This document shows positions 1-64,000 of a stretch of 64,000 nt of DNA, in pieces. Origin of the DNA: Ulva prolifera. Its lineage: Eukaryota > Chlorophyta > Ulvophyceae > Ulvales > Ulvaceae. The stretch lies in the NCBI GenBank assembly GCA_023078555.1, contig CM041204.1, forward strand, positions 4,618,430 to 4,682,429, read 5' to 3'. A program made the translations under genes and the position numbers. The notes under the pieces are model-generated. The model saw only the letters and a list, made by a program, of their open reading frames with translations, was not told the origin of the DNA and did not search any database. Each line of letters begins with the position of its first letter. Within the stretch, counting starts at the first letter, position 1.

Positions 1-10
1 GGTAAAAGGC

Positions 11-305
<295 letters not shown>

Positions 306-482
306 ACCCCTATAGTATGCTAGTAGTATACTACTATATACAGGCTTTGGTTGTCCACGTCCGGCAGGACAGGGACCTCATGCCACGTTCGTCCTGCAGG
401 CAGGGTTCGGCCTCCCTCCTCATGATCATCTATATATGTCTTCGTAATTGTGCGGACCCTGTGCAGTCTCCTTGCCTTCAAG

Positions 483-3400
483 TGTGTCGACACCTTTGCC
501 AAGGCAGACTTGATCGAGGACCTCATCAGGCAGGTCCCCAAGCTCACTCCAGGCAAGATGCTCAGTGGCATGCACTGGAGCCTGCCTCGTGCTCAACTGC
601 GTGACTTGGCCGGTTCTGACTGGCCTTGTGAGGTGTGACATTTCAGCCACATTGAATCACCAGATCTCCTACAAATACCAGCCAGTGCCCCAAGTCAGTG
701 GACACATTTTGTGAGTTGACTGCATGTGCATGGAGCAGCACGTGCGAACGTGAATGAATTCATGCACATGCACTGAGCTGTACATGAGGTCCTGCTTGCA
801 TCTAGCTCTGCTTCCCCTTTGTTCTCTGTGTAGATAGCATTGCTCTGTGCACGCCTCGTCATCACTGTGCATGCTTGCACTGTTCTGGCATCACCGGCTG
901 TAGCCGGCCTGATATCCGAGCGAAACCTAGGTCACGAAATGCCAATGTGAGGTGATACCTGGCCTGCATGACACATGAGTGCATCAAAAGAGTGCAGTTC
1001 CAATTGCCTTGCAATTGCATCATTGTCAACCTAGTGATCAACTCAAGCTAATTACTTGATTGTACAACGACGTGAGTAGCCATAGTTTTACTGCACCTTG
1101 TACTTGACACTTGAATTTCACTGACGTCCACTTTACATCGCCGCGAGTGCTGATCTGCTGTGCTTGTGTAGACGGACTTCGTCAGCAAGGGCTACATGCA
1201 ATCCTGCTACATGCAGCATCCGGCGTGCACATTGTACGTGCGCTTCACAACCCATGAAGAAGGTGTGTGCCCGCCCTCCAGTTCCAGATACTACCGGCCT
1301 TGCATCGGGACATGTACAGATTGCTCATGGCCGTATGACTTGCAGGATGGGCGGTGATGTGTGCATTGAATGCACTGCGGTACCCGCCCGCCCTGTGCAG
1401 GGAGCCAGGTGAATCGCACATCTGGGTTGGCGTGCCCTCCCCAGTGGACATGGAACAGGTAGTCATCTTTGAGGTGAGCACCCTGGACATCCACTTTGTA
1501 AGCCGTCTTTCTGAAGCTTGTGACACATGGCTTCGACAGCGGACAGGGTACTGTCTAGACCTGACGCATACTCTTGCGAGGGGCATGTAGTACACTGAAT
1601 GTTGCTGCCAGGGGCTCCCCGGTCGCTGAAGATACTGCTGTAGTAAACAGCACAGAAGCTGCTGACACCAGGCGTACAGTGACAGCACTGTGCGTTGAAT
1701 TGCAGGGGTGCCATGCCAGTGTAGAGGAGATATATGCTTGGTGCCGCCGCTTCGGTCCCGTCGTTCGCCAGATAGAACAGGTCGAGCTCAGACCAGGGGA
1801 CCCTCTGGCTGCATCTGATGAAGAAGGTGGCAGGATGATCACCCAAGTCACATTATCATCGATCGCACATGCGGAGAGCGTGATCGCTGCTGGCCATGCG
1901 GGGGCAATCGGGAACCCCGTGCCTCTGAGCCAAACACGGTTCCGGGACTATCACGTTGTCCTGGTAGGACGGCACTTGGACTGTCCGCAGCTGAACATCT
2001 TGGATAAAGTAGCTCCAGAGATCGTTGCGCAGGCTGTGAAGGAGGTGTGCCACTGGTCTTTGAGCCAAGCCGTGTGATTGATTGAAATCCCCTCAAACGG
2101 AACATCTGCACATGCCTCTGCACATGCGCCTGCCTAGTTTTCACGTGTTGGCAGCAAACCCCATGAGGTTGATGTCGTTGGAGCTGCAGCAACGATTGAA
2201 GGTGACTACTGTAACCGAGAGGCGAAACTTGCCGTGACCTTTGAGGCCATCTGCAGGTCTCTGGCAACACATACAGAGCAGTAGCCTTCAGTTCAATCGC
2301 TGCAAGAGATAGGTTTATGGACGCCGCAAGCCAACATCCAGACTGTGTGAGTGGAAGGATCACAGCAACGCTGTATGGCCCAGACAGCGTGCCAGGTGGT
2401 GGGGATGTTTTGTACACTCTGCCTGGCCACACGGCATTGATGGTGGACGGACTGCCCTCGACCATGCAGAAGAGGGACTTCATGAACTGTCTCGAGGTGT
2501 GCACTCCAGTGTCCACCCCCACCACAACCCGGCTGCAGCTCCCCACACCATCTGTGCCTGAGCCACCTCCCCACCTCCCCGGCTCCAGCCGCAGCCATGT
2601 GCAGACCGAAGTGCGAGCAGTGAAGGCCGAAGCGTCAGGCGACTGGAGTGGCGCACTCGGTGGGAAGCGGTGCCGTCGCACTCGCAGCAAACGTGCGAAA
2701 GGTCAGGCCCGGAAGGGCAAGCTCGGCCGGAAGGGGAAGTGCGGTCGACGGCACTCGCGTGGCCGCAAGGGCAGCCGTGGCCGCCCGGGGCGCACCCGTC
2801 GTGCCCCACGCCCGATGTGCAAGCCCGCCCCCAAGAGATCCTTTGCTCGACGGGCCCCGCTGTTCGAGGTCACGCCGGAAGTCTCCTTCGTGCGTGGTGG
2901 CCGTGTGGATGCCACAGAGGGGAGGGCGTACATCTCCTGCCGCTCCTGTGATGACCGTGAATGGATTCACGACGCACTGCAAGGCCTCAGTGTCTGGGGC
3001 TGCAAAGTTGAGGTGATCCCGATGGAGCGCTTTGGCACAGCCCTAGGTGGGGACTGTCCGCTGCACATCACCGAGTTTGACCTCGAAGACGACCCTGCGG
3101 CCTGCTCTGAGAGCCTCGAGGATGACGAAGAGTGGGGATCTCACCTTGAAGACGAGGCTGCGGAGGCAAACTTTTTACGGAGATCATGCGGTGGTGAACT
3201 GCATGATGATGGTTCAGGCGCCATCGCAGATCAGCTTTGTGACAGTGCGGATCGCCTTCCGTGGCTTAGCACGGGCTCTGAGGGGAGCGTTGAGGACGAT
3301 GGTGAGGGAGATAAACACGAAGAAGGATCAGAGAGACAGTCAGAAGACATGGAGCAGGGTTTCGTGGAAGCCGTCAGTGATCAGGTGCTCCCAGCGATGG

Positions 3401-3660
3401 CATTGCTCAAGTTTCATGCAAAGGAGCAGCCATCATGCGGTCTGGGAAAGGGCTGTGCTGAGAGCAACTTGCACACGCCTGCGGACGAGCTCAGTCCCAG
3501 AATCTATGCTGATGAGGAGACACGTTGTGATACACCACGAGTGGGGGATGGTGTGAGGGGTGGACGGTTTGGGGATGAAGAACGGCCAGAGTCGCCAACG
3601 CGTCTGATTCAAGCAGGACCACTGAAGCCGGCTTGTCGCCGTGCAGCTGTGAGGTATTGA
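483..3660 (+). CDS. RRM-like RNA-binding protein with basic and acidic tail (5' end not seen)
   Basis: Six exons join in phase: about 483-632, 1172-1262, 1346-1473, 1706-2044, 2138-2256 and 2292-3660 (TGA). The first listed exon opens at an acceptor-like site after a stop, so upstream exons or the true start are missing. Exons 2-3 encode a segment TLYVRFTTHEEGWAV and exon 4 a segment EIYAWCRRFGPVVRQIE; both look like RRM helix/strand patterns. The last exon has another RRM-like piece (TALMVDGLPST), then a strongly basic Arg/Lys/Gly region (about 2640-2800), a further RRM-like stretch, and a long acidic C-terminus. Role inferred: RNA binding. I do not recognise the specific family, and the RRM assignment is by pattern only. 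Confidence 0.55.
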
Positions 3661-4478
3661 CCTGGTCTATTCACTTCCGGCCCCATAGGTTTTTCGATTT
3701 GTTTTCCCCATGGGTGACCAGGTGACATTGTGCATGCAGCGATGTAACAGTCATGTTCAAATTTCTGAGCGTCACTTCACTACGAGCCTGACCATCAAAA
3801 CAGAATATCAACGGGGACAATGAGCCTAGAGGGGGCAATCATACATGTACAGCCTGTTTAGTGCTGCCAGCAGGCGATTGCGGTTCCAGTGCTCCCTTGG
3901 CATTGGTGCACACTCCTGATTGGCTGCACGCGTGGCTGATCTCCCCCACAGGCAGCTGCCGGGCAGCAAGCGCGCTTGAACTGAACGGCGGCTGAATTTC
4001 GTCCTCAAGGAAAAACGTTCCTCGTGATTGATCTGAAGCAGGCTTTGTCAAAAGTTTGTATCCCTGAGATCAGTCCAATGCAACAGGCGGACTGTCGATT
4101 GTGACGTGTACATACATGCGATCCCTGTCCGCTTTCGCCAAGCGGAGCAAGGCCACTGCAGCTGTTTGGATGATTCGGATGATTGACGGACTGGCCGGGA
4201 ACGCAGGTTGCGTCACCCCACGAGTGTCCACAGGTCTACAGACGGACACTTGGTCTCCATGCACCCGTAGGAATTACGGGCATCACTTAGCATCACTCTG
4301 GCCAACGACGTACAGATGCAAAAGTGCACTTTGTAACAGACTACAGTGTCGTCGATGCACATCAGCACTTGTGCTTGCCGTGTCGTTCGCTCCGGAGCGA
4401 TTTGCAGGCCAAATGTATTCAACAGCACAAGTCATAGCCGCATGAAATTCCGAAAAACATTTTGCAGACAGTAGGGTC
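3661..4478. other. Intergenic stretch, nothing supported
   Basis: About 0.8 kb between the RRM-like gene and the ISCA2 start. Short frames exist on both strands but none shows domain-like sequence or splice-consistent continuation. It presumably holds the ISCA2 promoter. Confidence 0.5.
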
Positions 4479-5310
4479 ATGCAGAGTCCCTGTTCCCCGA
4501 GCCTGCGGTCTCTCTTTCGTTCGTGTTTCCATCAAGGATGGTACACAGGATGTGCACAATCGCCAGCGCTCTTCCCGCGGTACTTTGATCAGATCTTCAG
4601 GCGAGGGCTGGCATCCACTTCAACAGCTCGATCTTCTGAAGATGTAGTTCTAGATAGCAGCGCGATTGAGGTGTGCTTCATGTGGGATGCGTGTCACCAT
4701 GGGTTGTGCGAGGCATGTTTTCAGCGCAGCACAGTGCCACACTCCTGAGGCCATAGCAGCTTCTCTCGCTTATCCACTGTCGCGCGACGTGGGCCTGCTT
4801 GGTACATATTGGCATGTATTGATAACCAGGCACCTCTGCTGCAGAGGCTGCAGGAACTGATTAAGGAGACCCCCGGCCAGTTTCTGCGTGTCAGCGTTGA
4901 TCCTGGAGGATGTTCCGGCTTTCAATATGTCTTCAATCTCGATGATGTCATCCACGATGATGATATGTGCGTCCCTGTCCTGCTTTCCGTTGACGTGTGC
5001 CGCAGGACGCTGTTTGAAAAGAGCTTGTGATGCAGAAAGTTTTCGCAGGACGGTGTTGCTTTGGCCGTTGATAGAGTATCTATGGAATTCCTGAAAGGCT
5101 CTACGATCGAGTTTGCAGAGGATTTGATCGCCTCATCTTTCAGGGTGTGTAGCGCCATTTCAATGCTGGGCCTGCCTGGACAATCTCTGCTCAAATTGGA
5201 ATGACACAAGTACACTTCTCCAAACAGAGCCATTGTTGCAGGTCAAGGATAACCCAAATTCAGAACAGTCATGCGGATGCGGGACATCATTCGCAGCCAA
5301 GATGGATTAA
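4479..5310 (+). CDS. ISCA2: Mitochondrial Fe-S cluster assembly protein, ISCA2 type
   Basis: A-type (HesB/IscA) protein of late mitochondrial Fe-S assembly; in known systems ISCA1/ISCA2/IBA57 support 4Fe-4S maturation. Exons 4479-4670, 4830-4966, 5006-5021, 5049-5144 and 5242-5310 give 169 aa. The first 64 codons are rich in Arg, Ser and aromatic residues with few acids, as in a mitochondrial presequence. The core shows the first Cys motif DPGGCSGFQY, then LFEKDGVALAVDR, VSMEFLKGSTIEF and the C-terminal pair CGCGTSF, so all three conserved Cys are present. Oddity: between exons 3 and 4 only 27 nt separate the homologous codons, with no in-phase GT donor (see findings). The ATG at 4479 opens the presequence frame. 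Its stop lies 180 bp from the end of DRC3 on the other strand. Confidence 0.85.
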
Positions 5311-5489
5311 CATGTCCATTCCTCAGCAAGTTTCAATTCATTTGACTGATTTGATGTCTGCCACGCCCAGTACATGTCAAATCCGACCAGTATTTGATCA
5401 TTTGCGCAGCCAGTATGCTAGCTTTATGCATGTATTTGCCAGAATTTCACTTGGGTGCTTGATTCAAAATGGCAACAGGGTCCACATTG

Positions 5490-8400
5490 TCAAGCTTCAT
5501 CGTCTTCCTCAGCACGCAAAAGCATGTCCAGTTCTTGGGAGTTCCTTTCAACGTAAGTGATGATCTCAATAATCCTGTCGCGATTGCGTTTGTGTGCCCA
5601 CTCACTGTGTTTTGTGACAAGGTCAGCCGCCCGTTGAGTCTCCTGATTAACCAAATTATCCTCCACAGCATCCAATTTACTTGTGTGAGAATCATGCGAC
5701 GACTGTATGGCATTCATGAGCATTTCCTTATCACTCATGAGGCTTCGTGCATCCTCTGTGAGAGCTTCCAGCTCATCTGTGCCCTGCATGCCGATCAGCA
5801 GGCAGTAAAGTGCCTCCGATAATGAATCCAGTCCAATACTGAGCCAAAAACTCCATGCGCACCTCCACATTGTACTTTTCCTCATACAATTTTTGACCTA
5901 GCTGGACCAAAGTGCTGTTGAATGTGCCCTCCAGATCTCGCGTGTTTGTGAAAAACTGCATTATCATCTGCTTGTTTTGCTCCACAAGCTCACTGTAGTT
6001 GCGGTCAAAGCTGCGTAGTAGCTCACTCAGCACATCGACCATGTGCATTTCCTTTGCCAGCAGCTCCCGCCTCAATTGCTTCAGCAGCTCCTGCACACCT
6101 TGTCTAAGTCCCCGTCATCACGTTCTGTGCACAGTTGCCACACATTCTCATGCCTTCAGCTGATACAGAAGGTCCCGGTTCGACACACAGCGACCACAAT
6201 CTTTCACGCATCCAGCTGGCACACAACATGTGCATTCACAACCAAAGGTTACCAGCAAGCTGAATACAGCGCCGATGTGTCGTCGAGGTCGAACAGCGCT
6301 GCAGATTGCAGGCTGGCTCCAACATGGCATAGAGTAGCGTGAGCACTGAACAGTGCATACTAGCCTGAGATGGAGCTGCAGACGTTCACTGGCTTCCCTG
6401 CCAACACTCTGTCTTACTACGTACTACGTGATGCACTGGAACAATGACAAGATGTTGAAACGCCCACACAGAGTCATGCCAGATAGACCACACTGGGATC
6501 TAGTCTCAATGCGCAGCCCCACTGCCCAGCGTGTAGTAGCATGCATGTGGGAACAACAGTGACCGTCTCGCGAATGGTGCAAGCCATCAACGACAATGCT
6601 CTTCTGGTCGCATGCAGGGCGATGTAGTACTTTGTGCCTCTGATTCCAGGCACTGAGGTGCCGTGTGCAAAACGCACCAGCACTTCTGGTACTTTTTGTG
6701 TTGCAACCTGTGTGTCTAGCCGTATGTCACGCACGACATGCTTCTTTGCCTTCTCAAAAGCCTCCAATCTGATGCGTGCGTGAGAGTCTGCGTCAGCACA
6801 TGCCTTATCCACGGTCGTGTGCCACAGGTCATATTCAGCTGTTTTCGCCTGAAACCTCTCCAGTGCCTGTGCTTTGAAGTTATCTTTGTCAACGATGAAT
6901 TTGTCACGAGCTTCATTCCAGCCGTCCAGCAATGAAGGCACCTGTAGTGTGCACATGGGCATGGGCGAATCATTAGTGCAGTGCACCCTGTCTAGCAAAG
7001 CGTTGAATGCCTCAGCTGTGACAAGACAAACTAAACCTTAAGCTGTGCATGATGAGTCTCTAGCTGAGTGCAGGCATATCACACACAGCTTAAATTGGTT
7101 CCAGGCCAGTATCGAGCACCTGGAAAGCGTCATTGCGCTTAATGATTTAAAATCATCACAGGCACACACATACATGTTCATGGAATTGCAAAAGTGGTGC
7201 TGAGAGTTGTATGCCGTTTCTACACCACTGCAACTACCTTCACGGAGCCATTCATCTGATCTGGGGCAAGCCTCTCAAGTGATCATCTCTCATGATTTCG
7301 GCGCACACAGCATCGAATTCTCACGTTTGTGAACAAAGGGTTGACGACAAAGCGGACACAGTAGAATAGGAAGTTGAGCCCAAATGCGAGTGCTAGCTAT
7401 CACAGCGCAGTGCATTTGATAATTCACACAGAGAATTGCATGTCATTGTGACGATGCCAAATAACAATCATTGCACATGCTGCTATACATAGATTCCACA
7501 AGACATGCTACTCTGAAATCAAGCACAAAGTAACATCTATGCCCCTCAAGGGAGGTAATCAGGTTGATCTGCTGATTGCATCAGTGCTCCCTTCAGGGTA
7601 GATAGGAGCAGTACACTGCACCCCCAGGCACAAGTCAACAGAGCTTTTTGCAAATGGTGAAAACCGTACCTGGCCAAGCTTCGGCCAATCTTCATCCCCC
7701 ACAGTCATGTCATCCCACAAGGAGTCAACGCCCTCCAGGTTTGCCTGTGTCATCAGCTCTGCCACCGTCGCTGCCTTTGCGGCTGCTTTGACTTCCTCTT
7801 CCTGCGCTTCCTCCCTTTCCCGCATCTCTAGCAGCTCGTCCTGCAAGCATTCGTGCAAAATCACAGTATTGTCACAATCGCATGGCTGTGTCCAGAGAGA
7901 AGGACTTGTGAAATCTGATGCATCGAAATTACTTAGAGATGCGCATTCCTTAAGCCCACATTTCATGAAAATCACGCGAAAGATGCAGTTGCGGCCTGAC
8001 AATCCCTGAAGTTGATTTCTGGCAGCTGCGGACACCAGGTGCACTTAATACCGCACTGGGACATTGTTACTACAGTGCATTTTGGGACCCTGAATAGCAA
8101 TATGATGAACGCTTGCATGAGGGTCTGACATCATGATGGCACATATGCAACAAGGGTACACACCTGATAGTGTTCGAACGCAGCACCTAAGTCATCGGGA
8201 TTCACACGCACATAATCAAGAAACTTGAGGCACTTGATATGAGATAGCATATATGCTCGGTAATTGGCCTCCCTGCAGAGTGGATTTCCGGCGAGGTTGA
8301 CAAGCTCCAGCCCATCAAATTGGCGCAGGTACATTACACGGTCCAGTTTGCTCAGGTGGTTGTTGCCTGCATGCATCATGTCCTAGTTCAGCTGTGTCAC

Positions 8401-9646
8401 ACACACTATCAAGTCACTGCGGCTTCGATATCTGTCCAATAGTCACAGCGTGCATATATGTGAAGCGTGAGCAGGCGCGACTTGTGCAATTAATACACAA
8501 GCATAGCTTGCAGTCTTGGAGACGGCCACCGAAGCTGCAACTCTTGGAGAAATGTCCTCTTTATGACACAGTGTCACGCTGTAAACATGAAACCGTGTGT
8601 GTTGAAAGGTCTTTGTAAATTAAAGGCGAGCCAGGCTGAGTTGTCCGGCAGCTACAGTGGCATCAATTCCAGGTTGACATAAGCCCAAGTAACATGCATT
8701 CCTCTGGTCACAGATTTCTGATGTTGACTGGTCATACACGTACTGTACACATCGGTTGGGACGTACGCAGCTTCTCCAACAAGCAATGACAAAGGTAGCC
8801 TTACGGCGGTCAGAATCCAATACATCTTAAGGCATACATGCACGAGAAGGCCTACCAACAGATAGACATTGTAGCTTTTTCAGGCTGTCCAGGCCTTCCA
8901 AATCTGTAATCACGTTGTCTTGCAATGACAGATCCGTGAGATTGGTGAGAGTGTCCAGGCCTTCGATCTTCTGGATCTGGTTGAATGACAAATCCAGCCA
9001 TGTGAGCTTGGTCTACATGGCCAAGACCACATGTAAGGAACGTCTATAGCTTCAGTCATGAAACGAGTGACATTCCTGACATACAAAATGCTTTTGTACA
9101 GATGTACACACCAACATGCCACAAATTGACTGAGATTTCTGTGAAGTTGTTCCCTGCCCCGCTCCGGGCATGCACACAGGATAGGAGAGGAGACCTCCAC
9201 AGATATACATCCTTGCAATATCAGGTTTCGTACCAAGTGCCCCACATGCTCTATCTTTTGTATATTGTTGCAGTCTAGCTTCAGCCTCACCAGGCTATCG
9301 AAACCAAGTAGGTTTTCAATCCGGATCAACTCCCGGAAGCTGAAAGCCAAAGATTCCACTTCCCGGAACTGCATCGATTTCCGCTTCTCTGCCACCTGTT
9401 CCAGATCACCCTTGGGAAGCTGCACATCAACACAAGACAGGTCTAATATTCAATATGGCAGCCGTGGATGCTGTCTCTAAAGGCTGCAGATTGCTGAAGG
9501 CGCAACTTCTTTGGGTAGAACGAGTCCACCCGCCCTCCCCTTCGGACACATCGCAGGAAACGAACCTCGATGCATTCCCGGGCCATATCTACACCAATTA
9601 CATGAGGCTCTAGCTCAGCGAAGAGAAGACTGTAGCTGACAGGCAT
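5490..9646 (-). CDS. DRC3: Dynein regulatory complex subunit 3 (LRRC48)
   Basis: Leucine-rich-repeat subunit of the axonemal nexin-dynein regulatory complex, which links doublet microtubules and tunes dynein. Eight exons on the minus strand join in phase: 9646-9566, 9419-9234, 9012-8856, 8366-8164, 7840-7670, 6941-6708, 6090-5863 and 5783-5490, giving 517 aa, close to animal DRC3 (about 520). The N-terminus has an EPHVIGVDM-type motif. LRRs follow ([35 protein letters not shown]), ending in the DRC3-typical [18 protein letters not shown] cap and FLDYVRV. The C-terminal half is charged coiled coil, including LPSLLDGW-like spacing and a final acidic DDEA. All introns are GT-AG. Start chosen at the ATG preceding the EPHVI block. 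Confidence 0.92.
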
Positions 9647-11330
9647 GTTGTGATCAATCGAGCTCCTGATACAGACGGTTATCCCGTGGACCGGGGCCTC
9701 CCTATTTGCAAAGGAGCATTTGCATGTCGAATATGCTCAGCTTCATGTATATGTAATGGTGTCTACTGATTGTTCACGCGACATGCCAGACATCCTGGTT
9801 GATGTCAGAAGTGCGTCCGCCTGTGGTCGATCGCAGACCAATGCACGTCAAATTTACCGTCTAGCAAAGACGTTGATTTCTCAGGATACCCAGAGCTGCC
9901 TACACCATGGGAGGTCTCTTGGACTGCTGTCTCCGAGATACCAGGTGCCTTCAGCACACATGCAGCATCCGCTGTGGCAAGCATGCACGTACTTACACAA
10001 CGATCTCCTGAAAGCTTTCTCGTGGAGCCTTGTCGCAATGTGTTGAAGTTGATCGCAGATACATGATCGCACAGCGTCGCATGCACACGCTTCAGATCAC
10101 CCATGGCCACTGATCCATGACGTGCTGTGCTAGCCCTCTTCGTCTGAGCTAGTCGCAGCACAGCACAATGGAAACATACAATTGTGACCTCAACCACGTT
10201 CTCAGCATCATTGGATATCTTAGTTTATTCTGTGTGGCTGCTACATGCCATGCAGCAGGTTACATTGTGTGCTGCTCGTCCCAGGAGATTGTATGTTAAT
10301 GGGCAGAACACCGTCAGAAAAAGTGTGGCCCTTCCAGGGTGGAGGAGTTGTTCCACAGTCAGTAAGCTGGGCCAAGCAGCGATGTGGATTGTCGCTTATG
10401 ACACATTGAGCACCTGTGTATCAGCTGACCTAGGTGCCCGCTGGTCACTGTTTACTTTGTGCGCGGACCCCCGGGCGAGATTCCGGATGGGGACGAGTGA
10501 CCTGTGCGTCCGTTTGTTTGCGAACTGCTTGATGGGCATTGTTTCGTGATTGCGTGGGGGTGCCGTGGCCCCTATGGCGGCGGGTGCTGAGTGTCTCTAT
10601 ATGATGTCAGTGGGCTTCGGCGTGCGGTCTGCTTTTGGTGCTGTAAGCAGTGCTACTCATTTGACTAAAGATGCATCAATCGCGATTGCATGTGTGATGT
10701 GCCTGCGCCGTGGGGTGCTGAGGCTGGTGGCCTGGTCACCGTTGATTATGGCGTGATCCTTGTTTGATCCACTGCAGGTGTCTGTTCTCATTCACTGGTA
10801 CTGAACACTGTCTGTTATCAGTATCAAAAGTTCTGTGGTAGATACGATCACCCAATCGGGGTCGCCAATTTTGATCTGACTGTTTCAGCTCAGCAGGTGT
10901 CGGATCCCAGAGGATAGCTGAACAATATTATAGAATATTGCTTAATGTTATGGATGATCAGGAACTGCATTTCATGCACCGAGCGGTACTTGGTGAAAGA
11001 AAGATAAGTTGCAGAGAAAGTGTCTGACTAAGGCAACGCCTCTAGGTGGTGCCCTTGCAGCAGATGTGTCTCTCACAGATGTTGCAGCATCCTTGCGGAA
11101 GCGGTGTCGACACACTGCAGCTGTCAGTGGGCGACCGTGGCACGGAAAGTAGTATGTGACATCAACTTTGCTGCCAGCATTCCTTACATCAGCTCGGTAG
11201 TGCTGTTGCCTCCTGATGACTTGGTAAGAAGCTTTTCATCTGTTTGCTCTCACTGCCGAATCTGAAGCATGTTCGATGCCCTATGCCAAGCTTTCTTTGT
11301 AACACAGCGCGCCTTCCTTGAAACGGCTGA
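9647..11330. other. Region with no supported gene
   Basis: Between the DRC3 start and the polycystin-like blocks. A minus-strand frame at 10197-9805 contains a short spliceable segment beginning MGDLKRVHATLCDH with a strong GTAAGT donor near 9997, but I could not extend it. Plus-strand frames at 10184-10756 show no domain pattern. The DRC3 promoter should lie just above 9646. Confidence 0.4.
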
Positions 11331-11339
11331 TTCTTTCAG

Positions 11340-12180
11340 ATAACATACTCACATATTGATCTTGAGGGCAGCAAAGCATATTTGTTCCCGAGCAAATGGG
11401 ATGTCACCAATGTCTGAATAATGGTCAAGGGTAGGAAAGTGATGACTTGTTTGAACAAGAACATTGCCAGCGTTTGCATGTGCAGATGAATAGACCGACC
11501 ACATGACACAGGTAGAGACAGACAAGTATCTCTTGCACAGCATGCTGCCATCCAGGTCCAGCCTCAAGAACATCCAGGTCCAGTTTTGGTCAGCGGGCCA
11601 TGTATGCACTTGACATCAGCATACCCACGAACAGGTGCGCTTGCCTGGTGTTGATGATGCATGCCCATCATTCATTGGCATGCACAGAACGTTGGATCAA
11701 CCTGTCCGATTGCGGTCATGCATATGGGTTCTTGCCATGCGCTTGCAAGCGAGGAGCAGCGACAGGAGCAAGGGCCAGTGGTACTGAACTTGGTGTGCAG
11801 CGGCGACTTCAGTGAAGAGCCATGGACTCTCAATGCATGCTATGGCTGCTGCAAGCGCTGGTCATCCACATTCATTCTGCCAGTCTATCCAACTCTCAGG
11901 CATGTCTGCAGCGCTGGTAAAAACCAGTGTCTACTTCTGAGAATGCAAAGCTGTACACCATGCCCTGCCTTCAAAGCGTACCCGAGTGCATTCTGGCTGA
12001 ATGTGTTATCGGTTTGTAGTTTAAGCAACACAGACAGGATGATCATGCCACAGGCCTCAAATTCAAACACCAGCAAGGGTGCCATGTTCACATCCTGCAG
12101 TGAAGAGACGCAGTTCATATGCCTGTTAAGATCATGTTCCTGCTGCCATTCACGGGAACTGCGAAATAAGGCTTCCCTGC
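11340..12180 (-). pseudogene. Polycystin (PKD2/TRPP)-like exon blocks, apparently incomplete
   Basis: Three minus-strand blocks resemble successive parts of polycystin channels. Near 12170-11990: an acceptor followed by REWQQEHDLNRH...DVNMAPLLVFEFEACGM, matching the end of the extracellular polycystin domain (pattern W...TR...NVN....EF..GG). Near 11560-11470: EILVCLYLCHVVGLF, like the second transmembrane helix. Near 11420-11345: HYSDIGDIPFAREQICF, like the segment before the fifth helix. The N-terminal membrane helix and most of the extracellular domain would have to lie where the RIIa gene ends, and the pore region is not found downstream to 10 kb. I therefore think this is a partial or decayed copy. 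Family assignment is by eye and uncertain. Confidence 0.3.
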
Positions 12181-12238
12181 GTTACAATTGTTGGAGAAGA
12201 GGACCAGCGTCTTTCCAAGTCGCCAGTATGCACGTGGA

Positions 12239-13015
12239 CTAAGTAGCAGAGCCTTCCACAGCAGCAGGAGCAGCAGCCAGTTCCTCTGCAGCTTCAGGCT
12301 CACCAGAGCGGGCATCTTCAGAAGGAGCGTCTGCAGCAGGGGCATTCTGGGAGGGATCGTCGATGGGAGGATGGCAAGTTGAAGGGGCCTGTGAGGTCTT
12401 AATCTCTGGAGAGGGAATTGCTACATCTGGAGAGGGGCCGGTATCATCTGGAGATAAACTGCTTACAGTTGGAGAGGGACCGGACGCATCCGGCAAAGAA
12501 TGTGTTACATAGTGAGAGGGGTCACCCTCCTCCGGGGACGGGCCGGTTACATCTGGGGAGGCGCTGATGGCTTGTACCTCATATGAGGAAGGGCTGACTG
12601 CAACTGTGGAGGGGCCGATTGCATTTGGCAAGGCAGCAGCAGTGCTAGCTTTGATGTTGACCTCATCTCTTATAGGGTCCGTTGCACCTCCAGAGGCCAC
12701 CTGATCACGAAGCAACTTTTCTGACTTCAGCTCTTCAATGATGAAAGCCAATGGATCTGTGGGCTGCGCCTTGAAGAGTTTGGCCAAAGTTTCATGCAGT
12801 ATAGCCTGTAATGTTGCCAAGGTAAGCCTGATCAGGACACGACTGACCCATGAGCTCGTAGACTCCCCACGCATTGAATCGTGTTACTTGTAGCTACTGA
12901 CCTGGATGTCGTTTCGATACGCATATTCCTCCAGCTCCAAATACTGCTTGGTTTGAGCTTGCATAGGATGCAGCGGCCTTGAAAGACTGTAGACAAAAGA
13001 GCTGGAGCTATCCAT
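12239..13015 (-). CDS. RIIa/DPY30-type docking-domain protein with Ser/Pro-rich tail
   Basis: Two exons, 13015-12902 and 12805-12239, phase 0, give 226 aa. The exon junction falls inside the helix pair characteristic of R2D2/DPY30 dimerisation domains: KQYLELEEYAYRNDIQ then AILHETLAKLFKAQP, TDPLAFIIEEL. Such domains dock onto amphipathic helices of anchoring proteins; in cilia they occur in radial-spoke and fibrous-sheath proteins. The remaining about 150 residues are low-complexity, with recurring GPSP/SPD units and an Ala/Glu-rich end. The ATG at 13015 is preferred because the longer in-frame extension upstream (to about 13264) is basic and unconserved-looking. The start lies only about 270 bp from the left end of the inverted-repeat element, so the element sits in its promoter side. 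Confidence 0.7.
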
Positions 13016-14051
13016 GCTGCTCAAATGCGCAGTCCGTCTTGGTGGCCGTGGTTTTTCGTTGGCCTGGCGGACAGGTCTAGCTTTGGACTCGGTCGTTCCG
13101 AGCGAAGCTTTGACCACTGTCTTATGTGAAAGGCTCCAAACACGCAAAGCGTGTTGTGGATCAGCGACCAATTCAGCTACGAGACAGGAGCATCGCCCAC
13201 GGCATCTGGTGCAAAGTGCTCCAGGCGATTTGTGTCGTCTGATCGCGTGACCACTCGTGGTCACAAACTCCCCGACCTCATACTACGTACTAACCCCCCC
13301 CCGTAGGTGGTACCGCATTTTGACGACGTGACCACGCGGCATGACGCCCTCCTGACACCCGCAAGCATCACTAATGCACCATCTCCGCGGCCTGACAAGC
13401 CAACATTCGCGCGTGACGGCCCGGCTCGTGCGCGCTGCGCGTGCGGACCGGCCAGTGGGCAATCTGCGTGCGCCGGGCAGTAACGAGTCCCGTTCCGATT
13501 CAAACCCACATCAAATCAATCCATTGTATAATAAGATGCTTTGGTGGCAGGCTGCAAGGTGTCTACTTGACCCGTGCGCCACGGGGCATCGAGTCTATCA
13601 GCGCCTACCGGCCTGTCGAAATGCGCAGCCACATTGACACAGAGCGCAAACAGGCGCACCCGACGACACTGTCCATTAAATTAAAGCGATATTAAACTTT
13701 TTGTCGCAGCAGATCGTGTCCAGACTGCCTTCATTTTTAGTGACAGGCCTGGGCTACATGCACGCGGTGTGCGGGCTCCAGATTCCAACCCGCTGCAGCC
13801 GTACGCCGCACAAATCTCCCACATTGATAGATTAATATCATTGTTGCATCTTGGAATCGATTTCAGCTATGACGTGGCACCTCAGCGGCCGTTCTGGATC
13901 CTGGAGTTTGCAACAGCTATTTGACACTGCAAGCAGGTTGGTGCGCTACTGGCAAGGCCGGAACTTAAACAACCAGTCCGTATGTAAAGATACTCGCTTT
14001 TGTGAATGATATTAGTCCGACTCGCTGGCGTCTCGTCGCGATTCTAGGTAT

Positions 14052-14803
14052 CTACTCTCTGTCAATGTGCACATTGGCTGCCATACATGGTGAGTCCATC
14101 CCCCCGGAGGACAGAGCACCAGCGGAGATCTCGTCATCTGCGCACTCAGTGGCATCTTCACAGACACCATCATCATCAGCATCTTCAATCTGGGCTGGTG
14201 CCTGTGGGTGCTGTGCAGCTGCACCCTCAGAGAAGGCTGTGCCCTATCAAGAGCAGGGCACAGCCTTCTCTGAGGGTGCAGCTGCACAGCACCCACAGGC
14301 ACCAGCCCAAATTGTAGTATACAACCCGCTCTACCTTATATCTAGCAACCAGCTTCCTGAATGCTTGAACGATAGGCCGATTTCGCTTGTCGTCATGGTC
14401 TTTGCCACCGCCTGGCAGTCTGTTTTCTATGCGGAGCTTGTCCCGCATCTCAGGTGTTGGTATCTCTGGCAGTCCAGTCGCCCTCCTCTTCTCGATCGCA
14501 TGCTGAAATACCTCTCGAGTGATGATAGGCTTCGTGATCTCTGAAGCATGTGTACAAACTGCCACAGATCAGTTAACCAAGGTACACCCAATCCAATCAA
14601 CGCAAGCACATGATAGATTACACGCCACACCGCAGAGTAACTCCATCACATCATCAGAGTGTGCATTCTATTGAAAGCCTGGGCTCACATGTGCACGTAC
14701 CAGGTGGCGGGGTGGCTGGTGCTGGAGGCATTGCTTTCCTTTGTTGTTCAGCACGCTGATGTGCTAGCCTAGCCTCCTTCAGTTGCTTCTTCCGCGATCT
14801 CAT
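14052..14803 (-). CDS. Small spliced gene of unknown function inside the inverted-repeat element
   Basis: Exons 14803-14701, 14540-14335 and 14189-14052 join in phase (GT-AG) to give 148 aa. Residues 1-35 are basic and helical (MRSRKKQLKEARLAHQRAEQ) and end in a Pro/Ala linker. The middle exon is charged (EITKPIITREVFQHAIEKRR, PIVQAFRKLVARYK). The last exon is acidic (IEDADDDGVCEDATECADDE) and ends HIDRE. I do not recognise the family. The second intron, 14334-14190, is dominated by a perfect inverted repeat (14191-14309). The gene could be the element's own cargo or a captured host gene. An in-frame extension above the ATG through an acceptor at about 14809 cannot be excluded. Confidence 0.55.
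14191..14309. repeat. Perfect 55-bp inverted repeat, 9-nt loop
   Basis: The left arm 14191-14245 and right arm 14255-14309 are exact reverse complements. The loop is ATCAAGAGC. Similarity continues with mismatches for a few more bases. On the minus strand it fills intron 2 of the small gene, with one arm reaching the 3' splice site. Confidence 0.95.
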
Positions 14804-15250
14804 CGCAGCCTACGCTGTAGAAATCTAATTAAATCTCTACTGCGAGAGTTACGGCGAAGATACAGCTCGTTATCCTGCGTCAACGCCACGAAAGCTGCGA
14901 CACAGCATGCAGGCGACCAAAGCTCCACAACACACAAATGCTGTAGCACACTTGGTGATAGGCAAACGATACATACATGCTGTGTCGTATATAGATAGGC
15001 TGTGCATTATATGCGGTACCGCTGCTTATCGGCGCTCTTGTGGTGGCTTTCGTGACGATGCATCCGCGGTGCACTCGACAGCTCTGAATTCGAATCAAAC
15101 GTTGACATTTCGCGAAAGTCGCCTTGTCAGGCCACGCAATAGGCTATTTCTGGGTACTTACATAGGAATAACCTGCGGTCTGAGCGGCGGCCTGACCTCA
15201 GTTTTGCGGGACCGAATTCGGGCCCTTTTGGGGGGGGTTAGTACGTAGTA

Positions 15251-16008
15251 CCTCAGCAACTGTCGATAACGTATCGATCGCACTTCACGCCACAAGGACC
15301 CACGCCGTAGGCGCGCCGGAAGCTCACTGCAAGCTGCGGTGGGTAAGTGCGCCTTTAGCGTAGAGCTGCGTTGACAGGCCAAGACGGCATGCGCAACATG
15401 ATCCATTTCTATTTCTAAGGCAATCAGCCTTGCACATCCTGCAGCACTGTGAAACTCGACGCTCGGGATCTACGCCTGCGTGTTCACCTACTTCCGGTTC
15501 GTAACATCGCCACACATTCGGGACGACGCTTTGTGCAGAGCTGACTTCGTTGGCTACCTTTACCGCCAGCTCGTCCTTCCTGCCTTTTTGGCCATGTGAC
15601 TGAGGCAAGCAGATCATTTCATGTCTCACACAAGCTAGGAACTCGGCTTCTAAGTGGATGTGAACAATCCAACGTGGCCTTACGACGGCTCGTGGAGCAG
15701 ACGACATGGCATCAGCACAAGGAGTGCGACGCTGCGGACAGACGCAACAACGTCACTGATACATGACCTGAGATTTATGTTCAACCACAGTGCAAGTATT
15801 CGTCATAAGCAAGAGGATGTGCCTCGTCCCCCAACTCGTGACTCAGAGCAAGATACGTCTGACACCGAAATGGAGCCCAGCTCCCTACCTGGGCAGATGC
15901 TGGAAGCCGATATGATATCTATGGCTAACGTGCGCACGATAATACATGTGATGTCTCCGATGATGGCGTGTCATGTCGATGTGGTGTATCCAGAATTGAG
16001 TTTTGCAA
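15251..16008. other. Upstream region of the channel gene, possible unplaced exons
   Basis: A plus-strand frame from 15654 (ATG) to 16139 with Ser/Asp/Glu-rich sequence could be a 5' exon of the channel. A minus-strand frame from 15707 to about 15324 is the antisense alternative. Neither has recognisable domains. Confidence 0.3.
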
Positions 16009-19000
16009 ATGCAGACAGTCCCGCAACACGGGGGACCAGTGATCCATCAAGAATGCAGCATGGCCGAGCTCCAGGCCGGACATGCAAAAGCTATGCAGAA
16101 CGCTCTGAACTTTCAGCCGTCCGTTGTACAGGGGAATAAATTGTCCGAACCATCGCATGTGACGCATGCGGTCCAGTCATCAGTACATCTAGACATAGCC
16201 ATGGTGCAACACACGGACATCAGCCAGATAGCGACAGCCGAAATAACGTCAGACGTGTGCAGCGGTTCCTCTGCTCCTGTCCCAAATGATGCTGAACGGC
16301 GATCAGCTATTACATTAGATACGCCTGTGGTGGGTTGTGCAGCTGGGGGTAAAGCACGGCGGTCCAGCTTATTTCAACAAACTGCTGCCGGGATCAAGGC
16401 TGCGTTTCAGATCGCAACAGGGAACAATCAGGTTGAGCCTGCCTTGTTTGGGGAGGTAAGTCTGCGGGCGTGTGCCGCTCTGCTGCGCTGTTTGACTAGG
16501 CGCGACCTGTTTCAATTTGCAGTCTTCAAAGCTCTGCAGCTGCGGTGAAATTACCGCCATGAACTGGCTGTAGACCGTGTTGTCAGTGCAGAACATGGCT
16601 TCGCGTGCATCGCTCAGCCGCATGCCAAGTGCGGTAAGACGTGGAAATGGACTTGTTCGCACGAGCCAAGGAAATTTGGTGAAGCTTGTGACCGAAGATG
16701 CTCCTGCTGCTGCACGAGCTCTGCATGCAAGCTTCATGCACAAAGCTGTTGCACAGCTTCAGACATTCTGGAATTGGTGTACAACTGTGTATGACCCTTT
16801 CACAGGTGTGATTCGTCGAAGAACGTCGGGGACTCCCAAAGGGTGTTACCAGTCCTGCAACTAATCTGCCACGAGTGCCATATGTTTGTCAGTGAGCTTA
16901 CATCATGCATCAAAAGGATGCCTTTTCCTGTGCCTGCAGCATCACACTGCTGGTCCTTTATTGGTTGCACCTGCACTCTGCCACTGTCCCTGGAGAATTT
17001 TGTCTGATCATGCAGATCTGTTGCAGGGCAGGTATATCTCATGAGTCGAGGCCAAGTGCTGCACCCTCATGCCCCTCTGTACCGGTTTTGGAACACACTG
17101 CTAAACCTGAATATGCTGTACATATTCATTCTTGTGCCTCTGAAGGCTGGTTTCCAACTTGAAACTGAAGCTTTCCATTATATGCACATGTTCAATTTGA
17201 TCTGTCTGTTTTCGGACGTTGTCATGAGCTTCTTTGTCGGGTACCAGAAAGGACAGACATCTGACCTTATAGAGCGCCGTTGGCTTCCAGTGCTGCGATA
17301 TTATCTTACACATTGGGTGCTCTATGATGTTTTAACGTCGCTTCCATGGGCATACCTTCTGCCGCTGTTGATCGGCAAGACCTGGGTGACTGAGACCAAG
17401 GAAGTTGCCAAAGCGTTGCCGCTTATCCAGATCTTTCGATATCTGACAATAGCCAGACGGAGAAGCCTGTTCAGTATCTCATCTTTGCATATGAAGTATT
17501 CCCAACGGAACATGCTTTCGTTTGTCCTGCTGGCACTGGTGCGATTTTGATTCGTTCTTTCTGCCACGCAGTTGGGTATGCGTGGCTTCAGGAGATGTTA
17601 GTCAAGATGCCTATCTCAATAGGGCATAGAAGTATGCCATCATGTGTCACTTCATGAACTGTCATAGAGATCAAGCTAGGCTGTGTGGACTGCTGGCAAG
17701 AAACTTGCAGCGGCAGGACTCACATTTACGATTAACTTGCGTGCAGCTTGTGTCACACTGGATGGCATGCGCTTGGATGCTGCAAGCAGTAGTTTATAAC
17801 GCCTGGTTTGCTGACTTGGAGTCGACTTGGCTGTTCAAGGCTGGAGTGGACTTAGATGCAGACTCTTTGCAATCTCGGTACATTCAGGCGATGTACTTTT
17901 CCATCACAATCATGGCAACAATCGGCTTTGGCGACATAACACCAAGTAATGGCTATGAGCGAACTTTATGTATTGCAGCTATGGTGCGGCACACATGCGG
18001 AACAAAGTTTCTCTGCAGCCGATGGTGCCATCGCCAATGTGATATATGATGAGTTCAGCATCATGCAGATACTCGGCACTTGGTGCTACGCATACTGCAT
18101 CACACAGCTGGTGGAGCAGGTTGCAAATTGGCACAATGCAGATGTGAGGTTCAAAGCACATCAGGACAAGCTCATGGAGTACATGGCTGCCCGAAATCTC
18201 CCCATCAGCCTGCAGAAACGCTTGTTGCAATTCCATGACTTCCAGAGGAAGCACGCTGCTGTGTTCTACAAGTTTGTTGCTCTTCCACTTTATGGATTTT
18301 GTTGTTTTGCAAAGACACTGTATGGAAGTTTGCTTAAAAACGTCGCACCCATGACTCTGATGCGTGGGACCAATCTTCAGGGAGACAGAACTATTGGATG
18401 AACTGACTCCACGGCTGCGGGCCGAAGTGACAAACTTTGCCAACCAGGACACTGTGCAGCTCTTGAAACGAATGAAGCTGTTTGAGGGCATGGAAGAGAG
18501 CATTGTGACAAAGCTGATTGTCTCACTGAGAACAAGCTTTCTGCCACCCAACGAAATCATCTGTGTCGATGGCGAAATTGGTCGCCACCTGTACATCATA
18601 CGAAAGGGCATCTTTGAGGTATTATATCTACTGCCATTGCAGAGACGATGAATTTCACCAGCCCTGCCATGGCGCTTGCGATATTGGATTTTGCTGGGTT
18701 GATTGCTTGTATTTCAGAATACCGTTGCAATGGTTGTGTGGACAGGAGGCCGCAGCGCCACATCACACACAACGATTGGAATGTTGTACATCACGTATCA
18801 TTTATGTTTGTCATTGACTCGATGTCTGATCTGTGTGAAGGTGTCCAAGGATGGCAGGGTGTTGACTCTGATGACAGAGGGCGAGTCGTTTGGGGAAACT
18901 GTGTTGTACCATGAGCGGGCGAAGCGTACTGCAACTATTATTACCCGCAGTTACTGCCAACTGTTCATGCTGTCTAAGAATGCTGTAAGCACAGCACTGG

Positions 19001-19443
19001 CTACATCACCGGAAGCTCATCGAAAACTGAGAGAACGTGCCAGAGATCTATACCGTGAGCACATGGCTGACTCGGGGGCCACCGCAGTCATATCTAGCCA
19101 AATATTTGGGACGATAGATGGCACCACCCGAAAGAGCTCCTTTGGGGGCCATCCGAGCATGGCTATAGAATCAGAAAATATCCGTAGGTCTGTGGACACA
19201 ATCTCTGTTGCCAAGCTGACAGAGGAATTGGGAGCAATCAAGATGCTACTCATGGGGCTCACGCAAGACCCTGATGAGAGGAGTGCATTTGATGACGGTT
19301 CTTTGCATGAGGATGAAGAATTCCTTGCTCCTGATGATGAAAGTCCCGTTGGGCGACAGCCACAGCGAACTAGATCCATCATCAAGCAGAACTCTGCTCG
19401 TTTGGCACGCAGCACATCCAAAAAACAAGTGTTTTTTGAATGA
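16009..19443 (+). CDS. Voltage-gated-type K+ channel with cyclic-nucleotide-binding domain
   Basis: Plasma-membrane cation channel of the EAG/KAT/HCN/CNG superfamily. Exons 16009-16455, 16592-16805, 17027-17538, 17747-17983, 18069-18271, 18381-18618 and 18841-19443 are in phase throughout, about 817 aa. S1 follows RGQVLHPHAPLYRFW. S2 holds LFSDVVMSFFVGYQ and S3 LYDVLTSLPWAYLLPL. S4 is weakly charged (IFRYLTIARRRS). S5 is SHWMACAWMLQ, the pore reads ITIMATIGFGDITP (filter near residues 449-454), and S6 is LGTWCYAYCITQL. A C-linker and a cyclic-nucleotide domain follow, with GESFGETVLYHERAKRTAT in the phosphate-binding cassette, including the Gly-Glu and Arg that contact cyclic nucleotide phosphate. 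GFGD predicts K+ selectivity. The N-terminus (first 150 aa) is low-complexity and its start is uncertain. A short charged tail ends the protein. Confidence 0.88.
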
Positions 19444-21563
19444 TTTCAGATGCATGGTTCACTGACCTTATGTTCACGCTGTGTTTCACGTCCACCTCAG
19501 GTAAGTACCGGGTGACAGAGTATGTTGCATTTCCGGGAAAATGAGTGAGGTGCGTGAGCTAGCTTCGATGTTCAACTAAACTAGTAGATGCATCTGCTGT
19601 CAGAGGCGCAGGATTTCATTGTGTAATCTTTCCGCAGTGTGTGTGCATAGCTGGATCTCATGTCCAGCTGAATGTGGCATGATGCCACAGCAAGGCAGCA
19701 TATGATGCCTCCGCGATGGCGGAAAGCAAAGCTTTGTGAGTCATGGTCGCAACCCAAAAGCGAAACATGTAATACATCAAATGCCTGCTCACAGCAACTT
19801 GCGTCCCCCACACAGTTCACACTGACGTCACAGGCTGTTTCTAGAGACATGCGGGCAGTCTTTTATGCCATGTGACAAGATTGACCGTTGTGCTGTGCCT
19901 GCAAAGGCGTTGTTTTCGGTACCTGAGCAGGCGGACAGACTGCACAGCATTTGCCATTGGCCATGGCACATCCAGCTGCTGCAGTATGCTGAGCAGGGAG
20001 CATCACAAAAGCACACCCTGAAGTTCACAGGGAGCGTCAACCTGCGCAAGGCTCACCTGCAGGCTCACAAGCGGAATCGCTTCACGGCGTTTGCAACACA
20101 CCAGCCGACATGAGACCAGACTGAGCCGACTCCGCCTCAACGGAGCCGCAGATCACAAGGCAAGCCCGGGATCACACGACGATGGCACATGCCATGCTGT
20201 AGCTCATAACGTGTCCACAACCGCATCAGGAGAAGCTGCACTGGCCACCTGGAGTCAGTGACAGCAGGGAGAAGATAACAGCACAAGAGCGGTCCATGCA
20301 CTGAGCATTCATAAATCTTGGTGGGGGGGGGGAGAAAAGTTTGGCCTCTTGAACAGGTTACCAAACACCCTAGTCTGCAGCCTCATTGCCTCAAAGAGTC
20401 TCCTCAAAGCCATGACCTTGCACGCTGGAGCGTGCATACACATTGCCGTCACGCAGTGGAAAGCTCTCAGGTGCTACGGGATCGATGAGTGCCACCTGAG
20501 AGAAAAGAGCTGTGGGCACAGTTGCCGGCCTGCTACTGGCATCGAGGCAATCCATTGTTGACGCAGCTGGGGTCACACCGTAAGCCAGGGCCACAAAATA
20601 CTGTGCTACACCAAGGACTCGCATGTCAGAGCAGAACTTCAAGAAAACAGGACTTGGAATGGCTAGTCCTGTTCACTATGGGATACTGTCAAGAGCCCTT
20701 TCACCATGGGTTTGCCGAACAGGGTTCAGGTGACGGTGCAGGTCTGCAAGAAGCAAGGGAGGCCGCCATGAGAGGGGAAGGACATGCAACAGTACGTAGA
20801 GTGGGGGCATCGACTCCTGCAGTGGGGGCAGGGGATCCGAGGCTGCGAGTTTAGAAGCATGTGTCGGCACAATTGTGGGTCGTCACTCATCCCCCGCTTC
20901 CAAGTCCTATCTCCCTGTAGCCCTGTAGAGATAGTGTACAGGGCTGTGGGTAGCATAGTATGCTTGGTGGGGCCACTTGCGGGTACAGACGTGCATGGAG
21001 AAATCGTGTTGCAGTGTCGCTGCCATGCCCCGCAGAATTAGAGACGGTCTGTGGGTGTTCAGGCGGCATGTGCAAAGCACTTCCTCAAGCGCTGTCTCGA
21101 TTGCTGAACGACACACCCAGAATGCGATGGCGGCATACAGCAAAGTCGCGGCCTACAATCTCGTGACAGGAATGTTCGTGCTGCGAGTCATGTTCACTTG
21201 CATGGTGGTGGCCGTGCTGCTGCGCGGTGGCCTTCGCCCTGCTGTCAGCACGCAAGTCGCAGACGCTACAACAACGCAAAAGAAACTGTTGATAAACGTG
21301 CACGAGTTCACACCGGGAGCGTTTGGTGACCTTTGAGGTCGGTCCTGCATGCACGCCTCAAGTTTTCAGTTCGGATGATGCAACAGTGGCTTCCAGAGCC
21401 AACTGGCCACAAGCACGTCGCTTCTTGCTCCAATTGATCGCGCTGGACTGGTGCGCCGCACTCTTTCGCGGCCATAGATTATGATGACGGCTGACGATTG
21501 TATTGCCTGCGTTGCGTTCCGAATCGCCATGGCGTCTTCCCGCTGTAGTGCTACGTAGAGAAG
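19444..21563. other. 2.1-kb region without a confident gene
   Basis: Two frames deserve note. Plus 19865-20113 (82 aa, ATG) ends in a basic stretch. Minus about 20622-20391 encodes a hydrophobic leader-like MRVLGVAQYFVALAYG followed by LIDPVAPESFPLRDGNVYAR and could be a small secreted protein or an exon. Another minus frame from 20412 starts MALRRLFEAMRLQ, presequence-like. Plus frame 20977-21336 has one hydrophobic segment. None could be extended into a gene. Confidence 0.35.
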
Positions 21564-24500
21564 ATGGGGCATCAGCAACCGCGGCCAGCGCATCCATTCG
21601 TGGCTGGATGCCCAGCCCAGTATACGCTCCTTGCATCAAATCCATACTATGACAATAATCGGTTGCTGTTTGGTCACTCCGCCGTTGTCACTGATGCATA
21701 CAGGCGTTGCGCAACAAGCGCATCGAGACTGTTCTCTCCGGTGGTCCCGACGCTCTGGTATGCCATATGCCAATCATACATTCCGTATAATAACGAGGGC
21801 CTGAATGGAACGCATATCATCAGGGAAGCGTTGCAAAAGCTCGTCACATCTGCTTCCGAGTTTGAAGAGGAAGGGAGCGAGAAGCAGTATCGTCGACGGG
21901 TCTGGCAGCTACTTGTAGAGATGCGCGGCGATCAAAAGTGGTACAGTCTGCGATTTGGTTGCTGGTTACTGAGCTACATATTCAAATGGCTGTTCAACGG
22001 TGAGATTTTCGTGGGAGATGAAGTGTTGGCGCAGCTACGAGCCATGGCCCCGACCAGCACCTTCGTGTACGTCCTACACCCTGGGCTGCTAGTTACTGAT
22101 TCAATATCTGCAATTCTGCCTTCATCAAACATCCAGTCACAGCAGGCTAGGATGTCGAGTGTCTGTACATCTGCCTGACCAGTCCTCGCTTGCTGCAGGT
22201 TTGTGCCCACGCACAAAAGCCACCTAGACTACCATATGCTTAGCTACGTCCTTTTTTCCCAGGGTCTTGCTTGCCCGCACATCGCAGCAGGTGTGATTTC
22301 GCCCGAGGCATGAAACAGCCAGAAGTTTTGCGGTCAGCATCCCCCAGAACACGTGCTGCACCATGCAAAGGTTTCCAGCTTGATTCTACGCAAACCGGCC
22401 AGATGAGCGTGAGAATCTGCATGCTGTGCCTGTTTGCATCCGTGTTTTATGCATCAGACTTGCGTCCCTACGAGCACGGTTTGCATGCATCGCAATTGTT
22501 CATCCTTTGAAATCAAAGCACGGGCGGACGTCACCACTGCCCCATCTTCAACCTTCCTTCGATGAATATGCTGCTCTGACGTCTTAAGCTATTCAACTTC
22601 GAAGTTGTGCTGTTCGGCTAGCCATTGGTCCTGTTTGAAGCATGCTCCCACTCTGTGGCGATGTGTTGATACATAGGAACAGCGGCACAGCCAACCACAA
22701 GGCACGCTGCTGCAGGTGACAACCTGATGCTCCCAGTGGTCGGCAGCATCATGCGCACATGTGGAGCCTTCTTCATCCGCCGCTCCATCAAGTCGTGCCC
22801 GGACGCTGCCCTGTACAAGCGCACTCTGGACACGTACCTCTCGACGCTCCTCGCACACGGGGCACCGCTGGAGTACTTCATTGAGGGTGGCAGAGCACGG
22901 GATGGCCGCATTGCAACTCCCAAGCTGGGCCTCCTGACCTCCACCGTGGACACGGCTCTCGCTGATGGCGCCAAAGGTGCAGCCTGTGCTCATGCCTGCA
23001 CCGCCTCTGTACCCGCGGCCGCCACTCCAGCACCGCCCAGAGAGCTTGCACGAATCTGTCCCTCTGGTGTGGAGCCTTATCAGGTCATAGCAGGGAAGGC
23101 ACGCCGCCATTTTGACGGATGTGTGACGTCCAGAGCTTCCATGGCCGCGTCTGTCTGTGCCTCCTTGTTGTGTCAACTTCACAAGAGAGAGCAGCTCTCG
23201 TTGCGCCGATAGCTGCCTTTCCATAGCTCAAGTAGATCAATCCCATCATGCCAAGGAACCGAAGCCGGGCAGGAGCACTACCGTTTCTTGCTGTCATGCG
23301 ATCGCTTGGTGCCGGACACGCATGCCTGCAAAAACCGAGCGCAAGCAGCATGATGCTGAGAAGCTAGCGGAGGCACAGACCTCCCAGGCCATCAGCCGCA
23401 CGGTGCTGCAGGAGATCTTGCAATCGTGCCGGTGTCCATCTCATACGACTTTCCCCTTGAGGAGGACGGCCTCCTCCAGGAGCTGCTCGGCGCCCGCAAG
23501 CGCCGCGAGAGCGTGCTGCAATTCGTCAGCGCCTTTGGCAAACTCGTGCTGCGGGTGATCTGGGCGGTCGTGAGTGGCGGCGTGCGGCGGCCCCTCGGAT
23601 CCGGTGGCACGCGTGGCCGTGTCGCCGTCAGCTTCGCGCCGCCCATCCCCATCTGCAAGTTCCTGAAGGACCGCGCCCGGCGGCGTCGGAAACGCGGCAG
23701 CGCGGCCCGGTCCAAGCCTGACCTCCTGCATGTGTCCTCCAGTGGTGCGCCTCGGCTACTCTGCGTGTACAGCAATCGAGAATTGTCATCAGTGTGGAGC
23801 AGACAGCATCATGAGACAGCCTGTACCCGCAAGCAAGAGTCCATCTGTACACACCTTTGCATGACCACATGTCCATAAACATAGACTACTCCAGCTCCAC
23901 CATCGAACAATCCACATCTAGATCTGCCTTGCGCCACTGTCCCACAGCGATTCCAATTGTGGCAGCCGAACGTGACGGCATCCCGGGCACGCTACTGCTG
24001 CCACATATGCGTCTGTGCACCCTGGACCTATCTAATGCCGGCCGCAAAATCTACACGTCAACACCACACGCAGAGGTGACGTTCGACGAGCTGCTCGAGC
24101 TTGCCTCGCAAGCGGACGCGGCCGCTACAGCGGGGGACAAGAGTGGCAAGAGCAGCGATCGCAGCGGCGCCGCGCAGCCGCCGGCGGAGACGCTGGCGGA
24201 CGCGCTGCCGGCAGGCTCCGGCGCGCGACGGGCCGCCGTCGCCGCTCTCGGCAACGAGATCCACCTCCGCCTGCTGCGCAACAACGTCATCCCATCCTCT
24301 GCGCTGCTCGCGGCCGCGCTGCTGCCGATAGACGTGCTCGGGGAGACGGCAAGTGACGGGCCGATTGTACGCTCCCGCACCCTGCCCTGCTGATCACCCT
24401 GTCTTCATGCAGCGCCGCATACTTCATGCACAAGTGAAAGCAGGGCCAACCTCAGGCTACCTGTCTTGCTGATATGGATGTATATTGTAAGATTTGCCAT

Positions 24501-26653
24501 GCGAGCTCTCTTCCATGGCAGGAACTGCGAGCGACCTCATCGTTCATCATGAGATGCTGACGGTCGAGCGCCTAGCGGAGGGTGCAGGATGCAGCTGTGG
24601 CAGCGAGTTCATTCAATTCATTTCATCCCTGTGCGTTGATGTACAGAGATCAGAGGCGATCGGGTCGGTGCGGCCTCGGCGCAGCCCTGAAGCGGCAGTG
24701 CCGGCCTCAGCGCTCATCCGGCGGTATCGCTGGGTGCAGCGGCAGCTCACAGCCCACAATGTGCCGTTCATGCCCCTCCCCTCCAGCCCCCCCACCTCCA
24801 CCGACTTCTGCGCCACGAGCGAACGATTCATCGAGTCGATCTCCCAAGCCTCCGCACCACACGTCGCCGTCTCGATCTCCGCACAGCCATCCAGGCCAGA
24901 CAGCCAACGCAGCGGCGACGGGGGGCGCGAGCGGCCGGAGCCCGCCGCCGCACTTGCGGCGGGCGCGTGCCCTGTGCTGTGGCAGCATACACGGCTCAAC
25001 ATGCTGCTGCCGGCCACGGCGTCGACGGCAGTGGCGGTGTGTGCGCTGGCTGCCGCGGCCGGCGGCGTTGCGCCGACGGCGGCGCAGCCGGCACAGGCGC
25101 CGGAGGTCGTCAGCATGGCGCTGTGGCTGCGGGGCTTGCTCGCCCCAGACCTCAACGCGGCTCTCGGCATCGAGACATTCACCTCTCAGTCGCAGGTGCG
25201 ACTACAGCCTCGCTGTAGGGATATGGACATTAAGGCATTTCCACACTGACGATGGCAGTCACGCCTGTGTCGACCAGCAGCGGGGAGTCATTCAACCAAA
25301 AATCCGGCCTCAGCAGGCAACATCAAAGATCAGGACTGCGTCTTGGAGGACATCGATCGATTTCTAGCCCTCAGCACCAACCTGCCGTGCCGCCTATGCA
25401 TGTCTGGTCGCAGCATGCCAGTCACTTGGCTGTGCTCAGCCTAGCTGGCGCCGGTGCAGGTGCAGTCAGAGCTTGCGCGGCTGGTGCAAGTCGGGGAGGT
25501 GCTCTGCCACACCCCGACGTCCCCGATCACCTCCCCGGACCTCCTCTCCTCTGAGGACCACGCCGGCGGCTCGCCACTCGCCTCGGACCTCACCTCCCGC
25601 GCCGGCCTCGACGTCTTTGTCGGGCAGTCATTCAACTCCACCGCGCCCGCCGGCAGCCGCCACGGCTCGTCCGTCACCTCCGGCGCCAACGGGGCCAATG
25701 GCACAAACGGGAACGGCGGCGCCGCGTCCGCCGAGCTCAGCCAGGTGTATGTCGTCCCCGCCGATGGCACCGGCGGCTCTCTGCGGTTCTATGCCGCCAC
25801 GATAGCGCCGCTGGTGGCCACGTACGCGGCGGTGCTGCGGTACGCGTGTGCGCGGCTGCAGGTTGGCGTGGCGCTCGGCCGCGCGGAGTTCTCCACGTCA
25901 GCGCTGCAGTGGATCCGGGATGCGTGCGCAGAGCGCACGTCGGCGGTGGGCGCAATTCCGAGCCAGCTGATCGTCCAGCATGCTGTCGAGGCCCTCATTG
26001 ATGCGGGGTGTCTGCAGGCGCAGGAGGACGGTGCGCCTGCTGTAAACCAGCATTTCTGTGTCATGCATGCGCTGCAAGGCTGTGCCGTGACGTCGCCGCG
26101 GCTGGTGGCTGCAACCTCCACACGTACAGCCCTAGCTCTCATTACTCCCTCGATCATCATATCCTAGCTCCATGCACGTACGGCTATCTCTGGCTCTTGG
26201 GTCAGAGACTGTTTCCAGCTCTCCAGAATCGCCTCTGTCGGGTCACATGGCAGCATGCAGCCCCTGTGCGTCTCTTTGAAAAGACTGCACGCTTGCCTGC
26301 TGCGCATGCATGTTTTGTACTGGTGGCGTCTGCACTCTTCCATTGCACTGACTGCTTGTGCAGGCACCGCGCCGGCGCCTCTGCCGCACCCTGAGTCGAC
26401 CATCAACCTGGATGCGGCGCCATCACCAAAGCCGCCCAAGCCGTCCGGCACTGGCGCCGCAGCATCCTCCCCTGGCCAGGGAGCACCGCAGCAGGAGCCG
26501 GCGGTCAAGGGGGGCATCGCTCAGGCAAAGGGGGGCACGCTGACGATGCATGGCCGCGCAGTGTCCGCAGCAGAGCATACACTGGAGCGCCTGCAGCATT
26601 GCCTCGGCATTCTCCTGCCTCTCCAGGTGGAGATCCCAACAATTGAGGCGTGA
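21564..26653 (+). CDS. Glycerol-3-phosphate / dihydroxyacetone-phosphate acyltransferase (GNPAT/PlsB type)
   Basis: Transfers an acyl group to glycerol-3-phosphate or DHAP, the first step of glycerolipid or ether-lipid synthesis. Exons 21564-22066, 22199-22290, 22716-22976, 23412-23731, 24076-24348, 24647-25195, 25460-26030 and 26364-26653 are phase-consistent, 952 aa. All four acyltransferase blocks are visible: PTHKSHLDY (catalytic H173, D178), [19 protein letters not shown] and VPVSISYD, in the order and spacing of animal GNPAT and bacterial PlsB. Downstream [23 protein letters not shown] matches the GNPAT C-terminal helical region. It is longer than animal GNPAT (about 680 aa) because of Ala/Pro/Ser-rich inserts. 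No C-terminal peroxisomal SKL-type signal is present (ends PTIEA). The intron after 24348 uses a GC donor (GCAAGT). Exon 5 start is the least certain. Very GC-rich exons. Confidence 0.85.
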
Positions 26654-28000
26654 CAGCTCGTTTAAGTGTTGATTGTTTGGTCCAGGACTCACCTGGTCAG
26701 CAGTGATTGGATCGCTCAGTTGTCCTGATAGGTGAGTCTGCTGGCGTATCAAAAACCAGTGGAAAGGTGTGCTAGGCTCACACTTGTCCAGCGTGGTGAG
26801 GTGTGGGCATGAATGGGGTGATACCAGCGCAGCGCAGTGAGTTGTGCTTGACCGCCACAGTCAGGCATGGTGAGCGGCTGCTCTGTGGTCCTACCTCAGT
26901 TCCAGTCATGGAGAGCTGTCACACAGCTGTGGCCGCTCTCCTGCCTTGCCTGGCCATGCGTCAGTCTGCACCATGGGGCTGTCCAACCCCAAGTCCCCAG
27001 AAGCACACATCCCAATGCGGCTGCTGCCACGGCTGGACCCACTCCCCCGCCCTCCCGGTGAGGCTGAGCCACATGTTTGTCGTGGGGCACGTGGGGCCAA
27101 TGTCCATTGGTCGCAGGCAGCAGCTTCAGCACTAGAGGGCAGCCACAAGGGCAGCTCGTAATGATTGATAGGCAGGCGGTGGTGGTCTGCCATTGTCGGC
27201 GTCAGGAGAGACGCTGGCGCCAATGCGTGCATGTACAGCGAGTCGTCATGCACTGTGCCACATCGATGTTGCAGCTCAGCATGGCAAATGAGAGGCATGT
27301 TTGCAATGAGAGTCGTGCGATGTCACTATGCGTTCCGTGGGTACCTCTGCTAGTAGCAGCCCAAAGCAATGGCTGTGTGAACTTCAGAGGAGCGCTGTTA
27401 GGAATGATGGATATGTTGGCCACCGCTTTGTACAGGCTGATGCTGTCATCTTCCAGCTCAGCATTTGCACGGCTGTAATGGAGGCTCGCGAGCAGGTTCA
27501 AGATTCGCGTACTCACCAACAGCAGTCGACAGCGTCATGCACTGTCAATCGGGTGGGGGCGCATTAGCAAAGTGCCACTGCCAACGCCATCAGCAAAGAA
27601 AAGATCTTGCATTTGAGAGATGACGCACATGCAGCCCGTTTCACGTGGTGTGTGATGGGGGCTCGACATGGTGACAAGAGCCATGTTACTGCAGTGACAC
27701 CAAATTGGCAAGCCTGTTTGCAGAAATTTGAGCTGGGACGGGGTCCTTAATATCTCGGTTTTCCCGCAACTTCCTTCCGTTTGGTTGTGCTGTCTATATG
27801 CGTACACGACGGTCAATTGAGACCTCACTGTTTTAGCAGCCTGCACAACACCCGCAATGCTGAAGGCACATGCTGTCGCACACATATTGGAGAGCAGATA
27901 CATGATGGCAGCAACAGCACCACGCAGATAGACGTACATGCCTAGATTTACCATCTCGAGCTGCTTCAAATCACAGTGCTGAACGTTTGTCAGCGCCACA
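26654..28000 (-). other. Possible minus-strand membrane-protein exons, unresolved
   Basis: Near 27990-27870 the minus strand encodes MVNLGMYVYLRGAVAA followed by a second hydrophobic stretch. Near 27475-27350 a block between an acceptor and a donor encodes RANAELEDDSISLYKAVANI. Near 27060-26980 there is another hydrophobic run. These could belong to one membrane protein, but phases between blocks did not resolve, so no CDS is called. Confidence 0.25.
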
Positions 28001-28040
28001 TCGAGACCCGTTCAGGTCCTTGCGATCCCATGGTGGCCTT

Positions 28041-28260
28041 CAAGGACAGACTTGGAGAGGCAGGTAGCAGCGCAGAGCACCCATAACGCCTTGCAGCCAC
28101 ATCACATCAGCACCGCCCTGAAACATAAAGCAGTCCTGGGTCCCCCAAGCCACTCAGCACAGCCCCATTTTAACACTCCAAAGAGCACCAACACCACATC
28201 AGCACCAAAGAGCATCAGCACTACACTGGCACACAAACACCCGTTCCAGCTCCCAGCAAC
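28041..28260 (+). repeat. Degraded member of the CA-tailed repeat family
   Basis: The head AAGGACAGACTTGG then AGAGGCAGGTAGCAGCGC at about 28041-28073 resembles the heads at 29555 and 40477. It is followed by CA-rich sequence with many CACCA and CAACACC units to about 28260. Confidence 0.5.
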
Positions 28261-29105
28261 GCCGCACGAACCCTGTCCGCCCCTCCCGGTGCTGAGGCTG
28301 ATGGCCAGCTGGGTCAGGTATTTAGTTTTCCAGCAGGCATCACGTACGCTGTACCGGGGGCGCTTTTCAAAGCATGACATCAGTTCTAGGGCATTGCATG
28401 CTGTGCTGAGGTCCAGCACGCGAATGCAGTGCCCCACAGCTGCTGTCAGGAGTGGCGGAGTGCGGCCCGTGGCTGCACAATTGCTTCCACAAGTAATTGG
28501 AGCGAACGAATTGGAGTGCACATACAACTTGCTATCGGGAGTCTGTGAGGCGCGTTCATGCGGCCAGGCAAGAGCGGTCTCCAAGGCTGTACCCGCCTGG
28601 GCGGGGCCTGCAGATGACATCTGGGGTGAGTGGCCCTGTGGTGAGTGCACGTCTTCAGCTGGAACTGTACATTTACAGTATCGGCACCACTCGACCACAT
28701 CGCATGGTGCATGGCAGGCCAGAGTCACAACAGCTCTGGTGCTAGATCTATGTATACACATGCAGTCAGCGGCACGGCCTCAGCCCTGCAACGAGTGCAT
28801 GGATCCATATGGCTCGAGCCTCCATGATGTGGCTACCACAATAGCACTGCACACGCGACGTGCCGCCGGTATTTACACCAGTAGTGCTGATCAATCCCAA
28901 GCAATGAGGCGATGGTAGAAAAAAGTCACCGCGCTCGAGATTTGGCGACGTGGCGGCTGCAAGATTGAATGGCAGACCACCATGCCGCTCGAGCCTGGAA
29001 CTGGCCGATGTGGACCCCATGGTCCTCAATGCTCTGGCGGTCTTGAGCGGCGGCCACCGCTGTGCTTGCAGCGGGTGTGCAACCGCAGAGCCGGCGGACA
29101 ATAGG
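28100..29105 (-). other. Possible ankyrin-like exons
   Basis: The minus strand shows ankyrin-like pieces in different frames: ERHGGLPFNLAAATSPN near 28990-28940, APHRLPIASCM...SLQLLVE near 28570-28490, and GRTPPLLTAAVGHCIRVLDL near 28460-28400. Spacing and frame changes would suit an intron-containing ankyrin gene, but no complete repeat is continuous and splice sites were not fixed. A long plus-strand frame (28052-28918) overlaps and looks non-coding. Confidence 0.25.
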
Positions 29106-29554
29106 GTTCTTTTGGTCCTTTGGGTTGAGGACGGATTAAAAGCTACCCCCTCCGTTTCACGAGGTCGTGGGTTCGATTGTGCGTATGCTTTTGGGCATCG
29201 AAACGGCCGTACGTGACCACCTTGCTTAGCACAGGAGGTGGCCCTGTGAGTTGCGTACGGTCATCTGAGGGGGTTTTCCAGGTGGTTTACCCCTTCAGCA
29301 TATGTGGTCCCGTTAACTCGGAGTTGTCAATGTCCAATAGGATACGGCTCAGTCAATTCAGATTTACTTTACTTTACAGGCCCCGCTTCCTGGAGGACAT
29401 GCCTGATCATGCAGCCTGTCGCTTGATTCCAGTTGTAGACGTGCGGGTACGTGGGCAGGGCTGCTGCAAGGGGCATGCCCTGAGGTGCGCAGACGAGGTA
29501 TGTGGCTGCGGCGAGGCGGCGCAGCCCTGAGGGCGTGTTCATGCAGTGGGCTGC

Positions 29555-29877
<323 letters not shown>

Positions 29878-29881
29878 TTTG

Positions 29882-30700
29882 CTGCATCGCACAGCATGCG
29901 CTGGCTGCCGATGGCCACAAGCCTCTGTTTCACTGAGCCGCTCCGTGACAGCACTTACAGTGTGTTTATCACCACAGCCTGCTGCAGCCCCTCACGACAT
30001 AGATCTGGCCAGTCGCCTCGGTAGCACAATTGGCGCGGGCCTGTTGATGGCAAAGCAGGCACACCACTCGAAGCAGGGAACGATGGAATAGCAACAGGCA
30101 ACACAATGTCACACAAGTAGCAGCACTGCGGTGCTTGAGGCATGCACAATCAGGCCTGCATCCTCTGCACTTGGACACATGTCATCTGATCACAGAAGAA
30201 CACAAGTTTTTGCAACAGAAGCTTGCACACTCTGGCCCACACCCTCTGTCCTTTGCTAGGAACTCAATGGGCACCACAACATGGAGCAACACAGCACAAG
30301 TTGCTACAAATGCAAATGAAGCTTGCACTTGTACGCCCAGACTATCCTCCCACTGCGAGGGACCCACAAACATGCACTCACACTAGCTTCAAACTCCAAA
30401 GCATGCACACCCGTACCAACACCCTCGGCCATCTGCCCTCTTCGGAGCATACACACATTCACAACTACCTACAACATACAGAACAGCCATTGCTGCTGTC
30501 TCAGTGCCACGCTCCCACCACCTCTGCACCTCGGCACCACACGCTACCTCCGCAGCCCCGCCCCCGTGGACGGGCCCGTCTACGGCAACCACATCACAGT
30601 CATCGGACACGTGTCCCGACACCCCGCACGCACCCCGCCCCCCGCCACCCCGCCACTCCGCGCCTACGCCCGCCCGGTGGGCTAGACACGCAGTGCCATC
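29882..30700 (+). repeat. Segmental duplication, copy A
   Basis: It begins CTGCATCGCACAGCATGCGC and ends GTGGGCTAGACACGCAGTGC. It matches copy B (30913-31750) along its length with scattered substitutions and small indels. It sits directly after the (CA)n tract. Long frames in it (for example 30223-30711) do not keep the same frame in copy B, so I regard it as non-coding. Confidence 0.8.
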
Positions 30701-30912
30701 TTTGCCCGTAAAGCACGCCAGATGCAACTTATCATCGATTGTTTGCTCAGGACAGGTACCTTTCTTCTGCAGACAAGTAGCTGGAGGCGCGATACGCTGC
30801 GTTGCTATTCCAAGGGCATGTACCGTCGCTGTTGCGAAGATGCACTACCGCTGCGCACACAGCTGCACAAGCTCTCGACGAATGACATGTGAACTCTAAA
30901 CTGCATATTTGT

Positions 30913-31750
30913 CTGCATCGCACAGCATGCGCTGTCTGCCGCTATTTCACTGAGCCGCTCCGTGACAGCGCATACAGTGTGTTTATCACCACATCCTAGG
31001 CAGCTGCTGCGGCCCCTCACAACAGAGATCTGGCCAGTCGCCTCTGTAGCACAATTGGCGCTGGCCTTTTGATGGCAAATCAGGCAGACCAATCAAAGCA
31101 GGGAACGATGGAATAGCAACAAACAACACAATGTCACACCAGTAGCAGCACTGCGGTGCTTGAGGCATGCACATTCAGGCCTGCACTCTCTGCACATGGA
31201 CAGATGTCATCTAATCACAGAAGAACACAAGTTTGTCGCAACAGAAGCTTGCACACTCTGGCCCACACCCTCTGTACTTTGCCAGGGAACTCAAAGGGCA
31301 CCACAACATAGAGCAATGCAGCACAAGGTGCAACAACTGCAGCTGGCACTTGTAGACACATACCCTCCTCCCGCTGCGAGGGACCATCAAACATGCACTC
31401 ACACTAGCTGCAAAGTCCGAAGCATGCACACCCATACCAACACCCTCGGCCATCTGCCCTCTCCGAGCATACACACGTTCACAACAACATACATACAGAA
31501 CAACTATTGCTGCTGTCTGAGTGCCAAGCTTCCACCACCTCAGCAACTCGGAACACATGCAATCTCCGCAAGCACAACACCGCACCCACGTCCTCATGCC
31601 CGTTGCGGCTACAGCAGCACCATGAGCTGGAATCATGCATCACAGGCATCGGCACCTCAAGTCCCGTCACACCGCGCACCCCGCACCCTGACAACTCGCC
31701 ACCCTGCGTCCCCTACGCCCCTCCCGGTGGGCTAGGCACGTAGTGCCATC
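30913..31750 (+). repeat. Segmental duplication, copy B
   Basis: Second copy of the 29882-30700 unit, separated by about 210 bp of unrelated sequence. The (CA)n tract upstream of copy A is not present upstream of copy B. Confidence 0.8.
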
Positions 31751-32430
31751 GTTCGAAGAAAGTGGCTGCAGAACGCTCCGGCGATCTGCCACGATTGCCT
31801 AAAAAGAGAATTCGCGATCGCCAGCAGTAAGGATTCTTGCTGCAGTCACAGCTTTCAGATCTGTGAAGGCGTGAAGGCGAGAACACTAGTACTGTATGGC
31901 CAGTACCAGTACTGTCCATGGCCAGTGCATGAGCGCGTATCAATACAAATCACCCGAAAATTGTTTGCCCACCGGGCCTTACATGGTCGCGCCCCTCCCC
32001 GCGTGTAGGATGGGCCCCCTCGCCACGGATTCCACGCGTTTTTTGTGTAGCGATCGCCCCCTGGCGCCGCATCGACCGCGTACATGTTCCACGGTTCCGG
32101 AACCGTTCCGGAATGCATCTGGCACCGGCCCGAAAGCTTTGCGTGACAGCTGCTGCGTGCGAACGTGTAGATAAACAGCGGAGATCATTTATGCATCGAG
32201 TCTTCTTGCATGCTTCAGCGTGCGGGCCCAGCAGGACAGCGCTGCAGCGAGACGTTCATGTCCCGGCGTACCGGCTGCCGAGCAGCTTTGGTACGGACGG
32301 TTGCTTTCGCCGATTAGACAAAGTTTGCAGCTGCACATGTAGCTGCATAGATGCTATTGTATACAAAATGCGCTCCCCCTGTGACGCATCGATGAGATAT
32401 CTGTAACATGTACAGCTCTGTCTCAAAACT

Positions 32431-32480
32431 CTAAGAGAATACAAACACCAAAACCGAATCTCAACCGAATCAACAGCACC
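32431..32480 (+). repeat. Micro-element copy, 3' part only
   Basis: The segment ACAAACACCAAAACCGAATC followed by TCAACCGAATCAAC matches the 3' half of the family. The 5' half is absent or unrecognisable. Confidence 0.5.
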
Positions 32481-32640
32481 ACACGATCACACTACAACCG
32501 CACCCACACCTCAGTCCGGCAGGATCACGTCCTCCAGGCCTGCCTCATACCGCAACCCCTGCTGTGCACGCTGTCATATTCTCTCAGTACCTCGATATGG
32601 CGCGAATCGATGACAGGCCAAATGACCTCTGACTGTGGCC

Positions 32641-32750
32641 ACATACATGTGGTGGGAGGGTCATTTACAAAAGAGTGAACGTGTGAAAACAAACACTGAA
32701 ACCGAATCTCATCCGAATCAACATTAACATACATGTGGTGGGAGGGTGAT
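32641..32750 (+). repeat. Micro-element copy with 24-bp flanking direct repeats
   Basis: The core at 32665-32726 contains TTACAAAAGAGTGAACG and AAACCGAATCTCATCCGAAT. It lies between 32641-32664 and 32727-32750, which agree at 23 of 24 positions (ACATACATGTGGTGGGAGGG...). This reads as an insertion with a long target-site duplication. Confidence 0.7.
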
Positions 32751-32791
32751 CATGAGAGTGAAGCTGCTTCGTGAGGGGCTCTCGTGTAACA

Positions 32792-32832
32792 TGAGTCATG
32801 TTGTATTCGTTCAACGAATACAACATGACTCA
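32792..32832. repeat. Perfect 20-bp inverted repeat, 1-nt loop
   Basis: The arms 32792-32811 (TGAGTCATGTTGTATTCGTT) and 32813-32832 are exact reverse complements around a single C. Confidence 0.95.
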
Positions 32833-33076
32833 AAGTTTGAGCTTGTTCGTTCTTCCATCATGCACTGTGTGGCTGGCGTGTTAACACGCAATTGGTCCTG
32901 CATGCATGTCTTCAAGTTCAGATGTAACAATAGTTACAAAAGTGTTGGTGCGGAAGAGATTCTGTTGCTGTGTTTGTCTATGCCTGTTCACTCTGGAGCA
33001 TCTTCTGTAGCGGTAGCATGCACTGCAGCGCACACGTGTTGCAATGTTACAAGATCTTACAAGATCTTCTTGAGCG

Positions 33077-33137
33077 AACGGGCGTACACGTCTGACTTAC
33101 AAAAGAGTGAACGGGAGACAAGACAACGGGCGTAAAC
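33077..33137 (+). repeat. Micro-element copy, 5' part, with 13-bp flanking repeats
   Basis: TTACAAAAGAGTGAACGGGA is present; the 3' half is missing. The flanks 33077-33089 (AACGGGCGTACAC) and 33125-33137 (AACGGGCGTAAAC) agree at 12 of 13 positions. Confidence 0.5.
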
Positions 33138-34279
33138 AGTTGAGATCTGTTGTCTCCGACTTCCATACGCGTGTCATATACATGTATGCTATTGTACAAA
33201 TTTGTACACTCTTTAAAGAGTGAACGGGTCATTTTAATCCGGTCCTCAGGTTTCGATCCGTCGCTTGTGCGACTGTCACTGCCGACTGCCACGTAGGCAC
33301 CGGTTGAAGCGCGCCGTGCGTGCAACTGTGATACCTCGGAGCTTTGAACACTTTTTGAACTAACATGACAAAAGCTATTACTTGCTTGCGTCAAAGCTAC
33401 ATGGCGAATGCTGAAACGAGCGGAACGTCTGTTTCCGGGGCGTTTGCAACTGCGCCGGCTTTGGTCACCAACCTGTTGTCGCCGACGACTCCAGCTCTGA
33501 GCAGATGACCGTCTCTGCGTTCGCAACTGGACACTGTATCATCATACAATGCTAGAGCTTTGTAAAGAATGCGTGATTGAGACCGCGTGAGCGTTGCAGC
33601 GTCAGGCGAACTCTGCAGCTTTGTTAACGCAGTGATATCCTCACAACAATACCGAAGCTCGCTACAGCACGGCAGAAAAATCACACCAAGTGGCTCAAAT
33701 TGAAGCAAATAGCGTCGCGTTATGCGTGACCGTATGTGCCCTGGCATCGGGAGATGACAGACAGCACTCGCAACGCAATGCATTTACCCATACAGCATGC
33801 TCCCGCAAAGTGATAATAACGTTGACATTGTATCTGATTGATAAATTCGGCAGGGCTGTGGCAACGGTCGGGCTTGCTACAGACAGACGTGCCTTGGCGA
33901 TACCTCCATCGCCAAGGCTACAGAACCGCTGCAATCCCAACTTTTTCACGCTACTATACAGATAGAGATTGTATCTACATTGAGTTCTCACAGTTGCAGA
34001 TGCGTGCTGCCTCCGGCGCGCAGCGTTACGGCCGTAACAATCGAGCGGCATGACGGCAGCTCTCAGCGTGCACGCAGCATCGTTAGCCAGGTTGTTTACG
34101 CTAAAACCTCACTGATGCTAGAACTTCACGCCTTCGAACCTATTAGCACTGTCGGGGGCAAGTAGCGCGCCAATCCGGTGGTGGCACCAGTCTGGCTGCA
34201 TAGGCTCCATGCATGATGAATGGCGCGGTGCTGACGACGTGAGCCATGAGACCAGTCGAGACTTGAGGACCGGTTACTC

Positions 34280-34330
34280 AAGACCGAGTGAACGGGAGAC
34301 AAACACTAAAACCGAATCCCATCATATGAT
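34280..34330 (+). repeat. Micro-element copy
   Basis: GAGTGAACGGGAGACAAACA followed by CTAAAACCGAATCCCATC. No clear flanking repeat. Confidence 0.5.
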
Positions 34331-34596
34331 ACCACATCTCCGGTTTTCAGCCAAACTCTGTGTGCACATCCAGGTTTGGCATGACTCAGCAGACTGAGGC
34401 CGAGCGAGCCCGCCATGCCAGCCCCCAATACCAGCAGCTTGTTGTCTTGCTTGGCACTTGTATACTATAGGAGTAGCAGATGTAAATGGTGTGGCAGGTG
34501 GGATCCATGTGTGGTGCTGTCCACCTCCAAATATGCCCCAAAAAACTTTTTCAATTCTCAGTGGAAGGATGTTTGCGGCAGGCCTAGGCCACTGTG

Positions 34597-34687
34597 ACAC
34601 CCCAGAGTCTGGTTTACAAAAGAGTGAACGGGAGAAAACAAACACTGAAACCGAATCGCATCCGAAGCAACTGCAACACCCCAGAGT
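34597..34687 (+). repeat. Micro-element copy with 12-bp flanking direct repeats
   Basis: Near-consensus copy (TTTACAAAAGAGTGAACGGG and AAACCGAATCGCATCCGAAG). The flanks 34597-34608 and 34676-34687 are identical (ACACCCCAGAGT). Confidence 0.7.
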
Positions 34688-35114
34688 GCATCACCACTGT
34701 ACATGTAGTTGTGCACAACTCATGAAAATTCGCAGCCTAGGCAAGCTTGAGCTCAAGGCCAAATAACCAACATGCAGCTCGACCAAAATCCGCCCGATCA
34801 GCACTTCACATATACCTCAAGTGATCTCCTAGGAGGCCTGTTCGATTCTGAGCTCAATCCGTGCACACCAGCTATTCTACATGTGCTCTATATATATACC
34901 CCGAACATGCGTGTGCTTCACCATCTTCTGTGCTGAAAGATGCTGTGCACTCAGTCTCACAAATCAAAGGCATTCACCAGCAGCTTTTGTGCGTGCTTCG
35001 CGAATCTGCAATCCAGTTGTCAACTTCGATCTCGTGGAGTGCATGGCGTGGCCACGCGTGGTGGTGTGGTGAGTGGTGTCGCGTGACGCATGCCCCATGC
35101 GAGATTCCAACACC

Positions 35115-35158
35115 GTTTCACATGTCACCGGTGGCTGAAAACCGGTGACATGTGAAAC
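35115..35158. repeat. Perfect 18-bp inverted repeat, 8-nt loop
   Basis: The arms 35115-35132 (GTTTCACATGTCACCGGT) and 35141-35158 are exact reverse complements; the loop is GGCTGAAA. Confidence 0.95.
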
Positions 35159-35373
35159 TTCGTTTTTGCGGCCGGCCGGCAGCTGCCAAATATGTCTTGC
35201 AGGCCTATGTGCACGTGTCTATGGCCCTGCATACATCTGTAGTGACGGTACACGTGCTGTTCACGCGCACCTGAGGCCTCCCATGGCCAGGAGCTCGAGT
35301 CCTAGCTGGCAGACCAAACTATCTCAGAGATATGGGCGGCTGTTTCGGAAGAGGTATCTGCGCTGTGATGTCT

Positions 35374-35430
35374 ACGAAAGAGTGAACGGGAGAACACAAA
35401 CACCATAACCGAATCTCATCCGTTTCAGCG
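35374..35430 (+). repeat. Micro-element copy
   Basis: ACGAAAGAGTGAACGGGAG followed by ATAACCGAATCTCATCCG. No clear flanking repeat. Confidence 0.5.
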
Positions 35431-35543
35431 TTGCAATGGTCTGCGCAGACGTCGACCCTGGCGCCAGTGCACCCGTGTACGTATCCTCTCCTGCAACACT
35501 TGAGCTGAAGGCTCTACCTGCGAGTAGACCATGTACTATACTG

Positions 35544-35660
35544 TCGTGTAGTGTTCTTGCACTGCCACGTCAGAGATTCTCGAGATCGTGTCGTGTTGTG
35601 TTACACAACACGGCACGATCTCGAGAATCTCTGACGTGGCAGTGCAAGAACACTACACGA
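35544..35660. repeat. Near-perfect 58-bp inverted repeat, 1-nt loop
   Basis: The arms 35544-35601 and 35603-35660 are reverse complements with a single mismatch (positions 35591 and 35613). It directly abuts the left end of the short transposon at 35667. Confidence 0.95.
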
Positions 35661-35666
35661 GTCGAT

Positions 35667-36235
35667 ACCAGGGCTCTACATCCCGATCGGTTTCCCGACG
35701 AAAAATTGGAAAAAGGCAAAAAAACCGACGGCGAGCGAAGCGAGTCGTCGGTTTTCCCCGACAAGCCAGGGGGGGGGGCCGGCGGGCGTGCCCGACGGCC
35801 GCCAATGGTGCTTTTCGGGATACCCCGACCAACGCCGACAGCTTGTCAGGATCCCGAAATCCTGTCGGGCCTGAAGGCACCGGATGCACATTGCAATGAC
35901 AGAGCATTCATCAGGTGAGTCGCAACAATGTTGCTTGCTGCTTGTGCATTGCGAGAATGACCTTGCTTTCGTTCGGGTTCACTGGTCAAGGGCCGAAGCG
36001 CAGGCGCAGGGCCGAAACTCCTGCATCAGCCGACCACGGCAGCAACGAAGCGAGTTGTTCGTTGTTTCGTTGCTTCGTAAAACCCGAAAATTGTTTTTGA
36101 CACCCCTGATAGAACCTGAGGAGGTCGGCGGGCAACCCGATATCCAGCAGGGTGCTTTTCGGGGCCAGCCCGACAAAAATTGGGTATGGCTTCGGTTTAC
36201 CCCGACAAGAAAAAACCGGCTTGTAGAGCCCTGGT
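35667..36235. mobile_element. Short inverted-repeat element (MITE-like, possibly hAT)
   Basis: The ends 35667-35680 (ACCAGGGCTCTACA) and 36222-36235 are exact reverse complements. CGGTTT and CCCGAC/GTCGGG motifs recur inward on both sides and throughout the interior, along with GCGAAGCGAG-type hairpins. The size of 569 bp and CAGGG-type termini suit a non-autonomous hAT element. The expected 8-bp duplication is not clean (GTCGATAC against GTCGTGTT), so superfamily is tentative. No coding capacity seen. Confidence 0.6.
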
Positions 36236-36361
36236 CGTGTTCGTCTGGGCCCGTTTCTATCGCGGACCGACGCGAGCGCCAGCGCGCCAGGCACAGCGCG
36301 TGGCTCTGCGCCGCGGGGCTCGAGATCTGCCGTGCATTCGTCTATGCACGGGTTGTAAAGT

Positions 36362-36418
36362 AATTTACAAAAGAGTGAACGGGAGAAAACACTGAAACCG
36401 AATCTCATCCGAATCAAC
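36362..36418 (+). repeat. Micro-element copy
   Basis: TTTACAAAAGAGTGAACGGG followed by AAACCGAATCTCATCCGAAT; a 6-nt deletion lies in the middle compared with 34612-34675. Only a weak 6-bp flanking match is seen. Confidence 0.6.
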
Positions 36419-37747
36419 TTCAACACACATACAGCCAAAGTACGACATACGGCGATCGATGCCACATGCCGCCACAGGACAGTGGGCATGATATCGGCTT
36501 CGGTTTGCTCTTCCATGCGCGCATATATATGGGCCCTGAATGCAGGAGGCGGCAATGGCCACGTGGCATATCATGCAGTGCCGCTTTGAATTCGACCACT
36601 CTAGAGATCTCAAGTAACTTTCGACCATGCATGCAGATAGCAGACGTGGTCAATTGGGTTTGTTGTGTTTGGCTGTCCTCCTGCCACGGACATTGCCATC
36701 TAGGATTTCTTTCTTTTCCTGCGTTTTTTGGGCAGTTGGCCTATTTTGTCGTGCAGCTGCTGCCGCACGAGCTGGAGGTGCTGCGGAGGTGCATTTGCGC
36801 ACGTGCCTCGAGATCTGCATGCATTGCTCACATTTGCGGGCGGCGTGATGTGCCTGATCTCGTTATCAAATCTCGTGTCGGTTTTCTGGGCTCTGGACGT
36901 ATCTTCCAGTCTCAGTCAGTCTCGCTCTAGAGGACTGAGTATTAGGGAACTTGCGAGCTGGTTCGGTGTTGGTTGCTTGACTCACGTAGGCGTCTGATGA
37001 GGCCCTTTGGCAAGGCCGCAACATGTTATGCCGGTCCGTGATGTTCATGTAATAGAGCATCAACCAGTGATCTTTCTACCTCAGTATACAGCTGGGTGTC
37101 GACGCGTCGACAAGTCTTGACGCGTCATGACGATGCAGCTTGACGACGCGCATGCTTCGTGCACATCATGAGGGCGTACTGTATCGCATTTGCCTGAATC
37201 GATTTCGTCGACCGAGTCGCACTCGTCAGTACGAGGCAGCGAAGGCGTATGAATGTGTGGTCTGACTGTATGCGACTGCAGGCATGCCCGCGCCGCTACG
37301 GAAGGCGCCGGCCGCGGTGCACGGTTGGACGCATGTGTACAACGCGCGCAACGGTATGCCGGCCGATACGCGTTTCTGTCGTATTCACGAACCCCGCGTT
37401 ATCTCATGATCTCCACGATATCAGATATACTGCCTTCCGGCACACGTACAGCCTTTCAGCCGCGGGCGCGAAGACGTTGGTACTAGTGCACTGGCATGCG
37501 GGCCGGACACAATAAATACGTCTGCTCGCCGTACACTTTCCACGCCAGCTCTGCAATTCTCGACTGTGTATTCCTCTGCGACTCGGACACTCGCACAGCT
37601 ATAGTATCCGCATTCGCGACCGCAGCCAGCCGCGGACGCAGCCAGCCGCAGATCCAGATCCTTGGCCCAGGCCTTTGCTAGTGTCACACTCCCCGCGCGC
37701 CTCCGGCCTGACCTGTTGAGCCGTCCACCACAGCAACCAAGAGTACC

Positions 37748-37772
37748 ATTACAAAAGATTCAACGGGAGTAG
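37748..37772 (+). repeat. Micro-element fragment just upstream of the racemase start
   Basis: ATTACAAAAGATTCAACGGG matches the 5' part of the family with changes, and ends about 20 bp before the ATG at 37789. Confidence 0.4.
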
Positions 37773-37788
37773 ACCCAGGGTGTGAAGT

Positions 37789-39403
37789 ATGGAGTCCCAT
37801 CTTTCGAAAGCCATCGACTCGATGACCCCCCAGGCGCGACACAAGCTGATGCGCATCGCTGACCACCTCACCATGACACTCCGGAAGTCCGACATGAAGC
37901 CCTCTACCGAAGACGGCGTGCCTGAGGCCTCCGTGACCCAGCCCATGCTGGGTGTTGTGGTTCTGGACTATGACTACGAGCCCGCGATTGGCGACATCGA
38001 CCACCCAGGGTCGTACTCGTATCCCGTGCTCTACCGCAAGGTCCCTGGACTGACGTTCGAGCTGTGCCAGGCTGGCGGTCACACTCCCGAGGTCGTCCAG
38101 AACTTCAAGGACGCGGTGAAGTGGCTCGTGGAGCAGGGCTGTGACGCGATCACGGGCGACTGCGGCTTCATGTACTGGTACCAGGAGCACGCCCGGGCCA
38201 TCACCGACCGCCCCATCCTGCTGTCCGCGCTGTGCCAGCTGCCCGCCGTCGCGCCGGCGTTCGCAGACTACGAGGTGAGCTCGCAGCTCTCTCGGGCTGC
38301 CCGCAGACTCATGGATTCACGTCATGAATTCATGCCATGACCTTCTGTGTCATGCCATCAGTGATCTCAGACGATCTTCTAGCTGTGAGTGACCTGCAGC
38401 TAGCTGGGGCGGTGTCAGAATGTCTCACAAAACCACTCCCAAGGCCGCTCTCCCAGTGAGAATTCGAATCTGAGATATCTCAGATCTTCAGAGCTCAGCT
38501 GTCAATACTTGTCACCCCACTGAGCTGCTTCTTTCTGATGTTGTTGTTGCACTGCATCATGATGCTGCAAGTGCACTGCGCAGTCATCAGGCTGCATGTT
38601 GGGTGCACCCGGGGCCCAACACCTCATATGGAGTATACGGTGTCCTGTGCAACATGGCATGAATATGCAGACAAGGATATGTGCATCATGACGCGTTCAC
38701 CTCCATATCATCAGCCCACAGCTGCATACAGATTTGCTGCATCACATCCCTCTGGCATGCACCCAGGCCCATCATATCATGATGTTATGGACATTCCACC
38801 ATTGTGGAATATGGTGACCACTCTAGTTCCTAGATCCTCTAGCTTATTCAGTCACTTCCGTGGTTGTTGTGCTTGCAGAAAATCGCCATCTTCACTGCCA
38901 ACGGGAAGTCCCTCGCGCCGATGCTTGACCTGATCAAGAGCAGCTCTGGCATCGACCTCGAGTCAGACCGCTACATCATCGTCGGCTGCGAGAACGTGCC
39001 GGGCTTTGACGCCGTGGCCAACGGCGACCCCGTCATCTACGACGACGTTGCGCCGGGCATGGTTGACATCGCAAAGAAGACCCTCGCTACCAACCCGGAC
39101 GTCAAGGCGTTCCTCTTTGAGTGCACCGAGCTGCCGCAGTTTGCGGACGCCGTGCGCGCCGAGACGGGGCTACCGGTGTACGACTCCATCACGTGCACCA
39201 ACGCCTACATGTCCGGGTTGATGGACAACCCCCGCTTTGGCCTGAACGAGTGGCAGGACGAGGCGGAGGACGCGCAGGAGTCCCGCAAGCAGCACAAGAA
39301 GGGCTGTAAGCACAACAAGAAGCACGGCCGTGGCCGCAAGCACGCGCACAGGTCAGTGGAAGACATCGTCTCTGCGCTCCATGTGCTCCTGGAAGGCCAA
39401 TAG
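37789..39403 (+). CDS. Aspartate/glutamate racemase-family protein
   Basis: Exons 37789-38274 and 38879-39403 (phase 0, GT-AG, 604-nt intron) encode 336 aa. The two half-domains each carry the family's catalytic-type Cys: AITGDCGFMYWYQ in the first and FLFECTELPQFADAV in the second. SLAPMLDLI and YDSITCTNAYMSG are also typical. Members interconvert D/L amino acids or related acids by a two-base mechanism; the substrate cannot be read from sequence. The last about 45 residues are an unusual Lys/His-rich tail (RKQHKKGCKHNKKHGRGRKH), not part of the fold and possibly metal- or nucleic-acid-binding. Codons are strongly C/G-ending compared with flanking DNA, which suggests high expression or a transferred gene. 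The ATG at 37789 is the first in frame. Confidence 0.8.
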
Positions 39404-40440
39404 GTTGTTTACTCACTTGCCACCTGTTGAACAAGTGAAGCAAGATACTGACAGACTATAATGACCCATCATCAGTGCTGACTAGTATCGCCTTCGGGCG
39501 CCCCTATTATTATATTCCTGCCAGTGGGCCCTACTAGTAGGTCCTGCAGGTGCCACACATGTGACCATGGCACTGTGCCGATGTGTAAGATTGAAACGTA
39601 TTGATGATATCAGACATTTGGTGGTACCACATTCCCAAGTAAGTCTTGAAAACTCTGAACAACCGGGCCATGTGCCGCCCAGTCGTCACACTGATCAGCT
39701 GCCTGCTTGTGGCTACCTTGATGCTCATTGAACTGCTCACACCCCAACGCTCCCACACCAGGGCCCTTACCGCGAGATACACAGCCTAGCTCGAGCTCTT
39801 GATCAAGACTCTGCCAGTTGGGAAACAAGGCTGCTTCAATTGTTAGCCCACTGTGTTGCACCTATGGTCAATGGGTTGACAACGTACATACGGGTTGAGA
39901 GTACAGTATTTTGTTCATGACTTGATGACATGTATGCACAGGAAAAGCGTTCACATATGCATGCTGAAGGCATGCTGGCAGACAGATGGCGCACGGGCGG
40001 GGCTGTGACACGGACTCATGCATGCCTCCACATGGGTAGGGCTTGGTCTGCCACTGGATGGCATGTACAGTGTACATGTTTCTACGTGTGGGTAAGCGGA
40101 CCTGCTGTGGGGGCTGGTGTGTGCGGGTAGAGTTTGTTGGTGCTTATCACAGGCACGGTGAACATCGACGACCGGTCTGGGCGTCAGGTTCTGCTTGTGC
40201 TGGTTGTAGCGTGGGTGTGTGTAGTTGGGTCAGTGGTCGTGTACCCATGTTCTGGCAATACCCGCGGGAACACTTTCTGACAGGGCTCATAGTATTCGCC
40301 CGCTTCACTGCCATTCACTCAAAGATCAACACAGGGGCGTGATGCACAGGCGCGTGGCGCCTGATGTGACGCCGGCCTGAACTGGTTGGCTTCTGTACTT
40401 GCATGACAATGGGATACATACGTGGCATCGGTGATATCAG
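39404..40440. other. Intergenic, nothing supported
   Basis: Short frames only. GT-rich stretches near 40080-40260 have no recognisable product. Confidence 0.4.
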
Positions 40441-40700
40441 GCCTCCATTACAAGGATAAAGGAGGCGAGGCGGGCGTGTGTTACAAGGACAAAGGCAGCA
40501 AGGCGGGCAGCACCGCGAAAGAAGCAAGCAGACGAAGCACACACCCAGACACCCACGCACGCAACACCCACCACGCCCAGAAAATCCAACACGCGCGCAG
40601 CAAACGACACAGACCCGCAGACCGCCAAGCACACACCCACACACCCACACACGCACGCACAGACCCCACGGCCCACACACAACAACACAACCTGTTGCTG
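40441..40700 (+). repeat. CA-tailed dispersed repeat, head duplicated
   Basis: The head at 40477-40514 (TGTGTTACAAGGACAAAGGC then GGCGGGCAGCACCG) is preceded by a partial tandem copy of itself from 40448 (TTACAAGGATAAAGGAGGCG). It is followed by CA-rich sequence to about 40700. A further fragment (GGCGAGGCGGGCGTGTGTGA) lies near 40974-40992. Confidence 0.7.
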
Positions 40701-41700
40701 TTGCTCTCCTGCTGCGTGCACATTGCGTTGTACGTGCTCTCCCTTTTGGTCCTGGCGGTGCTACTGGCCCCTCCGGCTTTTCCCTTTGTAACACACAACA
40801 ACACAACCGCTATCACCACAACTTGTGTTGAACGCCCGCCGCCGTACGACAGGGCCACACCCACACGACAGGGCCACACCCAACACACTGCTGCCTGAGG
40901 CCGCCCATCATGGCCACCCGACTGCCGGGGGCCGCCCTAGCCCCAAACCCCCCCCCCCCCTCCCCCCCAGAAGGCGAGGCGGGCGTGTGTGATCGGCTCA
41001 ATGACAGGCCCTGGCCTGTGCACACCATGGATGCATGAGCTATATGGACAGTGTTGTAGTGACTTGCAGGGTGCCATAACGCTTTCATGTGTGCAGTCAC
41101 CACCTGGTCGGAGTATGCCCAAACTGTTGGGAGCTGCTCCAACGACAGTTGATCATCTGATTGATATCTGTTGCCCAAACTGTGGTGCAGCTGCAGATCT
41201 GCAGATCTGCCGGCTGTGTACACATATGCGGCAGATGCAGCCACCAAGAAACGTCTTGATGATGCTATGATGCGCCCTATTAGTGTGCCCGATGTCATCT
41301 CAGTGGCAATGCCTTCAGCACATGCCCGACGCAAGTCCCTGCAGCGCAGCTGCATGCATGTGCGAAACTCAATTCGGCAGTGCTCTCAACGATGCCACAG
41401 CCCCGGTCCCGGCGCGCGGGTTCACGTTCCCTCTGCAAAGCCTTCGCAGTATTATCGTTGCTGCCCCCACTGCCATGCAGTGTGCAAGTAGGTGTCTGTT
41501 TCCCAGGCGCCTCGGCCCGTGTGAGAACGTCGAAGAAACATGCACTTTGACAGCTGATCATGAACGAAGCTGAGCTCATACGACAATATTCCAGACCATT
41601 ATTAGCTTTCAGCCCTCATGTCACCATTCGCGGGCAACAGTCGGTTGTTGCGCAATCACACCTGAAGCCTGTCCATGCTCCAGTGGCCTACTGTTCGAAC
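40701..41700. other. Upstream region of the Pol I factor-like gene
   Basis: A hydrophobic plus frame near 40690-40800 continues from the repeat and is probably not a gene. Between 41080 and 41560 several plus frames have acceptor-like starts, including one encoding PNCGAAADLQICRLC, so 5' exons of the downstream gene may lie here. I could not fix them. Confidence 0.3.
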
Positions 41701-41739
41701 GGCTGTCGCGATCCAGCGTCGATTGAGATATGGGAACGA

Positions 41740-44700
41740 CTCAGATCGTACAGGTTATTGCAGCTTGCTGTCTGGTCAACGCTGTCCCTGTGGTCTGTCC
41801 CGCTACCTGCAGCTCTGCAGCATGGCTATTGTGCAGGAGCCTTCGTGCTGCAAATCTGCAGTCACGCACGTACAACACGGACATACCAAGACCAAGCATT
41901 CCAGACAGATTACTGCAGAATCTGCTACAAGAATCGACATCACCGGACTTGGTCATCTCACGCCGCAACCTGCAGGGATGCAGAGTGGCAACTATTGGCA
42001 CCAGATGGGGCCAAGTGATCATCGCTGCGAGTGGTGCTCGAGGTAAGCACACTTCGACGCCAGACTTGTAGCAACGACTCAATGCAATGCTCTGCGGTTC
42101 TAAAGGCGAGTTCGCGCAGGTGACATGCTCGCTGTGACATCCAGACCGGATGATGAAGCGGTAGAGCACCAGACTGTCCTGCTTCCGTGCATGGACTGCC
42201 CGTTGCATGACATCCTCCCGGCAAGCAACGTCTGCCGCGGCTCAGGCACGCCTGCAGCAGAAGCATCGAGTTCACGTCAGGCGTCTGTCGAGAGCACACT
42301 CGTGGCTGTGCGGCATGCCCTGGGAATCTCGATCCTCACTGTATCCATTCCGACTCAAGTCTCGGAGTACCCTCCAAATGCCCATGTTGATGTCTCTCCA
42401 ACATTCTTCATCCCTGCAGCGATGCAAATCACAGCTACACTCTGGAATCCTCTCATTGCGGGGGAGCTTTTGTACGCCTGTGGGGATCTCTCTCTGCACT
42501 CATTGCAGCTACCACCTCATGGCAGCAATTGCTCTCCCGGCGCACAACGCGGCATTGTACCTGAGGTGGGCATCCCTCAACCACGCTGCGTGGTCAGCTC
42601 CCTCTCCGCGTCGCACGTGATGATCCCCAAGAACACAATCGCTCTGGCAATCCTGTCCCATCCACGCAGAGTCTACCTGGCCACCGCTTCCACAGTCTAC
42701 TATACCGATGTACGACCCTCTAAAGCATTTTTGAAGCTGCCTGCGATGCGGTGATGCTGCAGTGCCAGCTCCTGATGCCAGCTGCTGCAACCATGTGCAC
42801 TATGTGAGTTTGGTCTGCTGTCGGCGGCAGCTGCTGCAGGCAAGGCACATCACATCTGGCACCAAGCACTACACAGTTCACAAGCATGCTCACCTTCCGC
42901 CGTTGCCGTGCCTACTCGCTCCCATGACAACCTCGCTGCACTGCAGATCGCATACGCTACAGTGGCCATGCAGAAGCCAAGCAAATGGAAGGAATTGCTC
43001 ACCACCGACCCCACGTTCGGCAGCATAACTTGCTTGCAGGCAGCGCCATGGAGAGAACGCCACGCATGCAGCCCTAAATCCAAGCAGTCTGGAACTTCGG
43101 ACAACCACCACAAGTTTTCGTACGTGCCGCTACGGGAGCACCTCCGCCACATCCTCTTCATCTCATGCAGCCACCGCCTGCTTGTGTACGATGTGCGTGA
43201 CGTGGGCGCTCCAATCCTATCTGGGGCTGTTCCCCGCTCCGTCGGGGACGCCGGGTGCCTCAATGTCCAGCTGTGCGAGTGCCTCGTGCCCTTTCCGGCA
43301 GAGCCGAGCTCATCGCATCCTCCCACGGACGGTGCCTCAGGTTCCGCCGCTGGCGGCGACCACGGCGCAGGTCCCGACCGCAGAAACATGAAGACTTGGC
43401 GGAAGCGCCAGCGGGCATCTGTGGCTACTCATGGAAGCGGGGGCACGGCTCAAGGGGGGCCCGAGGGGGGCCCGGCCGCGCAGGGTGCACCGCGGTGTGC
43501 GGGGCGCCCGCATGCTGTCGTTGCGCTGGGCCACATGACGGCGGCCTGCCGCGGCTCGGGGCAGCTCTTCACCTGGTCAATTGCGCTGGCACCGCCGCTG
43601 CGTGGCCTGCTCGTGCGCGAACACGGCGGTGGCGGTAAGCGATTGCGCCGCGGCGCTGGCACCGCGGACGCTCAGCAGACGAGCGTCTCTCAGACCGATG
43701 CGGAGGACCACGACGAGGAGAAGGGCGGTGTGGAGGCGTTGCTGTCAGAGATGATGGCTGACAAACCGGAGCCGCGGGTGCGGGTCGACCCCGTGCTGCT
43801 GCCGACCCTGCGCATCGAGGCCGGGGCCCAGCCGGACAAGGCGGAGCGAGGCGGCGGCGCCGCCCTGAGCCTGCCCTGGACCTTCTCCCACGCCGCTGCG
43901 GCAGTTTGCTTCGGGCCAGCGCGGGTGTTTGGGTTTCCGCTGCGTGCACACCTGCATGCGGACGCCATGGCGTTGCCGGACCTTGCTGCAGCGGAGATCT
44001 GCGCCGCTACAGCGCCCGCAGTGGACCGGGATGAGGGTAGGAGTGACGCCAACGCTGCGTCCGTCAAAGATGGCGTTGATGCTGGTGGGAGTGATGGGGG
44101 GGAAGGGGTGGAAGGCAACGAGGGGTCAGATGACGAGGACGCAGAGGAGGCAGAGGATAGGAAGGCCCCACAGCGTGGCCGGTATTCGCCCGCGGACATG
44201 ATCGCGATGCTGGAAGGCGGCACGGACAGCTTAGGGGCTGTCTTTGATTGGCGTGGCCGTCGGGGCGGCTGCCAAGATGCTTCATCCGGTGATCAGGGGC
44301 TGGAGGATCATGACGAGCGTGCTGTGTCGGTCGACGATGTTACAGCAGATGACTTGGTTGCGGGAGCGAGGCTGCTGGAGAAGGCATGGGCAGTCGGCGA
44401 CGGCGTGGCATGCTTCACGGAGCTCATGCGCATGCTCCCGGGACTGCACGTGCTCCGGGGCCTGATCACCGGCAGCGCGGTCGTGCAGGAGTTTGCCTGG
44501 GGGACGTGGGCAACGGGGGAGTGGCCCGAGAGGCTTGAGGTCCACCTCTGGCACCCCGATGTGCATGTGGACACGGGAGAGATGCGGAGGGAGGTCAAGC
44601 TGGCAGGCGTGCCGTCGCGCCGCGGCAATTTCCACGGCGGGCCAGGACGGCGCAAGCGCATACACACCCCAGTCGATACCCTCCTCCAGGTTGCAGACGA

Positions 44701-45931
44701 CCTGCAGTCGTGGAAGGTCGGGTGCACGACATGCACCGGCCAGCTCCGTGGGTGGTGGGGGCTGTGGAGCTCTGAACCGCTGAGCATCGCCCGGGCGGTC
44801 CATTGGCTTGGGGCTGACGAACGACAGCTGCTGGGAGCGCAGCTGGACGGCAGTCCCAGTGACAGGAGACGGGACAGTGAGACCCCAGAGGCCGCAACGG
44901 TGCACAGCTGGCCGTTTGAAGAGGTGGAGATGAACGAGGCAGCAGGGGCTGCGCCGGCTGTTGTTGCAGCAGCAGTGTCAGGGCTCCTGCCGCACATCCG
45001 AGGCGCGCTGAGCGCCGCGGACCTGTGGGCTGCGGTTCTGATGCTGCATGCGCGCGTCACCGGCGGCGCGGAGCTGGAGGCGGCGGAGGCCGACATTGCG
45101 CAGAAGGTGCGTGAGGACCGCGGCTGGAGGCTGAACGCCGGCCGGCAGCAAGCGGTGCTGGCTCTCCCGAAGGGCCTCCCGGAGCATTTCTGCGGCCACG
45201 TGTGCCCACAGGAACTCGGAGGCGCGCCCATGTACCTTCTGGAAGAGCCCGAGCCGGAGTCAGGCGATGAGGGTGCTGGGGGGCAGGCGTCGATGGACGA
45301 CACACAGGCGCGGGAACGTGTGGCCGAGCTGCTGGAGGGACGCGCCGTCGAGGAGTACCTTCTGGGTGGGGAAGTGCCGCAGCAGCTGCCCGGGAAGGTC
45401 ATCGCTGCGTCGTCCCGGGTGTACGCAGGCCTCAACAAGAACACGAAAGTGAAGCGGCAGCGCGAGAAGGCAGACGTGCTGCTAGAGTGTGGACTGCGGC
45501 AGGAGCCGGGCGACGGAGGGGCGGGCGGCATCGGGGCGGGGACAGTTCTGGCGTGGCTCGTTCACGGCCTGCGCGGCATGGGCGACACATGCCACCTGCA
45601 GCTGCACTGCGTGAGCCACCCGTGGTGGCTCGACAAGGCGTCTCTGCTCCCTGGTGGCCACATCCTGCGGCGTATGGCCATCCGCCAATGCGGGGTTGCT
45701 GTGTCGGGCGAGTCTGCGGCAGACGCCGAGGCGCAGGACGAGGGTAGCGGGACGCACCGGCTGCCCGGCTGCGATCTATCGCATTGGGTGCTGCTGCCAG
45801 CTGGAAGTAGGTCGCAGTCCCGGCGGGTCAGCGTGCATTCCAGGCATCAGCTGCAGATGGGGCCGGGGCAAGTGGTGGCGGAGGGTGACGGGGTCCTCGA
45901 GCGCCTGCAGGAGCTGATGTCGCTGTGGTAG
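41740..45931 (+). CDS. Probable RNA polymerase I initiation factor subunit, TAF1C/Rrn6-like
   Basis: Last three exons are phase-consistent: about 41740-42042 (5' limit uncertain), 42120-42709 and 42947-45931 (TAG). Two stretches match the WD-like propeller signature of TAF1C/Rrn6 proteins: LSHPRRVYLATASTVYYTD and HILFISCSHRLLVYDVRDV, each an address-like strand ending in a D-x-R step. The 995-codon last exon also contains GHMTAACRGSGQLFTWS, then long Gly/Ala/Glu/Asp-rich inserts typical of fast-evolving Pol I factors, and a helical C-terminus. In animals and yeast the homologues place TBP at the rDNA promoter. Assignment rests on propeller motifs only; another propeller protein is possible. 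GC content of the last exon is very high. A splice from GT after 45925 to a small downstream exon near 46378 is conceivable. Confidence 0.45.
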
Positions 45932-47514
45932 CGGTGGCGGATGTGCAGGCAGCCGCCCTGGTGCTGCTGTTGCATGCCAGCGTTGCAGTCTACTGCCGTT
46001 CCGGGCTGCGTGGACTTGCTCAGCTGGCTACGGGGGAGTGGCCGGGGCAGCGTCTGAGCGTGTGAGCAAGTGGCAAGTACGGAATGCAGGCAGCTGACTG
46101 TGTGCGTGTGCGCTGAGCGTGCATGCCGATGCGAGGTACTCAAGGTAGTGCCCATGAAGCGCCTCAGTGCACAGGATCGCCGAGGGATTTAGATGAGTCG
46201 GGTGCGTGTCAGATCTGGTTAGCACTGCCCGCATGAGAATTTTGACCGGGGGCGCTGGCGGGCAAGTCGAATCCATGTACACCCAGCTGGGCGAAAGTAT
46301 GATGTAATTGTGTTGTTCTATTCCGCGGCCTTATGGGGGAAAGCAGTAGCTGCCTTGTCAATGTGTGGCATTCATGCAGGTGCCAGAAGTCAGTTGTGCA
46401 GCGACTGCAAGGAATAATCGCTCTGGTGCATTTGCTGCCGGAACTGCTGTCGGCAGAGGCAGCAGCAGACGCATCAGGGAAGGGTAGGTGGGGCGCTGCA
46501 AGTGTGCGTGTTGGTGTAGTGCCCACAGCTGCTTGTGTCATTCGGACTCTGTGGCACAACAGAAGCCACAGGTTGGTGCCTCTTACTGTGAGCGCGCCTG
46601 GAAGGGGAGTAGCAAACTTCCTTAATCTTCTGAAGACCGACTTCCGAAGATCCTCACTTTTTTTTCATCCTCACAATTCTGTGTTCGATTGGTCGCTGCT
46701 GGTGCGCAAATGATGGCGTGCTGTGGCTTGACTGCCCATGCATGGGCATCTTGGCCCTCGTCTGGCTGTAGAAGCTCCCGCTATGGCTGAGACTATTTAG
46801 TCTGACTGGGCTCGGTCTCTGGTTGCATTTGAATATTCCAGCTGCTGTCCCGTGCGAAGCATTGACAGAAGCGCGGTGATCACAGAGCGTGAAGACGTGG
46901 TTGCAGGACGTAGACTCGCCTCAAATCATGGATAATTGCATGTCCATTTGTAAAGGTCACTGTTATATTTGCAAGCTTCCAGAGGTTAACTTGAATGGAA
47001 TCGAAGCATTGGTCTCTGCAATTCTGCTGTGATCTACTCGCTGCCTTTGGCTGCACACTTGTTGCCTGTATGGTTCCGATGACCACCTGGGGTGACTGCG
47101 ACTGCAGTCATATGTAGGGCGTCTGATGTCTCCTGCCATGTGTTGCAGTCCATGGCAGCACCTGGTCTTAGTCTTGATGACTTACAAGGCAAAACCAAAT
47201 TGAATTCATGAACCTGATTCTGGCCGCATGCTAACAAGAAGACATTTGGGCTTCAATCATTGGTTGTAGTTCACAGGAACTCGGGCCATTGCATGGCAGA
47301 GCACCAAGATACACAACAAAACATCGATGCCAGAACCTTCAGTACCTACCATTCATTCAGCAGGTGCGCATGCGACAGAAGAAAGTGGTGAGTCTGTCCG
47401 TATCAGGGCATCATCTTTCCATCACTTTTGCGGTCCTGGGATCAATGTGTTGCGCGACAACATGTCCAAGAATAGGTCGATGACTACTGCTGCACTGTAT
47501 CAATGGTTGGTGAA
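45932..47514. other. Intergenic, no supported gene
   Basis: A plus frame at 46333-46713 may be an alternative last exon of the preceding gene (acceptor near 46378). Otherwise nothing convincing on either strand. Confidence 0.4.
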
Positions 47515-48368
47515 TCACCAACCAAAGCTATCTACATTGACCTGTTCCCAGATGCTGCCCACCATGCGCACAAGATCTGCAGAAGAGAGTGCAATCACTT
47601 GATCTGCTGCGTGCACGATTTCTTGGACATGACACGACACAGGAGGCCAGACATCATATTCACATTGGAGGAGTGCGCAATTCTGGAACACCACGCAGCA
47701 GTCCCTACACATAGCTTACCTGGCAGGTCAGGGTCTCGCAACACATCTTGTAGGATGCTCCTTAGTTGATCCGAGCTCTTGATGCCCCCGCAGGAATGTG
47801 ATTGTGCAGCCCCTGCTTGCACGTTGGTATCGCCAGCGCTTATGCTGGAGATGTTCTTGGCACAGTCTGGATGTGACAGCCGGTCCATGCCACATAGGTC
47901 CTTCCTCAATTGATGCAGACTGTCTGTGAGCTGCTGCACGTCTTCTGATCGCTGAAACCGAAAGCACCAACTTCCCTGAAAGGTATCAGTGTGATGCTCG
48001 TGAGCAATTCTATGTTCCAAAACCACACATAATGGTGCAGACCCGACTCTCACATTTGTTCCGATGCTCGCTAGGCACCAGCAGCTACATGTTTGCTGCG
48101 GTGTCAGTATCTTGGGTTGAGGCTGACCAAAGTGCTGAAGAGTCCCAGTAGGTCCCTTCTCTGCTATAGTGATCCGGATGTACACCGTGTCCTTCACACT
48201 CACTAGAAGCAGGAGCGATGACTGTTCGATGGTAAGCCTTGCTTCGGCCAAAGCGTTGGATGCTATCCATCGTCGGCCCTGCGGCATTCCTGCGTCCTGC
48301 AGCTGTTTCGGAGACAGCGCCAAGTAGCCCCGCGCCACAAACGCAGATTCCTGGTTTACACCTTGCAT
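47515..48368 (-). CDS. Small PH-like protein resembling meiotic REC114/PHS1
   Basis: Exons 48368-48204, 47975-47720 and 47576-47515 join in phase to give 160 aa. The N-terminal half alternates strands and ends WCFRFQRSEDVQQLTDSLHQL, a PH-type last strand plus helix as in REC114. A Ser/Gly-rich linker follows. The C-terminus is an amphipathic helix with DVLRDPDLPDLVRMVGSIWE, like the conserved terminal helix (D..FP.FV..VE) of REC114/PHS1. REC114 with MEI4 promotes Spo11 double-strand breaks in meiosis. The match is by pattern, not alignment; an unrelated PH-like protein is the alternative. A further minus frame upstream (48614-48400, SLAFLVLGNGFAYCW) might be an extra 5' exon. Confidence 0.4.
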
Positions 48369-49018
48369 GATGTGCTGGATAGATAAGTCCAACTTCAGAT
48401 GTCTCCTGCTCTACTCCCGTGGGCTGGCAAACATGCCGCAGTGGTCATGCCAACAGTATGCGAATCCATTGCCAAGAACAAGAAAGGCAAGGCTGCAATT
48501 CGAACGCTTTCGATGGTGCAGTATTGAGCGGAATGTGATCAGCATGGACTTGAATTGAGCAACACGCGCAGATGTACTACACGGTCTCACAACTCGCCTT
48601 TGTTGATCGATCATGGCTACTGGAGGTCCCAGAATTAACACGCCAGCGCTTGAGCACTCGAGTCGGTGCTTAGCGGTCCGTTAAGAAATTGCTTGGTTGG
48701 AGTTCATACGCTGTCAGCCTCAGTGTCCAGTGGCCTGTCAAAGGGCTGCACCAAGCCTTTGATTGCGAAGCCAATTTGGATGCGTGACCCAACGCCTGCG
48801 ACCCTGTCTTCATAACATCATATTGAGCTACCGCGGTACTTCTGGTGTGCATTGGTTGTGTCTCGGTGTTGCCTCGCCTTCAGGTGCACGCCGATTCGCA
48901 GTTGTTGCAGTGCAGCAGGGCGTGTTGTTGCTCAGGACTGTCGCCTCATGACTGGTCGCACCGACTGAATCAAGCCAAAAGGGTTAATCTGCTTGTCCAT
49001 CGCCCAGAAGGGATCATC
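48369..49018. other. Short divergent intergenic region
   Basis: Lies between the REC114-like gene (-) and the zinc-finger gene (+) and may hold both promoters. See the note on a possible extra minus-strand 5' exon at 48614-48400. Confidence 0.4.
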
Positions 49019-52000
49019 ATGGATATCAAGCAACTAGCTAGGCAGCGGATCGCAGAGGCTGAAGCTGCCATCGCAGCAGCTGGAAAGTCTGCCCTGAGCA
49101 CATACCATGCAGAAGGCTTCCGATCTGACGTTGCGAATCCCGTGCCATGGGCTTCTGCGCACGAAGTGGGCTTGACAAAGCCAGCACAGTTTCCGACATC
49201 TTTTGCTGAGCGCCTGAAACTCCATGAAGCACATCTCAACGCACTGAAGCAAGCTTCTAAGAAACCCCCGCTGCCCAACAACGCTATGACTCCTGCAGCA
49301 CAGCCTAGAACCTTTTCGTCCCTCAGCGATCCCTCTGCATCGTATCTGCCTCCCTGGTCGCAGCCCCATCACATGCCCACGTTCCGACGTACATACCAAT
49401 CTGGTACGTCGACCTGCACTCGAGATCTGAAATAGCAACAGCCATGGCGAGCTCTTGCAGAGCCTACACAGCTAAATTTCCTAGGCAATCTTTGTCCATG
49501 TGTTCAGATCCTTCCCTGGCATCGGCAAAGAGCTTCGAGGGGTCGCGTGTTTCAACAGCAGGCTCTGCTGCAACAATTGGCTGGGCAGGGCCCTGGGTTG
49601 TGACGCACAGACAGAACGGACCAGACCGCATGTATCCTGCCAAGCACCGGCCTGATGCCACGACAGGGGACTTGCCGTCACACCGGTCTGTTGGCGGCAC
49701 TCCAGGCCCGGGGCCGCACACGTATACGCCAGTGGGCGAACATGCCGCTGTAGCTTCCAAGCAGTCAGCCACTCAACCTGCATCCGTTGAGTGGATGCTT
49801 CCGCACCGCCACGCACAGGCTCCCCCAGCAGCTTGCCCCTCTGATGCGGCTGGAGTGCCTGCAAGGTCCTACGGGTCGCCGGGGGCGCAGTCAACACTTG
49901 CAGGCACCATAAAGCGTCCTCAGAGCATACCGAGTGCGCCGGCAATTGTCAGCCAGCTTGGAGATGCAGGGCGGGGGGCAGGCTCACAGATACCAAGTCC
50001 TATCCGAAACAAGTCTCAGCAACAAGCGCAGCATAGTGCTCCGTACAAGACATCTCATAGAGCTGACCGCAGCACCCAGGCTGCGCCCACATGTAGAGCA
50101 GATGCCCAGGCGGGTCTGGTAGCGCAAGCGCCATATCGCCAGGGCCAGCGGAGTCCTCCAGCTGGTCAGCATGCTCCACCATTTCCTGTAGCTGCCACTG
50201 TACGCTTTTCATCTTTGAACCGCTATGGCCTGTATATGTCGTCGTGGGCCAAAATTGTGTTCCATTTGACTTCTCGGTTTCCCAAAGATTCACTCATGTT
50301 CGTATGCTGACAACCGGTGATGCAGAGACTATGTACCATGCAGCGCATGTGCGCTGTGGACCAGTTGTTTGTCCATTGCTGTTGCAAAGTGAATGATCCT
50401 TGCGCCAAGTACTGTGGGACATGATACCATTTGTGGTAGCGTCCAGCAGCCACCGCTCTCAGGTGCACGTGTGCAACATTTGCATACGCTCATGTACCCG
50501 GGTCAAATGCGTGCATGGCAGCAGGACAACGGTGACATTTTTCTGTGTCATCGGTGCTGATTTCGGTGATGCATGGCAGAAGTGACTCCTGCGCGATCAG
50601 AGACAGTAGGGTAGCTCACAGACGGTGCATGTTTGCAGCAGCGTGTGGAGACTCTGCGGCGCAACACTGATGCGGAGGACGCACAGCCGCAACACAGCCA
50701 ACAGCATGGCCAACAATGTGGCGAATTGAGTAGCAGCATCAATGCCCTGTCCAGGCTCGCAAACGGCCAACGTCGGTTGCGTTTGTCAAACCCGCTCGAC
50801 GACAAGAATCGTGATGGAGATGGTGGGAGAGATGCACCCGCTGCAGAAGCTCAAGCTGTGCCCCGGCTCCAGGTGGCTTGTAATGCAGCAGGTCGGCCCC
50901 AGGCTGGAGCTGGTGCGGAAGTGAGGGCTGGTGGAGGTGACGGCAGGTCAAGAAGGGACCTTGACGAGGAACCATGTGGAGGTGTCCAAGGCGGACCGCA
51001 TGAGAGGCACGCAGCTCTCTCGGCCCCGATGGCGCGCCTCAAGCGCATGCTTCGGACTCGAAGCAATGACTCCTCTGCAGGCCGGACAACATTGGAGGAG
51101 CGGCCCGCGGTGAGCTCTGGCCCCGGGCGACAGCCCCAGGGGCACGCTGGCGCCTTACCGGCTCACGCTCCCCGCGTGCTGCAGCAGTCACCCACCAAGC
51201 TAGAATCGCAGAGCAGTATGCGTAGGCTGGCGGGGCGGCGGGCTGCGGCCAAGGGGGACGGGGCGGCGCGAGCACAGCATGCGCGGCACAGTGCAGGTCT
51301 CCCGGAGGAGCAGCCGGCGGTTGCGCAAAGCGGGCACGTAGACTTCGAGGCGATGGTGGAGCAGAAGATGCGGGAAGAGGCGGCTGCGGCTGGCAATGCA
51401 GAGAGCCGATGCAAGTGTAACACGTGCGGCCGTCGCTTTGCAAAGGACGTGCTGGCCAAGCATGCGGCTGTCTGTGCCAAAGCGGCTGCTTCAAAGCGGC
51501 TGCCCATGGACATGAGGCGCAAACGTCTGGCTGGAGTGGTGAGTGATGCTGGCGGTCCAGCGCGACGCAGGGGGGTTAAGAAGAGTGGTTCCGGTCGGCG
51601 TGCAGGTGGCCCGCAGTCCACGCAAACTGGGCAAGAACGGCCTGCTGCTGCACCCAGTGCATCTCGGGGTCAGGCTTGGAAGCGCCAAAGCAATGCACTT
51701 CGTGCTGCGATGCGTGCCAGCAGGTGTGCTGTACTGAGGTGATGTACAGATGTTCTGAAGCCGTAGGATGTCCCGTTGTGCATGGAACCTGCGGGTGCGC
51801 TGAGTGATGACATGGTGAATTAATGATGGATGGTCGATGTCTTGCGCTGGAACGCGACGTGGATTCTGTGGGCTGCCTGCCTGCCGGACAAACTCGTGAT
51901 TTTGCCTCCCCCGAAAGCATGTGACGCTTATGTTTTTTCCAGGGATGTGAGTATGGCACTCACTCGTGGAGAAGACATCACTAAGATGCCTGTGTTTGAA

Positions 52001-52313
52001 GATAAGCATGATGATCGTGTGCCTTGCCCGCACTGTGGACGTAAGTTTGCAGCGATGACAGCAGAGCGACATATCCCTAAGGTATTTTCGCGGTCAGATC
52101 GCTTGTGTGTGCTGTGTGTCTCCCCCCGGCCACAGATCCATGCTGCAGTGCCAATGCCTGCCACGGAATGCTCAGTGTCGACCCCATCGACCTTCATGGT
52201 TCACTTTGATTCATTGTGTCCTGCAGTGCAAGGATATTCGGGCCAAGCCTAAGTTCTTGAAGAAGGGCAGCGGAGTGGCAGGAGGGAAGGCTTCACAGCA
52301 CGTCATCAGGTAA
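49019..52313 (+). CDS. C2HC zinc-finger protein, ZC2HC1 type
   Basis: Exons 49019-49403, 49442 to about 50150 (3' end uncertain), 50639-51723, 51943-52081 and 52227-52313. Two ZC2HC-type fingers are present: KCNTCGRRFAKDVLAKHAAVC and, across an intron, PCPHCGRKFAAMTAERHIPK then CKDIRA. Each is C-x2-C, H-x3-C. Between them WKRQSNALRAAMRAS matches the conserved linker of this family, whose animal members are ciliary or centrosomal in part. The N-terminal part is Ser/Pro/Gln-rich with one PGPGPHTYTP motif like sperm-tail PG repeats. Intron 1 is only 38 nt. The last Cys of finger 2 is the first codon after the final intron. The ATG at 49019 starts a helical MDIKQLARQRIAEAE segment. Confidence 0.75.
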
Positions 52314-52721
52314 ACAGTTGTATTCATTGCCGCTGAAAGATCCCAGGTGCACCTGCCATACATATGTATGGGTATGATTAACAAATATACATGTAATTGT
52401 ACAGTCTTGCCATGTCGACCAAATTATTGCATGCCACCGGCAAAGCCACAATATCATATTTGCACATCACCGAACTGCAATGCAATCTCAACCATACTGT
52501 ACTGAAGTCTGCAATGTCTTGTTCTGCACTGATTGGACTAAAACAAAAGCTCTTGTTGGCTACACTGCCCGGCTATTCAAATGTCCACTGGAAGCTTCTT
52601 GCACGTCGATGGCACTTTCCTAGAACCTCCTATTGCACCTGCAGACACGAGCTTGTCTTATGGACAAGACTGTGCTCAAGAAAGCTGCACCTGTACCACA
52701 GGCATCATGCTAAGGGAATGC
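52314..52721. other. Convergent 3' gap
   Basis: Separates the ends of the zinc-finger gene (+) and the D27-like gene (-). A plus-strand frame here has no domain signal. Confidence 0.5.
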
Positions 52722-54129
52722 TCACGTACATTGTGAAAAGCATGGCTGCTCGCTGACAGGATCGTCCTCTAACAGTGGTGGAGACTGTCCAAATATCATC
52801 TTGCAGCTCAAGTCCTCAAAATTTGGTTCCATGTATAGTGGCATACCAAAGTCTTTTGTGAAAAACTCTTGTGTCGGAACCTGCAGACGCCATTCTAAAA
52901 ATGACTACAAAAGTTGACATTCGCAACAACAACCCTGCCTCCAATTACAGATAGTGCTACATCACTTATCAAGTCTACGTATCTTGCTTACTTTGAAAAT
53001 TTTTCTATGCATCATATGAGTGTGTAATATCAAGTGTCACATGTAGAATCGCGCCTTGCACATGTTGACGCACATTCCTACACATCCGCTCTGCTCCAGG
53101 TACCGGCATTTTTTTATAAACACTGTACTCCGTTGCGTCCTGCTGGAGCCATCTGGTAATTGAACTTCTTCCGTCTGGAGCTCCATATCGCCAACAAGCT
53201 GCACAGACACAGCACACTTCAGCTTCGAGCAGCTTCACCGCCCTGGTGACCCCGACTCGCCCTGACACATGTTTAGCACCAAATGTCGCAACGATTATAT
53301 TTCTGTGAGTGAGTGTGCTGGTATTACAAACTACAGTGTGCCCGCATGTGCTCCCAGCCCAGAACATAGCGGCCTCACTTCAACATGCACAGCACTGGTA
53401 TCCCAACAACGGCTGCCGGACGTACCCAGTCGAATCCAATGTTGGCAAAATATGCGCAAGTTACGCACGCCAACTCTGTGGGGCGGAAGAAGGTCCTGGC
53501 AGCCCATGGTATGAAAGCTGGCAGCAGTGCGTTCAAAATGTTTAATACTGTCTCTTTTTGCTCTGCCGGAGATCTTCCTCGCATGATCGCTCCGCTCATT
53601 TCGACGAAGCCATCATATCCGGACTGGGTCGGAGGTACACCTGTTTACAGGCACGATGTCGCATGCGCCTGGCTGTGCCATATGAGTTCAACAGTCAGTC
53701 TGATGGACTCGACCTTACAGCATGACATGTCGAAAATTATGGTCTGAGCTTGCTGTCAGCAAACAGCAGTAGACAACTCAGCGGAGATGCAACGGGACAC
53801 TATTGCTTGCGTCAGAGCGCACCAACTTCTTCCGAGATCTTTTTAGTAAAATAAGCAATAAGAATCTTGCCGAATAATTTGTCTTCATAAACTGTCATTT
53901 CGCTGAATGGATCACTGGGTGCATGAGCTGTGTCGTGTTCTACAGTGTCTGGGCACTGCACGTACGTTCTGATGCTTTCTCTCTCGCCCAGTTCTAGATA
54001 TCTTGTAAACACGCAGCTGATCCTACTCCGCTTGTGTGACACGCGAAAAAGCTTCGCTAATCTTGAGGACGCGACGTGCTGGTGACATCTACGACGCGAG
54101 CCACGAGCTGGCATATTGCCGCCCGACAT
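52722..54129 (-). CDS. D27: DWARF27-like carotenoid isomerase (DUF4033)
   Basis: Plastid iron-binding isomerase family; plant D27 converts all-trans to 9-cis beta-carotene in strigolactone synthesis, and algal paralogues are of less certain role. Exons 54129-53823, 53640-53426, 53198-53055 and 52880-52722 total 825 nt, 274 aa, phase-perfect. The first about 70 residues are Ser/Arg-rich without clear domains, as in a transit peptide. Family signatures follow: [36 protein letters not shown], the Cys cluster [20 protein letters not shown], then [32 protein letters not shown] and DDPVSEQPC. The third intron has a GC donor (AAG|GCGCGA), confirmed by uninterrupted homology across it. Start could also be the ATG at 54114. 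Confidence 0.92.
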
Positions 54130-55286
54130 CACACACTTCCACAGATTGGATGCCTTTGAGGAGGAATTGTGTACAAAATCGATGGCAGCAAAGTAGAATG
54201 AAATATGCAAGGAGCGGGCTGTCCGTGTCGCTAGCACTGATTTGTTCGCAGGAATCACAAAATAGCAGCAGTGTCGAGCCGATGCGGTTGAAAGTCCAAC
54301 GAGCTGATGATCCGTGGTGTGTTCTCGTGAGAGGGCTGCTCACCAAGCCTGGCCGCGCGCCAACATTTGTGCAACATGCTTGCGTGCGCTCGTTTGAGGT
54401 CGACACGAACCAGTGAGCGTGTTTGCACCTGTGCCACATCCTTCCCATTCAGACGCGGAACCTGCGCAAGCACTCACAATCTCAGATGCTTCATGCAGAC
54501 AAATGTGTCTACCAAACGTGAGGCACCTAGGTATGATGTGAACGCTCATGAAGCACTCACCTGGAGCTACGGCTCAGCTGAGCAGGCGGGCAGTGAACAG
54601 AAACTGCACGGGATAAGTCTTTCGGCAGATCGAAGCAGGACGACATCATGACTTCGTTCAGCGACGTTTCACTGTTGGGAATATGCGAGCACAGGCATCC
54701 AGCATGTCATGACATCTGCTTGCCTTCCGGTCCCATACGTTCCATGGTGCTACAAGTTGTTTCATCAGAAACAGATGCGATAAATTTTGGCGCTGCCAAG
54801 GTCATTGCAAGCCATCCGCTGTGCTGCACTGGTGCAAAGATGTGCACACACATGTTCTGGGCACTTGGCAGCGGGCAGGTCCATGGGGTCACTTGGTCGT
54901 TGTGCAGGCGTCTCCGTGCAACTAACGTATACTGTATATACGGTGTGTATGCCTTACAGCATTACATCAGCATGTGCGACTGGCATGGGCATGCATCTCC
55001 TGCTGGAATATGTCTGGCTGCTGGTCGATCATCGACCCCATGCAAGCAGCTTGCGGAGCCTGGATTGCTCTGTGTTCACCTCAGCGATTGAACGGCTGAG
55101 CCAATGTACTGCTCGGATCAACTACGTGCATTGGCGGGCGCTTACGAAGAAGAACAAGAGCCAAATTCTTGTCATACGTCTGTACCCATTGGTATGCTAC
55201 CAAATACGGGAGGTCCGGTCGGGGTCAGGGGTCTCTGAACACGACAGGCAGCTACCTCATACAGAACAAGTGGCAGCTGGTGGGAG
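54130..55286. other. Region without a supported gene
   Basis: Plus frame 54648-55091 (147 aa) begins with ATG but shows no domain pattern. The D27-like promoter should lie just above 54129. Confidence 0.4.
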
Positions 55287-56059
55287 CTAGTGGGAGATCC
55301 CTAATAGACTACGGGCAACAACAACTGTGCCTTCGACCCATGTGTCTGATACAACACGCAATGGCTTCACTGCACTGAATGCAAATAGGCCATCTGGTCC
55401 CTTGTATGCCTTCCCCATCACCTGCACCTACATGAGAGAAGATTGCTGCCATGAGCACAGTATGAATAGCTTTTTCCGCGTCTATGTCTGGAGAGAACAA
55501 AACACACCTGAAGCAGAACGCGCGGTGCCTTGCTGAGCCTGCTGTTCTTGGGGAAAGTGACTTCTATGGCAGCCTCTGGTGAAGGACATGCATAGAAACA
55601 GGAATCTAGAGGGGGCCACCCGACAGCTCCACGCTTGCTACGAATCCACCTCCCAAGATGATACTCAGTTTCTCCATCAAATATGGAAACTAACTTACCA
55701 CCACTTGCACCAACTACCTGCTGCTGCACACTGTGTAAGGCCACCGACAATTTAAGCCAAGAGTGCACATGGATTGCCTTTCAGCTGCATTGAAGAGCTG
55801 GCTGGCCGTTCGGCCAGCCTTGGTTGGTGGCGCTATATGGGCTCTAGAAACTCCACCTTGAAATAGCAGTGCAGGTCACCATCCTTGACAATGAACGGGG
55901 CCCAATTTTCAGGACAGCAAGAAGAATGTAGCCTTAATCTTGAAAGCTCCAGCGAGAAGAGTTCGTCGTGCAGTTGTCGTCTGACACCTTGAATTGCTTG
56001 TATTTGGCTTTCAATTCTTGCGCCAGGCAAACTCGATGTGTCGTGCCGCGAAGGGCCAT
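55287..56059 (-). CDS. Small conserved-looking protein of unknown function
   Basis: Exons 56059-55988, 55723-55508 and 55421-55287 are all phase 0 and give about 140 aa. Sequence: MALRGTTHRVCLAQELKAKY start, then LVSIFDGETEYHLGRWIRSK, WPPLDSCFYACPSPEAAIEV, PRVLLQ, and finally VMGKAYKGPDGLFAFSAVKP. The strand-rich middle looks folded and the splice junctions read cleanly, so I consider it a real gene, but I do not recognise it. An internal exon between exons 1 and 2 (block NWAPFIVKDGDLHCYF near 55915-55863) may be included in some form. Divergent from the gene starting at 56562, about 500 bp apart. Confidence 0.55.
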
Positions 56060-56561
56060 CGCCCAGCTCAGCTCCGCGGGCCAAACCCCTCTGCTTGCCC
56101 CCCATGTGCTTCGTGGCGCAATTCTACATGGCGTTCCGCGTGAGGCGCATAGCAGCCGATATGGACAACCTTATTTTCCCCGGATGCCTCGAGCACAAGA
56201 GTATAGAAGATGTAGATGCACGCCGGAGTTTCTCAGAACCTACAACAACAGATTTCTGCAACATGTTGCTGCGCCAATCGCCAAAACCACCTCTGCTGTC
56301 ACAAATCTGCGGAGCGTTGCACGCTGTCAACAACGACGGGCACCTCTTCTAGCCACGGCAAAAGCAATGTTGCACTTACTAGGCTGCATGTGCCCACAGA
56401 GGCGTCACGTGCTTACTGCAAAGTGGGCAACTCATAAATCCTGCAAATGCATACAGAGGTAATTACCGAAAGCTAGGTAAGTGTGCATCCCCAGCCGGCC
56501 TCGGCAGTCGTTAGCAAGCACTGCGAATTGTGGTGGTTTGCAGAGCAATCGCCATCGGTTC

Positions 56562-57211
56562 ATGGCTAGAACATGCGCTACAAGCGACTGCACGGAGCCT
56601 CACGTTCCTTCCCTGGCAGCTTTGTCATTGGGCGCTATCATTGAGCACTCGGCTTGCATACGTGATCTCTCAGGCGTTCCAGAGCATCTCACGACAGCTT
56701 TGTTCTGGGTACGCCAGAGCTTCGCGCTGTGAGACTTGGTATTGTCATTCCGGGCGCTCGTACTTTGTGGTGTTCAAGTTCATGTTGCAATCTAACGGCA
56801 GAGCTCCCCGCGTTCTCTGCGGGGGAGCCTCTGCCTTCGTTGTGATCTTGCTGTAGGTCGGCAATGTAAGAGGCGCTGTGAATGCTGTCTCTGCTGTCTT
56901 CAGATCTTCTACGACTTAAATGTCATTCAGTCGGCTGCTATCTTGCCTTTGAATGGAGCACTCGAGTGCAGGGTGTCATGGGACAGAACAAGCTGACGCC
57001 GCGCCTACTGAACGTGTTCACATCGACCAAAACCTCAAGCATAGAGGAAGCAATTCAGGTTGGCGACATCTGATCAAGTCTGAGAATCCGTCTTTGGATG
57101 TCACATTTATGTTCTCATTGCATGCAGAGATTGAATATACGCACAGATCTCCCTGTGTTCGTGCCATCAACAAGCAAGTCCTGGCTTGGGGACAACCCAA
57201 GGCTCTTCTGA
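56562..57211 (+). CDS. Three-exon 105-aa protein of unknown function
   Basis: Exons 56562-56708, 56972-57058 and 57128-57211, all phase 0, GT-AG. The protein is helical: VPSLAALSLGAIIEHSACIR, LSGVPEHLTTALFW, then KLTPRLLNVFTSTKTSSIEE, and a C-terminal LPVFVPSTSKSWLGDNPRLF. The first two stretches recall the N-terminal helical part of F-box/Rad7-like leucine-rich proteins (PSL..L....I..L.GVP..L...LF....KLTP..L..F), but no repeats follow. The exon may open upstream at the acceptor (56544), so a 5' exon is possible. Function unknown. Confidence 0.55.
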
Positions 57212-57604
57212 GCATTGGCATGATACTTTTTGGGGTATGAGAATCTTCACAGGTATATTCATCCAGGTTCACGTGTTATCAAACCGTAGGTCTTCATCAG
57301 TTGAAAAGTAAGTTCATGCATAGGATGCACGGAAGTAAACGCCAGATTAACAAGACTGTCGAGTGAGCTTCTTCGGTCATAGTGTGACTGTTCCAGGCAG
57401 CCTGGGTCTCGAGTGCGCGATATATTGTAGCAACAGAATGCTGGAGCAAGCGGCAAGGTTTCCAATCAAGTTCTAACAAATCAACATTGATGCGTCGATA
57501 GGGAACCACTCTGAATGCTTGACCAGCGGCCATGTGATGACTGTGTAAGGCTGCAGACCAAACGTCCAGGTGGGACAGCATTCTCGTTTCTCTGGACAGC
57601 CAGC

Positions 57605-59776
57605 TTATGCGGCGTATGCAGCTGGCCCAGGTGATACAGACGAGGAGTAGTAGTATTTTCCAAACCGTACGGCGGTCCCGAATGCACATCTTGGCTGAGT
57701 CTTCTTCTTCGACAGTACCTGCCGTCCAGATCCTGACCACTGCACATTACCAACACAGATTGCCAGCCACGTTTGCACAACTTTCAGTCATTCTCATTCA
57801 ATCAAAGCAGCTCGAGCAGTCATAGATATACATTGCTGTGCTACTACTGCCCAGGAACTCTATTTCCTGCCACCTACGGTCAGACTGAGTATCACTGCCA
57901 TGGGCTACATGTAATCAAGCTGCGTCACACTTGCAGATACCGCAAGATTGTTGGAGTGGTTTTCAAGAATTGCAGGCGTGAATGTGATCAGGTCTAACAG
58001 CACTGGGACAGAATAGATCAGTTGACATAGCAGTTGCCAGTACACAGCGTGCTAGTGTGGCCTCCTACATACTGCACATCATTGCGAGAGGCGAGAACGA
58101 TGCAGCCACCACCGCTGCTGCATCAGTGCTGCTCAAGCTTGCAATGCACTGAACATCATCCATGATGACATCAGAGCTTGTACCAACCCCATGTCATATT
58201 GCAATGAAGCATGAGACGATGAGAAGGTCTCCGCAGGCAGTATCAGTGACGTTTCCACGGTGTAATGGATTATATGTGCTCATCGCCAGAAGAACAGCAT
58301 GCACCAGGAACCACACCTGCTGGGCGGTCGTAGGCCCAGGCGAGAAATCGCCTTTCTGCCCCTTTTCATGCTCTCTGGACATGTAGACTTTGGCCGCCTG
58401 GTCTCGATCAGATGTGCCAAACGAATACAGGGGCAAGCTCTTCTTCTTTGAAAGAGCTTGCTTTCCACATGCAGAGAGTTCACTCTTGTACTCCCCCGCA
58501 CCTGGTTGCGCCTTCGCTCGTTTGACAAAGTCATAGTTGAAGCGCTTCCCACAGCCAAGTGTTGTGGCAGGGTTTGAGCGCATGTTGGAAAGCACCTGGG
58601 GCCCCACACCACTCTGCAAATCCATCGGAGATCGATTAGTGCAGATCCTTGAATCCTGTCATTGGTAATGTCTACACCCAAGCTGCAAGCCGATTCAAGT
58701 GACTCAGCAAGAGGTAGGCCTGTGTCTGTCCACAGGTAGACTTGTCCGAGGGAAGGACCAGTGCTGGACCAAGTGACTCCTTTGTGACTCATATCTCCCA
58801 GATGCCACCGCCCATATGGCACAAATGTGGCACATTTGCCTGGATGCCTGGAGAGTAACCAGACACAATACCTTGGCATCATATGTACAGGGTCCTGGAG
58901 AAAGCCGTCCAAAGTAGGTCTTCTCAGATTCTGCATCCTGGTACACCTTCTCGCGCTGCTCCCGTGTGCCAGAACCAAAGACTGCAGTCGAACTGGTCTC
59001 CTTATAGGACTCTACTTGCACACCCAAGCCCGGTTTCACCTGCAGAATGTATCCTACACTGCTTGAGAAAGGAATGAGTCCGGGCATTGCTCCAATGTAT
59101 TCCTCCGGACAGTGTCAACAGGTGCAAAATGGGGTTCCTATTTTGCCGATGTTGGAAGTGCGCAACCACCTTATACAGGCCTGGCCCCGGGACGCCATTC
59201 TTGGTGGCTAAACTCTTTCGCTGCTCTGTACCAACACCACACGATGGAGCTGTGGCTTTGCTGCTCAGAATTTGCTTGCCGAGACTGTCCTGCAAAGAGC
59301 TGCAGTGAACATACGAGCACCTCGATCTGCTGCATCTGCAAAGGAGATTGGCAATCGTGACTGACCGGTAATTGGTAAATAGCTCCCTGGGACTGGTTCC
59401 CCCCGGCAGACTTGACCTTAGCTCTATCATGTTCCGCAGATGCATAGATGTGATGGCTAGCTGCTCGACCCGAGCTGCCAAAGCCAACGTTTGGGGCAGT
59501 GTGTTGAGGTGCTAAAACCTGCTTTCCGAAACCGGAACGCAGCTCCCCACCGTATCCAAAGTACACAGCATCCTGAGCAGGCATTTTCCTGCAATTTTTT
59601 GCATCTTCAGTGCGACCATGCGCGTGCCCATTCCAGACCGGTCTCAACGCACCAGCTCCGCGGAAGTCACATTGGTGGCAAGCCAACGCCCCCAAGGACG
59701 TCGACATACCAATAGAGTAGTCAGTGGGTGACAGCCTCGGGGATGCAGAGATAGTGATGAACCCGTGCACCGACAT
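57605..59776 (-). CDS. Sperm-tail PG-rich repeat (STPG) flagellar protein
   Basis: Exons 59776-59366, 59289-59170, 59039-58872, 58613-58317 and 57739-57605, all phase 0, give 376 aa. At least six degenerate repeats share the frame K-Q-[VI]-L-S...-FG[ST]..R......Y.S..E...SPGP..Y: for example KQVLAPQHTAPNVGFGSSGR, GVPGPGLYK, TAVFGSGTREQ...LSPGPCTY, PGAGEYKS, LYSFGTSDRDQAAKVYM with DFSPGP, and CAFGTAVRFG with VSPGPAAY. STPG/ODF3-type proteins bind axonemal microtubules, often from inside the lumen. Start: the first ATG of the frame at 59776. The final exon was recognised only because the repeat continues across the intron, which supports the model. Neighbour to the left is convergent. Confidence 0.85.
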
Positions 59777-60846
59777 TCATTCGCGAGGCAGCGTTGCAGC
59801 GCAGGGCTTGGGAAGCTTCTAACGTAGAAGGCTACATAATAGCAAAAACCATGAATACGGTGGTCATACCTTTGGTTGTTGATCAGGATGAGATGATATG
59901 ACGCTCCCTTAAGGCCTCAAACAGACGGTCTGTTGCGAGATTGGGAATGCCAAACAGCTATCCTGACCAGCGCTTTTACTGTGCGTTCGTTCACCGGCTT
60001 GTGGTCTTTATGCCTGTATGGAAGGATCCGATTTCGGTGTGCCTCCGCGGAGCTCCGCCTCTTCCGCGCTCCTACCTGATCGTGGCGTGTGGACAATTTC
60101 GCGGGGGTCTCGTCGCAAGCGACAATCATATGAGATTTGGTGGCGACGCAGTTCCATAAAGCAGCAAGCAGATGATTTTAAACCCGCTGACTTCATCCTG
60201 GACGCTTCATGTCATCGAAAGCCTGTAACTTCTGTCCGGTTAGGAGTTCACAGTTGGCGTTCGCTGCCTACAGCGACTCGCGCAGCTACGAGATACGACT
60301 TAAGTGTGCTGCGAGCGCCTACGGTGACACATAATGCCAAAGTATGACAATGATAGTGGCTGTAGCCAAGATTGAGATGCTTAGCGCCGCAGAATCGGGC
60401 ACTGTTCAACGCCACAAAGTCATCCTGAGTCGCAGCCTGTAGTGCACAGGGCGATCAATGAAGATCTTGGTACGCCAAAGAAGCTCTATCTGAAGCTTTC
60501 AGAGGCGCATGGTGTCGATCGTTTGATTAATCATGCAACAGGCTCATCAAAGCCCCGGCTAGGTGGTACCTGTAGATCCTATCTCTGCACGATTGGCCTG
60601 AACTGCCTGACATAACACACATTCCGAGATCTGATCTGTGCGAAGGCACGATTAACTGCCGCTTGTCGAGGGTCAAAGTGTAGTGCAGGATGTGTGTAAT
60701 TTGTGCTTCGCGGCCACACTGTCTTCAACATGCACATTTCCGTGCGTGTGATATGGCCCTGCATTTGCAGGGCGTCCAGCGCAGCTTCGGATGGAGCTGT
60801 GGGGTTGAAGCATAGAGTGCATCTGTCGCAGTCAATCAGATTTGAC
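59777..60846. other. Divergent intergenic region
   Basis: About 1 kb between the STPG gene (-) and the low-complexity gene (+). No supported gene; likely two promoters. Confidence 0.5.
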
Positions 60847-63800
60847 ATGATGGAGCATTCGCTTGCACAGCTCGGCACCTCTGCTGCACCGGATCCAAAC
60901 ATTGCGGACACTCTGTCTAGTCTCGCTAATACATTGCAGCTTTCAAATGGTACAAGCGCCCCTGCAGCGCAAGCTGTGGCACGCCCTGAGTCCACCGCCT
61001 CTGCTGTCGACGTCTCCGGAATGCTGCAGAGCCTCAGTGCTGCAGTCCCTGCCCTGGGAGGCGCGTCTGCTGCACCTAACAACGGCCCTTCAACTCAGAT
61101 GCTCTCATCTGAAGCACGTGGTCCTAGCGGAAGTCTCTCTGGCCTTGGATCCCAGCTCCTGCAGCTGCAGCAGCACATGCAAGACGACCACCCTTCAGAC
61201 TCCGGCTCGATCGCGGCGTCGCACCGCAGCAAAGCAGCAGCAATCGCTGCAGCCCTGCATGATTCCACCCCCGCGGATAGCCACGCTCCGGATGCCCCCG
61301 ACTTCACACTCCTCAGCGAAACCGTGTCAGAATCACTCCACAAGCACAGTCACACTCGAGAGCCGCCTGTTCGAAAGTCTCCCCCAGCACCCCCACCCAC
61401 CCCTCCCATGTCCAATCCCGCTGTCCGGCCAACAATGCACCCACGCATAGAAGCCCCTGCAGCGCCTCTGCCCTCGTCAGGGGTACACATCATGCACACA
61501 CGAGCGCCGGCAGCGCTGCCCCCAGGACCACCCCGCCCCCCACCCCGCGTTCCAGGAGGCCCCCCTCCGCCAACATCTGATGCCATCATGTCTGCTCCAG
61601 TCCAGCCAGGGCCCCCGGGGGCAGGTCTCACACGTGCCCCCTTGGGCCACCCACCCGCTAAACCCCCTCTGCAGCCCGCCAACGGTGCGCTGCGCTTCCT
61701 GTCGGCCATCACTTCACCTGATTGCTATCGCGTTGGCACCTCATGGCTGTCCATAGTGCCGCATCGGCCAACCTCATGCCTAATCACACTACCTGAGCGG
61801 CGTCGAAGGACCTTTGCTTGCATTGCAAGCAGCGTCCTCACCCACAGAATCACGCCTGGGCTGTCCTACAGGAGGCCCGCGCCAGCACGCAGCAGCCCAA
61901 CAGGACGCAGCGGCTGGCCCTAAAAACCCCACATGGCCTGCCCCGCAACCGCCGCGCCCAGCGCTACTGCAGCAGCCAAGGCGGCCACCGCAGCCTGCTC
62001 CCAGCCGGCCAGGACAACAGACGCCGCCACGTCCTGCCGCACTACGGAATGCTGCCGTTGGTCGCGACCAGATTGGGCACAATCCCACATCAGGTAGGCC
62101 AGGCAACCTTGCGCATGGTGGCCAGAGGCGAGCTGCTGTGGATCATGCATCTGCCACTCAAGGTTAGCCTTCCATAGATCATGTTATGCATTCAGGTCTG
62201 TGCATTCATGCTGACAAAGCGTTGTGTGCGGTTTCGGTGGCTGCGATTGTCAAGACGCGGTGGATGGGCGTTGCTGTCAGTACCAGTGATGCACATGCGC
62301 TGCTCTGAAGGCTTGTCAGGAGGCATGCGTAGTCGGGGGCGAGGTCGATGAACTGAACTCGACCTAGGCTTGAGCTATATCGTAGAGCAATGTTGTTGCA
62401 TCTGTCCTTGAACCGTCCGTCCTCGTGGCTCTGGCTGTGTGGATGGCTATGCATCTGTCATCAAGAGTGTCCAATGGCACTCTTGGCAGCTGTTGACAGG
62501 AAACAAACTGCAGGTGGCACCCCTGCCGCTGCCAGCCACAAGGCCGCTACCAGTCAGCACAGTAGAGCTTCTGCTGGCCAGGTACCTGTTGTCAAGGAGA
62601 GGCTGAAGTCAGTGGTGCACCCAAACAATCCTCTCAAACGCATCCCAGTCAGCGCCGCGCAGGCGATGGCGCCTGTCGAGAAGGCTTCGGCAGGTAAAGG
62701 GGCAGCACAGGGCCCATCTGCGATGCAACGCCTGAATGCTGCCAAGGCAAGCTTGGACCGCAAGAAACTGCCGCATGCAACAGCCGGTATGTCACAGCAG
62801 GCGGCGAAGGGCACAGCAGATGTTGGCAAAGAGGAGGCCCGGCCGATCATACGCGGCGGCCTGGGGACCGGTCTCAAGCGCGAAGCTCCCGGCAGTAGCG
62901 CTGCAATTTCACAGCTGGCCGCCGAGCCTCGTCCCATAGCTCGCCATGCAAGCGGCTCTAACGGCAATGCTGCGCAGCTTGGGCAGGTGAAAGCCAAGCC
63001 TGTGGAAGATGCCCTTGTTGCTGCGGTTCGCACCAGGGAGAAACGGCCGCACCCGGCAACAGCAGTCTTTGCTGGCGAGAGGCAGGCTATCAAGCGATTT
63101 CGGCCATCCGACAGCACGCCAGACCTGCGGAATGTGCCGCTGCTTGTGGAACGTACTGGGGGCGCCACGGTGGGCGCTGCTGATGGCGTAAGTAAGCCCC
63201 CGGTACGGCCTGGTCGCCGGAACAAGCCTGGCTCCAAGGCTGCCGCTGGGGATGTAGAGATATTTGGGAAACACAGAGATCGTAGTGCAGCACGACTCCC
63301 CCCAGCATCAAAGGCATCAGCCGGGCCCGGTTCGCCTTCTCTCAAAGTAGCCCACAAACCTGCCCCTCGGCCGACCGAGGGCGAAGATGACTCGTCATCA
63401 GAAGACGAGATGGTACTGATGCAGAGGGCCCCAGCGCGGGCAGCAGCTCCAGCAGCACGCAGCCGGGAGGCGCAGGAGCATCCGCCGAGGCAAGCTGCTG
63501 CGCCTGATGGTACAGGGAAGCTGAGTCGCGGTGGCGTCTCGCACTGGCGCCGGGCGGTCTCACCTCCTCCGCAGAGGCGGCAGGCAGGGCCATCTGCCGC
63601 CGTGCGTGCAGCCGCTGGCACAGAGGTAGTGGATCAGGCTGAGAAATATACCAGGGGTGATCGAAGAGCGCCTGGTCGGCTCGCCACCGCGGCAGGGTCT
63701 GCCGCTCTGCCTTGGCGGGATCCGGCTGCGCAGACTCCACTTGAGCCTTGGGCGCCTGCTGTGCAGCGGCCTAGTGCGGTGCGCAGTGGGGTAGTGGATG

Positions 63801-64000
63801 CGCCGCGTGGGCAGATCGAGCCTGCAATTGGGGCGGTGCGGTCTGTGGTTGTGACGCATGATGTGGAGGCCCAGACGGAGCCGGCAGACGTACGAGACTC
63901 GTCGGTTCAGACCGCGCAGCTGTGGGGCCGAAGCACTGGGTGTCAAGCTGACCTTCCCCGTGCGGACAGCGAGCCTGTGCAGCGGCAGTGTCACACGCAG
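60847..64000 (+). CDS. Long Pro/Ala/Ser-rich protein, runs off the window
   Basis: The first exon, from ATG 60847 to about 61740, begins MMEHSLAQLGTSAAPDPN with amphipathic helices, then Pro-rich FH1-like tracts (PPAPPPTPPM, PPGPPRPPPRVPGGPPPP). A middle exon of about 61820-62093 is Pro/Gln/Ala-rich and ends at a good donor (CAG|GTAGGC). The next exon opens at 62514 in matching phase and stays open to 64000. It contains KSVVHPNNPLKRIPVS, an acidic EGEDDSSSEDEM patch, Arg/Pro-rich stretches, and near the end EAQTEP, SSVQTAQL and GCQADL. No domain recognised; scaffold-like disorder is the safest description. The donor of the first exon is not fixed. Confidence 0.5.

Follow-up and report, generated by a model that had tools for sequence, protein, structure and literature searches.

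The long perfect hairpin at 14191-14309 of the window (the whole stretch of Ulva prolifera DNA analysed, 64,000 nt) very probably arose in a single step, as an inverted duplication made by a short-range replication template switch within exon 2 of the gene of a small TIR transposon. The states before and after the event, their polarity, the inversion of the loop, the separate insertions of the hairpin and the broken reading frame can be read directly from element copies within the one genome; replication as the setting we infer from the footprint that the event left.

In the window all 55 positions of the arm 14191-14245 pair with the arm 14255-14309 around a 9-nt loop (14246-14254), as the original prediction of an exact 55-bp stem with a 9-nt loop had it; when two mismatches are allowed the arms extend to 14183-14245 and 14255-14317. 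For the RNA of 14170-14350 a fold of -147.9 kcal/mol is predicted, whereas shuffled versions average -67.4 and none of 200 does as well (z -18.3), and the longest perfect stem with a loop of up to 60 nt in three mononucleotide shuffles of the window is 15 bp. Since both fold and stem length exceed the shuffles, the palindrome is far beyond chance. The stable stem-loop lies in the transcript strand, so the long dsRNA originally predicted for the transcript, if one is made, is well founded. A scan for stems of at least 14 bp with loops of up to 60 nt found four in the window, one in the locus of a second copy of the element (copy B below) and no others; these are counts for the window and 13 loci (170,711 bases, partly overlapping) and do not give a genome-wide rate. 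Elsewhere in the window a second long near-perfect palindrome occupies 35544-35660, with 58-nt arms that are 98% complementary and a 1-nt spacer. No other copy of it was found among the best 40 of 144 candidates, and a dispersed repeat with at least 40 matches elsewhere begins at ~35658-35667, directly at its end. Shorter perfect palindromes lie at 32792-32832 (20 bp, 1-nt loop) and 35115-35158 (18 bp, 8-nt loop).

The hairpin belongs to a mobile element, copy W, that is present at other loci of the genome as copies B and C. Matches to light-harvesting proteins (38) in this genome point to a photosynthetic eukaryote.

13281..15250, no strand assigned: TIR DNA transposon, copy W (window, contig C9), 1,970 bp, with exact 21-bp TIRs and a 5-bp TSD
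13276-13280 and 15251-15255: TSD of W, CCTCA
13281..13301, plus strand: left TIR of W, TACTACGTACTAACCCCCCCC, exact 21 bp
15230..15250, minus strand: right TIR of W, exact 21 bp
14711..14803, minus strand: first exon from the ATG (14803), over the extent common to copy C; an ORF in W, with its 3' boundary inferred, and fused to exon 2 in C
14227..14565, minus strand: ORF holding exon 2 of the element gene, with its 5' exon boundary inferred; it enters the palindrome after VVYY and stops there
C4:6476607-6478576: copy B, 1,970 bp, TSD CGTTG
C4:1213022-1214611: copy C (locus L040), 1,590 bp, TSD CGTCA

TIRs, a TSD of fixed length and several insertions identify a TIR DNA transposon. The first 19 bases of the TIR occur seven times in the 88.9-Mb genome among the best candidates scored (one mismatch allowed, none present in any of the seven), namely at both ends of three elements and at one end of a fourth; copy numbers are those of the best-scoring candidates, and more diverged copies may exist. 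The flanks of W, B and C cannot be aligned and the TSD is distinct in each of the three, which argues that they are separate insertions. W and B differ at 4 of 1,970 bases (13963, 14190, 14939 and 15112), one of these inside the palindrome. There are 35 aligned base differences among the three copies, including the four between W and B and seven that are alignment effects in the switched tract; the remaining 24 set C apart from W and B, at ~1.5%. Copy C is without 319 nt (14392-14710 in W coordinates), including predicted intron 1 and part of exon 2. Despite this loss, its frame stays open from exon 1 as far as the ancestral stop, with 125 codons counted between stops. The loss is C's own, because W and a related transposon family retain a PGGGK..DKRNRP stretch that is partly missing from C.

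A search of Pfam with three ORFs of the W element (the first protein being a hand-made join) and two ORFs of related elements found no family above the cut-off that would name the superfamily. Elements at three further loci have only terminal parts in common with W, 85-91% identical in L035 and L037 and 75% over ~550 nt in L036, and the match of L036 to copy C begins exactly at C's deletion point. An ORF with PVVTRHEVQLAADERQANGLPQLPTP in L038 and L024 (C8:4501950-4502060) is 41% identical over 37 residues to the first half of the W exon 2 protein. As it resembles that half, the W gene seems to combine parts of two distinct element proteins.

The comparison of C with W and B gives the two states of the site. 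Reading on from the left arm, which all three have, C continues with GCTCTTGAT and the flank AGTATACAACC, whereas W and B continue with ATCAAGAGC, the complementary arm and finally TAGTATACAACC. ATCAAGAGC is GCTCTTGAT read on the opposite strand, i.e. the loop is inverted with respect to C. Copy B has the same palindrome as W, with a perfect stem of 60 bp (60 of 60). The parts of the structure in W are as follows.

14186..14245, plus strand: left arm, the original one: coding sequence of the minus-strand gene, retained from the ancestor at its place; C differs from it at 14226 and, through the change private to W, at 14190
14246..14314, minus strand: added tract of 69 nt, a reverse complement made up of the inverted 9-nt loop and the new arm and recognized by its match to C; it replaces 8 ancestral nt and shows no W/B difference
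14246..14254, no strand assigned: loop ATCAAGAGC; C has its reverse complement, GCTCTTGAT, here
14190, no strand assigned: W-only substitution, C (T in B and C), which makes a minus-strand AG and one arm mismatch

The new tract, tested on B, equals the reverse complement of C element positions 906-974 at 68 of 69 bases, a source that overlaps the site itself. Relative to C, W and B have thus exchanged 8 nt for a 69-nt reverse-complement tract, a net gain of 61 nt with one mismatch, and the inverted duplication originally proposed as the origin of the arms is borne out. The single mismatch falls on the pair 14226/14274, which is alike in both arms of W and B; therefore the substitution either predates the duplication or arose in C. 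When all diagonals are searched under the four-point template-switch model, a single solution turns C into B with 5 edits over 291 nt, the next best diagonal costing 42 and the best of 100 shuffled-insert controls 35. In our reading of this search the first junction has 2 nt in common and the return junction none, for which reason the breakpoints alone cannot separate replication switching from break repair.

The direction of the change is given by the related transposon family, of which there are three copies of 2.46 kb, two on C1 and one on C3 (L032:3061-5520, L034:2660-5117 and L033), with ends TACTACGTGGTAACCCCCCCC, an ORF of 336-367 codons and, as read from the flanks, 5-bp TSDs in the two copies with both ends readable. 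The L033 copy is interrupted by ~2.7 kb of other sequence. The three are ~99% identical to one another and so count as one outgroup lineage rather than three. The end of their protein is homologous to that of the W gene, at 67-70% DNA identity between the related copies and C or W. On the minus strand C reads LVARYKVERVVYYQEQGTAFSDGAAAQHPQAPAQIEDAD... (VVYYQEQG...) as uninterrupted coding sequence to a stop 66 residues past VVYY, and the related family reads LVARYKMERVVYYQDLGMSVTEH(A)DAEQPGTP... (VVYYQDLG...) in all three copies. An ungapped comparison with the related family past VVYY gives C a best score of 34 (P 0.00015, 20,000 shuffles) and W one of -10 (P 0.90). At the DNA level C can be aligned with L032 and L033 across the site (125 columns, no gaps, 67%); its alignment with L034, which is without one codon further on, is shorter (82 columns) and begins at C position 968, barely inside the site. 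For W, the alignment to each of the three related copies sets in at the palindrome's right end, element position 1034. Because the related family matches C past VVYY and aligns across the site, the uninterrupted one-arm state of C is, on this sequence comparison, the ancestral one, and copy C together with one outgroup lineage supplies the ancestral state of which W and B are the descendants. The polarity is drawn from ~30 residues and that one lineage, and at the nucleotide level the state before the event is represented by C, a single copy that is itself altered elsewhere. After VVYY the W ORF continues for 28 novel residues in place of the 66 and stops inside the palindrome; the 61-nt insertion frameshifts and truncates the predicted element protein.

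On the proposed mechanism ...GCCCT would be the last sequence copied before the polymerase switched, although the exit may lie up to 2 nt before that (CT being common to both). The enzyme would then have run backwards along the opposite strand for 69 nt, beginning at the T of GCTCTTGAT and ending at the C of CAATTTGGG, and would finally have gone back to where this backward stretch had started, yielding old arm, inverted loop, new arm and old flank. The outcome would be the gain of 61 nt, the frameshift and a shortened protein that has lost its C-terminal tail. The event would fall after the split of C from W and B and before that of W from B; the hairpin-bearing element would then have transposed at least once, and W would have acquired its one arm substitution (14190) later. 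According to the available part of PMC7954356, the nascent strand cannot serve as template for a switch with point 2 ahead of point 1, and inter-strand switching was inferred from loop inversions in the portion of PMC8794818 available. Since the loop here is inverted, point 2 is ahead of point 1 and the nascent strand is by that logic excluded, an inter-strand switch, to the other parental strand or to a sister strand, is the likelier form; the argument from point 2 should hold for either copied strand. Because the two palindrome copies sit between unrelated flanks and have different TSDs, transposition is the probable means by which the hairpin came to be in both; gene conversion between copies could also have done this but need not be invoked.

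The sequence of W and B would be the same had a fold-back inverted duplication, self-primed or made by break repair, come first and the 9-nt loop been inverted later, and loop inversion of existing hairpins has been described (PMC8794818, in the part available). This path is nevertheless quite unlikely, invoking two events where one suffices and having left no intermediate in W or B. Repair of an existing near-palindrome is disfavoured as well, because the ancestral RNA had no notable fold: at the site the RNA of copy C is not unusual (z -1.3; 25 of 200 shuffles as good). The single template switch thus stays the preferred origin. It also makes the palindrome young, as the original prediction had suggested, for it arose after the C split, within ~1.5% divergence. 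The suggestion made there that the arms might instead be constrained is not needed: half of 1.5% over 120 arm bases gives fewer than one expected mismatch, so that a mismatch-free stem in the W/B ancestor is unremarkable and perfect arms call for no selection. Nor is a function of its own needed to explain the hairpin.

The hairpin was originally predicted to be nearly the whole of a 145-nt second intron (14334-14190), gained or expanded by the inverted duplication. Copy W does have GT at 14334-14333 and AG at 14191-14190, and removal of the 145 nt would by our reading rejoin the ancestral downstream frame, K being followed by IEDADDDG. A real spliceosomal intron is nonetheless very unlikely. 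The AG, whose place at the stem edge had been pointed out, is found in W only, where it came from a substitution later than the palindrome, B and C having T at 14190; donor and acceptor are thus not both present in every insert-bearing copy, as B is without the AG. In C the donor GT falls within a Val codon, and the related family has ATG at this place. Nor is the stretch to be removed the extra sequence, since the insert is 61 nt and, of the 145 nt that splicing would take away, 84 are coding in C; the stretch as a whole is coding in C and in the three related copies. The acceptor would moreover sit at the edge of a 55-bp stem. The search for the same intron in other copies of the element, which had been proposed as a check, therefore speaks against it: on the evidence of copies B and C and the related family the intron is rejected, and at most there could be a cryptic intron in W alone. 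No route to intron gain is demonstrated either, the duplication being exonic and frame-breaking and the AG having come later by point mutation.

That the palindrome is ancestral and C lost one arm is highly improbable. Hairpins are prone to deletion, and C is without another 319 nt nearby, but this reading asks of C the exact deletion of a single arm, a reversal of the loop and the lucky recovery of a frame that matches the related family. The match of C to that family past VVYY strongly disfavours the loss. Fold-back artefacts occur in long-read libraries, but the chance that an assembly or library artefact accounts for the palindrome is negligible, as the same junction is found at a second locus (B) with different flanks and TSD in an element differing at 4 of 1,970 bases.

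If transcribed, the hairpin is a plausible, putative substrate for a host Dicer and Argonaute. The genome search for these, by their Piwi and RNase III domains, gave six Piwi-domain matches, five of them above the cut-off, at two loci. One RNase III match genome-wide was above the cut-off; a second, ~4 kb upstream on C6, is weak (25.0 bits against a cut-off of 27). Of five ORFs compared two match RNase III, one Piwi and two nothing, and the RNase III pair would fit a Dicer-like gene split by introns. The further idea that the switch made a self-targeting dsRNA out of part of a transposon gene, a newborn mobile hairpin spread by transposition, is unlikely; were it true, small RNAs could silence the one-armed copy and the hairpin's own source, a miniature mobile analogue of the Mu killer locus within ~1.5% divergence of its birth.

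Point mutation does not easily lead to long perfect hairpins, and here one genome holds the state before the event (C), the fresh palindrome (B, 60 of 60 bp) and its first decay (W, one mismatch). With outgroup polarity and separate insertions, these copies point to an inherited structure and make a compact natural test case for the origin of hairpin RNAs, and the single substitution in W illustrates how a splice-like AG can mislead annotation. Among the literature titles searched, with texts covered in part, none concerned a template-switch palindrome in a transposon. A later paper reportedly deals with de novo miRNAs from template switching.

Several known systems share features with this hairpin. 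The symmetrical stwintrons of the Hypoxylaceae and the introns derived from them also have inverted repeats of 45-55 nt at their ends; they occupy many gene positions without target duplications, as far as the available part of PMC8469720 describes them, whereas here there is one exonic event in a transposon. In Chlamydomonas, hairpins in mRNAs are cut by DCL3 (PMC4817775, available part), i.e. hairpins in algal coding transcripts can be Dicer substrates. Mu killer of maize is likewise an inverted duplication of part of a transposon's own gene with the potential for hairpin RNA against its family; it comprises ~1.3 kb of the transposase gene and has reported silencing, by the available text of PMC3440606. 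The palindrome described here is of 60 bp and, unlike both the Chlamydomonas hairpins and Mu killer, is known from its sequence alone.

The template-switch RNA hairpins of MIR633 and of rRNA stems, as presented in the available part of PMC8794818, are closer in origin: the stem is perfect when a single event creates it, and mismatches are added afterwards, as at 14190 in W. In the present case, unlike those, stem formation and loop inversion would have coincided, a paralogous transposon copy in the same genome preserves the ancestral state, and any processing or selective retention of the hairpin is hypothetical. The nearest likeness is to short-range template switching under the four-point model, in which a reverse-complement tract replaces a few ancestral bases, a perfect inverted repeat results, and ancestor and descendant are compared. 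For great apes the available part of PMC7954356, where the four-point model cited is that of Loytynoja and Goldman, gives tracts with a median of 12 and a maximum of 128, so that the 69-nt tract of W and B is within range but long for the class. It departs from that class in being carried by a mobile element of a photosynthetic eukaryote, and in that, by the logic set out there, only inter-strand switching fits. The mutational class is thus a known one, and the clean before and after pair, the inverted loop and the two insertions make this a good example of it rather than a new kind.
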